A stretch of 50,357 nucleotides of DNA from a virus, in the IMG/VR virus record IMGVR_UViG_3300025137_000061, positions 1-50,357 of that record; one strand, 5' to 3'. This document shows, one piece after another, positions 1-50,357 of the stretch. The notes under the pieces are model-generated. The model was not told the DNA's origin and did no database searches. It worked only from the letters and a program-made list of their open reading frames with translations. Positions within the stretch are counted from its first letter, which is position 1. Every line of letters starts with the position of its first letter. The position numbers and the translations under genes are program-made.

Positions 1-7
1 TAAAAAA

Positions 8-265
8 ATGAAAAAACAAGCAGAAACATACGCAACAATTAACATAGCAGACTTGCCATTAATTGACTTTGCGCAAATCGGAGAAACTGACGAAAACACA
101 ATACGCAAATCCTTAGACGGATTGCAATTCGTAATCAAGTGGAACACGGAACCAACTTTTATTGCAGACGGAACCGTAGCAATCATTCAAGTAATGACAC
201 ACGACCAAGCTTTAGCGCTTATGGCTAGCCCTGAGTGGAGTGAACCAATTCCTGTGGAGAGATAG
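8..265 (+). CDS. Small hypothetical protein (85 aa), first rightward gene
   Basis: I do not recognise this 85-aa protein. It is soluble, mildly acidic, and has no signal peptide or membrane segment. The ATG follows an A-rich stretch (taaaaaa), the usual Bacteroidota-style start context. It is the first gene of the rightward block and sits 40 bp before the lysis cassette. If the window is a circularly permuted genome, its promoter would lie in the non-coding region at the right end of the window. Confidence 0.6.
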   Translation: MKKQAETYATINIADLPLIDFAQIGETDENTIRKSLDGLQFVIKWNTEPTFIADGTVAIIQVMTHDQALALMASPEWSEPIPVER

Positions 266-304
266 TAAAAAATAATCGTACCTTTACAGGTATAAATTAA
301 AAAA

Positions 305-628
305 ATGCAAGTGACAGGATTTCAGATCGGTTTTGATGCTTTAATTTCTCTGCTTTCGGCAGTGACAGGAGCCCTTACCGTGTGGTACAGCTTGAAGGGA
401 AAGGTTGAGATTCAGCAGGTAGTTTTAGATAACCTTACTTCGGAAATGGACGATATTAAGACACACAAGAAGGAGGGTAATATTTTATTGCATAAGAGAG
501 TAGATGACCTTAAGGGACAGGTTGAGAGAAACAGGGAAAAGAACGATGCCTCTCTGGCAGAGTTAAAGACCGAGATGGGAGCGATGGAGTTAAGAATTAT
601 CCAGGCCATTCATGCGATTAAGAAATAG
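305..628 (+). CDS. Membrane-anchored coiled-coil protein of the lysis cassette
   Basis: This 107-aa protein has one hydrophobic segment near the N-terminus (about residues 9-28, FDALISLLSAVTGALTVWYS). A long charged heptad-like coiled coil rich in Lys, Glu and Leu follows to the end. The layout resembles XhlA-type hemolysin/holin-accessory proteins with a reversed order of parts. It overlaps the spanin gene by 17 bp, which suggests translational coupling and a role in timing or anchoring lysis. Whether it is the holin itself, an antiholin or only an accessory protein cannot be told from sequence. Confidence 0.65.
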   Translation: MQVTGFQIGFDALISLLSAVTGALTVWYSLKGKVEIQQVVLDNLTSEMDDIKTHKKEGNILLHKRVDDLKGQVERNREKNDASLAELKTEMGAMELRIIQAIHAIKK

Positions 629-1061
629 TTGCCTTCTATTAGTAATTTTATTTGTAATCTCTTGCACTCCGCAAAGAAGGTTCACTAGGCTTATAGATAG
701 ATATCCGCACCTAATCACCACAGATACCGTTACGATGATAGACACAGTAACAGCAACCATACCAAGTATTGTTCATGACACAGTTATCAACGAACACTTC
801 TTTCATGAGATAACAAAGGACACGCTTATACTAGAGAAGGACAGGTTGACCGTAAAGATATTTCACGACACCGTCACCAGAGAGGTATATATAAAGGGTG
901 AGTGCGACACCGTGACAATAGAAAAGATTGTAGAGAGAAAGATTCCTGTTAAGTACTACGAAAAGACTCCGCTATGGAAGAAGGTTATGAACTGGTTGAT
1001 ATTTGCAGCCATAGTTTATGGAGTCTTTAGATTAGTTATATTTGTAAAAAAAAAGATATGA
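612..1061 (+). CDS. Unimolecular spanin (u-spanin)
   Basis: Spanins fuse the inner and outer membranes at the last step of lysis of Gram-negative hosts. This 149-aa protein has both features expected of a one-gene spanin. At the N-terminus is a lipoprotein signal with a lipobox ending VISC (Cys about residue 18), which would anchor it in the outer membrane. At the C-terminus is a transmembrane helix (about residues 126-146, WLIFAAIVYGVFRLVIFV) followed by lysines. The middle is rich in alternating Thr-Val strands (DTVT, DTVI, DTVTIE), matching the beta-rich periplasmic part of T1 gp11-type u-spanins. It overlaps the gene before by 17 bp and the gene after by ATGA. It is placed directly before the endolysin. 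The assignment is by architecture, not by alignment. Confidence 0.72.
   Translation: MRLRNSCLLLVILFVISCTPQRRFTRLIDRYPHLITTDTVTMIDTVTATIPSIVHDTVINEHFFHEITKDTLILEKDRLTVKIFHDTVTREVYIKGECDTVTIEKIVERKIPVKYYEKTPLWKKVMNWLIFAAIVYGVFRLVIFVKKKI
1037..1044 (+). promoter_or_regulatory. Bacteroidota-type -7 box (TATATTTG)
   Basis: TATATTTG matches the TAnnTTTG -7 element of the main Bacteroidota sigma factor. It lies inside the end of the spanin gene, 14 bp before the start at 1058. No clear -33 TTTG box is visible at the usual spacing, so the call is tentative. Confidence 0.35.
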
Positions 1062-1243
1062 AAAATAGATTGTTCTCAAACTACGTAACAACCATATTAG
1101 GATGTTTAATTTTAATATTTTGTGGCGTAATGATTTACACTGAAAAGGAAACAACAGAAGGAATGGCAGGATGGCTTGCTGTAGGTCTAATGTTCCTAAG
1201 ATCAAAAGACAGCTTGATAGCACTACCTGCTAAAGAAAGATAG
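1058..1243 (+). CDS. Small holin-like membrane protein
   Basis: This 61-aa protein has two hydrophobic segments (about residues 8-27 and 35-47) separated by a short charged loop (TEKETTEG) and ends in basic residues, the general form of a class II holin. Its ATG overlaps the spanin stop as ATGA (1058-1061), and its stop directly abuts the next small ORF. A promoter-like TATATTTG lies 14 bp upstream (1037-1044). It is my best candidate for the holin that releases the amidase, though its small size gives little family evidence. Confidence 0.6.
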   Translation: MKNRLFSNYVTTILGCLILIFCGVMIYTEKETTEGMAGWLAVGLMFLRSKDSLIALPAKER

Positions 1244-1315
1244 ATGGGTGTAGTGCTTGTAATAATTGCAGCTTACCTTGCTGCCTCATTAATAATTACA
1301 GTATGGAAAAGATAA
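1244..1315 (+). CDS. 23-residue single-pass membrane microprotein
   Basis: An ATG directly abutting the preceding stop codon opens a 23-aa frame that is almost one transmembrane helix (MGVVLVIIAAYLAASLIITV) with a basic tail (WKR). It overlaps the amidase start by 13 bp. Zero-gap spacing, strong hydrophobicity and its place between holin candidate and endolysin suggest a real product such as a pinholin, antiholin or holin partner. The alternative is that the frame is only a spacer that couples translation into the amidase. Confidence 0.45.
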   Translation: MGVVLVIIAAYLAASLIITVWKR

Positions 1316-1989
1316 TTACATGTCCCAACTGCAACACGAAGTTTGATATGTCTATAAAGCCTCACGCTTACGAATCAAAATACCTATGGATATTTGACAA
1401 CGGGCATGGTGGTGTTATTGATGGTGTTTATCAGACATCGGGTAAGAGATCTCCAGTATGGCCAGATGGTGAAGTTTTGTATGAGGGAGAGTTCAACAGG
1501 GCTATTGTTAGTAGGTTAATGAAAATGTGCAAGGCAAACAATATTGACTGTGTAGACCTAGTAGACACTCAAGAGGATATTCCGCTAAAAGAAAGACCTA
1601 AAATGGCTAACAAGATAGCAAGGTCTTCTGATAGGCCATGTATATATGTTAGCATACATGCCAATGGTTTCACTGATGAATCTGCAAACGGGTGGGAGGT
1701 GTTTACATCTCCAGGTGAGACTAAGTCAGACCCTATAGCCACAGTTCTTTATGAGAAAGCTAAGGCTGAGTTTCCTGAAAGAAAAATGAGGCCATCAATG
1801 GGAGATGGAGATCCTGATAAAGAAGAAAGGTTTACCGTTCTTACGGATACATCTATGCCTGCTATACTATCTGAGAATTTTTTTATGACAAACTACAGAG
1901 AGTGTCACGAGATACTTATGAGTGAGTCTGGTAGAGACAGGGTCGCTAAGATACATTTTCAAATGATTCAACAATTGGAGAACAGCTAA
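1303..1989 (+). CDS. Endolysin, N-acetylmuramoyl-L-alanine amidase (Amidase_3)
   Basis: This 228-aa enzyme should cut the bond between N-acetylmuramic acid and L-alanine in peptidoglycan. The zinc-site pattern of Amidase_3 is visible: DNGHGG with His35, a Glu at about 61-63 in YEGEFNR, SIHANG with His119, and the catalytic-type Glu191 in LSENFFM. The N-terminus carries a lone CPNC pair (Cys7, Cys10) before the domain. There is no signal peptide, so export would depend on a holin. It is the last gene of the lysis cassette. Confidence 0.88.
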   Translation: MEKIITCPNCNTKFDMSIKPHAYESKYLWIFDNGHGGVIDGVYQTSGKRSPVWPDGEVLYEGEFNRAIVSRLMKMCKANNIDCVDLVDTQEDIPLKERPKMANKIARSSDRPCIYVSIHANGFTDESANGWEVFTSPGETKSDPIATVLYEKAKAEFPERKMRPSMGDGDPDKEERFTVLTDTSMPAILSENFFMTNYRECHEILMSESGRDRVAKIHFQMIQQLENS

Positions 1990-2001
1990 GAATAATTTAG
2001 C

Positions 2002-2009
2002 TATATTTG
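2002..2009 (+). promoter_or_regulatory. Bacteroidota-type -7 box (TATATTTG)
   Basis: TATATTTG lies in the short gap after the endolysin, 16 bp before the ATG at 2025. A TTG at 1976-1978 sits about 23 bp upstream, slightly far for a -33 box. This is a likely promoter for the genes from 2025 onward. Confidence 0.5.
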
Positions 2010-2024
2010 TATAAATAACAAGAC

Positions 2025-2276
2025 ATGGCAAAGATAGATTCATATTCAACAGCTACACCGACAGAGAATGATCTCTTGCTTGGATCCGATTCAGACGCTT
2101 CTAATGCTACAAAGAATTTTACTGTAGGGGCATTAAGGGATTATATGATAACGTCTAGCGTTCCAGCGACTGCAACTTCTGTTGGAACTGCTGGTACACT
2201 TGCGTATGATTCAAGCTATCTATATGTTTGTGTAGCCACAAACACATGGAAGAGGGTTGCCATAGCTACTTGGTAG
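2025..2276 (+). CDS. Small fibre-like structural protein (83 aa)
   Basis: This 83-aa protein is rich in Ser, Thr, Ala and Asp. It has the pattern TPTENDLLLGSD, then KNFTVGALRDY, then a beta-rich end (LAYDSSYLYVCVATNTWKRV). This layout is common at the start of, or as small pieces of, phage tail or head fibres. It has its own promoter-like box 16 bp upstream. Role as a virion appendage is inferred from composition only. Confidence 0.55.
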   Translation: MAKIDSYSTATPTENDLLLGSDSDASNATKNFTVGALRDYMITSSVPATATSVGTAGTLAYDSSYLYVCVATNTWKRVAIATW

Positions 2277-2289
2277 TAAATTAAATTAA

Positions 2290-2526
2290 ATGAAAAAAAT
2301 TGAAGAGGATGAGCTTGAGAAATTAATCGAGCTCAATAAGAATTACAGGGACCTTAAGTTTCAGATAGCTGACATTGAGATCACCTTCGAAAGATTAAAA
2401 AATCAAAAGATAACGTCCATAGCCAACCTAGAGATGGGAGCACATGACCTGGCGTCGTACCAGAAAGAAATTTCTGAGAAGTACGGAGATGTAGACATAA
2501 ATCTACACACAGGTGAATATAGTTAG
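2290..2526 (+). CDS. Small coiled-coil protein (78 aa), hypothetical
   Basis: This is a highly charged helical protein. Its first 50 residues are rich in Glu, Lys, Leu and Ile in heptad-like spacing. The last part is more polar (KYGDVDINLHTGEYS). It has no membrane segment and I do not recognise a family. It follows the fibre-like gene by 13 bp and overlaps the next gene by 14 bp, so it is co-expressed with the packaging genes. Confidence 0.6.
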   Translation: MKKIEEDELEKLIELNKNYRDLKFQIADIEITFERLKNQKITSIANLEMGAHDLASYQKEISEKYGDVDINLHTGEYS

Positions 2527-2731
2527 AAAGATATCCGTAGGTCCTGACTACATGAAGTGCATGCACTACGTAGTAGGTCAGGAGGTTCTTGGAAGGAGCT
2601 ACACAATAGACTCTATAATACAGGATGATTCATCCATATGTATATATATACGTAAGGATGACGAGATTGTTAAGTGGAAGGAGTTTAGCTCTACCATGCC
2701 TGTATCTATAGAGTTTAAAATAGACTTCTGA
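2513..2731 (+). CDS. Small hypothetical protein (72 aa)
   Basis: This is an unrecognised 72-aa protein with alternating beta-like segments (YVVGQEVLGRSYTIDSII, SICIYIRKDDEI). It overlaps the gene before by 14 bp and its stop shares one base with the start of the GroES-like gene. A beta-barrel accessory protein is possible, but nothing specific supports a function. Confidence 0.6.
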   Translation: MNIVRKISVGPDYMKCMHYVVGQEVLGRSYTIDSIIQDDSSICIYIRKDDEIVKWKEFSSTMPVSIEFKIDF

Positions 2732-3288
2732 TGACATCTCCATACTGCTTCGTTATAAAACCTGTCGACGGAAGGCGTTATGACAATATACGGGATTATG
2801 GAGGGAAGGAGTTTGTGATAAGCACATCCCAGGAAGATCACACCGTATCAAACAGATTTGCTGAGGTTATATCAAGACCTACATACTACAGTGGACCAAT
2901 ACAAAAGGGAGACATAGTTATCGTGCACCACAACGTGTTCAGGTACTATTACGACATGAAGGGGAAGCAGAAGAGTAGCTGGCACCATGTCATGGATGAT
3001 ATATTCATAGTGGAACCCAGTCAGGTTTATTTATATAGAAGAGATGAGGTATGGAATGCACCGTCTCCTTTTTGTTTCGTTAGACCTATAGACTCGGAGG
3101 ATCATATGTTCACTCAGCTAGGCAACTTAGAGCAGTTGTGGGGTGAGTTGGTTTTTAAGAACAATGATATAGACTACGTGGATCATGGAGACATTATATC
3201 ATTCACCCCAGATAGCGAGTATGAGTTTAGGATAGGAGAGGAGATACTATACAGGATGTACAACAAGAATATATGTCTAAAAAGGTAG
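2731..3288 (+). CDS. Tandem GroES-like (co-chaperonin fold) protein
   Basis: The 185-aa protein has two halves that each look like a GroES beta barrel. Half 1 has CFVIKPVDG, a GG-turn with VISTSQ, a strand EVISR, and the barrel-closing KGDIVIVHHNVF (about residues 50-75). Half 2 has CFVRPID, GELVFKN, then DHGDIISFTPDSEYEF and IGEEILYRMYNKNICL. The GD-IV-F followed by Gly-Glu-hydrophobic pattern is the known signature of GroES C-terminal halves. A phage co-chaperonin would help the host GroEL fold capsid protein. It sits just before the terminase, inside the morphogenesis block. The match is from pattern only; a structural beta-barrel accessory is the alternative. Confidence 0.5.
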   Translation: MTSPYCFVIKPVDGRRYDNIRDYGGKEFVISTSQEDHTVSNRFAEVISRPTYYSGPIQKGDIVIVHHNVFRYYYDMKGKQKSSWHHVMDDIFIVEPSQVYLYRRDEVWNAPSPFCFVRPIDSEDHMFTQLGNLEQLWGELVFKNNDIDYVDHGDIISFTPDSEYEFRIGEEILYRMYNKNICLKR

Positions 3289-3539
3289 AAATATTACAGG
3301 CGGCCAAGCTGGCCATAGATGAGTTGATTAAGGTCTTAAAGGAGCCTATCATTACGCATGCAGAAGATGATATAAGTGCAGATAAGATGAAGAATGCAGC
3401 ATCCGCTAAGAAACTAGCATTCGACGACGCACTTGCTATGCTGCACAAGATAGAGGAGTTAGAGACTGACAAGGATCAGGTCGAGATTATAGACGCTGGT
3501 AAGAATGGTTTCGCAGAAGGCAGGGCTCGTGGAAAATAA
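3273..3539 (+). CDS. Small helical protein before terminase (88 aa)
   Basis: This is an 88-aa, Lys/Ala/Glu/Asp-rich, probably all-helical protein (VEILQAAKLAIDELIKVLKE). It overlaps the gene before by 16 bp and the terminase gene by up to 35 bp. The position directly before the large terminase subunit and the helical, charged form are compatible with a small terminase subunit. No helix-turn-helix is evident and the size is small, so this is only a positional guess. Confidence 0.6.
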   Translation: MSKKVEILQAAKLAIDELIKVLKEPIITHAEDDISADKMKNAASAKKLAFDDALAMLHKIEELETDKDQVEIIDAGKNGFAEGRARGK

Positions 3540-5748
3540 CCTATACAAAATATCAAAGGATCACATAAGCAAGAATGCCTTGATCTCAAGAAACAGGGCA
3601 AAGAAATGGGTTTACGGGTATGACAAGAAGTATGACGTGGTGGTTATATCTAAGGATGGAACCATAGGTGATGTCTATGACATAAATGGACTCAAGATAG
3701 CTATACCTTTAACGCCAAAGAAGATAGACGTAAAGGAAGATAAATGGGTTGCTTATGACTATCCGAAAGAGCTTTCAAAAATAAGAACAATATTTGATTG
3801 GAACAGGAAGGATAACCTTTTCAAGTCAAAATACGTCGATTTTATAGAGACAGAGTTTGACAGGAGAGAGGATGGGTACTGGTTCATGAATAACGGTATA
3901 CCCACGTACATGACTGGATCTCATTACATGTACCTTCAGTGGACCAAGATAGATGTAGGACACCCTGACTTCAGGGAGTCAAACAGGGTATTCTATATAT
4001 TCTGGGAGGCCTGCAAGGCTGACAAGAGGTGCTTTGGTATGTGCTACCTTAAGAACAGGCGTTCTGGTTTCTCATTCATGGGATCCGAGGAGTGTGCTAA
4101 TATAGCAACAATATCTAGGGACTCACGTGTAGGTATCCTATCAAAGACTGGTAGTGATGCCAAGAAGATGTTTACTGACAAGGTTGTTCCTATTGTAAGA
4201 AATTATCCCTTCTTTTTCAAGCCTATTCAGGACGGTATGGACAACCCAAAGACAGAGCTGGCGTTCAGGGTTCCTGCGAGTAAGATCACCCGTAAGAATA
4301 TGGACGAGGAGAAGGATGATGAGATTGAGGGACTTGACACAACGATTGACTGGAAGAACACGGATGACAACAGCTATGACGGTGAGAAGCTTTTACTTCT
4401 TGTACATGACGAGAGTGGTAAGTGGTTGAAGCCAAATAATATTCAGACCAACTGGCGTGTAACTAAGACATGTCTCAGGCTGGGTAGTAAGATCATAGGC
4501 AAGTGCATGATGGGATCCACATCCAACGCACTCTCAAAGGGTGGTGAGCAGTTCAAGAGGTTGTATATGGATAGCGATCCATCCGTAAGGTCTGCAAACG
4601 GACAGACAAGGAGTGGGTTGTATTCATTGTTTATACCGATGGAGTGGAACTACGAGGGATACATTGATCAGTATGGATGGCCTGTGTTTGAGGATCCTTC
4701 TAAGCCAGTTATAGGTGTAGATGGCGAGATGATAGATGACGGTGTTATAACATACTGGAATAATGAGGTTGAGGCACTTAAGTCAGATCCAGATGCATTA
4801 AACGAGTACTACAGACAGTTTCCTAGAACTGAATCTCACGCATTCAGGGATGAATCTAGGCAGTCTATATTTAACCTGACAAAGATATACCAGCAGATAG
4901 ATTACAATGACTCATTGATAAAGGACAGGGTTCTGACCAGGGGATACTTTCATTGGAAGAATGGTGAGAAGGACACAACGGTTGTATGGACTCCTGACAA
5001 GAAGGGCAGGTTTGTTGTGTCATGGGTTCCTAGTTTTGAACATAGAAATAATGTTATAAACAGAGGAGGCGTTAAGTATCCTGGTAACGATCACATGGGA
5101 TCATTTGGATGTGATCCATACGACATATCTGGTGTTGTTGGAGGAAGTGGATCTAACGGTGCATTGCACGGACTTACTAAGTTTCATATGGAGGATGCCC
5201 CGTCTAACGAGTTCTTTCTTGAGTACATAGCCAGGCCAAAGACGGCAGAGATATTCTTCGAGGATGTACTTATGGCATGTATATTTTATGGTATGCCTAT
5301 ACTTGCGGAGAACAACAAGGCCAGGCTTCTTTACCATTTTAAGAACAGGGGATACAGAGGGTTTTCAATGAACAGGCCCGACAAAAACAAGAAGAGGCTA
5401 TCTAAGACAGAGTTAGAGCTTGGGGGTATACCTAACACCAGTGAGGATGTGAAACAGGCTCACGCCTCAGCTATTGAGTCTTACATAGAGCAGTACGTAG
5501 GTTTTGATTCCGAGGGAACGTATAGAGATGCTGGCGATATAGGAAGTATGTACCTCACAAGGACGCTTGAGGACTGGGCAAAGTTTGAGATAAATAACAG
5601 GACAAAATACGATGCCTCGATCAGCTCAGGTCTTGCTATAATGGCAAACAAGAAGTATATTTCTAATGCGCAAAAAAAAGAATCAAAAATAAGTATTAAA
5701 TTTGTAAGATATGACAATCGTGGTAGTAGAAGCGAAATAATAAAGTAA
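3505..5748 (+). CDS. terL: Terminase large subunit
   Basis: This 747-aa protein is the DNA-packaging motor, with an ATPase and a headful nuclease. A degenerate Walker-A-like segment KNRRSGFSF is near residues 183-191. A Walker B with catalytic acid, LLLLVHDESG, is near 296-305. A GSTSN coupling-type motif follows. The RNase-H-like nuclease begins near residue 533 with GCDPYD. The length fits crAss-like and related podovirus terminases. The ATG at 3505 overlaps the preceding gene; an in-frame GTG at 3529 (VENNLYKI) is an alternative start. It ends one base into the portal start (taATG). A TAAATTTG box near its end may add a portal transcript. Confidence 0.85.
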   Translation: MVSQKAGLVENNLYKISKDHISKNALISRNRAKKWVYGYDKKYDVVVISKDGTIGDVYDINGLKIAIPLTPKKIDVKEDKWVAYDYPKELSKIRTIFDWNRKDNLFKSKYVDFIETEFDRREDGYWFMNNGIPTYMTGSHYMYLQWTKIDVGHPDFRESNRVFYIFWEACKADKRCFGMCYLKNRRSGFSFMGSEECANIATISRDSRVGILSKTGSDAKKMFTDKVVPIVRNYPFFFKPIQDGMDNPKTELAFRVPASKITRKNMDEEKDDEIEGLDTTIDWKNTDDNSYDGEKLLLLVHDESGKWLKPNNIQTNWRVTKTCLRLGSKIIGKCMMGSTSNALSKGGEQFKRLYMDSDPSVRSANGQTRSGLYSLFIPMEWNYEGYIDQYGWPVFEDPSKPVIGVDGEMIDDGVITYWNNEVEALKSDPDALNEYYRQFPRTESHAFRDESRQSIFNLTKIYQQIDYNDSLIKDRVLTRGYFHWKNGEKDTTVVWTPDKKGRFVVSWVPSFEHRNNVINRGGVKYPGNDHMGSFGCDPYDISGVVGGSGSNGALHGLTKFHMEDAPSNEFFLEYIARPKTAEIFFEDVLMACIFYGMPILAENNKARLLYHFKNRGYRGFSMNRPDKNKKRLSKTELELGGIPNTSEDVKQAHASAIESYIEQYVGFDSEGTYRDAGDIGSMYLTRTLEDWAKFEINNRTKYDASISSGLAIMANKKYISNAQKKESKISIKFVRYDNRGSRSEIIK
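5697..5704 (+). promoter_or_regulatory. Bacteroidota-type -7 box (TAAATTTG)
   Basis: TAAATTTG lies inside the 3' end of the terminase gene, 44 bp before the portal start, surrounded by a run of A residues. No -33 box is evident. It could raise portal expression over terminase. Confidence 0.35.
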
Positions 5749-8177
5749 TGGATAAACCTTCAGTAATAATTAATCAATTACCCTTCCCGAACCAGATGGC
5801 CTCTGACGAAGAAAAATCTTCAGAGAAGTATGGACTAAGTGTAGCAAAGGCTATAGAGGGTGAGTGGTTTAAAAGAAAGGGAAGTTCTTGTAGGTTTTAT
5901 GACCAATGGGGAGAGTACCACAGATTAAGACTTTATGCTAGAGGTGAGCAGCCCATGCAGAAGTACAAGGATGAGTTAGCTATAAATGGTGACATGTCTA
6001 TGTTAAACCTAGACTGGAGTCCTATTCCTATCATACCTAAGTTTGTAGATATAGTTGTAAACGGAATGAATGACAGGCTTTACAAGGTTAAGGCCGAGGC
6101 TCAGGACGTGATGTCTGCTGAGAAGAAGAATCAGTTTCAGGAGTCTATAGAGAAGGACATGGTTTCCAAGGACTTCTTGGAGATGACGAAGGAGGAGTTT
6201 GGTATCAATGCATTCAATATGGATCCAAATGAGCTACCAGCTGATGACCAGGAATTGTCTTTATACATGCAAATAAACTACAAGCCTGGGATAGAGATAG
6301 CTGAGGAGGTTGCCATAGACACCATACTTAAGATGAACAAGTTTGACGAGGTCAAGAAGAACTTCGATTACGACGTTACAACTATAGGTGTGGGTGTAAT
6401 GAAGCACGAGTTCCTTGTGAATGATGGTGTGAATGTAGAGTATGTTGATCCAGCTAACTGGATACACAGCTACACGGAGAAGGAGGACTTCTCAGACTGC
6501 TACTACTTCGGTGAGGTTAAGCAGGTGCACTACACAGAACTATTAAAGATAAACCCAGACCTTACTGATGAGCAGCTTACAGAGATAAAGAACTCTAGCT
6601 CTGCATATAACAATTACTTCCCTATAATCAGAAATTATCAGGACGATGCATTCTTAAATGAGGTAGTTACACTGATGTACTTTAATTATAAGACGAGTAA
6701 AAGATTTGTCTGGAAGAAAAAAATATTAGATAACGGTGGAGAGCGAGTTATTAGAAAGGGAGACACATTCAATCCTCCGACAGGAGATGGTATTCCTTTT
6801 GAAATAATCGAGGCACCAAGAGAGGTTTGGTATGACGGAATACTTGTGGGTGGTTCTAACATATTACTAAAGTGGGAGATGGCTAGAAACATGGTAAGAC
6901 CAAAGTCAGCCTCTCAGAGTGCCATGCCAAACTATGTGGCCCACGCACCAAGGTTATACAAGGGTAATATAGAGTCATTGGTTAGGAGAATGATTCCATT
7001 TGCCGATCAGATTCAACTGACACACCTAAAGCTACAGCAGGTGATGTCAAGGGTTGTACCTGACGGTGTATTTATAGATGCAGATGGTATCAATGAGGTA
7101 GACCTCGGAACGGGTGCCGCATATAATCCTGAGGACGCACTGAAGCTATACTTCCAGACTGGTAGTGTTATCGGTAGGAGCTATACACAGGAGGGAGAGT
7201 TTAACAACGCACGTATACCAATACAGGAACTTAATTCAAACAGTGGACAGTCTAAGATGGCTGCACTTATTGGAAACTATAACCACTACCTGAACATGAT
7301 CAGGGATGTGACGGGTATAAACTCTGCAAGGGATGGATCAAGTCCTAACCCTGATGCACTTGTAGGTGTACAGAAACTAGCGGCATTGAGCTCTAATACT
7401 GCTACAAGACACATATTAAACGCAGGCTTATATGCAACAAGAAGACTTGCTGAATGCATATCATTGAGGGTTGGAGACATCCTTGAATATGCAGACTTCA
7501 GGGAAGAGTTCGCTATGCAGATAGGAAAATATAACGTCGCTATACTTGACGAGATAAGAGACCTGTACCTTTATGACTTTGGAATATTTATAGAGGTCGC
7601 CCCTGATGAGGAGGAGAAGCAGATGCTTGAGGCAAATATAAATGTAGCACTTCAGCAGAAGACTATAGATCTTGAGGATGCTATAGACATCAGAGGTATG
7701 AGCAATATAAAGCTGGCCAATGAGATGCTTAAGGTCAAGAGGCGTAGGCGTATGGAACAGATGCAGAAGCAGGCTCAACAGCAGCAGCAGATGAAGCTAC
7801 AGTCAGACCTTCAGACTCAGCAGTCGGCTGCACAGCAGAAGGCACAGCTTATACAGCTTGAAGCACAGGCAAAGACACAGGTGAAGGAGGCAGAGGCACA
7901 GTTTGATATTCAAAAGATGAATGCCGAGGTTGAGGCTAAGAAGTACTTAATGGACCTAGAGTTCCAGTACAACATGCAGCTTAAGGGTATAGAGGCCGAG
8001 TCATTGATGACAAGGGAGGACAAGAGAGAGTCCGCTAAGTCTGAAAGAATTAGTCAGCAAAATAGTGAGCAGTCTAAGCTTATAAACCAAAGAAAGAACA
8101 ACCTGCCACCTCAGAACTTTGAGAGCACGGAAGACACTCTGGATGGTTTTGGATTAGAATCATTTGGCCCTAAATAG
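5748..8177 (+). CDS. Portal protein
   Basis: The portal forms the dodecameric gate for DNA at one capsid vertex. This 809-aa protein follows the terminase directly. It has a wing/stem-type core with conserved-looking YHRLRLYARGEQ near residue 65 and DWSPIPIIPKFVDIVVNGM near 98. Its C-terminal third is a long Gln/Glu/Lys-rich coiled coil (from about residue 660 to 780). In P22-like and crAss-like portals the C-terminal helices form a barrel that reaches into the capsid, which this tail would match. Its length exceeds the roughly 725 residues of P22 gp1. The assignment rests on position, size and architecture. Confidence 0.82.
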   Translation: MDKPSVIINQLPFPNQMASDEEKSSEKYGLSVAKAIEGEWFKRKGSSCRFYDQWGEYHRLRLYARGEQPMQKYKDELAINGDMSMLNLDWSPIPIIPKFVDIVVNGMNDRLYKVKAEAQDVMSAEKKNQFQESIEKDMVSKDFLEMTKEEFGINAFNMDPNELPADDQELSLYMQINYKPGIEIAEEVAIDTILKMNKFDEVKKNFDYDVTTIGVGVMKHEFLVNDGVNVEYVDPANWIHSYTEKEDFSDCYYFGEVKQVHYTELLKINPDLTDEQLTEIKNSSSAYNNYFPIIRNYQDDAFLNEVVTLMYFNYKTSKRFVWKKKILDNGGERVIRKGDTFNPPTGDGIPFEIIEAPREVWYDGILVGGSNILLKWEMARNMVRPKSASQSAMPNYVAHAPRLYKGNIESLVRRMIPFADQIQLTHLKLQQVMSRVVPDGVFIDADGINEVDLGTGAAYNPEDALKLYFQTGSVIGRSYTQEGEFNNARIPIQELNSNSGQSKMAALIGNYNHYLNMIRDVTGINSARDGSSPNPDALVGVQKLAALSSNTATRHILNAGLYATRRLAECISLRVGDILEYADFREEFAMQIGKYNVAILDEIRDLYLYDFGIFIEVAPDEEEKQMLEANINVALQQKTIDLEDAIDIRGMSNIKLANEMLKVKRRRRMEQMQKQAQQQQQMKLQSDLQTQQSAAQQKAQLIQLEAQAKTQVKEAEAQFDIQKMNAEVEAKKYLMDLEFQYNMQLKGIEAESLMTREDKRESAKSERISQQNSEQSKLINQRKNNLPPQNFESTEDTLDGFGLESFGPK

Positions 8178-8194
8178 GATACAAAAATATTACT

Positions 8195-8202
8195 TAACTT
8201 TG
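8195..8202 (+). promoter_or_regulatory. Bacteroidota-type -7 box (TAACTTTG) overlapping a DnaA-box sequence
   Basis: TAACTTTG lies 23 bp before the scaffold-candidate ATG at 8225, in the 47-bp gap after the portal gene. The next bases, 8201-8209 (TGTGGATAA), are the reverse complement of the consensus DnaA box TTATCCACA and overlap the box by two bases. The promoter is likely; the DnaA box may be chance. Confidence 0.45.
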
Positions 8203-8224
8203 TGGATAAATAAAATATAATAAA

Positions 8225-9349
8225 ATGGCAGAAGAATATAAGGTAAGGGCTGTTGACTTTGAAGAGAAGTCAGCTCAGGAGATCGAGAGAGATCTTTTAG
8301 AAAAGGCAGAGAATGAAAACAACGAAGCTAACGGTAAGGGAGTGGAAGGAAGCCCTGAGGGTTCCTCCGCCTCACAAGAGCAAGAAAATATACAGCCGCA
8401 AGGCGAAGCACAAGAGTCGTCCTTAAATGACGATGACGTTCTTTCATATATTGGTAAGAGGTATGACAGGGAGATAAATTCTTTGGATGATCTTTTCGAG
8501 CAGCGTAATGCTAACGAGGAGCTACCAGAGGATGTATCGGCATTCCTGAAGTACAAGAAAGAAACAGGTCGAGGTATCGGAGACTTTGTTAAGATCAATA
8601 AGGATTATGACAATGTTAATGACGACCAGCTACTACTTGACTACTACTTAGAGCAGAACAAGGGATTAGATCCTGAGGATGTAAGCTTTGAGATAGAGGA
8701 CAAGTTTTCTTATGATGAGGATCTCGATGAAGAGAGAGATGTCAAGTCCAAGAAGGTGGCGAAGAAGAAAGAGCTTGTTAAAGCTAGAGATTACTTCAAC
8801 TCTTTAAAAGAACAGTACAAGGTTCCACTTGAGTCAAGGGATTCCTTTGTTCCAGACGAAGAGAAGGAGGAGTTTAATAGCTACAAGAAAACAAAAGAGC
8901 AGCGATTGCAAAACGATCAGGAGCTTGCTAAGAGGGCTAAAAAATTTACAAGTAATACAAGTAAATTATTCTCTGAGAACTTCGAAGGTTTCGGGTTCAA
9001 CATATCGGAGGATAAAAAGGTTGTTTACAAGCCAGCTGATAGCAAGACCTTACTCAACGAGCAGTCTGACCTTAATAACTTCGTAAGTAAGTTTACAGGT
9101 GAGGACGGATCGATTGAGGACTATGAGGGATTCCATCGTTCTATAGCCGTGGCTTCAAACCCTGAGAAGTTTGCCAAGTACTTTTACGATAAAGGTATGG
9201 CAGATGCGGTAGGCGATGTGGCTAAAGAGTCTAAAAACATTGACATGACTCGTCAGTCCACAAAGGTTACCCCTAAGGAGGGCGTACAGGTCAGGTCTAT
9301 AGATGCAAGTCGAGGCAATAGATTAATTATTAAAAAACGCAAAAACTAA
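8225..9349 (+). CDS. Candidate capsid scaffolding protein
   Basis: This 374-aa protein is very acidic at the N-terminus. Residues 10-75 are rich in Glu, Asn, Gly and Ser and look disordered. The rest is charged and helical, and the end is basic (RGNRLIIKKRKN). It sits between portal and major capsid protein, the usual place for a scaffold. An acidic, helical body with a basic capsid-binding tail is what scaffolds show. A minor head protein is the other option. It has its own promoter-like box upstream. Confidence 0.65.
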   Translation: MAEEYKVRAVDFEEKSAQEIERDLLEKAENENNEANGKGVEGSPEGSSASQEQENIQPQGEAQESSLNDDDVLSYIGKRYDREINSLDDLFEQRNANEELPEDVSAFLKYKKETGRGIGDFVKINKDYDNVNDDQLLLDYYLEQNKGLDPEDVSFEIEDKFSYDEDLDEERDVKSKKVAKKKELVKARDYFNSLKEQYKVPLESRDSFVPDEEKEEFNSYKKTKEQRLQNDQELAKRAKKFTSNTSKLFSENFEGFGFNISEDKKVVYKPADSKTLLNEQSDLNNFVSKFTGEDGSIEDYEGFHRSIAVASNPEKFAKYFYDKGMADAVGDVAKESKNIDMTRQSTKVTPKEGVQVRSIDASRGNRLIIKKRKN

Positions 9350-9361
9350 AAATTAGAAAAA

Positions 9362-10795
9362 ATGGCTGGATCATTACAAACCACTCCAGGTGTAGCAATT
9401 ACACCTAGTTCGGTTAAGGCAACATTGCCTACAAATTACATCACCAATTTCGACTTCTTGACACAGTATCTTCCAGATACTTACGAAGCTGAATTTGAGC
9501 GATATGGAAACAGATCAATCTCATCATTCTTGAGAATGGTCGGTGCAGAACTTCCTACTAACTCTGACTTAATTAAGTGGGCAGAGCAAGGACGTTTGCA
9601 TACAAAATACCAAGCGATGACTTTCGCTGCATTTGGTGCGACTGGTGCAGGACAGCAAGTGTTTACTATGGCGGGTGCTCCTGCAACAGGAATGGTATTT
9701 AGAGTTAATCAAACAGTATTTTTATCATCCGATCAAGCTGCAGCTGAGTCTGCAAAGGGTGTTATTGTTGCTGTTACTGCTAACTCTTTCACTGTAGCAT
9801 ACTACACAGATTTCGCTGCAAGTCCTTTTACAGGTGCAACAACTACTGTTACTGCATTTGTTTATGGATCTGAGTTTAAGAAAGGTTCTGCAGGTATGGA
9901 CGGATCGTTAGAGGCTGAAGATTCAATCTTCTCTTGCAAGCCAATCATCATCAAGGACAACTACGAGGTGTCTGGATCTGATATGGCTCAAGTTGGATGG
10001 GTTGAGGTTACAACTGAAAACGGTGCTACAGGATACTTATGGTACTTGAAGTCAGAGCATGAGACTCGTCTACGATTTGACGATTACTTAGAGATGGCTA
10101 TGGTTGAAGGTGTTCCTGCAGAAGGTACATCTGGAGCTGAAGTTTTCTTATCTACAAATGTAGGTGGTGCTGGAGTAGATGCTGGAAACGCAGGTACTGA
10201 GGGTATGTTTGACACTATCGAGAATAGAGGTAACGTATGGTCAGGTGGTAACCCAGCTGCATTGGCAGACTTTGATACAATCGTACAACGTCTTGACAAG
10301 CAGGGTGCTATCGCTGAGAACGTATTGTTCTTAAACCGTCAGTTCTCTTTCGATATTGACGACATGTTAGCAGCTCAAAACTCTTACGGAGCAGGTGGTA
10401 CATCTTACGGATTGTTTGACAATTCTGAGGAGATGGCACTCAACCTTGGATTCTCTGGATTCAAGAGAGGTTATGAGTTTTACAAGACTGACTGGAAATA
10501 CTTAAACGATGCTACGCTTCGTGGAGGTTTGACAGGAGGTGCTGTAAACGGTGTTCTTGTACCAGCTGGTACTACATCAGTGTACGATCAAGTTCTTGGT
10601 AAGAACGCTAAACGTCCATTCTTACATGTACGTTACCGAGCTTCTGAGGCTGAGGATCGTCGATACAAAACTTGGATGACAGGTTCTGCAGGTGGAGCTA
10701 TGAGTAGCGACATCGATAAGATGCAGGTTAACTTCTTGTCAGAAAGAGCACTTTGTGTTATGGGAGCTAATAACTTCGTATTGTTCAAAGGATAA
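9362..10795 (+). CDS. Major capsid protein
   Basis: This 477-aa protein most likely has the HK97 fold and forms the icosahedral shell. Supporting points are its place after portal and scaffold, its size, a strong terminator directly after it, and visibly stricter codon use (many GCT, GGT, ACA, CGT and TTCTT-type codons) than its neighbours, which suggests high expression. The N-terminus (SLQTTPGVAITPSSVK) begins with a flexible arm. A helix with FERYGNRSISSFLRMVGAEL follows near residue 40, in the style of crAss-like capsid proteins. The ATG follows the A-rich sequence taaaaattagaaaaa. Confidence 0.85.
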   Translation: MAGSLQTTPGVAITPSSVKATLPTNYITNFDFLTQYLPDTYEAEFERYGNRSISSFLRMVGAELPTNSDLIKWAEQGRLHTKYQAMTFAAFGATGAGQQVFTMAGAPATGMVFRVNQTVFLSSDQAAAESAKGVIVAVTANSFTVAYYTDFAASPFTGATTTVTAFVYGSEFKKGSAGMDGSLEAEDSIFSCKPIIIKDNYEVSGSDMAQVGWVEVTTENGATGYLWYLKSEHETRLRFDDYLEMAMVEGVPAEGTSGAEVFLSTNVGGAGVDAGNAGTEGMFDTIENRGNVWSGGNPAALADFDTIVQRLDKQGAIAENVLFLNRQFSFDIDDMLAAQNSYGAGGTSYGLFDNSEEMALNLGFSGFKRGYEFYKTDWKYLNDATLRGGLTGGAVNGVLVPAGTTSVYDQVLGKNAKRPFLHVRYRASEAEDRRYKTWMTGSAGGAMSSDIDKMQVNFLSERALCVMGANNFVLFKG

Positions 10796-10813
10796 TACAG
10801 GACTATTTATATA

Positions 10814-10838
10814 CCAGGGGTTTCGGCCCCTGGTTTTT
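10814..10838 (+). terminator. Intrinsic terminator after the capsid gene
   Basis: A 7-bp GC-rich stem (CCAGGGG at 10814-10820 with CCCCTGG at 10827-10833), a 6-nt loop and a run of five T form a standard rho-independent terminator. It lies 18 bp after the capsid stop and should separate a strong capsid transcript from the genes behind it, with some read-through. Confidence 0.9.
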
Positions 10839-10863
10839 ATTGTAAAAATTAAATTAAAATAAA

Positions 10864-11625
10864 ATGAAAAAGAAAAAATCAATACTCGAACCTAAGGACA
10901 GAGTATATTTATTAAAGGGAAACAAAGAACCTCTTGCCTACTTCATAGCGTCAAGAGACACACCAAGAAACAGACTGCTTTACTACGACGAAGAGAACAA
11001 CATGAATAGACCTCTTCGATACGCACGTAATGCAAACTCACCATTTCAGGATGAGCAGGACAGTAATGTTATATTAGAGCCAATAGTTTTTGAGGATGGA
11101 ATACTAAGAGTACCAAAGACAAATCCAGTGCTTCAGGAGTTCTTACACTACCACCCTAATAACGGGGCAGAGTTTTATGAGTTCGATGAAGAGAAAGATG
11201 CTCAGGATCATGTTGACTTCATGTACAATGAGCTTGATGCTCAGGTTGCGGCTAGAGATTTAGATTGGACGACAATGGAGGCCGTGGCTAACGTACTTAT
11301 AGGAGGAAAGGTTTCCTCTATGACTGTGGCTGAGGTCAAGAGAGATATAATGCTTTACGCAAAGAGATATCCTCAGGACTTCATGGAGGCTGTTAACGAT
11401 CCGTCTCTACGTGTAAATAACATAGCGTCAAGAGCTTTATCTGATGGCTATCTGTCATTCAGAAACAACAAGAAGGAGATATTTTATAATCTTAAGGAGA
11501 ACAAGAAGAAGTTGATGACTATACCATTCGGAGAGGATCCGTTGTATACATTATCATCCTACCTTCAGTCTAATGATGGACTTGAGTTGTTCAAGTTCCT
11601 GGATGAAAAGATATCTGAGAATTAG
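10864..11625 (+). CDS. Virion-associated hypothetical protein (253 aa)
   Basis: This protein has a basic start (MKKKKSILEPK), a beta-rich first half with repeated Pro/Asn segments (RPLRYARNANSPFQDEQ; EPIVFEDGILRVPKTNP), and a helical second half. The style is common next to capsid genes of marine and crAss-like phages, but I know no assigned function. It starts after the capsid terminator, behind an A/T-rich leader (aaattaaaataaaatg). Confidence 0.65.
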   Translation: MKKKKSILEPKDRVYLLKGNKEPLAYFIASRDTPRNRLLYYDEENNMNRPLRYARNANSPFQDEQDSNVILEPIVFEDGILRVPKTNPVLQEFLHYHPNNGAEFYEFDEEKDAQDHVDFMYNELDAQVAARDLDWTTMEAVANVLIGGKVSSMTVAEVKRDIMLYAKRYPQDFMEAVNDPSLRVNNIASRALSDGYLSFRNNKKEIFYNLKENKKKLMTIPFGEDPLYTLSSYLQSNDGLELFKFLDEKISEN

Positions 11626-11633
11626 TATATTTG
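11626..11633 (+). promoter_or_regulatory. Bacteroidota-type -7 box (TATATTTG)
   Basis: TATATTTG starts directly after the stop of the preceding gene and lies 32 bp before the ATG at 11665. Together with the terminator at 11979-12008 it would give the 96-aa gene its own short transcript. Confidence 0.5.
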
Positions 11634-11664
11634 TGGTATTATTAACCCATTAAATTTTTAAACA

Positions 11665-11955
11665 ATGGCAAAGTATTTATCAATATCTACGTCTAACGAT
11701 GGCGTACTACAGGCACCAGTAGGTGTTGGAATGATGGCAGAATTAACAGGAGCTACTGAAGTTCGTTTGTATCTTGGAAGCACTGTTACTCATCACATCA
11801 AGTTAACTTGTACAGGAGCAAATCAGGCTTTCATTGACAATATCAATGCGGCACTTAAGTCAGCTGCTGAAACAAGCTGGACTAATGCTATAGAGGCTGT
11901 TACTGTTCCAGCTGGAGTAGTTGTAACAGACTATGCAATGACTGTATTCTCTTAA
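11665..11955 (+). CDS. Small head or decoration protein candidate (96 aa)
   Basis: This 96-aa, Ala/Thr/Val-rich beta protein (MAKYLSISTSNDGVL, then VRLYLGSTVTHHIKLTC) has the pattern NINAALKSAAETSWTNAI, a style seen in small virion proteins of marine phages. It has its own promoter-like box and its own terminator, an arrangement that suggests a high-copy structural protein such as a capsid decoration or head fibre. The function is inferred from context. Confidence 0.6.
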   Translation: MAKYLSISTSNDGVLQAPVGVGMMAELTGATEVRLYLGSTVTHHIKLTCTGANQAFIDNINAALKSAAETSWTNAIEAVTVPAGVVVTDYAMTVFS

Positions 11956-11978
11956 TAGAGAGGTAACAATTCTAAAGG

Positions 11979-12008
11979 AGGCACTTTTTAATCGAAGTGC
12001 CTTTTTTT
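11979..12008 (+). terminator. Intrinsic terminator after the 96-aa gene
   Basis: An 8-bp stem (AGGCACTT at 11979-11986 with AAGTGCCT at 11995-12002) is followed by a run of T (12002-12008). It lies 23 bp after the stop codon and isolates the small head gene from the tail genes. Confidence 0.9.
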
Positions 12009-12011
12009 ATT

Positions 12012-12019
12012 TATCTTTG
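12012..12019 (+). promoter_or_regulatory. Bacteroidota-type -7 box (TATCTTTG)
   Basis: TATCTTTG is the preferred form of the Bacteroidota -7 element. It lies directly after the terminator and 15 bp before the ATG at 12034. It should drive the tail operon that starts there. Confidence 0.55.
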
Positions 12020-12033
12020 TTAAAACTAGATAG

Positions 12034-12732
12034 ATGATCAATCAAGTAAGAAATACTGTACTGTCTATAATCAGCAAGGAGAACAGGGGATACATAACCC
12101 CGTTTGAGTTCAACCTGTTTGCAAAGCAGGCACAGCTTGAGGTGTTTGAGCAGTACATATACTCATACAGTACGTCAATAGTCAAGCAGAACGCAAGACT
12201 TCATGGCGAAGGATACTCAGACATACCAAAAAAAATAGCGGACGTTATAGACACATTCTATAAGGTTGCTGCACTGACATACGCAGCCTCAAAGTTTACA
12301 CCACCTACAGACTACTACTTTGTGGACAAGCTTATATACAACACCTCTGTCGAGGTTGAGAAGGTTAGTCACAATAAAGTCCTGAAGCTTACGTCTTCAA
12401 ACCTGACGGCACCCACTGTGGCATACCCAGTATACACACTTGACGAGACAGGATTTATAGTTTACCCAACGACGATAACATCAAACGTAAACATGGGATA
12501 CATAAGATATCCAGTGGATCCAAAGTGGACATACATAGCGACAAGTGCATCAGACGCAGATCCACTTTTTAATGAATCTGCTGCAGACTACCAAGACTTT
12601 GAGCTTCCTAAGAGTGACTTTGTAAACCTCGTCTTAAAGATACTACAGTACGCTGGTGTTTCAATCAGAGAGGCAGAGGTCGTTCAGGCTGCTAAGTCTG
12701 AAGAACTTCAGGACGCACAACAAAAACAATAG
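12034..12732 (+). CDS. Head-tail adaptor or ring protein candidate (232 aa)
   Basis: This is a 232-aa protein with a helical start (INQVRNTVLSIISKENRGYI, FNLFAKQAQLEVFEQYI) and a beta-rich middle that includes IRYPVDPKWTY near residue 158. The end is a charged helix. Its place after the head genes and before the large tail proteins, and its size, fit the connector or ring proteins of crAss-like podoviruses. It has its own promoter-like box and ends 2 bp before the next gene. Confidence 0.6.
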   Translation: MINQVRNTVLSIISKENRGYITPFEFNLFAKQAQLEVFEQYIYSYSTSIVKQNARLHGEGYSDIPKKIADVIDTFYKVAALTYAASKFTPPTDYYFVDKLIYNTSVEVEKVSHNKVLKLTSSNLTAPTVAYPVYTLDETGFIVYPTTITSNVNMGYIRYPVDPKWTYIATSASDADPLFNESAADYQDFELPKSDFVNLVLKILQYAGVSIREAEVVQAAKSEELQDAQQKQ

Positions 12733-12734
12733 AT

Positions 12735-13643
12735 ATGGCATATATAACTAACTACCAATACTACACAAATGGAGGTGTCATACCTACAGACCTCAACCAC
12801 GGAGAATACCAGTACGTATCTCTGGCTGACATCGTTAACAACTTTATGCTTATGTATGTGGGCAACGATAAGCTTGTGAACAATGTAGATAGATATGCAA
12901 TTCTATTTCATGCAAAGAGAGCTATACAGGAGCTTAACTATGACGCACTTAGAAATATAAAGGTGATAGAGCAGGAGATGGGAGATCAGCTCAAGATGGT
13001 CATGCCCCCTGACTACGTAAACTATGTACGTATATCAGTGCTTAGCGGAAACGTATTATTCCCACTGACAGAAAACAGGCAGCCTATATCTGCGACTGGA
13101 TACCTTCAAGATAATAACCTGGAGATACTTTTTGATTCATCAGGAGAGATTGTTACTGGAGATTCAAGGGTAGACATACTAAGACAAGAGAAGACTTTAT
13201 ACATGGGAGGCGGTATATATCACGGATGTCATGGATATAACTACGAAGGTGACTGGTACTTTGGTTACAGGATGGGTGGAAGATACGGACTAGACACTGC
13301 AGAGGCAAACAACAACCCAAGGTTCTCAATAAACAAGGCGTCTGGTGTGATAGATTTCTCTTCAGGTATAGAGAACAAGCATATAGTTCTTGAGTACGTG
13401 TCTGACGGCATGGAGAACGGAGACGACAGCAAGATTACCATCAACAAGATGGCTGAGGAATATCTGTACAACTACATAAAGTTCGCTCTTCTAAACAATA
13501 AGACAGGTGTTCAGGAGTACATCGTAAACAGAGCCAGAAAGGATAAGACGGCCACTCTTAGAAATGCAAAGATTAGACTAAGTAATCTACATCCATCCAG
13601 GCTATTGATGAGCCTTAGAGGTAGAGATAAATGGATTAAGTAA
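12735..13643 (+). CDS. Tail stabilisation or adaptor protein candidate (302 aa)
   Basis: This 302-aa protein has a start of the type NGGVIPTDLNHGEYQYVSLADIVNNF. A helical segment with RAIQELNYDALRNIKVIE near residue 60 and the pattern MVMPPDYVNYVRISV near 90 follow. The C-terminal helix is basic. This order resembles P22 gp4-like tail-stabilisation proteins annotated in crAss-like phages. It lies 2 bp after the previous gene and 2 bp before the muzzle-like gene. The role is by analogy and context. Confidence 0.6.
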   Translation: MAYITNYQYYTNGGVIPTDLNHGEYQYVSLADIVNNFMLMYVGNDKLVNNVDRYAILFHAKRAIQELNYDALRNIKVIEQEMGDQLKMVMPPDYVNYVRISVLSGNVLFPLTENRQPISATGYLQDNNLEILFDSSGEIVTGDSRVDILRQEKTLYMGGGIYHGCHGYNYEGDWYFGYRMGGRYGLDTAEANNNPRFSINKASGVIDFSSGIENKHIVLEYVSDGMENGDDSKITINKMAEEYLYNYIKFALLNNKTGVQEYIVNRARKDKTATLRNAKIRLSNLHPSRLLMSLRGRDKWIK

Positions 13644-13645
13644 GT

Positions 13646-16600
13646 ATGGAACTAAAGAAGACATTCCTGGGAGGGAAGATGAACAAGGATCTTGATCAAA
13701 GACTTCTGTCTGGAGGTCAGTATGCGGATGCTTTAAACATAACCATAGACACGTCTGAGGGATCCAACATTGGGTCTGTGTCTAACTCGTTAGGTAACGG
13801 AATCGTGGGAGATATATCTTCAGTTTTATCTGGATATGTACCAGCAATAAACACGACAAACGCCAGAACTATAGGTGCGATAGCATACGAGCCCTTGAAC
13901 CTTATATACTGGTTTGTTTCATCTGATGAATATGACGCTATATTCGAGTACAACCAGATAGATAATACAACGGCACAGGTGCTTATATCCACAAAGAGTG
14001 GAGGCAACCCTAGTCAGTTAAACTTAAATCAAGAGTACCTAATAACTGGTGTTAATTATATACCAGGACACAAGCCAGAGTCTGGAGCACTTTTGTTCTG
14101 GACGGACAACCTAAATCCACCAAGAAAGATAAACATTGCAAGGGCAAAGCAATACTCTGTAAATGACCCTAGGATAGATATCGATATAGACGTGATACTA
14201 AGGCCACCATTAAAGGCACCAGCGATATACCCATCAACATCTTCTGATGTTCTTTCAAACAGCATGGAGGATAAGTTTTTGTACTTTGCTTACAGGTATA
14301 AGTATGTAGACAATGAGTACAGCTCAATGTCGCCATATTCAGGTGTTGCATTCAAGCCATCAAACTATCAGATCGATCCATTTACAGGTGACAACAACGC
14401 TATGCTCAACACATACAACGAGTGTAGGATTGTATTTGAGCTTGGAAATGAATTTGTTACAGAGGTACAGATACTGGCTTACGACCCAAGAAGTCTTAAT
14501 GTTAAGATTGTAAAGTCCATCGTAAAGGAGGATCTAATTATCAATGGTAATATAAATACATCTAGCTACACATTTAGCAACAACAAGATATATGCACCAC
14601 TACCTTCAGACCAGGTAACCAGGCTTTTTGACAATGTACCACTTCTAGCTCAGGCCCAGGAAGTCATAGGTAACAGATTGATATACGGTAACTACACACA
14701 GTTTAGAGATGTCGATCCCGTTGATTTTACTGTAACATACACCAGCAGGAATGCCTCTATACCAGCAGGAACTCCCTTAAGCACGTTCAGGACGGACAGG
14801 GATTACGAGGTAGGCATAATCTACGGTGATGACTATGGGCGTATGACCACAGCCCTAATAAGCGACAATAACTCTACATACATACCGTCAACAGAGTCCG
14901 ACAAGTCTAACAGTTTAAAGGTGCAGATTCAAAACACTCCACCTAGCTGGTCCACAAACTACAGGCTTGTGGTTAAGCAGGCAAAGAAGGAGTACTACAA
15001 CATATTTCCCTTATGGCTATATGAAAAAGATGTTTACAGATATTTCAGAATAAATGAGTTCGACAAAGATAAGTTTTCTGTAGGTCAGTACGTTATATTT
15101 AAGTCTACAGCTGCTGGTCCTACATTCTCAAACAAGAAGTATAAGATACTTGAGTTTGAATCTAAGCCTGATAATTTTGAGGATATAAGCGGAGCAGAGG
15201 CAGGTCTTTACTTTAAGATAAAGGTAGATAATATTGAGGAGCTATCAAACTCTCAACTTCAATCTTTTACAAATCAAGACGCATCCCAATCTACTACGAA
15301 TTCGAGTATTATTCCATATCCTGGCTATAATCAAAGACCAATGGAACATGGTACTATAGATTACATGGACACCACACATCCATACTATGGTCAGAACGAT
15401 TTAAACTCTTTAACGGTAACTGAGTTTACTGGCCCTAACAACTGGACTCAATTTGGCAAAGATATAAGGGTTACTGTAGAAATAGATGGTGTAAACCCAA
15501 CAACATTTAAGTACACTAGAAATGTAAATGGTTTAAGCGATTGGGAAGCGGAAACACAAAGCATAGATGGAGATATACCTCTTTATTATAATGCTATCTC
15601 TGTTGGATCACCACAAGCAGGTCAGATGTGCACGATAAACTTTAATCAGAATTCATCCTACACCATAGGTGACAAGTGGAAGATTATGTTTAGATCTAAC
15701 AGAGCTGATATAAGTAGAAATTATTTTCAGCCAGATGGAGGTTATTATCGTGGAGCTATACCTACGAATGGCACGGCTCCTCAATCATTTGAAGGTCAAG
15801 ATCCAAACGCAAGTATTCAATATCAAGGTCAGGTTGTTGTAAGAGGCACATCAAATGAAGATCATAATACAGAATTAAAGATTCAACCATTAGCAAGAAT
15901 AATAATAGGTATTAGTGTATTAAGTACAGGTGAGAGTAATATTCAGGAGTTTATATCTGATGGTCTTTATGATAATCTTGAGGAGTGGTTTCTTGAGTCT
16001 AACGCATACCTAGACTTTGAGCATCCATCATATACAGGAGTAAATGATGCTGAATCCGTGTGCTTTAGAAGGGCTAAATATCAGCCAGGATATAATTCTG
16101 AAGTAATGCAAGGTGTAAATGTAAATTATCTTTCAAATATAGGTCCTTCAAATACAAGGCTAGAATTTCCAATGAGGATGCTTATAAGAAATTATGGTAT
16201 TGGAACAGACGCACAAATAAGCAATACTTTTTCCAATATTGGATCTATTCAGGTTTCATTCTCTATTGAACAGTCTCCAAATCCATTGGTATGCGAGACA
16301 GATCCAAAGGAGGAGGATGTAGAAATTTATCATGAGGTTACCGACTCTTACGATATAGAGGGTGGCTTTCATCATGTTGGATGGGACTATGCTGATTTTA
16401 CAGATTTAAACACGGTATTCCCAAATCTAGCAATCGCTATTCCAGGTATTGCAAATAAAACAATCCTAGGTCCTTTAAATCCTGCGGCACCCCTGTCGAC
16501 AGACAAGCCTCATAACTTTTCTATAGGTCAACAGGTATACGTCTCAGGCACTTTTAGTGTCCCTGCTATAAATCCTAACACAGGAAATCCATATTACATA

Positions 16601-17755
16601 GTACTAGCTACTCTTAATCAGTACTGTGTTGTTGTAGACCTTGATTTTCCTGCAGTTGCTCCAGCAGAGCCAGGTATAATTTATAAGCAGTCCTGGGAGC
16701 AGGACCAGACAGCCACAAACCAGGGTGCATACATAGAGATAAATCAAGACACGGCAAAGAATAGTCAGTTCAACGCATTTTCCTTTGGGAATGGTGTTGA
16801 GTCAAACAGGATAAGGGACGACTTCAATGCCTCAGAAATGAAGTTCAGTCCTAGGGTTACCAGTATTATAGAGGACTACGAGAACGAGCGTAAGGAGGCA
16901 TCTCTGACATACAGCGGTGTGTTTAGGGGAGATACATCTATAAACAGACTTAATGAGTTTAATCTTTCACTAGCAAACTTTAAAGATTTAGATAGAGAGT
17001 TCGGTCAGATTGAAAAATTATACGCAAGAGATACTGATGTATTTGTACTTCATCAGGACAAGATAAATAAGGTTCTTTACGAAAAGAATGTATTGTTTGA
17101 TGCGGTTGGAGGTGGTCAGGTTGCCTCGATACCTCAGGTTTTGGGTAACGAGATACCGTTCCCTGTGGAGTATGGTATAAGTAATAATCCAGAGAGCTTT
17201 TCTACAAATGCAGGTGACATGTACTTCACGGATTCAAGGAGGGGTGCCGTGATTGGTATAGAAAGGGGTTCTGTGAACGAGATATCTTCTTTGGGTATGA
17301 CTGATTACTTTAGAGATGAACTTAAAGACAGTCCAAACAAACAGAAGCTTGGAGGGTTTGATCCTTACTCAAGCAGATATACCTTGGCAACGCAAAACAG
17401 TAGGAGGTCAAGACCATGCATATTGACACTCAGACCATCGGCAAGAATACTTGCTAGCAACACTGGAGGTTTTAATTTGTTTATGTTTAACATAGAGACA
17501 TCACTTTCATGGTCAATGGCAATTGTAGACACAGGATTTGGAACATCGTGGGTTAGTCCATCTACCACGACTGGGTATGGTGCTCAAAATATTTATGCGA
17601 ATATTGCAAATAATTTCACAGGTTCCACAAGAACTATTAACTTTGTTGTGACCTACTGCACAAGTCAGACTCAGATATTTACACTCACCCAGTCTGTAGG
17701 TAAGCCAATATCTGTAGATGTTGTGGTGGTAAATAAACCAGAAAATAGAAAATGA
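13646..17755 (+). CDS. Large tail protein, muzzle-like, with C-terminal BACON domain
   Basis: This 1369-aa tail protein begins KKTFLGGKMNKDLDQRLL with ADALNITIDTSEGSNIGSV, a start I associate with the large tail/muzzle proteins of crAss-like and marine Bacteroidota podoviruses. Near residue 1190 is YFTDSRRGAVIGIERGSVNE with GMTDYF, another marker of this family. Residues about 1275-1360 form a BACON-type domain: LSWSMAI, TSWVSPSTTTGYG, STRTINFVVTY, IFTLTQSV. BACON domains are thought to bind carbohydrate or mucin. The middle part (about 15280-16480) is more AT-rich than its flanks and may be an exchanged receptor-facing domain. The gene shares an ATGA overlap with the fibre gene. Confidence 0.7.
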   Translation: MELKKTFLGGKMNKDLDQRLLSGGQYADALNITIDTSEGSNIGSVSNSLGNGIVGDISSVLSGYVPAINTTNARTIGAIAYEPLNLIYWFVSSDEYDAIFEYNQIDNTTAQVLISTKSGGNPSQLNLNQEYLITGVNYIPGHKPESGALLFWTDNLNPPRKINIARAKQYSVNDPRIDIDIDVILRPPLKAPAIYPSTSSDVLSNSMEDKFLYFAYRYKYVDNEYSSMSPYSGVAFKPSNYQIDPFTGDNNAMLNTYNECRIVFELGNEFVTEVQILAYDPRSLNVKIVKSIVKEDLIINGNINTSSYTFSNNKIYAPLPSDQVTRLFDNVPLLAQAQEVIGNRLIYGNYTQFRDVDPVDFTVTYTSRNASIPAGTPLSTFRTDRDYEVGIIYGDDYGRMTTALISDNNSTYIPSTESDKSNSLKVQIQNTPPSWSTNYRLVVKQAKKEYYNIFPLWLYEKDVYRYFRINEFDKDKFSVGQYVIFKSTAAGPTFSNKKYKILEFESKPDNFEDISGAEAGLYFKIKVDNIEELSNSQLQSFTNQDASQSTTNSSIIPYPGYNQRPMEHGTIDYMDTTHPYYGQNDLNSLTVTEFTGPNNWTQFGKDIRVTVEIDGVNPTTFKYTRNVNGLSDWEAETQSIDGDIPLYYNAISVGSPQAGQMCTINFNQNSSYTIGDKWKIMFRSNRADISRNYFQPDGGYYRGAIPTNGTAPQSFEGQDPNASIQYQGQVVVRGTSNEDHNTELKIQPLARIIIGISVLSTGESNIQEFISDGLYDNLEEWFLESNAYLDFEHPSYTGVNDAESVCFRRAKYQPGYNSEVMQGVNVNYLSNIGPSNTRLEFPMRMLIRNYGIGTDAQISNTFSNIGSIQVSFSIEQSPNPLVCETDPKEEDVEIYHEVTDSYDIEGGFHHVGWDYADFTDLNTVFPNLAIAIPGIANKTILGPLNPAAPLSTDKPHNFSIGQQVYVSGTFSVPAINPNTGNPYYIVLATLNQYCVVVDLDFPAVAPAEPGIIYKQSWEQDQTATNQGAYIEINQDTAKNSQFNAFSFGNGVESNRIRDDFNASEMKFSPRVTSIIEDYENERKEASLTYSGVFRGDTSINRLNEFNLSLANFKDLDREFGQIEKLYARDTDVFVLHQDKINKVLYEKNVLFDAVGGGQVASIPQVLGNEIPFPVEYGISNNPESFSTNAGDMYFTDSRRGAVIGIERGSVNEISSLGMTDYFRDELKDSPNKQKLGGFDPYSSRYTLATQNSRRSRPCILTLRPSARILASNTGGFNLFMFNIETSLSWSMAIVDTGFGTSWVSPSTTTGYGAQNIYANIANNFTGSTRTINFVVTYCTSQTQIFTLTQSVGKPISVDVVVVNKPENRK
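15280..16480 (+). other. AT-rich block inside the muzzle-like gene
   Basis: Sampled lines inside this stretch run near 30-35 % GC, against about 43 % before and after it, and use more AAT, AAA, TTT and TAT codons. The protein here (about residues 545-945) is beta-rich with little charge. The frame is intact. This suggests replacement of an internal, probably host-facing, domain by recombination. The borders are approximate because composition was judged by eye. Confidence 0.5.
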
Positions 17756-20292
17756 AACTAAGTCAGTCTTATCAATACACAGGGAGTAGTGAGTTTACGT
17801 TTGAAAATGTATTACTTGGCCCTACAGGCATAGCTCTTTTTGATCAAAGGACAGGTATCGGAGGTGTTGATTTTATTCCATACCACGGATCTACGGTTAC
17901 TGTAAAGGCTGGAGACCCATCCACCCAGTACTTTGATTTTTCACCAAGTCTAAATAACAAGATATATTACCTGGTTACAGATCAGGAGTACTCAGAGTCT
18001 GATAGGGCTACAATAAAATCATCGGGTACGGCTATCAATGTACACTTCAACGGGACGGACTATCAGGGAGACTTTGTGTTTCAGAATCCCAATGATTATG
18101 AGTACCTATACCTTATGTGGGATTATGAGGATTCGATAGGAACGGGAACGGTATCATTTAAAGGCATAGTATCGTCAAGATCTATAGCCTTAGACTTAGG
18201 TACAGATATAGGACTGGCTGGTGTTAACTATCAGGCTGTAGACCTACCTGTAAGATTTAGAATTAGATGGAACAACACGGATGTTATAGACAGCGGATAC
18301 GTGGGGCTAAATTCAACAGCCAACTACAATGCACTGATAGCTGCAGGTGTAAGTGCATCTGACATAAAGCTTCAGTCTCCATATGATGGGACTGTTAATA
18401 ATGGCACAGGATCTCTTTTGTTTGACAAATTTTCATCATTAAATGACGCTCAGGTTGTTGTGGATTCTCCACTTGCAAGCTCTGTATGGATAATAAATAG
18501 AGTCATGCCTAGTCTAAAGTCGTTCTTTATAGATACAACTAACGGTACTACTGCAAATGTATGTACTCAGTGTCCAACCACACAGTACTACCATAATGGC
18601 ACAGGCCTACTTCCGACTCTTAATGACAGGATATACACCGCTTCAGACGGCTCCTCTCTTTATGACGGATCATCCGCATTTCACATGATAGACACCGTGA
18701 CGTGCACGGTACCTAGTTCTACAGGAAAGTCATATGTAGGTGTAGATGCATCAGGAAATGTCACATCAATAGATCCATGTGATTGCCCTGAGTTCGCTGT
18801 ACCTTTTATATATCAGGAGGATATAGTTATAAACTCATTGGAAGATGTTAATATACCTATAAGCGTATATGGAAATCCGACATCTTTTACAGTGGTAACT
18901 ACATGTTTAGAGTACCTACTAACTGGAGGTGGTTCGTCAACATTATTTACATACACAGACTGCGACTCAAATAGTCAGACAATAACCGTATCTGCATTTC
19001 AAGCAATAACGGTGTGTGCAACCTCTGCCCCTACCATAATTCGTGGCGATGGAACTATTTCTTCAGGCAAGCCTTGTTTAAGTTCAATATTTCCAACAGC
19101 TCTTTCTTTTGATAATGGAGTTATATCTGGAAGGTCTGTGAAAGAGTTATCATTCTCTTTCACAATCAACGCAACTAATTGCTTTGGAACAAGTGCTAAT
19201 AAGACTATAAATGTAGATGTAATATCCTCATCAGACAGAAAACCATTTTTGATGGATACAACTAACTTTACAACCGAATCATCTAACGCTTGCAGTGTTA
19301 CACCTTCACTTACCAAGATGTATTTCGATGGACCCAATCCTGTTCCAACGCTTAGAGATAGAGTGTTTGATTACAGTGATAGAAATGGTTTTATACCATA
19401 CACTGGTGGAGACAAGTGGTATTACGTGGATAACTCTCAGCAGGTTATCAGGGTAGATGACAATGGATATGTTTCAGACGTTTATGCATGCCCTGGTACA
19501 ACTACGACAACTACCACTACTACTACAACTACAATACCAGCTGTAGGTAATTATTATACAGCTAAACTTTGTGCTGAACCCACAACCGTAGTTACTCTTT
19601 TAGATGCAACATCTGTAGCTATAGTGGTTGGAAATGTTGTCAAGACTACAGACGGAAACTGTTGGGAGATAACAGGAACATCATCAGGATCATACCCATA
19701 TTATTTAATGCAAAACCCCGTAGTAATATATGCAGACTGCACGACTTGTACTGGTACAACTACAACCACAACAACTACAACAACTACAACAGCACCAGTC
19801 ATTACTTCCTTCAGTATGGATGGAACTGCCCAGACAACAGATTTTGCTGCATGTTCACTTACCCCCTCTCTTTCAACATTCTACCACAACGGTAGTGGCA
19901 CGGTTCCTGCAGTTAACGACTTTGTCTACACGGACGCCTTAGGGACGACTTTGTTCGATGGGGTATTTAAGTGGTACTATATGGATAATGGGGGTGCTGA
20001 TTTTGCTATACAGGTCTCAAACACTGGACAGGTACTAGAGATAGGTAGATGTTCAGGCATAACAACCACCACCACAACAACAACGGTTGCTAAGACTTAC
20101 TACACATACAAGACCTGCAATGATGGCATTCTTGCAGGGAAGCTATTCTTCTTGGGACCAAAGGTTCTTGCAGGAGGAACGCCTGTAAAGGCCTCTGACG
20201 GAAACTGCTACAAGATACATGTTTTATCTACAGCTGGAGGACCAGAGCTTGAGGTGTTGTTTGTATATAACTCCTGCTACGAGTGTCAGTAA
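17752..20292 (+). CDS. Modular tail fibre or adhesin with poly-threonine linkers
   Basis: The 846-aa protein starts with beta-rich segments (1-255). It then carries three copies of a module A of about 85 residues (near 260-346, 499-582, 682-768) with shared marks: D-T/G-T..., Cys, Tyr-x-(H/D)-(N)-G, P-(T/A)-(L/V)-(N/R)-D, WYY(V/M)DN, and a closing Cys. Two copies of module B (596-668, 780-846) have YYTxKxC, DGNC(W/Y)(E/K)I and a final CxxC. Between 350 and 495 lies an Ig-like part (SFDNGVISG, NATNCFGT) of the He_PIG type. A2, B1, A3 and B2 are separated by threonine runs of 12, 12 and 8. The last gene bases overlap a glycosyltransferase gene. Most likely a receptor-binding fibre with O-glycosylated or stiff linkers; glycosylation is inference. 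Confidence 0.7.
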   Translation: MKLSQSYQYTGSSEFTFENVLLGPTGIALFDQRTGIGGVDFIPYHGSTVTVKAGDPSTQYFDFSPSLNNKIYYLVTDQEYSESDRATIKSSGTAINVHFNGTDYQGDFVFQNPNDYEYLYLMWDYEDSIGTGTVSFKGIVSSRSIALDLGTDIGLAGVNYQAVDLPVRFRIRWNNTDVIDSGYVGLNSTANYNALIAAGVSASDIKLQSPYDGTVNNGTGSLLFDKFSSLNDAQVVVDSPLASSVWIINRVMPSLKSFFIDTTNGTTANVCTQCPTTQYYHNGTGLLPTLNDRIYTASDGSSLYDGSSAFHMIDTVTCTVPSSTGKSYVGVDASGNVTSIDPCDCPEFAVPFIYQEDIVINSLEDVNIPISVYGNPTSFTVVTTCLEYLLTGGGSSTLFTYTDCDSNSQTITVSAFQAITVCATSAPTIIRGDGTISSGKPCLSSIFPTALSFDNGVISGRSVKELSFSFTINATNCFGTSANKTINVDVISSSDRKPFLMDTTNFTTESSNACSVTPSLTKMYFDGPNPVPTLRDRVFDYSDRNGFIPYTGGDKWYYVDNSQQVIRVDDNGYVSDVYACPGTTTTTTTTTTTTIPAVGNYYTAKLCAEPTTVVTLLDATSVAIVVGNVVKTTDGNCWEITGTSSGSYPYYLMQNPVVIYADCTTCTGTTTTTTTTTTTTAPVITSFSMDGTAQTTDFAACSLTPSLSTFYHNGSGTVPAVNDFVYTDALGTTLFDGVFKWYYMDNGGADFAIQVSNTGQVLEIGRCSGITTTTTTTTVAKTYYTYKTCNDGILAGKLFFLGPKVLAGGTPVKASDGNCYKIHVLSTAGGPELEVLFVYNSCYECQ
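19498..19533 (+). repeat. Poly-threonine linker 1 (12 Thr codons)
   Basis: Twelve successive threonine codons lie between module A2 and module B1 of the fibre. The codons mix ACA, ACT, ACG and ACC, so the DNA is not a perfect trinucleotide repeat. This points to selection for the amino acid run rather than recent slippage. Confidence 0.95.
19756..19791 (+). repeat. Poly-threonine linker 2 (12 Thr codons)
   Basis: Twelve threonine codons lie between module B1 and module A3, again preceded by a Cys-Thr-Gly or similar turn. The codons are ACA, ACT and ACC in no fixed order. Confidence 0.95.
20062..20085 (+). repeat. Poly-threonine linker 3 (8 Thr codons)
   Basis: Eight threonine codons (ACA, ACC, ACG) lie between module A3 and the last module B2. 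Confidence 0.95.
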
Positions 20293-21203
20293 AATACAAT
20301 CTCAGATTTATATCTGCACAGCCAGCCACGGATTACTATTCATGGCAGGTTGAGGTGTACCTAAACAACTTCATATCACTGGGATATAAAGATATAGATG
20401 TCGTGTGTGGCTTTCAGGATGAGATACCTGAGTCATGGGGTAATCTTGTTTCAAGGTATAATGATGCCGCTAACTTTTACTTTTATGAGGACACGCTTGG
20501 GGCTGTTAAATACATACCAGCGATACAGGCACATATACTTAAGAAGCATTTTGATGAGAATCCAAGCGATGACGCATTCTTCTTTCACGACTCGGACTTC
20601 ATTTTCACAAGGCATCTTGATTTCAGTCCATATTTGAATGACGATAACTGGTACTTCTCTGACACTACTAGCTATATAGGACACGACTATATAGTGAGCA
20701 AGGGTGAGGAGGTTCTGGATGCTATGTGTGATATAGTTGGAATATCAAAGGATGTAGTTAAAAAGAATCAAAAGAACAGCGGAGGTGCACAGAAGCTTAT
20801 GAAGAACCTAAGCTCTGAATACTGGACGAAGGTAGAGAGTGACAGTATAAGGCTGTATGACAAGCTTATAACCATGCAGCATGTCAAGAAAGACAACGAT
20901 CCTTACGGAATACAGTCCTGGACATCTAGCATGTGGGCCGAGCTATGGAACGGATGGTTGTTTGGTAACAAGGTAGTTGTCCCTAAGGAGTTTGATTTCT
21001 GCTGGGCGACATGTCCTGTAGAGAGGTGGGATGAGACATACTTCTTTCACAACGCAGGTGTTCCTAACAACAAGCAGGGTATGTTCTACAAGGCTCAGTA
21101 TGCAGACAGGCTGCCATACAATGAGGATCTTGAAATAAACCCACACAGGTGTTCATACAGGTATTACACGGAGATGAAGTCGGTGGACAGTTGTTTACTT
21201 TAA
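20283..21203 (+). CDS. Putative glycosyltransferase (GT-A like)
   Basis: This 306-aa protein has an N-terminal Rossmann-like start (SWQVEVYLNNFISLGYKDID, VVCGF) and a DxD-type metal/sugar-nucleotide motif in FFFHDSDFIF near residues 101-107. Later marks are SGGAQKLMKN and YFFHNAGV. These fit a GT-A glycosyltransferase that moves a sugar from an NDP-sugar donor. Its start overlaps the stop of the poly-threonine fibre gene by 10 bp, so the two are translationally coupled. It is followed by a virion protein gene. The likely substrate is the fibre itself, by analogy with O-glycosylation of Thr-rich stretches; a host glycan target is the alternative. No membrane segment is seen. Confidence 0.65.
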   Translation: MSVKYNLRFISAQPATDYYSWQVEVYLNNFISLGYKDIDVVCGFQDEIPESWGNLVSRYNDAANFYFYEDTLGAVKYIPAIQAHILKKHFDENPSDDAFFFHDSDFIFTRHLDFSPYLNDDNWYFSDTTSYIGHDYIVSKGEEVLDAMCDIVGISKDVVKKNQKNSGGAQKLMKNLSSEYWTKVESDSIRLYDKLITMQHVKKDNDPYGIQSWTSSMWAELWNGWLFGNKVVVPKEFDFCWATCPVERWDETYFFHNAGVPNNKQGMFYKAQYADRLPYNEDLEINPHRCSYRYYTEMKSVDSCLL

Positions 21204-21209
21204 AATTGT

Positions 21210-21217
21210 TAAATTTG
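21210..21217 (+). promoter_or_regulatory. Bacteroidota-type -7 box (TAAATTTG)
   Basis: TAAATTTG lies just after the glycosyltransferase stop and 4 bp before the ATG at 21222. A TTG at 21191-21193 gives a short 16-bp spacing. If used, the transcript would be nearly leaderless. Confidence 0.35.
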
Positions 21218-21221
21218 TACT

Positions 21222-21995
21222 ATGGCAACTATAACATACTCTATATTTTCAAAGGGATGGACATCCTTCTGGTCATATTCACCAGACTGGATGATCGGTC
21301 TAAATAGTAGCTTCTATTCATTCTCAGGTGGAGATCTTTACAAGCATAATGACTCAACGGTCCCTAGAAATAACTTCTACGGTGCTCAACATAAGTCAAC
21401 CATCACGACGGTGTTTAATGATGATCCTATGCAGCAAAAAATGTTTAAGACGCTGTCGCAGGACTCAAACAAGCCATGGAAGGCTATAATAGATACGGAC
21501 ATAAACACGGCAGAGATGGCGGCAAGCTATTTCAACCAGAAGGAGGACGAGTGGTTTGCTTATATAAGGAGGGTTGACAATACTATAGACCTAAAGGCTG
21601 TATCTACACAGGGTATAGGAAATGCCACCTCTGTAAATAGTACAGATCCAGATGCGGTGGTTGTAACATTTGCATTTAACATAAATAACCCCATAAGCAT
21701 AGGAGACAGCATTTACAAAATGGGTATCGTAGATCCAGCTGCAGACCCAGTTATAGCTGACGGAACATTAACTAGCATAGGCGTGGTCACAGCTATGACA
21801 GCTACAACTCTAACCATCGATGCAAATCCAGGAACTATACCATTAATAAGTGATTTTTTGGTAGGAGTTAAGAACAGTCAGGTAGAGTCATACGGAAGCA
21901 GAGGTTTCTTTATGTCTGTAAAGCTTGAGAACGAGGACACAACACAGGTTGAAATGTTTTCAATCGGAAGTTCTATATTCAAAAGTTTTCCTTAA
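21222..21995 (+). CDS. Virion structural protein (257 aa), SKGWTSFWSY type
   Basis: The N-terminus (IFSKGWTSFWSYSPDWMIGL, then YSFSGGDLYKHN) is a pattern I associate with virion proteins of crAss-like and marine podoviruses. The middle is beta-rich and the end carries GSRGFFMSVKLEN. It lies among tail and internal virion genes. The exact place in the particle is unknown. Confidence 0.65.
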   Translation: MATITYSIFSKGWTSFWSYSPDWMIGLNSSFYSFSGGDLYKHNDSTVPRNNFYGAQHKSTITTVFNDDPMQQKMFKTLSQDSNKPWKAIIDTDINTAEMAASYFNQKEDEWFAYIRRVDNTIDLKAVSTQGIGNATSVNSTDPDAVVVTFAFNINNPISIGDSIYKMGIVDPAADPVIADGTLTSIGVVTAMTATTLTIDANPGTIPLISDFLVGVKNSQVESYGSRGFFMSVKLENEDTTQVEMFSIGSSIFKSFP

Positions 21996-22000
21996 ATTTG
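21993..22000 (+). promoter_or_regulatory. Possible -7 box (TAAATTTG)
   Basis: TAAATTTG includes the stop codon of the preceding gene and lies only 4 bp before the ATG at 22005. The transcript would start at or after the ATG, so use for this gene is doubtful; it may serve later genes or be chance. Confidence 0.2.
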
Positions 22001-22004
22001 TTAA

Positions 22005-22406
22005 ATGGAAGTTAGGTTCTTGACAGGCGATGATTACGAGACGTTATCTTCGTGGTGGAAGGACTGGAGATGGACGGCTCCGCCCAAGGACATGCTACCA
22101 GAGAATGGACTTGGAGGTGTTATGATTCACAAGGATGGTAAAGAAATTTGTGCAGGATTTGTATACTTCACAAACTCATCAGCCGCATGGCTTGAGTTTA
22201 TAGTGTCAAACTTTCACTACAGAGAGGACGACAGACAGGAGGCTATAAGGCTCCTTATAAACGTCCTGACAGAGATGATAAAGGAGAAGGGTTCTTACAG
22301 GTATATATATACCTCTCTTAAGAGCAAGAGCTTAATAGACAGATACAGCGAGTGTGGATTTCAAATGGGAAGCACCAACTGCAACGAAATGATAAAGGTA
22401 TTATAA
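22005..22406 (+). CDS. GNAT-family N-acetyltransferase
   Basis: This 133-aa protein has the GNAT order: N-terminal substrate strand-helix (VRFLTGDDYETLSSWWKDW), central strand AGFVYFTNSSAAWLEFIVSN, the helix that follows the acyl-CoA site (EAIRLLINVLTEMIKEKG), and a C-terminal half with LIDRYSECGFQMG. It would move an acetyl group from acetyl-CoA to an amine. Such enzymes occur inside tail operons of related phages without a known target. It lies 9 bp after a virion gene and 1 bp before an internal protein gene, so it belongs to the late operon. Confidence 0.7.
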   Translation: MEVRFLTGDDYETLSSWWKDWRWTAPPKDMLPENGLGGVMIHKDGKEICAGFVYFTNSSAAWLEFIVSNFHYREDDRQEAIRLLINVLTEMIKEKGSYRYIYTSLKSKSLIDRYSECGFQMGSTNCNEMIKVL

Positions 22407-22407
22407 T

Positions 22408-23061
22408 ATGGCAGCAGTAACATCAACAATAGTAGCCTTAGGCGGAGTAGGACTCAGTGCGGCACAGGCTATAAAAGCAGGTAAAGAAAAAAAAGCAGCA
22501 GACGATGCAGCTGTTAAGGCAGAGGCTGCGATGCGTGCAGTGAAGGAGCAAAACGTAATGAAGCAGGTGCAGGTGCCTACACTTGGATCCGAACTAGCAC
22601 AGCAGTCACAGGCACAAAGAGACGTGTCTGCAATATCAGCACTTCAGGGTGCAGGTGCGGCAGGCGTTATAGGTGGAATCGGAAAGGTTGCACAGTCAGG
22701 AGCAGCGGCTGATCTACAGCTTGCGGCACAGGCAGGACAGCAGCAGTATCAGAGAGATATGGCTGTAGCTCAGGCAGGACAAGGAATAGAAGGAAGACGT
22801 GCTCAGAGAGAGTTCGGTATAGAATCAAACGCACTTGCAGGTGCACAGCAGGCATCAGCTGCGGCACAGGCTCAACAAAATCAAGCATACCAAGGTATTG
22901 CTAGCGGTCTACTTGGTGCGGCAGGATCTGGACAGCTTGGATTACAGGCGATGGGAATGGAAGGGAATTACTTTGATAATCTTACAGGAATACAACAGTC
23001 AAGCCAATTAGCAGCCGCAGGTACTGGTACCAGATACACTAACACCACTACAAAACCATAA
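22408..23061 (+). CDS. Internal virion or ejection protein (217 aa)
   Basis: The protein is very rich in Ala, Gln and Gly. It has one hydrophobic N-terminal segment (STIVALGGVGLSAAQAIKAG) and then long helices (QQYQRDMAVAQAGQG). This resembles small ejection proteins such as T7 gp14 and P22 gp7, which enter the host envelope and help form the DNA channel. It stands directly before the two larger internal proteins. The end (TRYTNTTTKP) is Thr-rich. Confidence 0.65.
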   Translation: MAAVTSTIVALGGVGLSAAQAIKAGKEKKAADDAAVKAEAAMRAVKEQNVMKQVQVPTLGSELAQQSQAQRDVSAISALQGAGAAGVIGGIGKVAQSGAAADLQLAAQAGQQQYQRDMAVAQAGQGIEGRRAQREFGIESNALAGAQQASAAAQAQQNQAYQGIASGLLGAAGSGQLGLQAMGMEGNYFDNLTGIQQSSQLAAAGTGTRYTNTTTKP

Positions 23062-23062
23062 C

Positions 23063-24697
23063 ATGGCAGAAAAAAGTTATATAGGCTTTAAGGCAGCCCC
23101 AGCGGTTGACTGGGGTAAGCTAACCTCAGAGTTCTCACAGGGACTTATGGATATAAGCGGAAGAAAAGCAGCTCAGAATATTTACTTCGACAGGATTACT
23201 CAGGAAAATATAGATATGGTCAGGGAGAACGACGAGTTCAGTGACCAGACACTAAGCGACTTTGTAATGGGAGGTGCCACGCAGATGGTTGACAATTCAT
23301 ATGATATTAACAGGCTTGTTAAGTCGGGTAAACTAAACCACAATGAATATAGAATGTTTAATAATAGAGCCAACTCATCGTTTAAGGCAGTGTCAGATTT
23401 AGCAAAAAGTATAGATACAAACTTAGTTGCAATGCAGGAGAGACAGCAGCCTGGAGAGAATGGTTTACCTCAGGGATCTGTGATAGAGCAGAAGCTTATG
23501 GAGATACAGGCAGGCTTCCTAAATCTAAAGAATCAAACACTTTACCAGGATCCAAAGACAGGTCAGTTTTCTTACGGAAAGCTAAACAAGGATACAGGTG
23601 TAGTTGAAGACCTACAGAACCCAGAGGCTGTTTTAAAGCCAGTCAATCAGAGAGATAACTACTTCGATGCGTTTGGATTTGTTCAAGAAAGAAGCAGTAA
23701 GCTTGGTGAGTTTAAGATTGCAGAGGTAAGAGACAAGGTTGTAGGGAAGGATAAGGCTGGCAATGATATAACAAGAAAGGTGTATGTGACCGAAACAGGA
23801 GAGGCATTAAATCCACTTCTTGACAGAGCTATAGCCAGCACACAGCAATATATAACTGATGATGCTAGAATAGCATTTAATACATTAAATCAGATAGACA
23901 GTAGGTACGAACTTTATGTAGGTGATGATGACAAGAACTCTCAGCTAGACGAGAAGGTCGGAATAGAGAACAAGATAAGATTTCAGGAGGGAAGAACATC
24001 CATGTCTGAATCGGAGGAAAATGATTTCAGGTCTTATGAGGAAGGATTTCTTGTGCCTCTTGTAGAAAACTCAGCCAGGGAAAGAACGCCAGTTCTAAAC
24101 GCACAACAGAACGAGGTATTGCTACAGGGTATTGATGACATGTATAAGTCTAACCTTGACTACTCAATGGTAGAAAAAGAGCCATCACAGAAAAATAGTG
24201 GCGGTAAAGGAAGTGGAAGTGGAAGTGGAATGAGTCAGGGAGACGCAAATGTTCTTTACAAGCAACTTAGAAATGCATGGGATCAAATTGAAACAGATCC
24301 AGTTCAGGCTGCGGTTACATTCACAAACCAAGCTGTAGATGGATCTGAATTTAAGGTGAAGGATGGTAATCTATACAAGGTGGTTGTAGAGAATATATGG
24401 AATGAAAAAGAAGTCAGGAGCGTGAGAACTGAGAGAGAGATAGGTCCTATTAAAAACATGCAGGACATATCAACATCATTCTTTGGTGCCACTGGTGGTA
24501 AGGGTGCAGGTAAGGCCAACACTCTGTATCAAAACGCAGAGAAGAGTTCAGGGAAAGGGCCTGCCGTAATAGCAATGATGGAGGAGCAGACGGAAGAGAT
24601 TCCAGCCGATCAGATGGCCAGCAATCAGGGCGGTAATTTTTTACAAAGACTAGCAAAAGGTATCCTCGGAAGGGGTAACAATCAAAACATATCATAA
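23063..24697 (+). CDS. Internal virion protein (544 aa)
   Basis: This 544-aa protein is mainly helical and charged, with no membrane segment. A Gly/Ser linker (GGKGSGSGSGMSQG, near residue 388) splits it into a larger N-terminal part and a C-terminal domain. It starts 1 bp after the Ala/Gln-rich protein and ends 2 bp before the giant gene. The three genes have the order of podovirus ejection or cargo proteins. No enzyme motif was recognised. Confidence 0.6.
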   Translation: MAEKSYIGFKAAPAVDWGKLTSEFSQGLMDISGRKAAQNIYFDRITQENIDMVRENDEFSDQTLSDFVMGGATQMVDNSYDINRLVKSGKLNHNEYRMFNNRANSSFKAVSDLAKSIDTNLVAMQERQQPGENGLPQGSVIEQKLMEIQAGFLNLKNQTLYQDPKTGQFSYGKLNKDTGVVEDLQNPEAVLKPVNQRDNYFDAFGFVQERSSKLGEFKIAEVRDKVVGKDKAGNDITRKVYVTETGEALNPLLDRAIASTQQYITDDARIAFNTLNQIDSRYELYVGDDDKNSQLDEKVGIENKIRFQEGRTSMSESEENDFRSYEEGFLVPLVENSARERTPVLNAQQNEVLLQGIDDMYKSNLDYSMVEKEPSQKNSGGKGSGSGSGMSQGDANVLYKQLRNAWDQIETDPVQAAVTFTNQAVDGSEFKVKDGNLYKVVVENIWNEKEVRSVRTEREIGPIKNMQDISTSFFGATGGKGAGKANTLYQNAEKSSGKGPAVIAMMEEQTEEIPADQMASNQGGNFLQRLAKGILGRGNNQNIS

Positions 24698-24699
24698 CT

Positions 24700-27600
24700 A
24701 TGGCTGAAGACAATCCGATAGAAGGCTTGGATCCAAATCAATCGGCATTCGAGCCGATGTTGGATATGATGGATCAAGAGACACCAGAGGACCTAAGCAG
24801 GACCACCACAACAACGACTCTCTATATCTCTGGCGATCAGACACAGATAGATCAGCCTAGAGTTAGTACAACTACAACTATGGCTCCAGTGGAGACTTTG
24901 GATATAGTGTCACAGTTTAGACAGTCTAATCCAGAGGTAAAGCTTGGCGATGTAAACAAGGTTATACCTAACGCAAGCTTTGAGGAGAGGATGCAACTTC
25001 TTTTTGATTACCCAGATCAGTTCTCTGCAGATATAGAGTACAATAACAAGATAAACAGCTATGTCACACAGTTAAAAGATAAGGGATATAAAGACGATCA
25101 AATACTTTCATACCTAGAGCAACAGAAGGAGGGTACAAAGTCAGATCTAATGACCAACTTTCCAGACCTTTTTAATGTTAAGTCTATAAAGAGAAAGGAC
25201 AATATAATTAAGGCTCTAGAGAGCGACAATATTTCATACAGCAAACTATTAAAGTTTGGATCTGAATCAAAACTAAAGAATGAATATCCTGAGTTTGCTA
25301 ACCTTATAGATCAGAAGAAGAAGAACGAGAAGATTCAGAAAGAGATAAAGGTTGAAAATAAGAAGATAGATGCTAATATTGAGGCAGAAAAACAAGCAAT
25401 AGAAAGACAGTTAGAGACTGGTAAAAACTTTATAGGTCAGGACATGTCTCCTATAGATCAAGAAGCTGCTAGAAAAAGACTCAGAGAAATTGAAGGGGAG
25501 CAGACGCTGGCTGACCTTGATGCAGGTGATCCATTTCAGGAAGACACGTCAAGGACGGATATAGGAAAAATTTCATACAAGCAAAAGCCTGTCACAGGGT
25601 TTGAGTTTGAAAGAATAAATGAGTTCAATGTAGAACCAATAATTAAAGACGTTAGATTTGTTGATCAGAAGCAGGTAGATCAAGAGTTAGAGCTACTTAA
25701 TCAACTGAACACAAACATCAAAGCCACAGGAGGTAAATCTCTTAGTGACGAGCAGATAAGAGAGGTATATGTAGACGGAACAAAGCCGTTTAATGAGAAC
25801 TACAAGGAGTATGATGATCAGCTGTGGAACACCGTCTCTGGTATTGTATCTACGCAGCCTGTCGTGGATCTAAATGATGAGTTCTTTGAGAGACATGATA
25901 CCACAAGGGATGAGTTCATAAACAAAAGAAAGCTTATACTATCAAGCGGACTTTTTAACACTCAAAAATTAGGAGATACATACTATACCGAGGAAGAGTT
26001 TCAGGCTATGTATAATAGGGCGTCTGAAAAATTAATCAATGAGTATGGATCCACTATAGGTACATATGAAAAAATTACAGGGACAAATCTTAGAGAGAAC
26101 CCTGAGCAGTTTTATGACGAGGCGAGAAAGAGTAGTTCTTTATACATGTCAGACATAGATGAAGATATAGTGATAGGAGACTCTGAACAGACATCTAAAA
26201 ACCTAAGGAAAAGATTTGGGTTTCTTCCTTACGGATCAAGAGATGAGTCACAGAATTATTTGGAGACAGAGGGATTTAGATTTAGCTATGACGGAGACAA
26301 CCTGGTTATACAGTCCACTATAACACCAGAAGGTAAAAACACTCCAGAATTACTGAATGGTATAGAAATAAACATGAATGGATCTGATGTAAGTGCAAAG
26401 ATTAAAAACTTTATGTCTAAAGGAATAGTCACCGACGATATCAGAGACGTTATAGATGAATACTCTAGAGGAGAGGGTAGGTTTAATGAAAAATTTAACG
26501 ATCCAATGAGGGCGTCTATAGACTTTAGCAACTATATACTTTCAAAGCCTTATGTGTTTGGAGATGCAAATGGTTTTGCCACAGATGGATATGGCCAAGG
26601 ATTTTTATTTGGACTTATACCTATGGGGGGAGGCAAAGATAAGTCAAAGTTCATGAGAAATATGTCTGTGATAAACACTCAGATAAATGCACTTAAGGCG
26701 AAGGATCCTATCTCTAACCAGTATCTTATAAATAACCTAAACAAAAATATTCAATACGCACAGTATGTAGAAGACCAAAAGGCTCCAGATTTAACCAGCC
26801 TAGGACTTGCCGCTGCTGCTGGACTTACTGAGACATTTTCAGGTATAACTGAGGGTGTTGTAGACTTAATAATAGACATTCCATTTGTTCCTGTATCTAG
26901 CTCACTGTCAGAGGATGAGGTTAACATGCTAAAAGAAAGTGGGCTTGAGGAGTATCAGATTTTAGATATACAGAACAAGCGTATAAAGGATGAGGTTGAG
27001 TACGGTATAGACGAGTGGATAAATAACACGACAGCGGTTACAGACAAGTCTATAGCAGACGCAGGACTTACCTATGAATTAATTAAGACGATGATTCACA
27101 GCATCAGCACTGGTATGATAGTTGGATTTAATCCATCACTTGTTCCTGTCGCATTCGGACTTCAAACCACAGCAAGGGTGGAGAACGAGCTAAAAGACAG
27201 CGACCTTAGCAACTTTGAGAAGAGAATTATATCTTGGCAAATGGCCACATATGAGGGTATACTTGAGAATTTTGGTCTTCAAACCGCACTATCGCCAGGT
27301 AAGTCAATGCTATTTAGGTGGGTTGCAGCTAGAGCTTTAAAAAACTTACCAAAGGATGCAAGTCTCCATGCAATAGAGGCGAGCATGAAGTACACGATGA
27401 AGGGGCTTGGTGCAAGGACAATGTTAGGTATACTTGAGGGTGGTTCTTTTGAGGCACTTACGGAGGTAGGTCAAGAGGGCGTAGAATTTACAGAAAAGAA
27501 TATTGTAAACATGCTCCTAGGTAAGGAAGTGTTTAAGAACATGCCCGACATCACGACGGAAAAGGGAGCTAATGAATTTTTAAATCAGCTTGGAAAGGCA

Positions 27601-30600
27601 GCATTATTAGGTGGATTATCTGGTGGTGGTATATCTACCATCAGCGGCACAACAAACCTTCTTGTCAATGGTTTTCAATTGAAGGGCTTAAATAAATCAT
27701 TTGAGAATCAGTACAATGTAATAACCAGCGAGGAAGGTAGAGCTATTGCTTTGGCACAGATAAACTTAGCCTACCAATCTAAGCAGATAACTAAGGAGGA
27801 GGCCAATGCAAGAATAAAGGCAATGAATGATGCCTATCCATTGATGATGGAGATACCTGCCGAACTGTCTTCAGGTCAGAAGAGACAGGCATATGATTTA
27901 ATGCTAGAGAGAAAGGCATTAGAGGCAGAGGTAAAAGACAAGGACAAGAACCTGGTCGTCAAGCAGACGGAGAGGATCGCAGAGATAAATAATGAGTTAC
28001 AACAAATAAGCAAGACAGATGCCATTCAAGAGCAAGAAACAAAGAAGGAAGTGCTACCAGATGAACAGTCCGAAATGGGACTGCAAGATGTGGGACAGCG
28101 AGACACCCAAGGGGAAGAAGCTACCGAAGTACAGCAAGAACAATTAGTAGAATCAGTAGATGATCAAGGAAGAAGTGCTAAACCAGGAGCAAGATTGTTC
28201 AATGATCCTAATCCAGAGACGTCAGATATATCTGCTAAGTATAAAAAAGAAAAGGGTATAGAAACAACTGCTGGTGAAAAGATAACTGAGCTTGACACTA
28301 GCAAATCTATGGAAATAGCTGATGCTTATGAGGCTATGGAAAACAATCCTAATGATCCAGAAGTAAAAGAAGCATACGAATCTCTTGCAAAAGAAACTAT
28401 AGATCAGTACAAAGCTATGACTGATGCTGGATATGAGATTGAGATTTACGAGGGCAAAGGAGAGCCATACGCTAATTCTCAAGAAATGATAGATGATCTT
28501 ATTAATAATAAGCACATGTATATTTTTTCTACAGAACAAGGTTATGGAGAAGCTGGAATAACAGATCAGCAGCGTCAAGAAAATGCTATGCTTGCAGAGA
28601 CTGAGTTCGTAGATAAAAATGGCAAGCCTCTATTAATCAATGATTTATTTAGAGGGGTACATGATTTCTTTGGACATTCAGAAAGGGGTAATGGTTTTGG
28701 AGCTAAAGGAGAGGAGAACGCATGGGATGTTCATGCTAGAATGTTTACCGATAAAGCAAGAAGAGCGATGACAGCTGAGACAAGAGGTCAAAATTCTTGG
28801 GTAAACTTTGGTCCTCAAATGAGAGATAGCAACGGTAATCTTTTAAAGAAAGGAGACCCTGGATACAAGAGTGCTAGAGAAAGAGATTTTGCTCCACAAA
28901 AAATAGGTCTGTTGCCAGAGCAGTATTCTGAAATAACAGAAACTCCCACTACTGAGGTTACTGAAGAAGTGGTTGAAAAAACTCCTGTTAAAGAGGCACC
29001 AAACAAGGAGGCGAAGGGTATACGTAAGCAGATAGAGAACGCAAGGAAGGCAATAGCTAAGATCCTACCAGGTGTGGAGATCGTGGTTCATGAGAACGAG
29101 GATTCATACAGGAAGGCGACTGACGAAACGGACAGCAAGAAGCAGTCAACTCGTGGTGAGTACAATTCTAAGACCAAGAAGATACACATAAACATATCCA
29201 AGGCGAACAACAGGACGGTAGCTCACGAGGTCTTCCATGCCATATTAATTAACAGGTTAAAGACAGACAAAGCAACTCAGGATATTACTGAGCGTATGAT
29301 CAAGGCCTTATCAAAGAATCTTGAGGGTATGCCTGAGGTTAAGCAGGCACTCGACGCATTCGCTGCCAACTATGACGAAAACATACAGAGCGAGGAGAAG
29401 CTTGCCGAGCTGGTCGGTATACTGGCAGGTAACTATGCACAGATGAACAAGCCTAGCCAAAGTCTGATCAAGAGGTTTCTAGATCGACTGGCCAAGATGT
29501 TCGGAAGAAAGTCATTCACTGACGGTGAGGTGGTTGACCTGTTGAACACAATAGCAGGAAAGGTTGCAGTCGGTGCGGAGATCAGTGATGTGGATATTAA
29601 GGTTATTCCTAAAGATAAAACAGCAGAAATAAAGGAGGCAAATAAAAGATTTCAAGCTGACTTTACCGATCTTAAATCTGGAGTTACTTATAGCTTTGAT
29701 AAAAACACAAATGAATTTAAAAAGATAGAACAAAAATACATAACAAGAAATAAATCCATTTCTGATTTTAATAATGTATTTATGATTTTACATCAGCCTG
29801 ATTCAGCGTTTTCTGGAAAAATTAGTAAAAAATTATCTGATGGAAGTGAAATATTAGTTGAGGGCAAGGGAGGTATATTTTATCCAATTAAGTTTCATGA
29901 GAAAGGATACTTTTGGGCAAGCACATCCAAGGCTGCTCAAGCAATGGCTGAGTCTATGAATAAGGCAATTAATAAGGATGGTAAAATATACATGGCATTA
30001 ACAACTGCTCCGACAAATAAAGTTTTATCTAGTACAAATGCAGCTAATGGTGTTATGAATTTATTTATATCATTATCAAAGAATCCAAAGCTTAAGATAA
30101 CAGGTATTGAATCTATACTCATAAAGTCTTACAACAAAGCATTTGGTGATAAGATTGATAGCTCTAATAATTTAGATCAAATAGTAAAAATAATAGAGGA
30201 AAAATTAGGAGCTGAAAAAAGTAGTTTTGATGATAGAAAAACCTTTTCAACATCAATCATAGATTCTGTAGTTAAATCTATTCAAAGAAAAAAATCAAAC
30301 CAGGAAGCACAGAATAGTTTGGCTGATTTCTTTGGAGAGGGTATGATGGCAGAGGATCTTGTAACAAAGTTTAAAAAAGGATCTAAAATTAGTAAGGCTA
30401 ATCTTACAGAAGCAGTATCTCAAATGCTTACAGAGCCAATGTTAAGAGATGGAAAATCTAAAACTCAAAATGGATCAATATATGCCATATTAGAAATTGA
30501 CGGAGAGGTTGAAGCTGTGGATGCAAAATCTGAAACGGATCATGAGTCATATCCAAAGGCTATAAAATCAAAGGGTGACAGTAAAACAACACTACATTTA

Positions 30601-33600
30601 TTAACTGATAGAGTAAAATGGAATAATGTTACAATTGATCCTGATACAGGAAAAACAGTTAATAAGTCAGGAAAAGTTAAAAGTAAAGATCCTAAAAAGA
30701 AAGGAACACTTGTAGAAAGATGGACTCAAATAATGAGCCCAAGTGCAGGTATTACTACACAGGGGGTGAAAATAGATACATCTGAGGTCACCACCCCAGC
30801 CAAGCGTAAGCAGAAGGACGACGGGCCTTCAAGAGAAAGGGTTGATAAGATTATAGATGGCATAGTTCAAAAGCTGGAGGATAGAAGACTAAAGAAGCTA
30901 GAGAAAGATAGAACTAGGGGGCCTTTGACTGCAAAAGAAAAGTTAGATGCGACCATATCTTACCTGAAAGGAAGCAAGCTTTATCAAGAGTCTACAGATC
31001 TAGAAAGAGAACAGATTGTTCGTCAGCTTACCGAGGATCTAGGTATTAAGATCAAGAAGGCTCCGTCTGTAAGAAAGGTTCTAGGTAAGAAGAAGAGAAC
31101 AAAGGTTGTAGTAGACCAGCTGGCAGAGTACAAGAGACAGATAAAGGAATGGAACAAGTCGGCAAGGCTTGCAAAGAAGGACCTAAATACAAGACGTAAG
31201 GAGCTTGCAAAGCTTGTAAAGTCTATGGCTAGACAGGGTATAATGACCTCAAAGCAGGCAGGTATACTTGTGGAGAGATCTAACATTGTAAACCTAGAAA
31301 ACGAGGAGATACTCAACAGGTTCTTAGACTATGCAGAGAAGGTGTTCAAGAATGCAGAGTATGCAGAGAAACTTAGACAGGCCTCTTCGATAAGAAAAAA
31401 GATAAAGAGAAACCTTAAGAAAGATAACCAGGCAGAGGTTATAGCCATGGCTAAACAGTTTGCAGAGATAGATCCACAGATGGTTGAGGTTCTTGACCTT
31501 TACATGGACTATGCAGAGCAGATGAATGACGCACTTAAATCATCAAGGATAAAGGGTGGAGAGGTAGACATGCGACAGGCTGCAAACCTTGCAGAGATAG
31601 CTGAGTTCTACCAGGGTGCCATAGATAATCAAAACAAGATCCTAAAGAAGGAGATGATCGCCAAGTATCAGGACCTGAATCTAGACGAGAATATGTCTAT
31701 TAATGAGATTAAGGAAATAGTAGAGGCAATAGAGTCGGGAGATGTGAAGCAAGGACTTGAGGCAGAGGTGATGTCATTCCTAAGTAAAAGATTCGGAGTT
31801 ATGTCTGCGATAGCTAAGGACATGATCAAGAGAAAGATCAACCCATTTACTGGCGAGACGATAGACCTGACAGACCATCAGATAGATATGGTGTCTAGGC
31901 TTATAGATGCAGACCTGTCTACGATGGACGTGAAGGACGCAATAAAGTTTGTAGAGTACATAGACAACTTCATAACAAACGAGATAACAAGCGGACTTGA
32001 GTCAGCCATAAGTATATACGAGGGTGTTCAGTCAATCAGAAACCTTTCAAGAAAGGGTATCAGAGCACGTATGCCTAAACTAGGATTTAGTGAAAATATT
32101 GGTAAGATATGGAACCAGTACCTTACAAGCATTCCAGTTCTATTCGACAGAATATTTCAAGGCACAAACAGGGGGCTTAAGGTCATGAAGGAAATCGGTC
32201 TTCAGGACATCATAAACGGCAAGGCTAAAAAGATAAGGGTTCATAAAAATATTATGGATCAGTATAAAAAAGAATTTATAGAGGGCGACAAGCTATTCAT
32301 GGAGGCAGATAATGTGTACGAGAGAGGTATGATTGCGTTCATGAGTAGAAATCTTGTGGGTACAGTATCCGAGCAGAAGGCTGAGTTTGAAAGACGGAAG
32401 AGACTTGTACTTGAGAGTATAGAGTACCTTGAGAATAGCGGTAACAAGCAGGAGAGAAAGAAGGCAGAGGTATACAGAGAGGTATATGATAAGCTTGATA
32501 TAGCGTCCGCAAAAGACATCAACTCAATCAGAGAAAAGGCGTCAAAGAAAAATATTGATGCGGTGTCATGGTGGACAGATCAGTGGGCAGACAAGTATAA
32601 CGACCTGGCAGATGTCAGTCTATCAGTACACAACACGATACTTGGAACGGATACAAACTACACTCCAGATAAGTACAAGACTCTGAGTAGCAGGGTTGAT
32701 ATAATTAAGGAAGATTTAGCTAGATCTGTAGAAGAAACAGGGGCATTTATGTCTGGAACTCATATAGACAGAAACAAGTCTGGGGTTCTTATGGAGACCA
32801 CGAGGCCTAAGGTACTTCCAAAGAATAGGTACGTTAGTTTTGACTTTGATATGGACAACTCTCTGTCGATGGATAAGGCACTCACAGATATATACACATC
32901 CGCAGCGATACAAAAGTTTTATGGTGCCACAAGGTCGTCTTCGTTTGAAGAGGTGTTTGGTGACACATCCTCAATGGTACTTGAAAGGGTATCAGACTAC
33001 ATACGAGACCTAAAGGGTAAGGGAGAGTACATGAGCAACAAAGAAATCTCAAAGATCTTTAACACGGTTGCTAAGTTTGGTGTCTCAAAGGCACTGGGCG
33101 GTATGTCTCAGGCTCTTAAGCAGACCATACCTGTAATGATGAACACCATTACTAATGCAGGAAGGTTTGACTTCGCAAACAAGTCTGACCTGAACTGGGT
33201 TAACAACTCAGACATGGCAATCGTTAACAGAGGAATAGAGTCAGAGACAGCGATTGAATCTGCAGATGCAAGTGTTGAGGTAAATCTTGACAACATAAGA
33301 ACAATAATGAGGGGTGTAGATAAGCTCCAGGGACTATACCTGAAGGCCTTCCTACAAGGGCCTGATGTATACGTGGCAAAGTCATCATTTATAAGCTACT
33401 ACAAGCAGCACATGCAAAGGAATGGGCTAAGTACAGAGCTTGTTGAGGGTGAGTACAACCAGGATGCACTTGAGTATGCACAGATGATGGTAGACAGGCA
33501 GCAGAACGTATCAGATCCTGCGCTTGCAGGTACCTTCCTATCTAAGGCTGGTAATGTAGCAATAGTTCGAAAGGTTATAGCACCATTCGCATCCTTCGTT

Positions 33601-34695
33601 ATAAACCAGAAGGGTAGAATGATGGCAGACCTAAGAGTTTTGAATCCAACAAACACAACACCTACAAACGAGGACAAGAAGGCTGCAGCAAGATCGCTTG
33701 CTGGACTTATGGTTGAGCTTACAGTATTCCACACACTATCTGCAGTAATAAGAGAAGGATTTAAAGGTGCAGCTAAAGGTTTGTTTGGGGACGACGATGA
33801 GGATAAAGAGGAGAAAGAATGGGGATCTCTTGAGTCAAACAAAAAGCTATGGGATGCATCAAGCTATGCCTTCTCAAGCGTTGTAAAAGACGTACTTTCA
33901 CCGTTCCCAGCTGTTGGTGACGGACTTGTTTCAAAAGGTCTTAATATGCTTCTAGAAAATTTGGATGTAAATCTTGCAGATGAGAATGATGTACAAGCAG
34001 CTATAGATGAAGAGAATGAGCTGAGGCTTCTTAAGAGAAAGGATCCTATGACAGAAAAGGAGAAGAAGGAGCTAAGAGAAAAGGTTATGGAGCAGGGGAA
34101 GATCTCTGTGTATGAGGATGATGCAATACTCAAAACACTTGGTGTGTTTGATATAGGTCCGAAAGCCATGATGGATCTAAATGATGCCTATATGCTTTAT
34201 AAGGATGGAGAATACGAAGATAAATATGGCAACAAGAATTATTTACTGAAGAGAGACAGAGAAGGCCTTGGATCTATTGTACTTGGAAAGTTCTTTACAG
34301 TAACTGGGCTTGCTCCTAAGGATGTAGGTGACATATCAAGGTACGGTATGAAGGAGATAAAGAAGAAGTCGATATCTGAGAAGCAGTACGAGAAGTATCA
34401 GGAGGTTAAGAAGGATTTAAAAAGAAATCCTACAGAGGCCGAAGAATATCTTATAGTAAACAGCAGAAGAAAAGCCAAGGATATAACGGACGACATAAAC
34501 AGAATAAACAAATACTTCGAGGGTCTCACTCTTGATCAGATGAAGGAGTTTGTAGAGACAGAGAAGTACGGACTGTTTAGGGGATCATGGGCTATCAGAA
34601 ACATAAAGGAGGGCAAGACAGCTAAAGAGCTTACCAAGGAAAGAAATATACCAACGGAAAGTAAGAGTATGTTCTCTACTAGAAAAGGTGAGTAA
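24700..34695 (+). CDS. Giant polyvalent virion protein (3331 aa) with metallopeptidase site
   Basis: This protein fills a fifth of the window and is probably packed in the head and injected. In order: two short Thr runs (35-40 and 57-60); a helical part; a hydrophobic region (about 700-1020); a domain near 1310-1370 with GVHDFFGHS and ETRGQNSWVNFG, seen in phage polyvalent proteins; a zincin-type site AHEVFH (His1509, Glu1510, His1513) with EEKLAELVGILAG about 55 residues later as possible third ligand; an AT-rich domain (about 1634-2020); long helices (2050-2650); and a C-terminal part with APFASFVINQKGRMM and a hydrophobic helix (about 2995-3017). The zincin could process virion or host proteins. 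No RNA polymerase could be shown. The gene end overlaps the opposing phosphoesterase gene. Confidence 0.75.
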   Translation: MAEDNPIEGLDPNQSAFEPMLDMMDQETPEDLSRTTTTTTLYISGDQTQIDQPRVSTTTTMAPVETLDIVSQFRQSNPEVKLGDVNKVIPNASFEERMQLLFDYPDQFSADIEYNNKINSYVTQLKDKGYKDDQILSYLEQQKEGTKSDLMTNFPDLFNVKSIKRKDNIIKALESDNISYSKLLKFGSESKLKNEYPEFANLIDQKKKNEKIQKEIKVENKKIDANIEAEKQAIERQLETGKNFIGQDMSPIDQEAARKRLREIEGEQTLADLDAGDPFQEDTSRTDIGKISYKQKPVTGFEFERINEFNVEPIIKDVRFVDQKQVDQELELLNQLNTNIKATGGKSLSDEQIREVYVDGTKPFNENYKEYDDQLWNTVSGIVSTQPVVDLNDEFFERHDTTRDEFINKRKLILSSGLFNTQKLGDTYYTEEEFQAMYNRASEKLINEYGSTIGTYEKITGTNLRENPEQFYDEARKSSSLYMSDIDEDIVIGDSEQTSKNLRKRFGFLPYGSRDESQNYLETEGFRFSYDGDNLVIQSTITPEGKNTPELLNGIEINMNGSDVSAKIKNFMSKGIVTDDIRDVIDEYSRGEGRFNEKFNDPMRASIDFSNYILSKPYVFGDANGFATDGYGQGFLFGLIPMGGGKDKSKFMRNMSVINTQINALKAKDPISNQYLINNLNKNIQYAQYVEDQKAPDLTSLGLAAAAGLTETFSGITEGVVDLIIDIPFVPVSSSLSEDEVNMLKESGLEEYQILDIQNKRIKDEVEYGIDEWINNTTAVTDKSIADAGLTYELIKTMIHSISTGMIVGFNPSLVPVAFGLQTTARVENELKDSDLSNFEKRIISWQMATYEGILENFGLQTALSPGKSMLFRWVAARALKNLPKDASLHAIEASMKYTMKGLGARTMLGILEGGSFEALTEVGQEGVEFTEKNIVNMLLGKEVFKNMPDITTEKGANEFLNQLGKAALLGGLSGGGISTISGTTNLLVNGFQLKGLNKSFENQYNVITSEEGRAIALAQINLAYQSKQITKEEANARIKAMNDAYPLMMEIPAELSSGQKRQAYDLMLERKALEAEVKDKDKNLVVKQTERIAEINNELQQISKTDAIQEQETKKEVLPDEQSEMGLQDVGQRDTQGEEATEVQQEQLVESVDDQGRSAKPGARLFNDPNPETSDISAKYKKEKGIETTAGEKITELDTSKSMEIADAYEAMENNPNDPEVKEAYESLAKETIDQYKAMTDAGYEIEIYEGKGEPYANSQEMIDDLINNKHMYIFSTEQGYGEAGITDQQRQENAMLAETEFVDKNGKPLLINDLFRGVHDFFGHSERGNGFGAKGEENAWDVHARMFTDKARRAMTAETRGQNSWVNFGPQMRDSNGNLLKKGDPGYKSARERDFAPQKIGLLPEQYSEITETPTTEVTEEVVEKTPVKEAPNKEAKGIRKQIENARKAIAKILPGVEIVVHENEDSYRKATDETDSKKQSTRGEYNSKTKKIHINISKANNRTVAHEVFHAILINRLKTDKATQDITERMIKALSKNLEGMPEVKQALDAFAANYDENIQSEEKLAELVGILAGNYAQMNKPSQSLIKRFLDRLAKMFGRKSFTDGEVVDLLNTIAGKVAVGAEISDVDIKVIPKDKTAEIKEANKRFQADFTDLKSGVTYSFDKNTNEFKKIEQKYITRNKSISDFNNVFMILHQPDSAFSGKISKKLSDGSEILVEGKGGIFYPIKFHEKGYFWASTSKAAQAMAESMNKAINKDGKIYMALTTAPTNKVLSSTNAANGVMNLFISLSKNPKLKITGIESILIKSYNKAFGDKIDSSNNLDQIVKIIEEKLGAEKSSFDDRKTFSTSIIDSVVKSIQRKKSNQEAQNSLADFFGEGMMAEDLVTKFKKGSKISKANLTEAVSQMLTEPMLRDGKSKTQNGSIYAILEIDGEVEAVDAKSETDHESYPKAIKSKGDSKTTLHLLTDRVKWNNVTIDPDTGKTVNKSGKVKSKDPKKKGTLVERWTQIMSPSAGITTQGVKIDTSEVTTPAKRKQKDDGPSRERVDKIIDGIVQKLEDRRLKKLEKDRTRGPLTAKEKLDATISYLKGSKLYQESTDLEREQIVRQLTEDLGIKIKKAPSVRKVLGKKKRTKVVVDQLAEYKRQIKEWNKSARLAKKDLNTRRKELAKLVKSMARQGIMTSKQAGILVERSNIVNLENEEILNRFLDYAEKVFKNAEYAEKLRQASSIRKKIKRNLKKDNQAEVIAMAKQFAEIDPQMVEVLDLYMDYAEQMNDALKSSRIKGGEVDMRQAANLAEIAEFYQGAIDNQNKILKKEMIAKYQDLNLDENMSINEIKEIVEAIESGDVKQGLEAEVMSFLSKRFGVMSAIAKDMIKRKINPFTGETIDLTDHQIDMVSRLIDADLSTMDVKDAIKFVEYIDNFITNEITSGLESAISIYEGVQSIRNLSRKGIRARMPKLGFSENIGKIWNQYLTSIPVLFDRIFQGTNRGLKVMKEIGLQDIINGKAKKIRVHKNIMDQYKKEFIEGDKLFMEADNVYERGMIAFMSRNLVGTVSEQKAEFERRKRLVLESIEYLENSGNKQERKKAEVYREVYDKLDIASAKDINSIREKASKKNIDAVSWWTDQWADKYNDLADVSLSVHNTILGTDTNYTPDKYKTLSSRVDIIKEDLARSVEETGAFMSGTHIDRNKSGVLMETTRPKVLPKNRYVSFDFDMDNSLSMDKALTDIYTSAAIQKFYGATRSSSFEEVFGDTSSMVLERVSDYIRDLKGKGEYMSNKEISKIFNTVAKFGVSKALGGMSQALKQTIPVMMNTITNAGRFDFANKSDLNWVNNSDMAIVNRGIESETAIESADASVEVNLDNIRTIMRGVDKLQGLYLKAFLQGPDVYVAKSSFISYYKQHMQRNGLSTELVEGEYNQDALEYAQMMVDRQQNVSDPALAGTFLSKAGNVAIVRKVIAPFASFVINQKGRMMADLRVLNPTNTTPTNEDKKAAARSLAGLMVELTVFHTLSAVIREGFKGAAKGLFGDDDEDKEEKEWGSLESNKKLWDASSYAFSSVVKDVLSPFPAVGDGLVSKGLNMLLENLDVNLADENDVQAAIDEENELRLLKRKDPMTEKEKKELREKVMEQGKISVYEDDAILKTLGVFDIGPKAMMDLNDAYMLYKDGEYEDKYGNKNYLLKRDREGLGSIVLGKFFTVTGLAPKDVGDISRYGMKEIKKKSISEKQYEKYQEVKKDLKRNPTEAEEYLIVNSRRKAKDITDDINRINKYFEGLTLDQMKEFVETEKYGLFRGSWAIRNIKEGKTAKELTKERNIPTESKSMFSTRKGE
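28200..28970 (+). other. AT-rich domain block 1 in the giant gene
   Basis: This block codes for the domain with GVHDFFGHS and ETRGQNSW (about residues 1167-1424). Sampled lines run near 30-38 % GC, against 45-52 % in the peptidase block behind it. It ends in a Thr/Glu linker (TETPTTEVTEEVVEK). It looks like a separately acquired domain cassette. Confidence 0.55.
29600..30765 (+). other. AT-rich domain block 2 in the giant gene
   Basis: This block (about residues 1634-2022) runs near 30 % GC in sampled lines and uses AAA, AAT and TTA codons heavily. It codes for a mixed alpha/beta domain with SGKISKKLSDGSEILVEGKG and YFWASTSKAAQAMAESM. GC content rises again sharply near 30770. I do not recognise the domain. 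The sharp borders suggest a domain cassette inserted in frame. Confidence 0.55.
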
Positions 34696-35788
34696 GCCTA
34701 GCAACCTGGCCATGCTCAGGACTATGAATGAAGGCTTCAACCGCCTGTGGAGCGTGCTGAAATCCTTTTCTGTGATGCCATGAGTCACTGCAAGACGGGC
34801 TTCTAAGCGTCTCTATACAGACCGAAAATACATCCTTGGATGTCTTGTGATGTATATGATGCCCATAAATATACCTGTGCTTGCAATCGTTCCAGTGCTC
34901 TGACGCCTCGTGCGCCATAAGCATCGGAAGGTCCTGAGACTTGGCACCGTCCATGTGTGTGCTTCCAATAAGATTCTTGCCATAGACCGTGTACTTCCTG
35001 TGAGACATGTCATTATCAAACGTGATGTTCTTAGACTTACGGAACCATGCCTCGATACACTGAAGCAGCATGAAGCCACTCATATAGTCATGGTTACTTG
35101 GGTTGTAAACCACCTCGACATCAGCGACAGACATCAAGGTCTCGATGATATCTACAAGCAATCTCTTGGCCGTCACAAAGTTTTCGTACCACATACCATC
35201 GGTATCCTGTGGGGTTTGAGAGGTCGTCTGCCGCCTGGGATTGTCGGTGTGAAGGACGTCGTTACCAGCTATAAATATTATCTTGTCTATGTTCCATGAC
35301 TCAGACTTAGATAGGATGCCCTCAAGTCCCTCCTTAACCCTCTGTACAGCGATCTGACTGTTGTACTCCTCACCAGTCTCAAAGGACGAGCAAAGCTTTC
35401 CTATGTGGATGTCGGCAGGATCAAAGACAAGGCAGTGAGGATCCTTTGTCCTCTTCCTCTTGATCTTCTTGTATTTTGGACTCCATTTGGATACCTCTTC
35501 AGTCAGATCAGATATAAATGATTCAGGATCAAACTCATCCTTACCTGATACATTTATGGAGTAATGCTTCCCCTTGTACCAGTAGTGCTTAACCTTATCT
35601 GGATCTATACCAACAGCCTCGCACTCGTTGTCAATGGCTCTATTTTTTATAATCTTTGACACCTGCATCCTTACGGCTTCAGTATTTGATTCAAGCTCAA
35701 ACTCTTTAATTATACGCCTAGAAATTTCAGCCTTATTTGTTACATTGCTGTCATACAGCTCCAGTACTCTATTCCGATAAACTCTCAT
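34679..35788 (-). CDS. HTH plus calcineurin-like metallophosphoesterase
   Basis: This 369-aa protein begins with a helix-turn-helix-like part (about 1-55, NKAEISRRIIKEFE). A calcineurin-like phosphoesterase domain follows: ADIHIG near residue 127, AGNDVLH near 178, NPSNHD near 228 and GHHIHH near 310. These are the metal ligands of the Mre11/SbcD-type superfamily, so a DNA nuclease or phosphodiesterase in phage DNA metabolism is likely. It is the last gene of the leftward block and overlaps the end of the giant rightward gene by 17 bp. It overlaps the gene before it (35769) by 20 bp. Confidence 0.78.
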   Translation of the reverse strand: MRVYRNRVLELYDSNVTNKAEISRRIIKEFELESNTEAVRMQVSKIIKNRAIDNECEAVGIDPDKVKHYWYKGKHYSINVSGKDEFDPESFISDLTEEVSKWSPKYKKIKRKRTKDPHCLVFDPADIHIGKLCSSFETGEEYNSQIAVQRVKEGLEGILSKSESWNIDKIIFIAGNDVLHTDNPRRQTTSQTPQDTDGMWYENFVTAKRLLVDIIETLMSVADVEVVYNPSNHDYMSGFMLLQCIEAWFRKSKNITFDNDMSHRKYTVYGKNLIGSTHMDGAKSQDLPMLMAHEASEHWNDCKHRYIYGHHIHHKTSKDVFSVCIETLRSPSCSDSWHHRKGFQHAPQAVEAFIHSPEHGQVARLTHLF

Positions 35789-35939
35789 GTGATTTTTGTA
35801 TATCCTTAAGGATCTTGATTAAATTTTGAATATTGTCTTTCAACTCACTATTATCCTCATCCATCAACGCCTCGTATATAGAGTCGGTCATGTTATTTAT
35901 CTCAGACATTACAGCGTTGACGTAATTTACATGACTCAT
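35769..35939 (-). CDS. Small helical protein (56 aa)
   Basis: This short frame starts MSHVNYVNAVMSEINNM and is acidic and helical throughout (ELKDNIQNLIKILKDIQKS). Its stop overlaps the start of the phosphoesterase gene by 20 bp, which fits the overlaps common in this block. There is no recognised family. It fills what would otherwise be a gap of 170 bp. Confidence 0.6.
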   Translation of the reverse strand: MSHVNYVNAVMSEINNMTDSIYEALMDEDNSELKDNIQNLIKILKDIQKSHESLSE

Positions 35940-35958
35940 AATTGTAAATATATGTATT

Positions 35959-36213
35959 TTATATCTCGTAGCAAAGCCCTGACAGGTATTTTTTATTCGA
36001 TATGGTGTAATTCACATTGTATTTGTGAATATCTTCCTTCTTCATAAACCTGCTTATAAACCTTTCATTTAGAGGGTTTAATGAGTCGTCAAGTGCTAAC
36101 GGTATTTTTTTTATAGTCTTATTTATCTTACGTAGCCTGGAACGCATTGATATAGGTTTGGCCTCCAGGGTTATGTCTACGCAATAGACTCCCCTAGTAC
36201 CTTCCATTCTCAA
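35959..36213 (-). CDS. Small basic hypothetical protein (84 aa)
   Basis: This is a Lys/Arg/Ile-rich protein with a beta-like start (GVYCVDITLEAKPISMRSRL) and basic helices. The first ATG (36213) and a second one two codons on (36207) both overlap the end of the DnaA-like gene, by 20 or 14 bp. The charge suggests nucleic acid binding, but no family is recognised. Confidence 0.6.
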   Translation of the reverse strand: MRMEGTRGVYCVDITLEAKPISMRSRLRKINKTIKKIPLALDDSLNPLNERFISRFMKKEDIHKYNVNYTISNKKYLSGLCYEI

Positions 36214-36562
36214 CCCTCCTCTTTATAACCTTCAGCATGCTCATGTCCTTGCATCTTAATATGTCGTCCATGATATCTCTCTTTTCAGGTATATACTTTT
36301 CATAGTAATCCAGTAACACCTTGTAGTCCTGAACGTCTTCCAGAAACAAAGGATCGTTAGTCTTACTCCAGTGTATATAGTTCTTTATAGAGTGTATAAC
36401 GGTTGCATGGTTTCTATTAAACAGCTTACCTATAAAGCTTAGTGGATACTCCTGCTTCCTAAGGATAGCACAAAGAAATGCCCTCTTATGCAGCTTCTCT
36501 CTCCTCCTGTCCTTGGTAGCTAGATTATCTCTCTCTATCACATGTAAAATCTTATCTATCAT
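36194..36562 (-). CDS. Stand-alone DnaA domain IV-like DNA-binding protein
   Basis: This 122-aa protein holds the DnaA signature region without the ATPase. Residues about 37-62 read YPLSFIGKLFNRNHATVIHSIK, matching the second helix-turn-helix of DnaA domain IV, in which the HxTVxH(S/A)I loop reads the DnaA box. The N-terminus is helical and basic and the C-terminus is acidic then basic. No AAA+ Walker motif is present. It may bind DnaA boxes in host or phage DNA, either to attract the host replisome or to block host initiation. It overlaps both neighbours by 11-20 bp. Confidence 0.75.
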   Translation of the reverse strand: MIDKILHVIERDNLATKDRRREKLHKRAFLCAILRKQEYPLSFIGKLFNRNHATVIHSIKNYIHWSKTNDPLFLEDVQDYKVLLDYYEKYIPEKRDIMDDILRCKDMSMLKVIKRRVENGRY

Positions 36563-36755
36563 GCTCTTCGTTTTTTAATTCCTTCATGTTATTAAAGTCC
36601 CTGTTAATCTCCACCTTATATTTTGTCATTGTCTCAGGGTCTATCCATATCTCGGACATGCCATTTTTAAAGGTTTCATGAAGCTCTAACCTGTCCATCA
36701 TAGCATTTCTTTGATTCTCTCTGTACTGTGCAAAAATTTGATTGTCTATACTCAT
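36552..36755 (-). CDS. Small hypothetical protein (67 aa)
   Basis: This is a charged, mainly helical 67-aa protein with a short beta-like part (SEIWIDPETMTKYKVEI). It overlaps the DnaA-like gene by 11 bp. The start follows four copies of AAAAT, a strong A-rich start context. There is no recognised family. Confidence 0.6.
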   Translation of the reverse strand: MSIDNQIFAQYRENQRNAMMDRLELHETFKNGMSEIWIDPETMTKYKVEINRDFNNMKELKNEEHDR

Positions 36756-36790
36756 TTTATTTTATTTTATTTTGGTTTTTAATTAAATTT

Positions 36791-37036
36791 TTATTTGCTT
36801 ACCTTTAAAGCTACATTTTTTATATGAGCAATAAAAGTATCATGGAAAGCATAGTCTTCAACTTTATCTTTTTTGTTAAAAATAATGTGAGTTCCTTTAG
36901 ATATACCCATCTCCTTTCTATCTGAAGGAAATGCTATAGCGTCATCTAACCTATCAGCTATTTTTTTTAATTTATACTTAGAGTGAGTTTTTATCTCTTT
37001 GCTCAATTCACTTAGTGTTGTCCAATCTTTTTTCAT
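36791..37036 (-). CDS. Small basic hypothetical protein (81 aa)
   Basis: This is a Lys-rich protein with a helical start (TLSELSKEIKTHSKYKLKKI) and a short beta-like part (GISKGTHIIFNKKDKVEDY). Local DNA is more AT-rich than in the helicase genes nearby, so it may be a recent acquisition. There is no recognised family. Confidence 0.6.
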   Translation of the reverse strand: MKKDWTTLSELSKEIKTHSKYKLKKIADRLDDAIAFPSDRKEMGISKGTHIIFNKKDKVEDYAFHDTFIAHIKNVALKVSK

Positions 37037-37051
37037 CTTTTTTGTTTTTAT

Positions 37052-37375
37052 TTAATGTTTACTTTCCTCTTGACCGCAGTTAGCACATAGGCGTTCTTGA
37101 TCATCCATATAATCATCATAGCTATGAAACCAATTGCATTTGTTTTTAAGTTTTACTTCTATCTTTCGTATCTCACTACCCAGGTCTGCATCATTGGGAT
37201 ACATCTTGCATAGTTCTTTAATTTTTATAACTCTATTTTTTCTAATATTATCAATCTTTTCTTTATGGATAGAAGATGGTTTAAAAAGAAGTGGTGATGA
37301 TTTTTTACTAACATCGTGATTAAACACACTGTCTTTTACCTGTCTCAATTCATTTAATTTGTCCGTCATATACAT
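37052..37375 (-). CDS. Small protein with C-terminal zinc-knuckle-like Cys residues (107 aa)
   Basis: The protein is helical and basic in the first 80 residues. The end holds Cys-x-W and CANCGQEESKH, with enough Cys and His to bind one zinc. It overlaps the nuclease gene that follows by 26 bp. The form suggests a nucleic acid or protein adaptor; the function is unknown. Confidence 0.6.
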   Translation of the reverse strand: MYMTDKLNELRQVKDSVFNHDVSKKSSPLLFKPSSIHKEKIDNIRKNRVIKIKELCKMYPNDADLGSEIRKIEVKLKNKCNWFHSYDDYMDDQERLCANCGQEESKH

Positions 37376-37598
37376 ATACTTTTATTCCGTGTTTCTTTAA
37401 CTCTTTAATTCTATATTCTTGTAATGGCCTAGGTTTCTTACCAGGACGCTTGACCTCATAGAACTCAGCGTCTGAGTCCTTAGGTATCGCAATAAGATCA
37501 GGTATCCCTGGCTTGTTGGTGACGGACAGCTTTACAACGTAATAGCCATCCGACTCCAACTGCTTTATCAACTTAGCCTGTATCTTTTGTTCAGTCAT
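37350..37598 (-). CDS. VRR-NUC domain nuclease
   Basis: This 82-aa protein is a minimal VRR-NUC domain, a PD-(D/E)XK-like nuclease type. The order is visible: GIPDLIAIP (catalytic Asp), EFYEVKRPG (Glu-x-Lys), LQEYRIKELKKHG (Gln and helix) and IKVYVYDG. Phage VRR-NUC proteins are thought to cut branched DNA or Holliday junctions. It lies among helicase and recombination genes. Confidence 0.85.
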   Translation of the reverse strand: MTEQKIQAKLIKQLESDGYYVVKLSVTNKPGIPDLIAIPKDSDAEFYEVKRPGKKPRPLQEYRIKELKKHGIKVYVYDGQIK

Positions 37599-37613
37599 AT
37601 AAGTAGTTATATG

Positions 37614-37787
37614 TTATTCACAATCATCAAAGTCCAGCTCTAATTGATTCATTAGCTTATCCTCGTACAACTCAATGCTTGCCTTTACAGCTGACTTAGT
37701 GCTATTAAGCTCGCAAAGCTTAATATTTATACCTGCCAGTTTTTCTTTAAGATCCATTAATCTTTTTTCAATTTGTTCTATCGTCAT
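37614..37787 (-). CDS. Small coiled-coil protein (57 aa)
   Basis: I chose the start at 37787 (MTIEQIEKRLMDLKEKLAG), since the longer open frame upstream is made of basic residues antiparallel to nothing useful and overlaps the helicase gene. The protein is one helical heptad region with an acidic end. It overlaps the helicase end by 20 bp. There is no recognised family; it may be a helicase partner. Confidence 0.6.
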   Translation of the reverse strand: MTIEQIEKRLMDLKEKLAGINIKLCELNSTKSAVKASIELYEDKLMNQLELDFDDCE

Positions 37788-39006
37788 AATCTTTTTTAAA
37801 TATATTAACAGTATAACTCTTCTTCTTCTTGACCGCTGTGTATATCTTGTCCTCGATACCACCCTCACTAAATATCCAGTACACCTTGTTAAATGTCCTC
37901 TCCATCGTCGTCATCCTATCCCTGGCCTGCCAGTAACTGACTGCAGAGAAGTCTATGTTATAGAAGACAAGGTGTGCAGCATTACGTAGCGATATACCCT
38001 CACGCCCAGACACGATCTGAAGTGCGATTGACTTGTCGGTTGAATTGAACTCATCAAGGTCTGTAGTGAGGTTATCACCAAATACAGACTGAAGCACCTT
38101 TAGCTCCTCCTTAAACTTGTAAAATATACCGATCTTAGTCCCCTTAAACTTGTCCCTGACAAATATAGCCTTTGTTCTGTCAATGGCCATACTATTTCCT
38201 GATTCAAATTTAACGGTGCCGCTATATAGCTGATGTAATTTTTGCATCAACTTAGCAGGAGTGTCACCAAGGATTACCTCCTCGCTTCCCTCCACAACTA
38301 GATCCCTAGAAAGCTTGTCACATATCTGGTACGTCCTGTCCTGCATCTTGACATACAGGATCTCCTCCTCTATGTCTGTAGAGAATCCAGCCTCCTTCTG
38401 CGTGAATGATATCACGTATGGTGCAACCGCACCCATGATCTTGTCCTCGATACCACGAGAATAGTCATTTACCATGAAGCTATTTATCTTCCTCTGCCAC
38501 ACATTTACATAGTCATGAGACCATGCATAAAAGTTCTTATAGTTCCTGAACGGATTGTCTGGGTGTACATAGAACTGATGATATATCTGGCTGTAAGACT
38601 CAGGCGTCAGTGTCCCAGTCATGAGTATAATCTTCGCATTGTTTATGGACAGCATCTTTCTTATCTGACGTGTCCTTATGCTTGGCTTAGGGAATGCAGA
38701 CATGGTGTGTGACTCATCGCACACAACCACGTCAAACATCACATCCTCAATCTTATGTATAGACTCATAGTTTATAATCGTTATATCAAACCCTGGATCC
38801 ATTGTGTCATAGTCGGACTTTATGGATGATATGGCCTTCTTCTTTGTCAAGAACAAAACCTTGGTAGCCCCAGCAAGCCTACATATCTCTAAAGATGTGA
38901 AGGTCTTACCGAGGCGTACCTCCATCGCAAGGCAAACCATATTGAGTCTGTTCAGTATGTCAACACCCCTCCTGGATATGTCAACCTGGTAGTCACGTAG
39001 TCTCAT
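37768..39006 (-). CDS. SNF2/DEAD-type superfamily II helicase
   Basis: This 412-aa protein has the helicase motifs: motif I in AMEVRLGKTFTSLE (near 28-40), motif Ia-like VLFLTKKKA, motif II VVCDESHTM (DESH, near 95), motif III LMTGTLTP, and motif VI in YWQARDRMTTM (near 372). It would use ATP to move along or remodel double-stranded DNA. Small SNF2-type helicases of this size are common in phage replication blocks. It starts 3 bp after the primase-helicase gene ends. Confidence 0.85.
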   Translation of the reverse strand: MRLRDYQVDISRRGVDILNRLNMVCLAMEVRLGKTFTSLEICRLAGATKVLFLTKKKAISSIKSDYDTMDPGFDITIINYESIHKIEDVMFDVVVCDESHTMSAFPKPSIRTRQIRKMLSINNAKIILMTGTLTPESYSQIYHQFYVHPDNPFRNYKNFYAWSHDYVNVWQRKINSFMVNDYSRGIEDKIMGAVAPYVISFTQKEAGFSTDIEEEILYVKMQDRTYQICDKLSRDLVVEGSEEVILGDTPAKLMQKLHQLYSGTVKFESGNSMAIDRTKAIFVRDKFKGTKIGIFYKFKEELKVLQSVFGDNLTTDLDEFNSTDKSIALQIVSGREGISLRNAAHLVFYNIDFSAVSYWQARDRMTTMERTFNKVYWIFSEGGIEDKIYTAVKKKKSYTVNIFKKDYDDRTN

Positions 39007-39009
39007 ATC

Positions 39010-41364
39010 TTAAAAGTTTAGTTTCACCTGTTCAGGCTCAGTTTCTATAAATTCTATCATCTTACCAGTTGCATTCCTGGTAATAATCGGCTTGGTGTCG
39101 TACTTAAACTTACCAAAGCTATCCAACCATTTGTAGAACCTGCTATGAGAAAGTTTAAACTTTCCATAAGGCCCATAGTCTGGATACTCCTGAGTAAAGT
39201 TGTTGTAAAGATCCATACCCAGGCTTGCAGATCCCTTGTTGGTGTAGTAGTTGTCCTTTGCGTCAGCCCACTCCCAGAAGTCTGAGTTTGTCTCAGCAAT
39301 AAAGTTCCTAGCCTTTAGGTTCTTAAACTCGCATACAACAAGACCACTCTTAAGATATAGCTGAAGGTTGTCGATCATGTAGTTGTCAAACTTTGACCAC
39401 TCAGACTCATTCCACTCGCTGAATAGCATGTGACCGAAGTCGCTCTCAGGTGTGAAACTCTTTGTGTAGTACTGCTTGAACTCAAGGTCCCACTTACGCC
39501 TCTCGAAGCTGTTACCAGCACCCCTTATCGCATAGTTTGTAGTTATTACAATCTTTGGAGAGTACTCGAATGGTATATGGATCTCGTCCTTGTTCTTCTT
39601 CTCAAGAGTTATACCCTCCGTTATTACAGAGAAAAGTCTCTCGAAGTCAAAGTTCTTTGCGACGTCATCAAAGACAAGAGTCTGTGTGTCTACCTGCACC
39701 CTCTGGTACGGGAAAGACTTCTGGAATGAGAATCCCTTGCCGTCAATTATAACCATCTTCTTGATGTGGCTTATTGACTTGACAAAGATACCCTTACCAG
39801 TACCACCCTCAGGATGGTCAGATATTATCTCATCATTTAGTATAACAGCAGGGCAATAACTTGCTGGCTTATGTGAGTGCATGAGGTATCCAAGCGTGCT
39901 CTCCATAGACCTAGTGCTGTCGGACCTGTCTCCAGATATGTTCTTTATGAAGTACCTGAACTCTGAGTCCTTGAAATCAGACTTGATAAAGTCCCTGTCT
40001 ATCTTCTGCTTCTCCCATACATGCCCCTTGAGGTTCTTATAAGAAATGGTTTCTACGCTATCCCTTGTGACCTTTACGGCACAGTTAAGGTAGTATAGAT
40101 AAGCCTCATCCGTGTTGTCCACCATGAAGTCTGGATCTATCCTTGAGACATAGTTTAGAAATGTCTCCTGAAAAAATTTTGTATTCAGTGCGAAGAAGTT
40201 GTACACCGACATGTCGTCGATGCCTAGAAGGAAGTCAAGTACGAAGTCCTTTATCATCTCCTCGTTAACGTCAGATATGGTGTTGTCAATCACCCTGACG
40301 AATACAAAGTTATTACTACCCACTGGGTAGTACTTGTAGAAACCATTTTCCTGCAAGTATAGTCTAAACAGGTGGGGAACAAGGTCTACCTTGCCCTTGC
40401 TGTTCTTTATCCAAAACTCGTTGAAGTCTACAGTCTTAGCGACCTCATCGACATCGATATCCTTGTTGCTGTCCTTGATCTCAGCAATAGGTACGCCCAT
40501 CTTTATGTCTCTGGCTATGGACGATGTCTTGTCTACGTCCTCGTAGAACTTAGTGTTGTGTCCAGACATGTTCTTGTAAGCACTACGAACTATAGCCATG
40601 ATCTCTGAAGACTTATCTCCAGTTGAGTCGTATGAGTTAAGCGCAGTAAATGCCTCGTCCTGATTGACACCAAACTCATTGAGTGCTGATGCCAGGATGA
40701 ACAGGTTGTTGTTCTTCTGTCCCTGGACCATTCCATACTTCTTGTCCCACCATAGTGAGAGCCTGCGTATGATCTCGTTGCTGTCTGATATCTTTATGGT
40801 TGCCTTGGAAGGTGTTACAAACTCTGTCTCCTTCTCCATGTCATTCCATACGGATGATAGCTCGTTTGTATACACGTCAGGATCATAGCTCTCGTAGCAT
40901 ACCCTCGATATGTTCTTGCACGAGGTGTCGAACTCATCGCATGCGTAATACTTCTCAAGTGACTTGAAGTACTTCTTGTGATTCTTTGCGTCCTTGGGTA
41001 TACGAACCAGTGTCTTAAGTCCATCACCAGATGGAGATGTGAATAGGCAGTACGTGAACTCATCCTGCATCAGCTCCACCCTCTTTGAGTGTAGGTGCTG
41101 CTCGTCCCTGAACCCATCGAAGTCCAGGCACATGATTCCGCTGTGCTCTATGATAGAGATGTCACGCCTGTCGGAAAAGGTTCCAGAGAAGCAGATAGCA
41201 GGCAGTTGTTTCTTTAACTTATTCCTGCTATCCTTATCTCCCTCTAACCTAACCCTACCTATCAAGTCCTTTGAAGATCCGTCACGGATCCGATCTATCG
41301 CCCTATCTATGTCTATATGGTAGGGCTTGTCTGTGTCGTTTATTGTCTTAAAGTACGTTATCAT
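39010..41364 (-). CDS. VirE-N/D5-type primase-helicase
   Basis: This 784-aa protein is the main replication enzyme of the window. Residues about 1-190 match the VirE-N type primase-polymerase-like part (GIMCLDFDGF near 75, FTSPSGDGLKTLVRIP near 108). The last half is a D5-type SF3 helicase: Walker A GGTGKGIFVKS near 521, Walker B TLVFDDV near 562 and sensor-like KIVITTNYAIRG near 605. It should make primers and unwind the fork. No DNA polymerase accompanies it. It overlaps the small gene before by 17 bp. Confidence 0.85.
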   Translation of the reverse strand: MITYFKTINDTDKPYHIDIDRAIDRIRDGSSKDLIGRVRLEGDKDSRNKLKKQLPAICFSGTFSDRRDISIIEHSGIMCLDFDGFRDEQHLHSKRVELMQDEFTYCLFTSPSGDGLKTLVRIPKDAKNHKKYFKSLEKYYACDEFDTSCKNISRVCYESYDPDVYTNELSSVWNDMEKETEFVTPSKATIKISDSNEIIRRLSLWWDKKYGMVQGQKNNNLFILASALNEFGVNQDEAFTALNSYDSTGDKSSEIMAIVRSAYKNMSGHNTKFYEDVDKTSSIARDIKMGVPIAEIKDSNKDIDVDEVAKTVDFNEFWIKNSKGKVDLVPHLFRLYLQENGFYKYYPVGSNNFVFVRVIDNTISDVNEEMIKDFVLDFLLGIDDMSVYNFFALNTKFFQETFLNYVSRIDPDFMVDNTDEAYLYYLNCAVKVTRDSVETISYKNLKGHVWEKQKIDRDFIKSDFKDSEFRYFIKNISGDRSDSTRSMESTLGYLMHSHKPASYCPAVILNDEIISDHPEGGTGKGIFVKSISHIKKMVIIDGKGFSFQKSFPYQRVQVDTQTLVFDDVAKNFDFERLFSVITEGITLEKKNKDEIHIPFEYSPKIVITTNYAIRGAGNSFERRKWDLEFKQYYTKSFTPESDFGHMLFSEWNESEWSKFDNYMIDNLQLYLKSGLVVCEFKNLKARNFIAETNSDFWEWADAKDNYYTNKGSASLGMDLYNNFTQEYPDYGPYGKFKLSHSRFYKWLDSFGKFKYDTKPIITRNATGKMIEFIETEPEQVKLNF

Positions 41365-41578
41365 CCTTTCTCTGCATTAGAAGTTTAGTAATATATGCCG
41401 TGGCATCCATCAACTCCTCTAGCAGATGCACAAGGAAGTCATCGTCATTATTGTCATGTAGTGTGGTGTCGTACTTGATGATACCCTTCCTACTCCTATC
41501 GTCGTAGTGGTCCTTCAAGGTCTCTATCACCTTGTCTCTCTTGTCAAGATTATCTGTACGTGTCGTGTGGTATTCCAT
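41348..41578 (-). CDS. Small MazG-like or hypothetical protein (76 aa)
   Basis: The segment GIIKYDTTLHDNN with FLVHLLEELMDATAYI recalls the Glu-Glu-x-x-Asp helix of small MazG-like proteins that are found in phage replication regions and act on nucleotides. The protein has only one such helix pair, so the match is weak. It overlaps the primase-helicase gene by 17 bp. Confidence 0.55.
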   Translation of the reverse strand: MEYHTTRTDNLDKRDKVIETLKDHYDDRSRKGIIKYDTTLHDNNDDDFLVHLLEELMDATAYITKLLMQRKDDNVL

Positions 41579-41603
41579 ATGATTAAATTAAGTTGGTTAA
41601 AGA

Positions 41604-41630
41604 AACACCGACCACCATACAGTCGGTGTT
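41604..41630 (-). terminator. Strong hairpin between SSB-like and downstream genes
   Basis: A 9-bp perfect stem (AACACCGAC with GTCGGTGTT) and a 9-nt loop lie in the only sizeable gap of the replication block (41579-41700). In the leftward direction it is followed by TCTTT, a weak U-tract, so it may act as a partial terminator or as an mRNA-stability element behind the SSB-like gene. The rest of the gap shows no gene; a 10-codon leaderlike frame (MKAVRVLLVS) is present upstream of the stem. Confidence 0.5.
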
Positions 41631-41700
41631 ATAGGTTTTTACTGAGTATGGTCAGCTAACCAGCAGAACCCTAACTGCTTTCATCATGAACACACAATGC

Positions 41701-42045
41701 TTAGAACGGAAGGTCTCCGTCCTTCTCTTCAGTTGTAACTGGCTGTGGAGCTGGTTCAGAGGATCCCTCTATTCTCCATGCCTCTAGTGTGTTGAAGTAC
41801 TTCACTTCGCCATCAGGACTGGTCCATTCACGCCCCCTAAGGTTGAACGATACCTCTACCTCCTGTCCCTCTATCATAGAGTCTAGTAGGCTTGTCTTGT
41901 CCTGCACCGTCTGGAACGATATGGTTTGTGGGTACTTGTCTGCCTGATCGTTCAGTACAAACGTTCTCTTCTTAAACTTTTCACTTACGTGTTCCGTGTC
42001 AAAGATCTTTTCTACGACACCTGTCATTTTAAATTGATTACTCAT
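41701..42045 (-). CDS. SSB-like protein (DUF3127 type) with acidic tip
   Basis: This 114-aa protein has an OB-fold-like pattern (FKMTGVVEKIFDTEHVSEKF, KRTFVLNDQ, QTISFQTV, VEVSFNLRGREW) and ends in EEKDGDLPF. An acidic tail closing in Asp-Leu-Pro-Phe is the partner-binding tip of SSB proteins. DUF3127 proteins of Bacteroidota have this order. It probably coats single-stranded DNA and recruits the exonuclease and helicases. Its ATG follows the exonuclease stop by one base (TAG-A-ATG). Confidence 0.75.
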   Translation of the reverse strand: MSNQFKMTGVVEKIFDTEHVSEKFKKRTFVLNDQADKYPQTISFQTVQDKTSLLDSMIEGQEVEVSFNLRGREWTSPDGEVKYFNTLEAWRIEGSSEPAPQPVTTEEKDGDLPF

Positions 42046-42046
42046 T

Positions 42047-42811
42047 CTATTTGTTTTTGGTTGTTAAAAATTTTACATATTCCTTTCCATACATCTCTGC
42101 CGCAAACATCCTTGCATCCATGTGCTTGATGTCATCCTCGGTCAGCTGTATCTTCACCACGGTTGCCCTAAGGTGGTCATTCAGTCCGTCCATATAATGC
42201 AGGCTGTCGTCCTCATGCTCAGGCATTAATTCCTCAGGAGTGGTCGTGAGTACATACGCAATCTCACCATCACCCCAGTGCTTACCAGTCTTCTTACTCA
42301 GCATGTACAGGTACATTTTTACCTGCCATTCGTATGCTGGATTGTTTGGTGGACGTTTTGGAAACGTCTTCTTTGACCAGCTAGACTTAATGTCTATCAC
42401 CTTAAGTCTTTCACAATCAACAATGTCAGGATGACCTGATGCGAATAGAAAATTGAGCGAGAAATGATCGTCAAACTCCTCCATCTTACGGTAGTCCGTG
42501 AAGAAGATTCGGTTGTATATCTCTATACTCTCGTCCTCAACATCGGTCCCCTTGGTCATCTCCCTGGTGCTGAACGATGTCTTGTACTCGTACACCAGCT
42601 CATCGATTGACTCCTCGATCAGTGTCCTTGCACCGATACCCAGTGTGATGGGTGCGTCACGCTTGGCTATCAGCTCATCACGCTTGGCCGCCTGATTGTC
42701 TGTAAGCTTGACCTTGTTTATCAATACATAAAGTGCCTCCATCTGCTTTTCAGTGAGGCCGTCAGTGCCCGTGAATAGGGCCGCACAATTACTTGCTCTT
42801 ACTCTCAGCAT
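42047..42811 (-). CDS. PD-(D/E)XK exonuclease (Cas4/RecB/YqaJ-like)
   Basis: This 254-aa nuclease has the core ASGHPDIVDCERLKVIDIKS, in which Asp and the Asp-Ile-Lys pair are the catalytic residues (about 125-142). NPAYEWQVKMYLYML, the Gln-containing motif that closes the active site in RecB-type nucleases, follows. It is probably the 5'-3' exonuclease of a phage recombination system, with the SSB-like protein next to it. It ends in TTKNK and stop, one base before the next start, and overlaps the gene before it by 23 bp. Confidence 0.8.
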   Translation of the reverse strand: MLRVRASNCAALFTGTDGLTEKQMEALYVLINKVKLTDNQAAKRDELIAKRDAPITLGIGARTLIEESIDELVYEYKTSFSTREMTKGTDVEDESIEIYNRIFFTDYRKMEEFDDHFSLNFLFASGHPDIVDCERLKVIDIKSSWSKKTFPKRPPNNPAYEWQVKMYLYMLSKKTGKHWGDGEIAYVLTTTPEELMPEHEDDSLHYMDGLNDHLRATVVKIQLTEDDIKHMDARMFAAEMYGKEYVKFLTTKNK

Positions 42812-43280
42812 CCTTCAGGGTTTTAGTTTGTGAATCACTCAGTTCGTACACGGCAGATATCTTTGCCAGTGTTGACCGTCCGTTTGATACAGACTCAGTC
42901 GCCTTCTCCATCTGGTCGTCAGTAAGAACCTTCTTACTCTTCTTGGGCAGGGGCCTGGTGCTGAAACGAAGTGCGTCCACCATTCCTGCAGGTGACTTGA
43001 CCTTCTCGGTGTTTAGTACGATCTGCTTACCAATGTACTCGTTGTAGTCGAATGTTCCAAAGAACTTCTCCAACCTCTTGAAGTTTGATCGGTTGCAAAC
43101 CATCGGCTTGTCGAACTCATTCATAATAAGGAAGACCTTGTCCTCCTTACCCATCTCGCCTACGAAGACGTCCTGGTATATCTTTTTGATGGTTACCAGC
43201 TTGGGCTCATACTTTCCATTGACCTCCAAGTCCCATGAGCCGAGGTACTTGTTGTCTTTCATTAAATTTCTCCAGTGCAT
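42789..43280 (-). CDS. Recombination-block protein of unknown function (163 aa)
   Basis: The protein has a beta-rich N-terminal domain (YLGSWDLEV, KLVTIKKIYQDVFVG, KVFLIMNEF, FDYNEYIGKQIVLNTEK, DALRFSTRP) and a helical, basic C-terminal part with DAESKSK at the end. A second Met six codons in (43262, MKDNKYLGSW) is an equally good start. Position before the exonuclease suggests a single-strand annealing or exonuclease-partner role, but no family is recognised. Confidence 0.65.
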   Translation of the reverse strand: MHWRNLMKDNKYLGSWDLEVNGKYEPKLVTIKKIYQDVFVGEMGKEDKVFLIMNEFDKPMVCNRSNFKRLEKFFGTFDYNEYIGKQIVLNTEKVKSPAGMVDALRFSTRPLPKKSKKVLTDDQMEKATESVSNGRSTLAKISAVYELSDSQTKTLKDAESKSK

Positions 43281-43306
43281 ATTAAATTAAATTAGGGTTT
43301 ACAATA

Positions 43307-43693
43307 TTACGAATATTTTGTTAATAAGTTACGGTATTTGTGGATTTTTTTTTGAAGATCCTCTCTCTTTCGCTTGAACATGTCTACCACCTTCTCATTT
43401 CGACTGGATATAGATATGCGTATTAACTCATTGGTCCTCACTAGCTTACGCTGATGTACCTCTATGTTTAGCTTGACGCATCCCATGAGCCATCCCTCAT
43501 CCTTAAATACCTTAAGACTTTTTCCTTCTACATCCTCAAACTTATCCGTCCTGGTCATCACGTTCTTTATCTCGATACGTCCGTCCTCGTGGAACTTTTC
43601 TATCTTGACGCCCATGTCCAGGTACCAGTCGCTATTTTCTGTCCAGTATAATGACTTTTCGTCGTCATTGACTAGGTCATCCCAGGCCCTCAT
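43307..43693 (-). CDS. Hypothetical protein (128 aa)
   Basis: This is a charged 128-aa protein, beta-like in the middle (WYLDMGVKIEKFHEDGRIEI) and helical at the end (MFKRKREDLQKKIHKYRNLL). Its start overlaps the stop of the secreted-protein gene as ATGA. There is no recognised family. Confidence 0.6.
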   Translation of the reverse strand: MRAWDDLVNDDEKSLYWTENSDWYLDMGVKIEKFHEDGRIEIKNVMTRTDKFEDVEGKSLKVFKDEGWLMGCVKLNIEVHQRKLVRTNELIRISISSRNEKVVDMFKRKREDLQKKIHKYRNLLTKYS

Positions 43694-44082
43694 TGTTTGA
43701 AGTATTTAAGGAGGTATCTCTTACCATCGTAGTCCTCAAAGCTGAACATTACCCTGTCCTGATTCTTTATCTCGTTTAATGATATGTCATACATGCCGTC
43801 GAAGTGTATTGCGTATAGTACAATCATGTGATTCTTTTTTTTAGAATCTATGCTCTTGAATACAATAATCCTGGACTCGTTACTCACGATAAGGTCAAGA
43901 CTGTTTAGGCCATAGAACTCGAACACATCAAGGCATTCAGAGACCGCCTCCTTCTTTGTCTTTACGGCCTTGAAGTAGCCCTTATACTCACTGTCGTAAT
44001 CAAAGCCATCTGGGACGTCGAACTTCTGTGACATCAGGTTGGTGCTGAACATCAACACCATAATTAGAATTAAATTTTTCAT
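43690..44082 (-). CDS. Secreted protein with signal peptide (130 aa)
   Basis: I chose the start at 44082, which gives a clean signal peptide (MKNLILIMVLMFSTNLMSQ, then KFDVPDG) and an ATGA overlap with the membrane-protein gene upstream. The longer frame adds 18 residues and spoils both. The mature part is about 110 residues, beta-like and charged. Export by a phage of a small periplasmic protein, together with a coupled membrane protein, suggests envelope action such as superinfection exclusion; that is inference. Confidence 0.65.
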   Translation of the reverse strand: MKNLILIMVLMFSTNLMSQKFDVPDGFDYDSEYKGYFKAVKTKKEAVSECLDVFEFYGLNSLDLIVSNESRIIVFKSIDSKKKNHMIVLYAIHFDGMYDISLNEIKNQDRVMFSFEDYDGKRYLLKYFKQ

Positions 44083-44252
44083 AGTATTAAATTTAAGATT
44101 GATAAAAAGAATGCGATGCATGAGCCGAACATACAAAGCATTCCGATTGGAATAACTATCGACCTGACGGCTATGCTCAGTATGTTGTCCATCGAAAGAT
44201 GTACCAGCCAGAGCGATAGGCCGAATGCTATTATTGAAAGTAATGTTATCAT
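44079..44252 (-). CDS. Small membrane protein (57 aa)
   Basis: This frame holds two hydrophobic segments (LLSIIAFGLSLWLVHLS and VIPIGMLCMFGSCIAFFLSI) with a short loop (MDNILSIAVRS). Its stop overlaps the start of the secreted-protein gene as ATGA (44079-44082), and its ATG lies one base after the stop of the gene before. The coupling argues that it is real. It probably sits in the inner membrane. Confidence 0.65.
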   Translation of the reverse strand: MITLLSIIAFGLSLWLVHLSMDNILSIAVRSIVIPIGMLCMFGSCIAFFLSILNLIL

Positions 44253-44253
44253 G

Positions 44254-44439
44254 TTAGTTCTCGTTTATTTCCTCGATGATTATCTGCACCATGCTCTCCT
44301 CTATGTCTATCAACTCTGCCTCAGGGAAGAAGAAGTTGAAGTAGTTGAGTGCCGTTAGGTCGTCCTCGCAATGTATCTTTGTGTAGGACCTCTCACCGTG
44401 CAGGGTGAATGTCAGTGCGAATGATTTGTTGTGTGTCAT
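44254..44439 (-). CDS. Small acidic protein (61 aa)
   Basis: I place the start at 44439 (MTHNKSFALTFTLHG), since that ATG overlaps the stop of the gene before as ATGA, as elsewhere in this block. An ATG three codons upstream is possible. The end is acidic (DIEESMVQIIIEEINEN). There is no recognised family. Confidence 0.6.
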   Translation of the reverse strand: MTHNKSFALTFTLHGERSYTKIHCEDDLTALNYFNFFFPEAELIDIEESMVQIIIEEINEN

Positions 44440-44570
44440 AGCTTGCATATGTATATAATGTTGTATCTCCTACCGAACTTTCTCAGTGCGTCTCGGTAAC
44501 TTGACGCTTGTATTGTGTCTCCAGTGCATAGGTTATCTCCTATCATGTAGCAGATGTGAAAGCTATTCAT
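44436..44570 (-). CDS. Small hypothetical protein (44 aa)
   Basis: This short frame starts MNSFHICYMIGDNLCTGDTI and has a basic end (FGRRYNIIYICKL). It overlaps the zinc-ribbon gene by 8 bp and the next gene by ATGA. It resembles small phage proteins with a Cys near each end. Evidence rests on gapless packing with its neighbours. Confidence 0.55.
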   Translation of the reverse strand: MNSFHICYMIGDNLCTGDTIQASSYRDALRKFGRRYNIIYICKL

Positions 44571-44727
44571 CTCCGACCTCCTCATCAATTACCTCGATTG
44601 AGCGTAGTCGAATCTCTCCCCTCCATTCACACTTTGTGCAGTTCTTGTACGTCTGTGGGTGCTCGAACTCATATGTCTCATCGCAGTCATTACATCCGTA
44701 TGTGTATATCTTTTTTTCTTTACTCAT
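44563..44727 (-). CDS. Zinc-ribbon protein (54 aa)
   Basis: The start at 44727 (MSKEKKIYTYGCNDC) gives a compact zinc ribbon: CNDC, about 18 residues, then CTKC. The rest is acidic. Four Cys would bind one zinc. Such proteins often bind RNA polymerase or nucleic acid. An upstream in-frame ATG at 44772 would overlap the previous gene by 35 bp and adds residues without pattern. Confidence 0.7.
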   Translation of the reverse strand: MSKEKKIYTYGCNDCDETYEFEHPQTYKNCTKCEWRGEIRLRSIEVIDEEVGDE

Positions 44728-44737
44728 CTTCCTTGTT

Positions 44738-44917
44738 TTATGATCCACATGACAGACATTCATCGTCGTCATCTAGCTCTGGGTTAGTAACTATCTCTGG
44801 CTTCAGTATCTTCTTCAGCTCGTATATCGCACTATGCGTGTCAGCATCCTCAAAAAGGTTGCCAGTCAGCGTGCTCCTCAGTGCCCTTATCTCTGCATTT
44901 ATATCCTTGTCATTCAT
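44738..44917 (-). CDS. Small acidic protein with CxxC end (59 aa)
   Basis: The frame starts MNDKDINAEIRALRSTL, is helical, and ends in DDDDECLSCGS. It overlaps the previous gene as ATGA (44914-44917) and lies 10 bp before the zinc-ribbon gene. The acidic tail with CxxC might bind metal or a partner. There is no recognised family. Confidence 0.6.
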   Translation of the reverse strand: MNDKDINAEIRALRSTLTGNLFEDADTHSAIYELKKILKPEIVTNPELDDDDECLSCGS

Positions 44918-45102
44918 CTTAGGTATATGTTTATATGGTTAGTAATCATCACGTCATCTCCACCTATAATGGCCATCATCTCGTCCGTCCGATTGCCTAT
45001 CAGGATGATGTGCCTCCTCGATATCTGTATGCGATAGAAGTGGTCGATGTCTATCCCCTTCCTCATGCAGACATACATCAGGTATCTCATCATGACGGTC
45101 AT
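44914..45102 (-). CDS. Small hypothetical protein (62 aa)
   Basis: The protein is hydrophobic-basic in turn (MMRYLMYVCMRKG, RRHIILIGNRTDEMMAIIGG) and probably a small alpha/beta fold. Both ends share ATGA overlaps with neighbours (44914-44917 and 45099-45102), which fixes the start at 45102. Confidence 0.6.
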   Translation of the reverse strand: MTVMMRYLMYVCMRKGIDIDHFYRIQISRRHIILIGNRTDEMMAIIGGDDVMITNHINIYLR

Positions 45103-45311
45103 GATGTCATGGTCTTTGCTATCTCACTTATCCTGGACTCCAGTATGAGTATCTGTCTGCCCTTCCTATCGGCATTCCGACACCATCTCTCTCTCAAATC
45201 TACTAAATCTTTTGGAGACTTGGAAATGTTGTCCCTGAGTATATCTATGTCGGTCTGTAGGTATTCTATCCTCTCCACTATCTCAAGTAGTTTCTCTATC
45301 TTCTTCTTCAT
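45099..45311 (-). CDS. Small coiled-coil protein (70 aa)
   Basis: The sequence is one long charged coiled coil (KKKIEKLLEIVERIEYLQTD and on). It overlaps the next gene as ATGA and the gene before by 29 bp. There is no recognised family. Confidence 0.6.
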   Translation of the reverse strand: MKKKIEKLLEIVERIEYLQTDIDILRDNISKSPKDLVDLRERWCRNADRKGRQILILESRISEIAKTMTS

Positions 45312-45435
45312 GTTTCTTGTTTAAGTTTGTCTTCCACTTGCTTATTATCTGCTCGTCTGTACTATCATCAATATAGTATGTGTGGTCTCCTATCTCTATG
45401 TATAGAGACCTGTCTGTCCTTATGTCTATCTTCAT
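45283..45435 (-). CDS. Small acidic/basic hypothetical protein (50 aa)
   Basis: The frame starts MKIDIRTDRSLYIEIGDHTY and looks like a beta hairpin followed by a charged helix. It starts 3 bp after the stop of the gene before and overlaps the coiled-coil gene by 29 bp. Its start resembles that of the 45439-45699 protein (MNIDIDYID), so the two may be related. Confidence 0.55.
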   Translation of the reverse strand: MKIDIRTDRSLYIEIGDHTYYIDDSTDEQIISKWKTNLNKKHEEEDRETT

Positions 45436-45438
45436 AAT

Positions 45439-45699
45439 CTATTTATTTATTTCGTCCTCAATTAGTTCCCTCAACTGATCAATATTCACGTCGCCATCTC
45501 CGTCTGCCCTATCTATAAAGGTAGGCCGAAGGTATGTCATGTGTCCGTAATGGTATTCCGTCTCGTCATTCAGTCCGTTGAATCGTACTGGGAACTGCTC
45601 TCGCCTTAGCTCCCTCTCTATCCCTACGTTGAAGTGGTCAGTCCCTGATACGCATACGCATATATTTACGTCGTCTATGTAGTCTATGTCTATGTTCAT
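45439..45699 (-). CDS. Hypothetical protein (86 aa)
   Basis: This 86-aa protein has a beta-like start (MNIDIDYIDDVNICVCVSG) and an acidic helical end (VNIDQLRELIEDEINK). It lies 12 bp before (downstream of) the 80-aa gene and 3 bp ahead of the 50-aa gene. There is no recognised family. Confidence 0.6.
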   Translation of the reverse strand: MNIDIDYIDDVNICVCVSGTDHFNVGIERELRREQFPVRFNGLNDETEYHYGHMTYLRPTFIDRADGDGDVNIDQLRELIEDEINK

Positions 45700-45711
45700 T
45701 TGATTTGGTTT

Positions 45712-45954
45712 TTAATTGTTATAGGAATTTCTTTCTTGAATCCATTCAGACTTGTATGTCCCGTCAAGAACAGACTTAGTGTGATCGTCATCTACCTTTA
45801 GGTTGTTTATGTCTATATCGTTATCATCAAGGACATCAAGAGCATTACTGCTCTTGCCGATGAACTCGTCATTGATGTATACCGAATGAATCGTCACCCA
45901 GTACTGCACCCATTTGTTGTATATGTCTTCAGACTCTATCTCTATTGTTTTCAT
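45712..45954 (-). CDS. Acidic hypothetical protein (80 aa), first gene after the repeat region
   Basis: This is a very acidic 80-aa protein (SNALDVLDDNDIDINNLKVDDD) with Trp/Tyr-rich start (YNKWVQYWVTIHSVYI). Its upstream leader is the repeat-rich region 45955-46290, which begins with tandem TGTGTTGGTT units. Acidic small proteins expressed early can act as DNA mimics or inhibitors; here that is only a thought. Control probably lies in the repeats upstream. Confidence 0.6.
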   Translation of the reverse strand: MKTIEIESEDIYNKWVQYWVTIHSVYINDEFIGKSSNALDVLDDNDIDINNLKVDDDHTKSVLDGTYKSEWIQERNSYNN

Positions 45955-46051
45955 TTTGTGTTGGTTTGTGTTGGTTTGTGTTAAGAAATGTTGGTTTTTT
46001 TTTGGATTAACATCGCTGTAACTATTGATATTACTATGTTTTTTTAGTGAA

Positions 46052-46171
46052 ATGTTAGAATGTTAGTTTTTTCCCTTCTGTGAGAAAAAAATAAATAATA
46101 TATATATATACTGATGATTGTGAGAATATATATTCTCCCCACAATTTGTAATATTTTCAACATTCTAACAT
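46052..46171. repeat. 13-bp inverted repeat flanking an AT-rich core
   Basis: ATGTTAGAATGTT at 46052-46064 and its exact reverse complement at 46159-46171 enclose 94 bp that include the TATATATA tract and the 16-bp palindrome. The arms are too far apart for a simple terminator, and chance occurrence of a perfect 13-bp pair at this distance is low. Confidence 0.85.
46122..46137. promoter_or_regulatory. Perfect 16-bp palindrome (operator-like)
   Basis: GAGAATATATATTCTC is a perfect palindrome. Flanking ATTGT and ACAAT extend the symmetry with a small CCC bulge. It looks like a dimeric repressor or initiator binding site in the centre of the repeat region. Confidence 0.55.
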
Positions 46172-46202
46172 TCTTCCGTTCAATTGATTGATTTACAGAC
46201 AG

Positions 46203-46257
46203 TTAGCCAATGTTGGTCTGTTTTAAAACCAACATGGCTTAACATTTTATTGGCTAA
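46203..46257. repeat. Nested inverted repeats
   Basis: The outer arms TTAGCCAAT (46203-46211) and ATTGGCTAA (46249-46257) are exact complements. The inner arms TGTTGGT (46211-46217) and ACCAACA (46028+200 = 46228-46234) are also exact. A cruciform or RNA stem is possible. Near copies of (C/A)ATTGATTG flank both sides. Confidence 0.8.
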
Positions 46258-46290
46258 TCGATTGATTGTCAGTCAGGTATGTTAACATTG

Positions 46291-46575
46291 TTACCAATCG
46301 CTTGCCTTTCTCATCCTTTCGATTAGTTTGTCATCTTGAAGTTTTTCAATACACTCATCTGCACGTTCTAGTTCGTCTCTTAATAGGTTTAACTCCTCAA
46401 GTATGCGTTTTAAAGGCTCTTTGTCATCACCTACTGCAATGTGAGTATACAAGGCATCTCTATTACTCATCTTCTCAAGACAAAACTCATCCCTTTCAAG
46501 TATTCCATAAATCAGTTTATCATCATCATTGAATGATTGGAATAAAACATACTTTCCTTTTGGTAAAATTTTCAT
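46291..46575 (-). CDS. Hypothetical protein (94 aa)
   Basis: The protein has a beta-like start (ILPKGKYVLFQSFNDDDKLIYGILE) and a helical C-terminal half (EPLKRILEELNLLRDELERAD). Its start lies in the shared TAG-AC-ATG junction after the 152-aa gene. It is the last gene before the repeat region. There is no recognised family. Confidence 0.6.
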   Translation of the reverse strand: MKILPKGKYVLFQSFNDDDKLIYGILERDEFCLEKMSNRDALYTHIAVGDDKEPLKRILEELNLLRDELERADECIEKLQDDKLIERMRKASDW

Positions 46576-46577
46576 GT

Positions 46578-47036
46578 CTATTGATTTTTATTGTTTCTAA
46601 CTAACTCGTCTATCTTCATGTTCAGGTAACTCTCCTTCTGAGTCATCGTGCCAGCACCCTGGCCTTTCGGTAGGCGTATGTCCTTGCCCGACTGAAAGTC
46701 ATGTATAGCCTCCTGTCCGTTGCGTATGCCTTGCTCGATTGCATTGCGTAGGTCTGACGTTACGTTTGTGATGTCTAGGTATAGTTTACCCTCCTCGAAC
46801 CATCCACCAAGATGATTGTCCACCGAGTATAACTCCACGCCATTCTCTCTTACGAAGGTCTTGACTGCCTCTTCTACCTCTGATATCGTAAACATCCCCT
46901 CCAATGTGTTGTGTATCTTCTCGTGCCCATGTATAGCATAGGCGTATCCCTTGAAGTCATGCTCTCCTGATACAAGGTTGAATGTTGCACCACCATCCTT
47001 AAGTAATGCTCTGCTGAATTGTTTTAAGTTCTTCAT
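46578..47036 (-). CDS. Hypothetical phage protein (152 aa)
   Basis: This protein starts MKNLKQFSRALLKDGGATFN with GYAYAIHGHEKI and a motif-like LPKGQGAGTMTQKESYLN near the end. The style (start, middle Gly-Trp-Phe-Glu-Glu-Gly, QGAGTMTQKES) is common in small proteins of Bacteroidota phages, but I know no function. The last residues NNKNQ and stop are shared with the A-rich start signal of the next gene. Confidence 0.6.
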   Translation of the reverse strand: MKNLKQFSRALLKDGGATFNLVSGEHDFKGYAYAIHGHEKIHNTLEGMFTISEVEEAVKTFVRENGVELYSVDNHLGGWFEEGKLYLDITNVTSDLRNAIEQGIRNGQEAIHDFQSGKDIRLPKGQGAGTMTQKESYLNMKIDELVRNNKNQ

Positions 47037-47038
47037 GT

Positions 47039-47443
47039 CTATTTGTTTTTATTGTATTGGTTTATAAATTCTACTACTGCATTGTATGTTGCATTTATTT
47101 TGCTATCTCCATTCATCTCAATAATAACATCCATTGATTCTCCATCAAGTATGTAGACAAAATTTTGTTCTATTCTGAAATTATATAGATGTCCTCTCAT
47201 TGAATCTCCATTCTCTCCGTCTTGAAAACTCTCTATCTTCTCCACTACGGGCATCAACCAATCCCAAGAGTTACTGAAGTCTCCAATCGGAAGTCCTCCT
47301 TCGGTATGCTCAAAGTTATAGTCACCCATAAATTCTGCTATTAGTTTATTATCATCAATACGGTGCATCCTACCATTGTCTTTTGCCCATATCTTTCTGT
47401 TTAAAGATTGTTGTTCTAAAACTTTTTGTCTTGTAGTTTTCAT
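47039..47443 (-). CDS. ABA-sandwich-like small phage protein, copy 1 (134 aa)
   Basis: The order of parts is KLIAEFMGDY, SWDWLMPVVEKIESF, a variable beta middle, and ATYNAVVEFINQYNKNK. This is the pattern of the phage ABA-sandwich family common in Bacteroidota phages, with no known function. It is a paralogue of the next gene (shared WxWLMPVVEKIE and AVVEFINQ). The C-terminal NKNK and stop overlap the start signal of the gene behind. Confidence 0.7.
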   Translation of the reverse strand: MKTTRQKVLEQQSLNRKIWAKDNGRMHRIDDNKLIAEFMGDYNFEHTEGGLPIGDFSNSWDWLMPVVEKIESFQDGENGDSMRGHLYNFRIEQNFVYILDGESMDVIIEMNGDSKINATYNAVVEFINQYNKNK

Positions 47444-47445
47444 CT

Positions 47446-47820
47446 CTATTTGTTTTTGTGTTGGTTTATAAATTCTACTACCGCTTTGTAGGTGGCTTCT
47501 TGTCTATCTTTGCAGTCCTCAACATAAACCACATAATTGTTCACTTCATCCATAAAGTTAGCATCATATGTACGGGTTGCTCTACGCTTGGTTGCTATAA
47601 AGTCATATCCATGCTCTTCAATCTTCTCCACTACGGGCATTAACCAATTCCATGAGGTGTGGTATTGTAGTTCGTGTACCTCGTAAAACTCTGTTCTTAT
47701 GTCGTTTAATTTAATAGGGCTTTGTTCTTTCCTAGCATAAACAAACAAACCCTCAAGGGTTTCTTCAAGTTCTAGTCCCATAAATTCTGCAATCATCTTG
47801 TTGCTCTCTTGTGTGTTCAT
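47446..47820 (-). CDS. ABA-sandwich-like small phage protein, copy 2 (124 aa)
   Basis: This protein starts MNTQESNKMIAEFMG and has SWNWLMPVVEKIEEHGYD and ATYKAVVEFINQHKNK. It is a tandem paralogue of the 134-aa gene 2 bp away, with a different middle. Duplication followed by divergence of the middle suggests selection for new binding partners. The function is unknown. Confidence 0.7.
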   Translation of the reverse strand: MNTQESNKMIAEFMGLELEETLEGLFVYARKEQSPIKLNDIRTEFYEVHELQYHTSWNWLMPVVEKIEEHGYDFIATKRRATRTYDANFMDEVNNYVVYVEDCKDRQEATYKAVVEFINQHKNK

Positions 47821-47822
47821 AT

Positions 47823-47960
47823 CTATTTGTTTTTGTTGGTTAGTAATAATTCTAGCTTGTATCTCATCCTCAATAGGAAGTATCCGATACGACTCTCATC
47901 CTCTCTAAGTAGGTTGTGCTTGTCTGATGATATGATTTTCTTTAGGTCTTTTGATTTCAT
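47823..47960 (-). CDS. Tiny basic protein (45 aa)
   Basis: The frame reads MKSKDLKKIISSDKHNLLRE and on to LLLTNKNK. It is basic and helical. It is set between TAG-AC-ATG and TAG-AT-ATG junctions 2 bp from each neighbour, which argues strongly that it is translated. There is no recognised family. Confidence 0.65.
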   Translation of the reverse strand: MKSKDLKKIISSDKHNLLREDESRIGYFLLRMRYKLELLLTNKNK

Positions 47961-47962
47961 GT

Positions 47963-48088
47963 CTAGTGTGTTATGTATAGTTCGTCATGCGTAGTGCCGT
48001 GTGCAACTACGTTGTATGATATTAAGGTAATACAAGCAATCATTATGATGATTGTGATTCCTCTCATTATTGTCTCTGTATTTCTCAT
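47963..48088 (-). CDS. Tiny membrane protein, MRNTE copy 2 (41 aa)
   Basis: The frame starts MRNTETIMRG and then has one membrane helix (ITIIIMIACITLISYNVVA) and a short polar end. The first codons are identical to those of the 55-aa gene upstream, inside a 26-bp direct repeat. Both neighbours are 2 bp away. It is probably an inner-membrane microprotein or a signal-anchored peptide. Confidence 0.62.
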   Translation of the reverse strand: MRNTETIMRGITIIIMIACITLISYNVVAHGTTHDELYITH

Positions 48089-48268
48089 GTCTAATGTAGT
48101 TTATATGTTTTTATGATGTTATCTAATCTTTGCTTCTCTCTTTTAGCAATCTCATCTGAATGCATATACATCCAGACCATACCGAAAGCCATTATCAATA
48201 CCCATACTGATAATCCTACTACTTCTCCTACTTCTTCATTTTTCTCTGTATTTCTCATGTCTAATGTA
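48073..48268. repeat. 26-bp direct repeat at two gene junctions
   Basis: An identical 26-bp sequence lies at 48073-48098 and 48243-48268, 170 bp apart. Each copy spans the end of one gene, the TAG-AC-ATG junction and the first five codons (MRNTE) of the next. It marks a local duplication or a shared translation-start cassette. Confidence 0.9.
48091..48258 (-). CDS. Tiny membrane protein, MRNTE copy 1 (55 aa)
   Basis: The frame starts MRNTEKNEEVGEVVG, has one membrane helix (LSVWVLIMAFGMVWMYM) and a basic helical tail (KREKQRLDNIIKTYK). It shares its start context with the 41-aa gene behind it through an exact 26-bp repeat. A single-pass inner-membrane protein with a cytosolic helix is likely. 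Confidence 0.65.
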   Translation of the reverse strand: MRNTEKNEEVGEVVGLSVWVLIMAFGMVWMYMHSDEIAKREKQRLDNIIKTYKLH

Positions 48269-48719
48269 TTTGTGGGTTATTAATTAATTGTGCATCTTGT
48301 AACTGCAATCCAAATTCCCAAGAAGCGAATGCTCTTTTGTATGTAATCGTCTTGTAGTTATCAGGTCTTGATAGTGATTTTATTACGTTCAATGCAGTAC
48401 TTCCGTTAGGCATCTCGTATTCAACCAAGAAACCATTCTTGCTTGTCGCTACAACCTCTGCCCATCTCTCTCCTTGATTTCTGAATACCTGTAAGTGATT
48501 CCCTATACTTTTTTTGTTTTGTATTGCCTTATGTCTATCAACAATTCTGTATAGTTTTTTTAAGAATGATTCATCTACATTTGATACCTCTACGATTTCT
48601 CCAAAACTATCATCCATATCTCCTACTTTTTCAAGGTAGGAGGCAAGACTATTTAAGTCTCTTACTGTTGCTACGTAATTCTTATTGATACGTAGGTATA
48701 CGTGTCCTTTATCGTTCAT
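48261..48719 (-). CDS. Hypothetical protein (152 aa)
   Basis: This 152-aa protein has a short beta start (GHVYLRINKNYVATVRDLNS) and the later pattern SIGNHLQVFRNQGERWAEVV with SKNGFLVEYEMPNG. It is a mixed alpha/beta protein without membrane segments. It lies between TAG-AC-ATG junctions. There is no recognised family. Confidence 0.6.
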   Translation of the reverse strand: MNDKGHVYLRINKNYVATVRDLNSLASYLEKVGDMDDSFGEIVEVSNVDESFLKKLYRIVDRHKAIQNKKSIGNHLQVFRNQGERWAEVVATSKNGFLVEYEMPNGSTALNVIKSLSRPDNYKTITYKRAFASWEFGLQLQDAQLINNPQIH

Positions 48720-48731
48720 GTCTATTGGTTT

Positions 48732-48848
48732 TTAGTTAAATACTCTGATTCTTCTTCTGCTTCCAGCAACCTCGATTCCGTTGATGAATATCGCTACGAT
48801 ATCAAAACGTAGGCAGTTCGTTCTTCCTATTATTCTTCTCTTTCTCAT
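48732..48848 (-). CDS. Tiny Arg-rich protein (38 aa)
   Basis: The frame reads MRKRRIIGRTNCLRFDIVAI and on to SRRRIRVFN. It is strongly basic with a beta-like core and may bind nucleic acid. It lies between a GC-rich hairpin and the next gene, with a TAA stop 12 bp before the next ATG. Length is short, so confidence is moderate. Confidence 0.55.
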   Translation of the reverse strand: MRKRRIIGRTNCLRFDIVAIFINGIEVAGSRRRIRVFN

Positions 48849-48864
48849 GATGTTTGGTTTTAAA

Positions 48865-48880
48865 GGGGGCTTTCGCCCCC
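48865..48880 (-). terminator. GC hairpin with GAAA tetraloop
   Basis: On the leftward strand GGGGGC-GAAA-GCCCCC forms a perfect 6-bp GC stem closed by a GNRA tetraloop, followed by TTTAAAA. It lies between the first leftward gene (48888-49172) and the 38-aa gene. A weak terminator, attenuator or mRNA-stabilising stem is likely; the T run is short. Confidence 0.65.
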
Positions 48881-48887
48881 GTTGGTT

Positions 48888-49172
48888 TTATTTGTTATTA
48901 TTCTCTCTTAGTGCCTTTCTGAACTCTCCTAGCTTGTCGTATGCTATAGAGCATTTGATTTGCTTCAATGCTCTTTGTCTTCCGTTGTCGTGGTGCGTAT
49001 ATATCCCCATTCTATTAGCTAGGTCTAGAACCTCATCCTTTGTAGCTTCTTCTAGAACATCATTCCAATAAGTTGTTTCTAGTTTAATCTGCTCTGCGTG
49101 TGTTAATGGTGCTTTCTTTGGTTTAGCTTTTAGGCTTAAAATTGCTTGTTTGATTAGTTGTGTAGTGTTCAT
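48888..49172 (-). CDS. Hypothetical protein (94 aa), first leftward gene
   Basis: I chose ATG 49172 (MNTTQLIKQAILSLKAKPKK), preceded by the A-rich leader aacaaaaaaaacacaaa. The open frame extends upstream to a GTG at 49250, but that part runs through the tRNA-like element. The protein is helical and charged, with NDVLEEATKDEVLDLANRMG near the middle and ENNNK at the end. There is no recognised family. As the first leftward gene it is likely expressed early. Confidence 0.65.
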   Translation of the reverse strand: MNTTQLIKQAILSLKAKPKKAPLTHAEQIKLETTYWNDVLEEATKDEVLDLANRMGIYTHHDNGRQRALKQIKCSIAYDKLGEFRKALRENNNK

Positions 49173-49195
49173 TTTGTGTTTTTTTTGTTGGTTAG

Positions 49196-49240
49196 TGGAC
49201 ATAAAGGGAATCGAACCCTTTCTCCCAACCGTTATGTCCA
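49196..49240 (-). ncRNA. tRNA-like minihelix 1 (acceptor stem plus T-arm)
   Basis: Read on the leftward strand, this 45-nt element has a 7-bp acceptor-like stem (GGACATA with TATGTCC), extendable to 8 bp by the outer T-A pair. A 12-nt linker and a perfect T-arm (AAGGG-TTCGATT-CCCTT) lie directly before the 3' acceptor strand, and a discriminator-like A follows. D-arm and anticodon arm are absent. This is the minihelix half of a tRNA, the part read by RNase P, RNase Z and the CCA enzyme. It lies 24 bp before the first leftward gene. It may be a processing signal, a decoy, or a decayed tRNA. Confidence 0.45.
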
Positions 49241-49241
49241 T

Positions 49242-49286
49242 CACTTGCACCTCGCTTATATAGAGGGAATCGAACCCTCACAAGTG
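49242..49286 (-). ncRNA. tRNA-like element 2 (T-arm inside a second 45-nt hairpin)
   Basis: This element is separated from element 1 by one base and is also 45 nt long. It has a second perfect T-arm (GAGGG-TTCGATT-CCCTC) enclosed by an outer 6-bp stem (CACTTG with CAAGTG). Here the T-arm is next to the 5' arm, not the 3' arm. The two T-arms share AGGGTTCGATTCCCT exactly. A possible 36-codon frame (49192-49302) runs through both, but the repeat falls in different codon phases, so it is not a protein repeat. Confidence 0.35.
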
Positions 49287-49664
49287 TATTTTTCGGTTTC
49301 ATAAACTCACGAACATCTTTGGTTTTACCTTCAGCAATTGCTCAAGTTAAAGACTTGTGTTCGGCTAGTCGTCAGCCACCTGCTATGTATGGTTAGTACT
49401 CGCAGTTCCGATATTAATACCCTCGAAGGGGGAGTGGAACTTTTTGCTTCGCCCACTAGGGGTTACTGGAAACGTGTTATCCTATCACGTGATTTCTTTA
49501 GTAGCGTGGGCAGATGCCCCATGTCCTCTCGTCTCATTCGCTATGGCTTGTCGCCTCGTTGTAAATCTCAACAGATGCTCGTTTGCTTCTGGAACCAAAT
49601 CTCGGAATACTTAATCGTTCTATCGACATCTTTTTTTTCGGATGTTGTGCATCTAGATGAAAAC

Positions 49665-49710
49665 ACGTAGACCGATCTACGTAGTTATACTTAGTGGGTG
49701 CTACGTAGTT
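49665..49710. repeat. CTACGTAG palindrome cluster
   Basis: CTACGTAGTT occurs twice 24 bp apart (49677-49686 and 49701-49710), and the first copy is part of the stem ACGTAGA-ccga-TCTACGT (49665-49682). The 24-bp spacing is near two helical turns, which would place two protein dimers on similar faces. Confidence 0.6.
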
Positions 49711-50070
49711 GACGGGTTTGTGTGTCATTGAATTAGTACCTAACTCACTGTAAAACAAGCACTTGCAATTGATTTCATATAAACAAGTGAGGTTTTTGTT
49801 TTTGGGTGCAATTTTTTAGGGCAGATGCTATTCTCTGTCTGTACGTATGTAAGCCAATGAGAATGTCAAACGGCAGATAGGCCGAAATATAGGCAGATTG
49901 GTAGGTCTATCGGAATATCGACTCTACAGCCCTTATGTTTACTGGGTTTTCGCACATCTCAACTTTTTAATGGTGTAGTACTAGCGAGAGGCCAAAGTCT
50001 CTTAGAACGTCTCTAAATACCCTTTATGAACATTCCGTCATTTTATCAACATTTCCTATGCATAACATCT

Positions 50071-50093
50071 CAGTCAGTCAGTCAGTCAGTCAG
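50071..50093. repeat. CAGT tetranucleotide repeat (5.75 copies)
   Basis: Five full CAGT units and CAG form a perfect 23-bp microsatellite in the non-coding region. Related CAGTCAGG and CAGACAG units occur nearby and near 46270. It is too short and regular for a CRISPR array. Confidence 0.95.
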
Positions 50094-50095
50094 AC

Positions 50096-50217
50096 CGATT
50101 GATAGGTAGGTTGGTCTGAGGTTTCATACAAGCTACTGATAGTCAGACAGATAGGTAGATAGTTAGGTGGTCACGTCAAACGTAATAGGTTGATAGACAG
50201 GTAGATAGGTAGATAAA
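50096..50217. repeat. Degenerate GGTAGATA/GATAGGTA tandem units
   Basis: Units such as GATAGGTAG, CAGATAGGTAGATAG and GACAGGTAGATAGGTAGATA recur over about 120 bp. The pattern is a degenerate 4-bp or 8-bp register. Iterated sites of this kind are found at phage origins, packaging sites and genome ends. Confidence 0.75.
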
Positions 50218-50234
50218 ACGGCAAAAAATTCAGA

Positions 50235-50251
50235 ACAAATCTTCGATTTGT
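50235..50251. terminator. Small hairpin near the right end
   Basis: ACAAATC-TTC-GATTTGT forms a perfect 7-bp stem with a 3-nt loop, followed rightward by atttgtttt and a G-rich run. It may be a weak terminator or a structural element near the genome end. Confidence 0.4.
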
Positions 50252-50357
50252 ATTTGTTTTAGGGGGGTGGGGGTGCTTTTCCTTTTGAGCTCGTCGTCGT
50301 CATATATACATATTGACCAATTGCTACACATATCTGACAAGCTAAAAAAAAGTCTTA

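Follow-up and report, generated by a model that had tools for sequence, protein, structure and literature searches.

Virion self-glycosylation has been described in mycobacteriophages. Che8, Corndog and Myrna glycosylate their own virions with phage-encoded glycosyltransferases (GTs) that decorate the capsid and tail-tube proteins, and this glycosylation shields the particles against antibodies (Freeman et al., 2023, as cited in PMC12363180 and PMC11256854). At the locus described here, a modular tail fibre (or appendage) protein with three pure threonine tracts is followed by a GT gene of the family phrog_4417, and it is very likely that the two form a virion self-glycosylation pair, in which a phage-encoded enzyme O-glycosylates Thr tracts exposed on the particle. 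No description of this GT/poly-Thr pairing was found in the open literature (subscription papers and preprints lay outside the search), and no biochemical, mass or cryo-EM evidence for glycosylation of the tracts was found.

Judged by its gene content, the window (the whole analysed stretch of 50,357 bases) is a crAss-like phage, because the next gene 3' of the GT encodes a muzzle C-terminal domain of the crAss type (PF25729; E 2e-16, which passes the curated cut-off) and matches to terminase, portal and structural PHROGs are present. The fibre gene lies in the tail gene cluster, between the gene for a 1369-aa virion protein and the GT gene (Table 1), and the 10-bp overlap of the fibre and GT open reading frames reported in the initial annotation is reproduced by their coordinates. 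Two genes 3' of the GT, the tail cluster also contains a small GNAT-like acetyltransferase gene (window 22005-22406; phrog_17252, weak Pfam match to Acetyltransf_4). Further downstream, the N-terminal region of a 3331-aa protein (window 24700-34695) contains a T6 run and a T4 run (DLSRTTTTTTLYIS...RVSTTTTMAP), and the T6 run is also found in the relatives L010 and L012-L014.

Table 1. Features of the fibre–GT locus and its surroundings (window coordinates).
Feature	Position	Strand	Basis
Upstream virion structural protein, 1369 aa, phrog_14478	13646..17755	+	PHROG match; context
Modular tail fibre/appendage protein, 846 aa, proposed glycosylation substrate	17752..20292	+	phrog_13374, phrog_21885; AlphaFold2 model
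Module A1, about aa 258-345	18523..18786	+	Module alignment
Module A2	19240..19497	+	Module alignment
T12 tract 1, aa 583-594	19498..19533	+	Sequence
Module B1	19546..19752	+	Module alignment
T12 tract 2, aa 669-680	19756..19791	+	Sequence
Module A3	19801..20055	+	Module alignment
T8 tract 3, aa 771-778	20062..20085	+	Sequence
Module B2	20092..20289	+	Module alignment
phrog_4417 glycosyltransferase, 306 aa, GTG start, predicted GT-A fold	20283..21203	+	Profile match, alignment, model
DxD motif D103-S-D105 in HDSDF, predicted metal/nucleotide-sugar site	20589..20597	+	Sequence, alignment
crAss-like muzzle C-terminal domain protein (PF25729)	21222..21995	+	Domain match; context is tail gene cluster
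T6 run near N-terminus of 3331-aa protein; possible further substrate	24802..24819	+	Sequence

The alternation of A and B modules around pure Thr runs of 12, 12 and 8, first read from the sequence, holds up against the open reading frame, the run positions and the module scores. The C-terminal third of the fibre is arranged A2-T12-B1-T12-A3-T8-B2, and a third A copy (A1) lies N-terminal to this tract-linked part. A2 and A3 align with a score of 144 (shuffled mean 25.5, maximum 45), A1 scores 107 with A2 and 105 with A3, and B1 and B2 score 72 against a shuffled maximum of 43; the similarity of A2 to B1 stayed at chance level in the comparison with shuffles. The AlphaFold2 model of the fibre (pLDDT 77) consists of beta-rich modules, and its disordered or low-confidence linkers are exactly the three Thr tracts (581-597, 669-682 and 769-779). 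A fold search returned only diffuse Ig-like matches with a TM-score of about 0.1.

The tract codons are mixed (16 ACA, 9 ACT, 5 ACC and 2 ACG). Compared with three relatives that are 71-82% identical to the window, they carry 35 synonymous changes and 1 non-synonymous change, whereas the other Thr codons of the same fibre carry 98 and 76 (Fisher p 3e-7). In the tracts of 12 relatives, Thr makes up 354 of 383 residues and Ser, the commonest substitute, 17, so that 371/383 are one or the other. Given the 35:1 ratio, Thr itself, or at least a hydroxyl, is kept in the tracts by strong purifying selection, and the DNA repeat is not merely tolerated. DNA slippage as the origin of the tracts was ruled out by the mixed codons and the synonymous divergence.

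The GT aligns with the phrog_4417 profile from end to end (E 1e-68; residues 8-302 cover positions 2-292 of its 293), and all 47 aligned divergent members match the profile too; the family is annotated as "unknown function", and neither Pfam nor NCBIfam gave a match for the GT. The GT-A-like enzyme with an HDSDF motif that had been proposed from the sequence is well supported: the motif is present, D103 and D105 are invariant in the 47 homologues together with Q170, W213 and H256, and a confident AlphaFold2 model (pLDDT 96, pTM 0.92) predicts a GT-A fold closest to GT8/GT24 enzymes. A Foldseek search with this model returned 179 PDB chains at E<=0.001, of which the best 50 are all glycosyltransferases; the best neighbours are UGGT (GT24), GT8 proteins including pneumococcal GlyE, glycogenin, the Skp1 galactosyltransferase and LgtC. 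Against known GTs the TM-scores reach only about 0.5, a level that supports the fold and not a family assignment. At the sequence level the GT does not qualify for GT8 or GT24 (CAZy), as no Pfam model matches it, and a PDB sequence search with the GT profile gave no significant match, only spurious ones to geminin. Fold neighbours of the GT8/GT24 type take UDP-sugars as donors, mostly with retention of the anomeric configuration; a UDP-sugar donor is inferred from them for the phrog_4417 enzyme, and a retaining mechanism is likewise an inference. The metal-binding DxD and C-terminal His pattern of LgtC is matched by the invariant D103, D105 and H256. The acceptors of several fold neighbours include sugars (LgtC) in addition to proteins (glycogenin), and the Thr tracts could be sugared with the GT only extending a glycan whose first link to Thr is made by another (host) enzyme. 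This is unlikely, since the structural genes usually include no other recognisable GT and it is this gene whose presence follows that of the tract (see below), and since an initiating host enzyme would be needed in bacteria as different as Bacteroidota and Bacillota hosts.

The pairing extends well beyond the window. A tblastn search with the GT identified 72 annotated phages of Lactobacillus, Enterococcus, Staphylococcus, Lactococcus, Chryseobacterium and Arcanobacterium. The initial annotation had proposed a search for co-occurrence of poly-Thr proteins and this GT family as a check, and pure Thr tracts were found near the GT in 14/14 annotated records examined, within the fetched flank in 74 of 80 IMG/VR loci (in the gene directly upstream of the GT in 69/80) and in 37/38 prophage loci of bacterial genomes from many Bacillota genera. 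A tract was defined as an uninterrupted run of six or more Thr, or as eight Thr/Ser residues of which six are Thr. The 38 prophage loci came from a search of genome contigs with a Bacillota GT profile; searching genome contigs with the window protein as the query found nothing. After clustering of the GTs at 60% identity, 29 of 31 clusters had a tract in the same locus. Among 397 genomes of one Bacillota order, an ACN7 run lies within about 3 kb of the GT in 5/5 GT-positive genomes, and such a run occurs anywhere in the genome in 61 of the 392 GT-negative ones. Regular occurrence of the GT family in phages without Thr-rich proteins, which would have refuted the initial annotation, was not seen apart from a few exceptions.

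In the annotated phages, the tract usually lies at the extreme C-terminus of the major capsid protein, the tail-tube protein or both, or else in a small gene just upstream. For instance, the tail tube of phiFL1A ends ...NGTTTTTSTTTTTTSSTTTTTTTQASSK, the capsid and the major structural protein of Lactococcus phage 1706 end ...KTTTTTTTTTHHD and ...TTTTTTTTTTHHD, and in R9.1 the capsid ends ...KTTTTTTTSHV and another structural protein, whose position suggests a tail tube, ends ...ETTTTTTTTTSHV. One phage may carry tracts on capsid, tail-tube and connector-size proteins, and where two proteins of one phage are tailed, their end motifs are identical in 12 of 25 cases, against a mean of 1.7 after shuffling. 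The GT directly follows the tract-bearing gene in many phages, so one exchange could move both, and GT and tracts might thus be a recombination cassette brought together by linkage or hitchhiking, with (ACN)n DNA as the recombination site and no enzyme–substrate relation. We give this reading very little credence. Some tracts lie on genes 2-3 kb from the GT, beyond unrelated genes, the same pairing is seen in phages whose structural proteins are unrelated, and the synonymous divergence within tracts argues for selection on Thr and not on DNA.

The coupling of the GT and the Thr tail was followed by presence and absence in two tail-tube families, whose cores without the tails were used as queries for homologues with and without the GT. 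A tail was scored as five Thr in a row near the C-terminus; this threshold was chosen after the tails had been seen, because some SHA-ended tails have only T5. Loci too short to judge were left out, as was the GT-positive locus L278, in which the tail-tube frame is apparently broken at its end. GT and Thr tail agree in 41/41 loci of the first family (11 with both, 30 with neither; Fisher 3e-10) and in 43/43 of the second (18 and 25; Fisher 2e-12), giving agreement in 84/84 loci and a Thr tail in 0/55 GT-negative homologues. On the trees, the two characters change 7 and 5 times, always together (about 12 independent switches). Independent pairs on supported branches agree in 4/4 and 3/3 cases (7/7), each set alone being too small to reach significance in a sign test. 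When only loci flanked by 6 kb or more on each side are counted, 25/25 with the GT have a tract versus 1/36 without it (p 3e-16, uncorrected for relatedness). In the crAss-like phages, GT and tract occur together for 63 complete fibres. L475 is the single complete fibre without a tract whose downstream sequence is long enough to judge, and it lacks the GT as well. A Flavobacterium phage homologue of the N-terminal half of the fibre has neither tracts nor the phrog_4417 GT, which is in line with the rule as a single case. In Enterococcus phage phiFL2A (L044 8001-8862), the GT frame is interrupted and unannotated and the tail-tube Thr tail is intact; phiFL1A has a whole GT gene, so that the two form a natural comparison pair.

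The converse does not hold. Poly-Thr without the GT is common, and a two-way rule in which every poly-Thr protein has a phrog_4417 GT was rejected, as the GT is absent from most large contigs with T8 tracts (present in 5 of 28). The GT-less cases must be due to other proteins, other GTs or plain linkers, and in these loci no consistent candidate for another adjacent DxD protein was found. GT members without a tract in reach comprise L105, L123, L126, three contigs under 6.5 kb and L172. In L123 (10004-14439, a 142-kb virus contig), the member adjoins other glycosyltransferase-like genes, and in L172 (7931-13235, an Erysipelotrichaceae chromosome) it lies in a bacterial polysaccharide gene cluster, both without Thr tracts. 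Because these two sit among glycosyltransferase-like genes, some GT members may act on other acceptors. Three further loci are recorded here. A T10 run on a 105-aa protein (L178 8486-8803), in a 39-kb phage contig that lacks the GT and has a Thr-less tail tube, is possibly a remnant after GT loss. In a quite different virus (L036 6950-11724), the neighbours of the GT are a radical-SAM-like gene and, 1.4 kb downstream, a gene for a predicted membrane protein rich in T/S. A short contig without a phrog_4417 GT (L360 1093-4431) encodes an 1107-aa protein with Thr tracts and a contractile-tail-sheath-like start (VSPGVYTSEVD); other GTs may serve such proteins.

These exceptions bear on whether the Thr runs are simply unmodified flexible spacers, with the GT modifying a host surface glycan (superinfection exclusion) or some other acceptor. 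Many poly-Thr phage proteins without the GT, the place of L172 among bacterial polysaccharide GTs and the undemonstrated chemistry of tract modification are compatible with this. It remains improbable, as it predicts neither tail-tube tails that switch with the GT in 84/84 loci nor tracts on three kinds of protein of one phage, and as a tail at the extreme C-terminus joins nothing and is therefore no linker. The earlier proposal that the enzyme decorates the Thr linkers of the fibre is thus supported by tract co-occurrence and by the lack of tails on GT-negative tail tubes, without biochemical evidence; its restriction to fibres does not stand, as in Bacillota phages the tract is found at capsid and tail-tube C-termini.

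In the self-glycosylation reading, the phrog_4417 protein would be a soluble, metal-dependent GT-A enzyme that uses a host nucleotide-sugar inside the infected cell and places the sugar directly on the Thr hydroxyls of the tracts; this transfer, like display of the tracts on the surface, is inferred. The tracts would serve as a portable acceptor tag on virion-surface proteins, located in the tail fibre linkers of the crAss-like phage and in the C-terminal tails of the major capsid, tail-tube and/or small structural neighbour protein of Bacillota phages. The benefit can only be guessed at and may be particle shielding, solubility, adhesion or protease resistance. The suggestion of the initial annotation that the linkers become stiff arms, which may mask the fibre or help it through host capsule, is likewise conjectural. 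A broader claim, which we favour with some reserve, is that phrog_4417 founds a new GT family initiating O-glycosylation directly on Thr runs in the bacterial cytoplasm, the poly-Thr tail being a self-sufficient tag attached independently by unrelated phages to capsid, tail-tube and fibre proteins. A function is hereby proposed for a family of "unknown function" present in hundreds of phage contigs and also in isolates whose hosts are easy to work with (Lactococcus 1706 and bIL285, Enterococcus VPE25 and phiFL1A, and Lactobacillus phages). What began as a guess about the fibre of a single locus is widened to a general tag on virion proteins, under a simple rule by which sequence alone would indicate the glycosylated phages and their modified residues, and which can be tested in standard laboratory phages. 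Sugars on the particle matter for the immune recognition of phages, for particle stability and for adsorption, and a one-enzyme, one-tag O-glycosylation pair would be a useful tool.

Among known systems, C-terminal Ig-like decoration domains (Big_2 and others) occupy the same C-terminal position on tail-tube homologues as the Thr tail, and some GT-negative tail-tube relatives have a Big_2 domain, a known kind of virion surface decoration, where the tail would be. These domains are folded, whereas the Thr tail is a low-complexity tag that, unlike them, occurs only with the GT in both families tested. The GT8/GT24 GT-A enzymes (UGGT, glycogenin, GlyE and LgtC) are the closest solved folds to the phrog_4417 GT, although identity is about 10% and the acceptors differ. 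In Che8, gp110 is GT25-like (PF01755) and gp108/109 are GT2-like; no homology of phrog_4417 to gp108-110 was detectable (hhalign probability 0.1-0.5%; different PHROGs). Unlike phrog_4417, the Che8 GT genes form a 3'-end cluster far from the structural genes, and neither the capsid protein nor the tail-tube protein of Che8 has a Thr tail. As far as sequence comparison can tell, the proposed phrog_4417 system would work like the mycobacteriophage one without being a member of its enzyme families. Virion self-glycosylation as such is already known from mycobacteriophages, and what would be new is the GT/poly-Thr variant.
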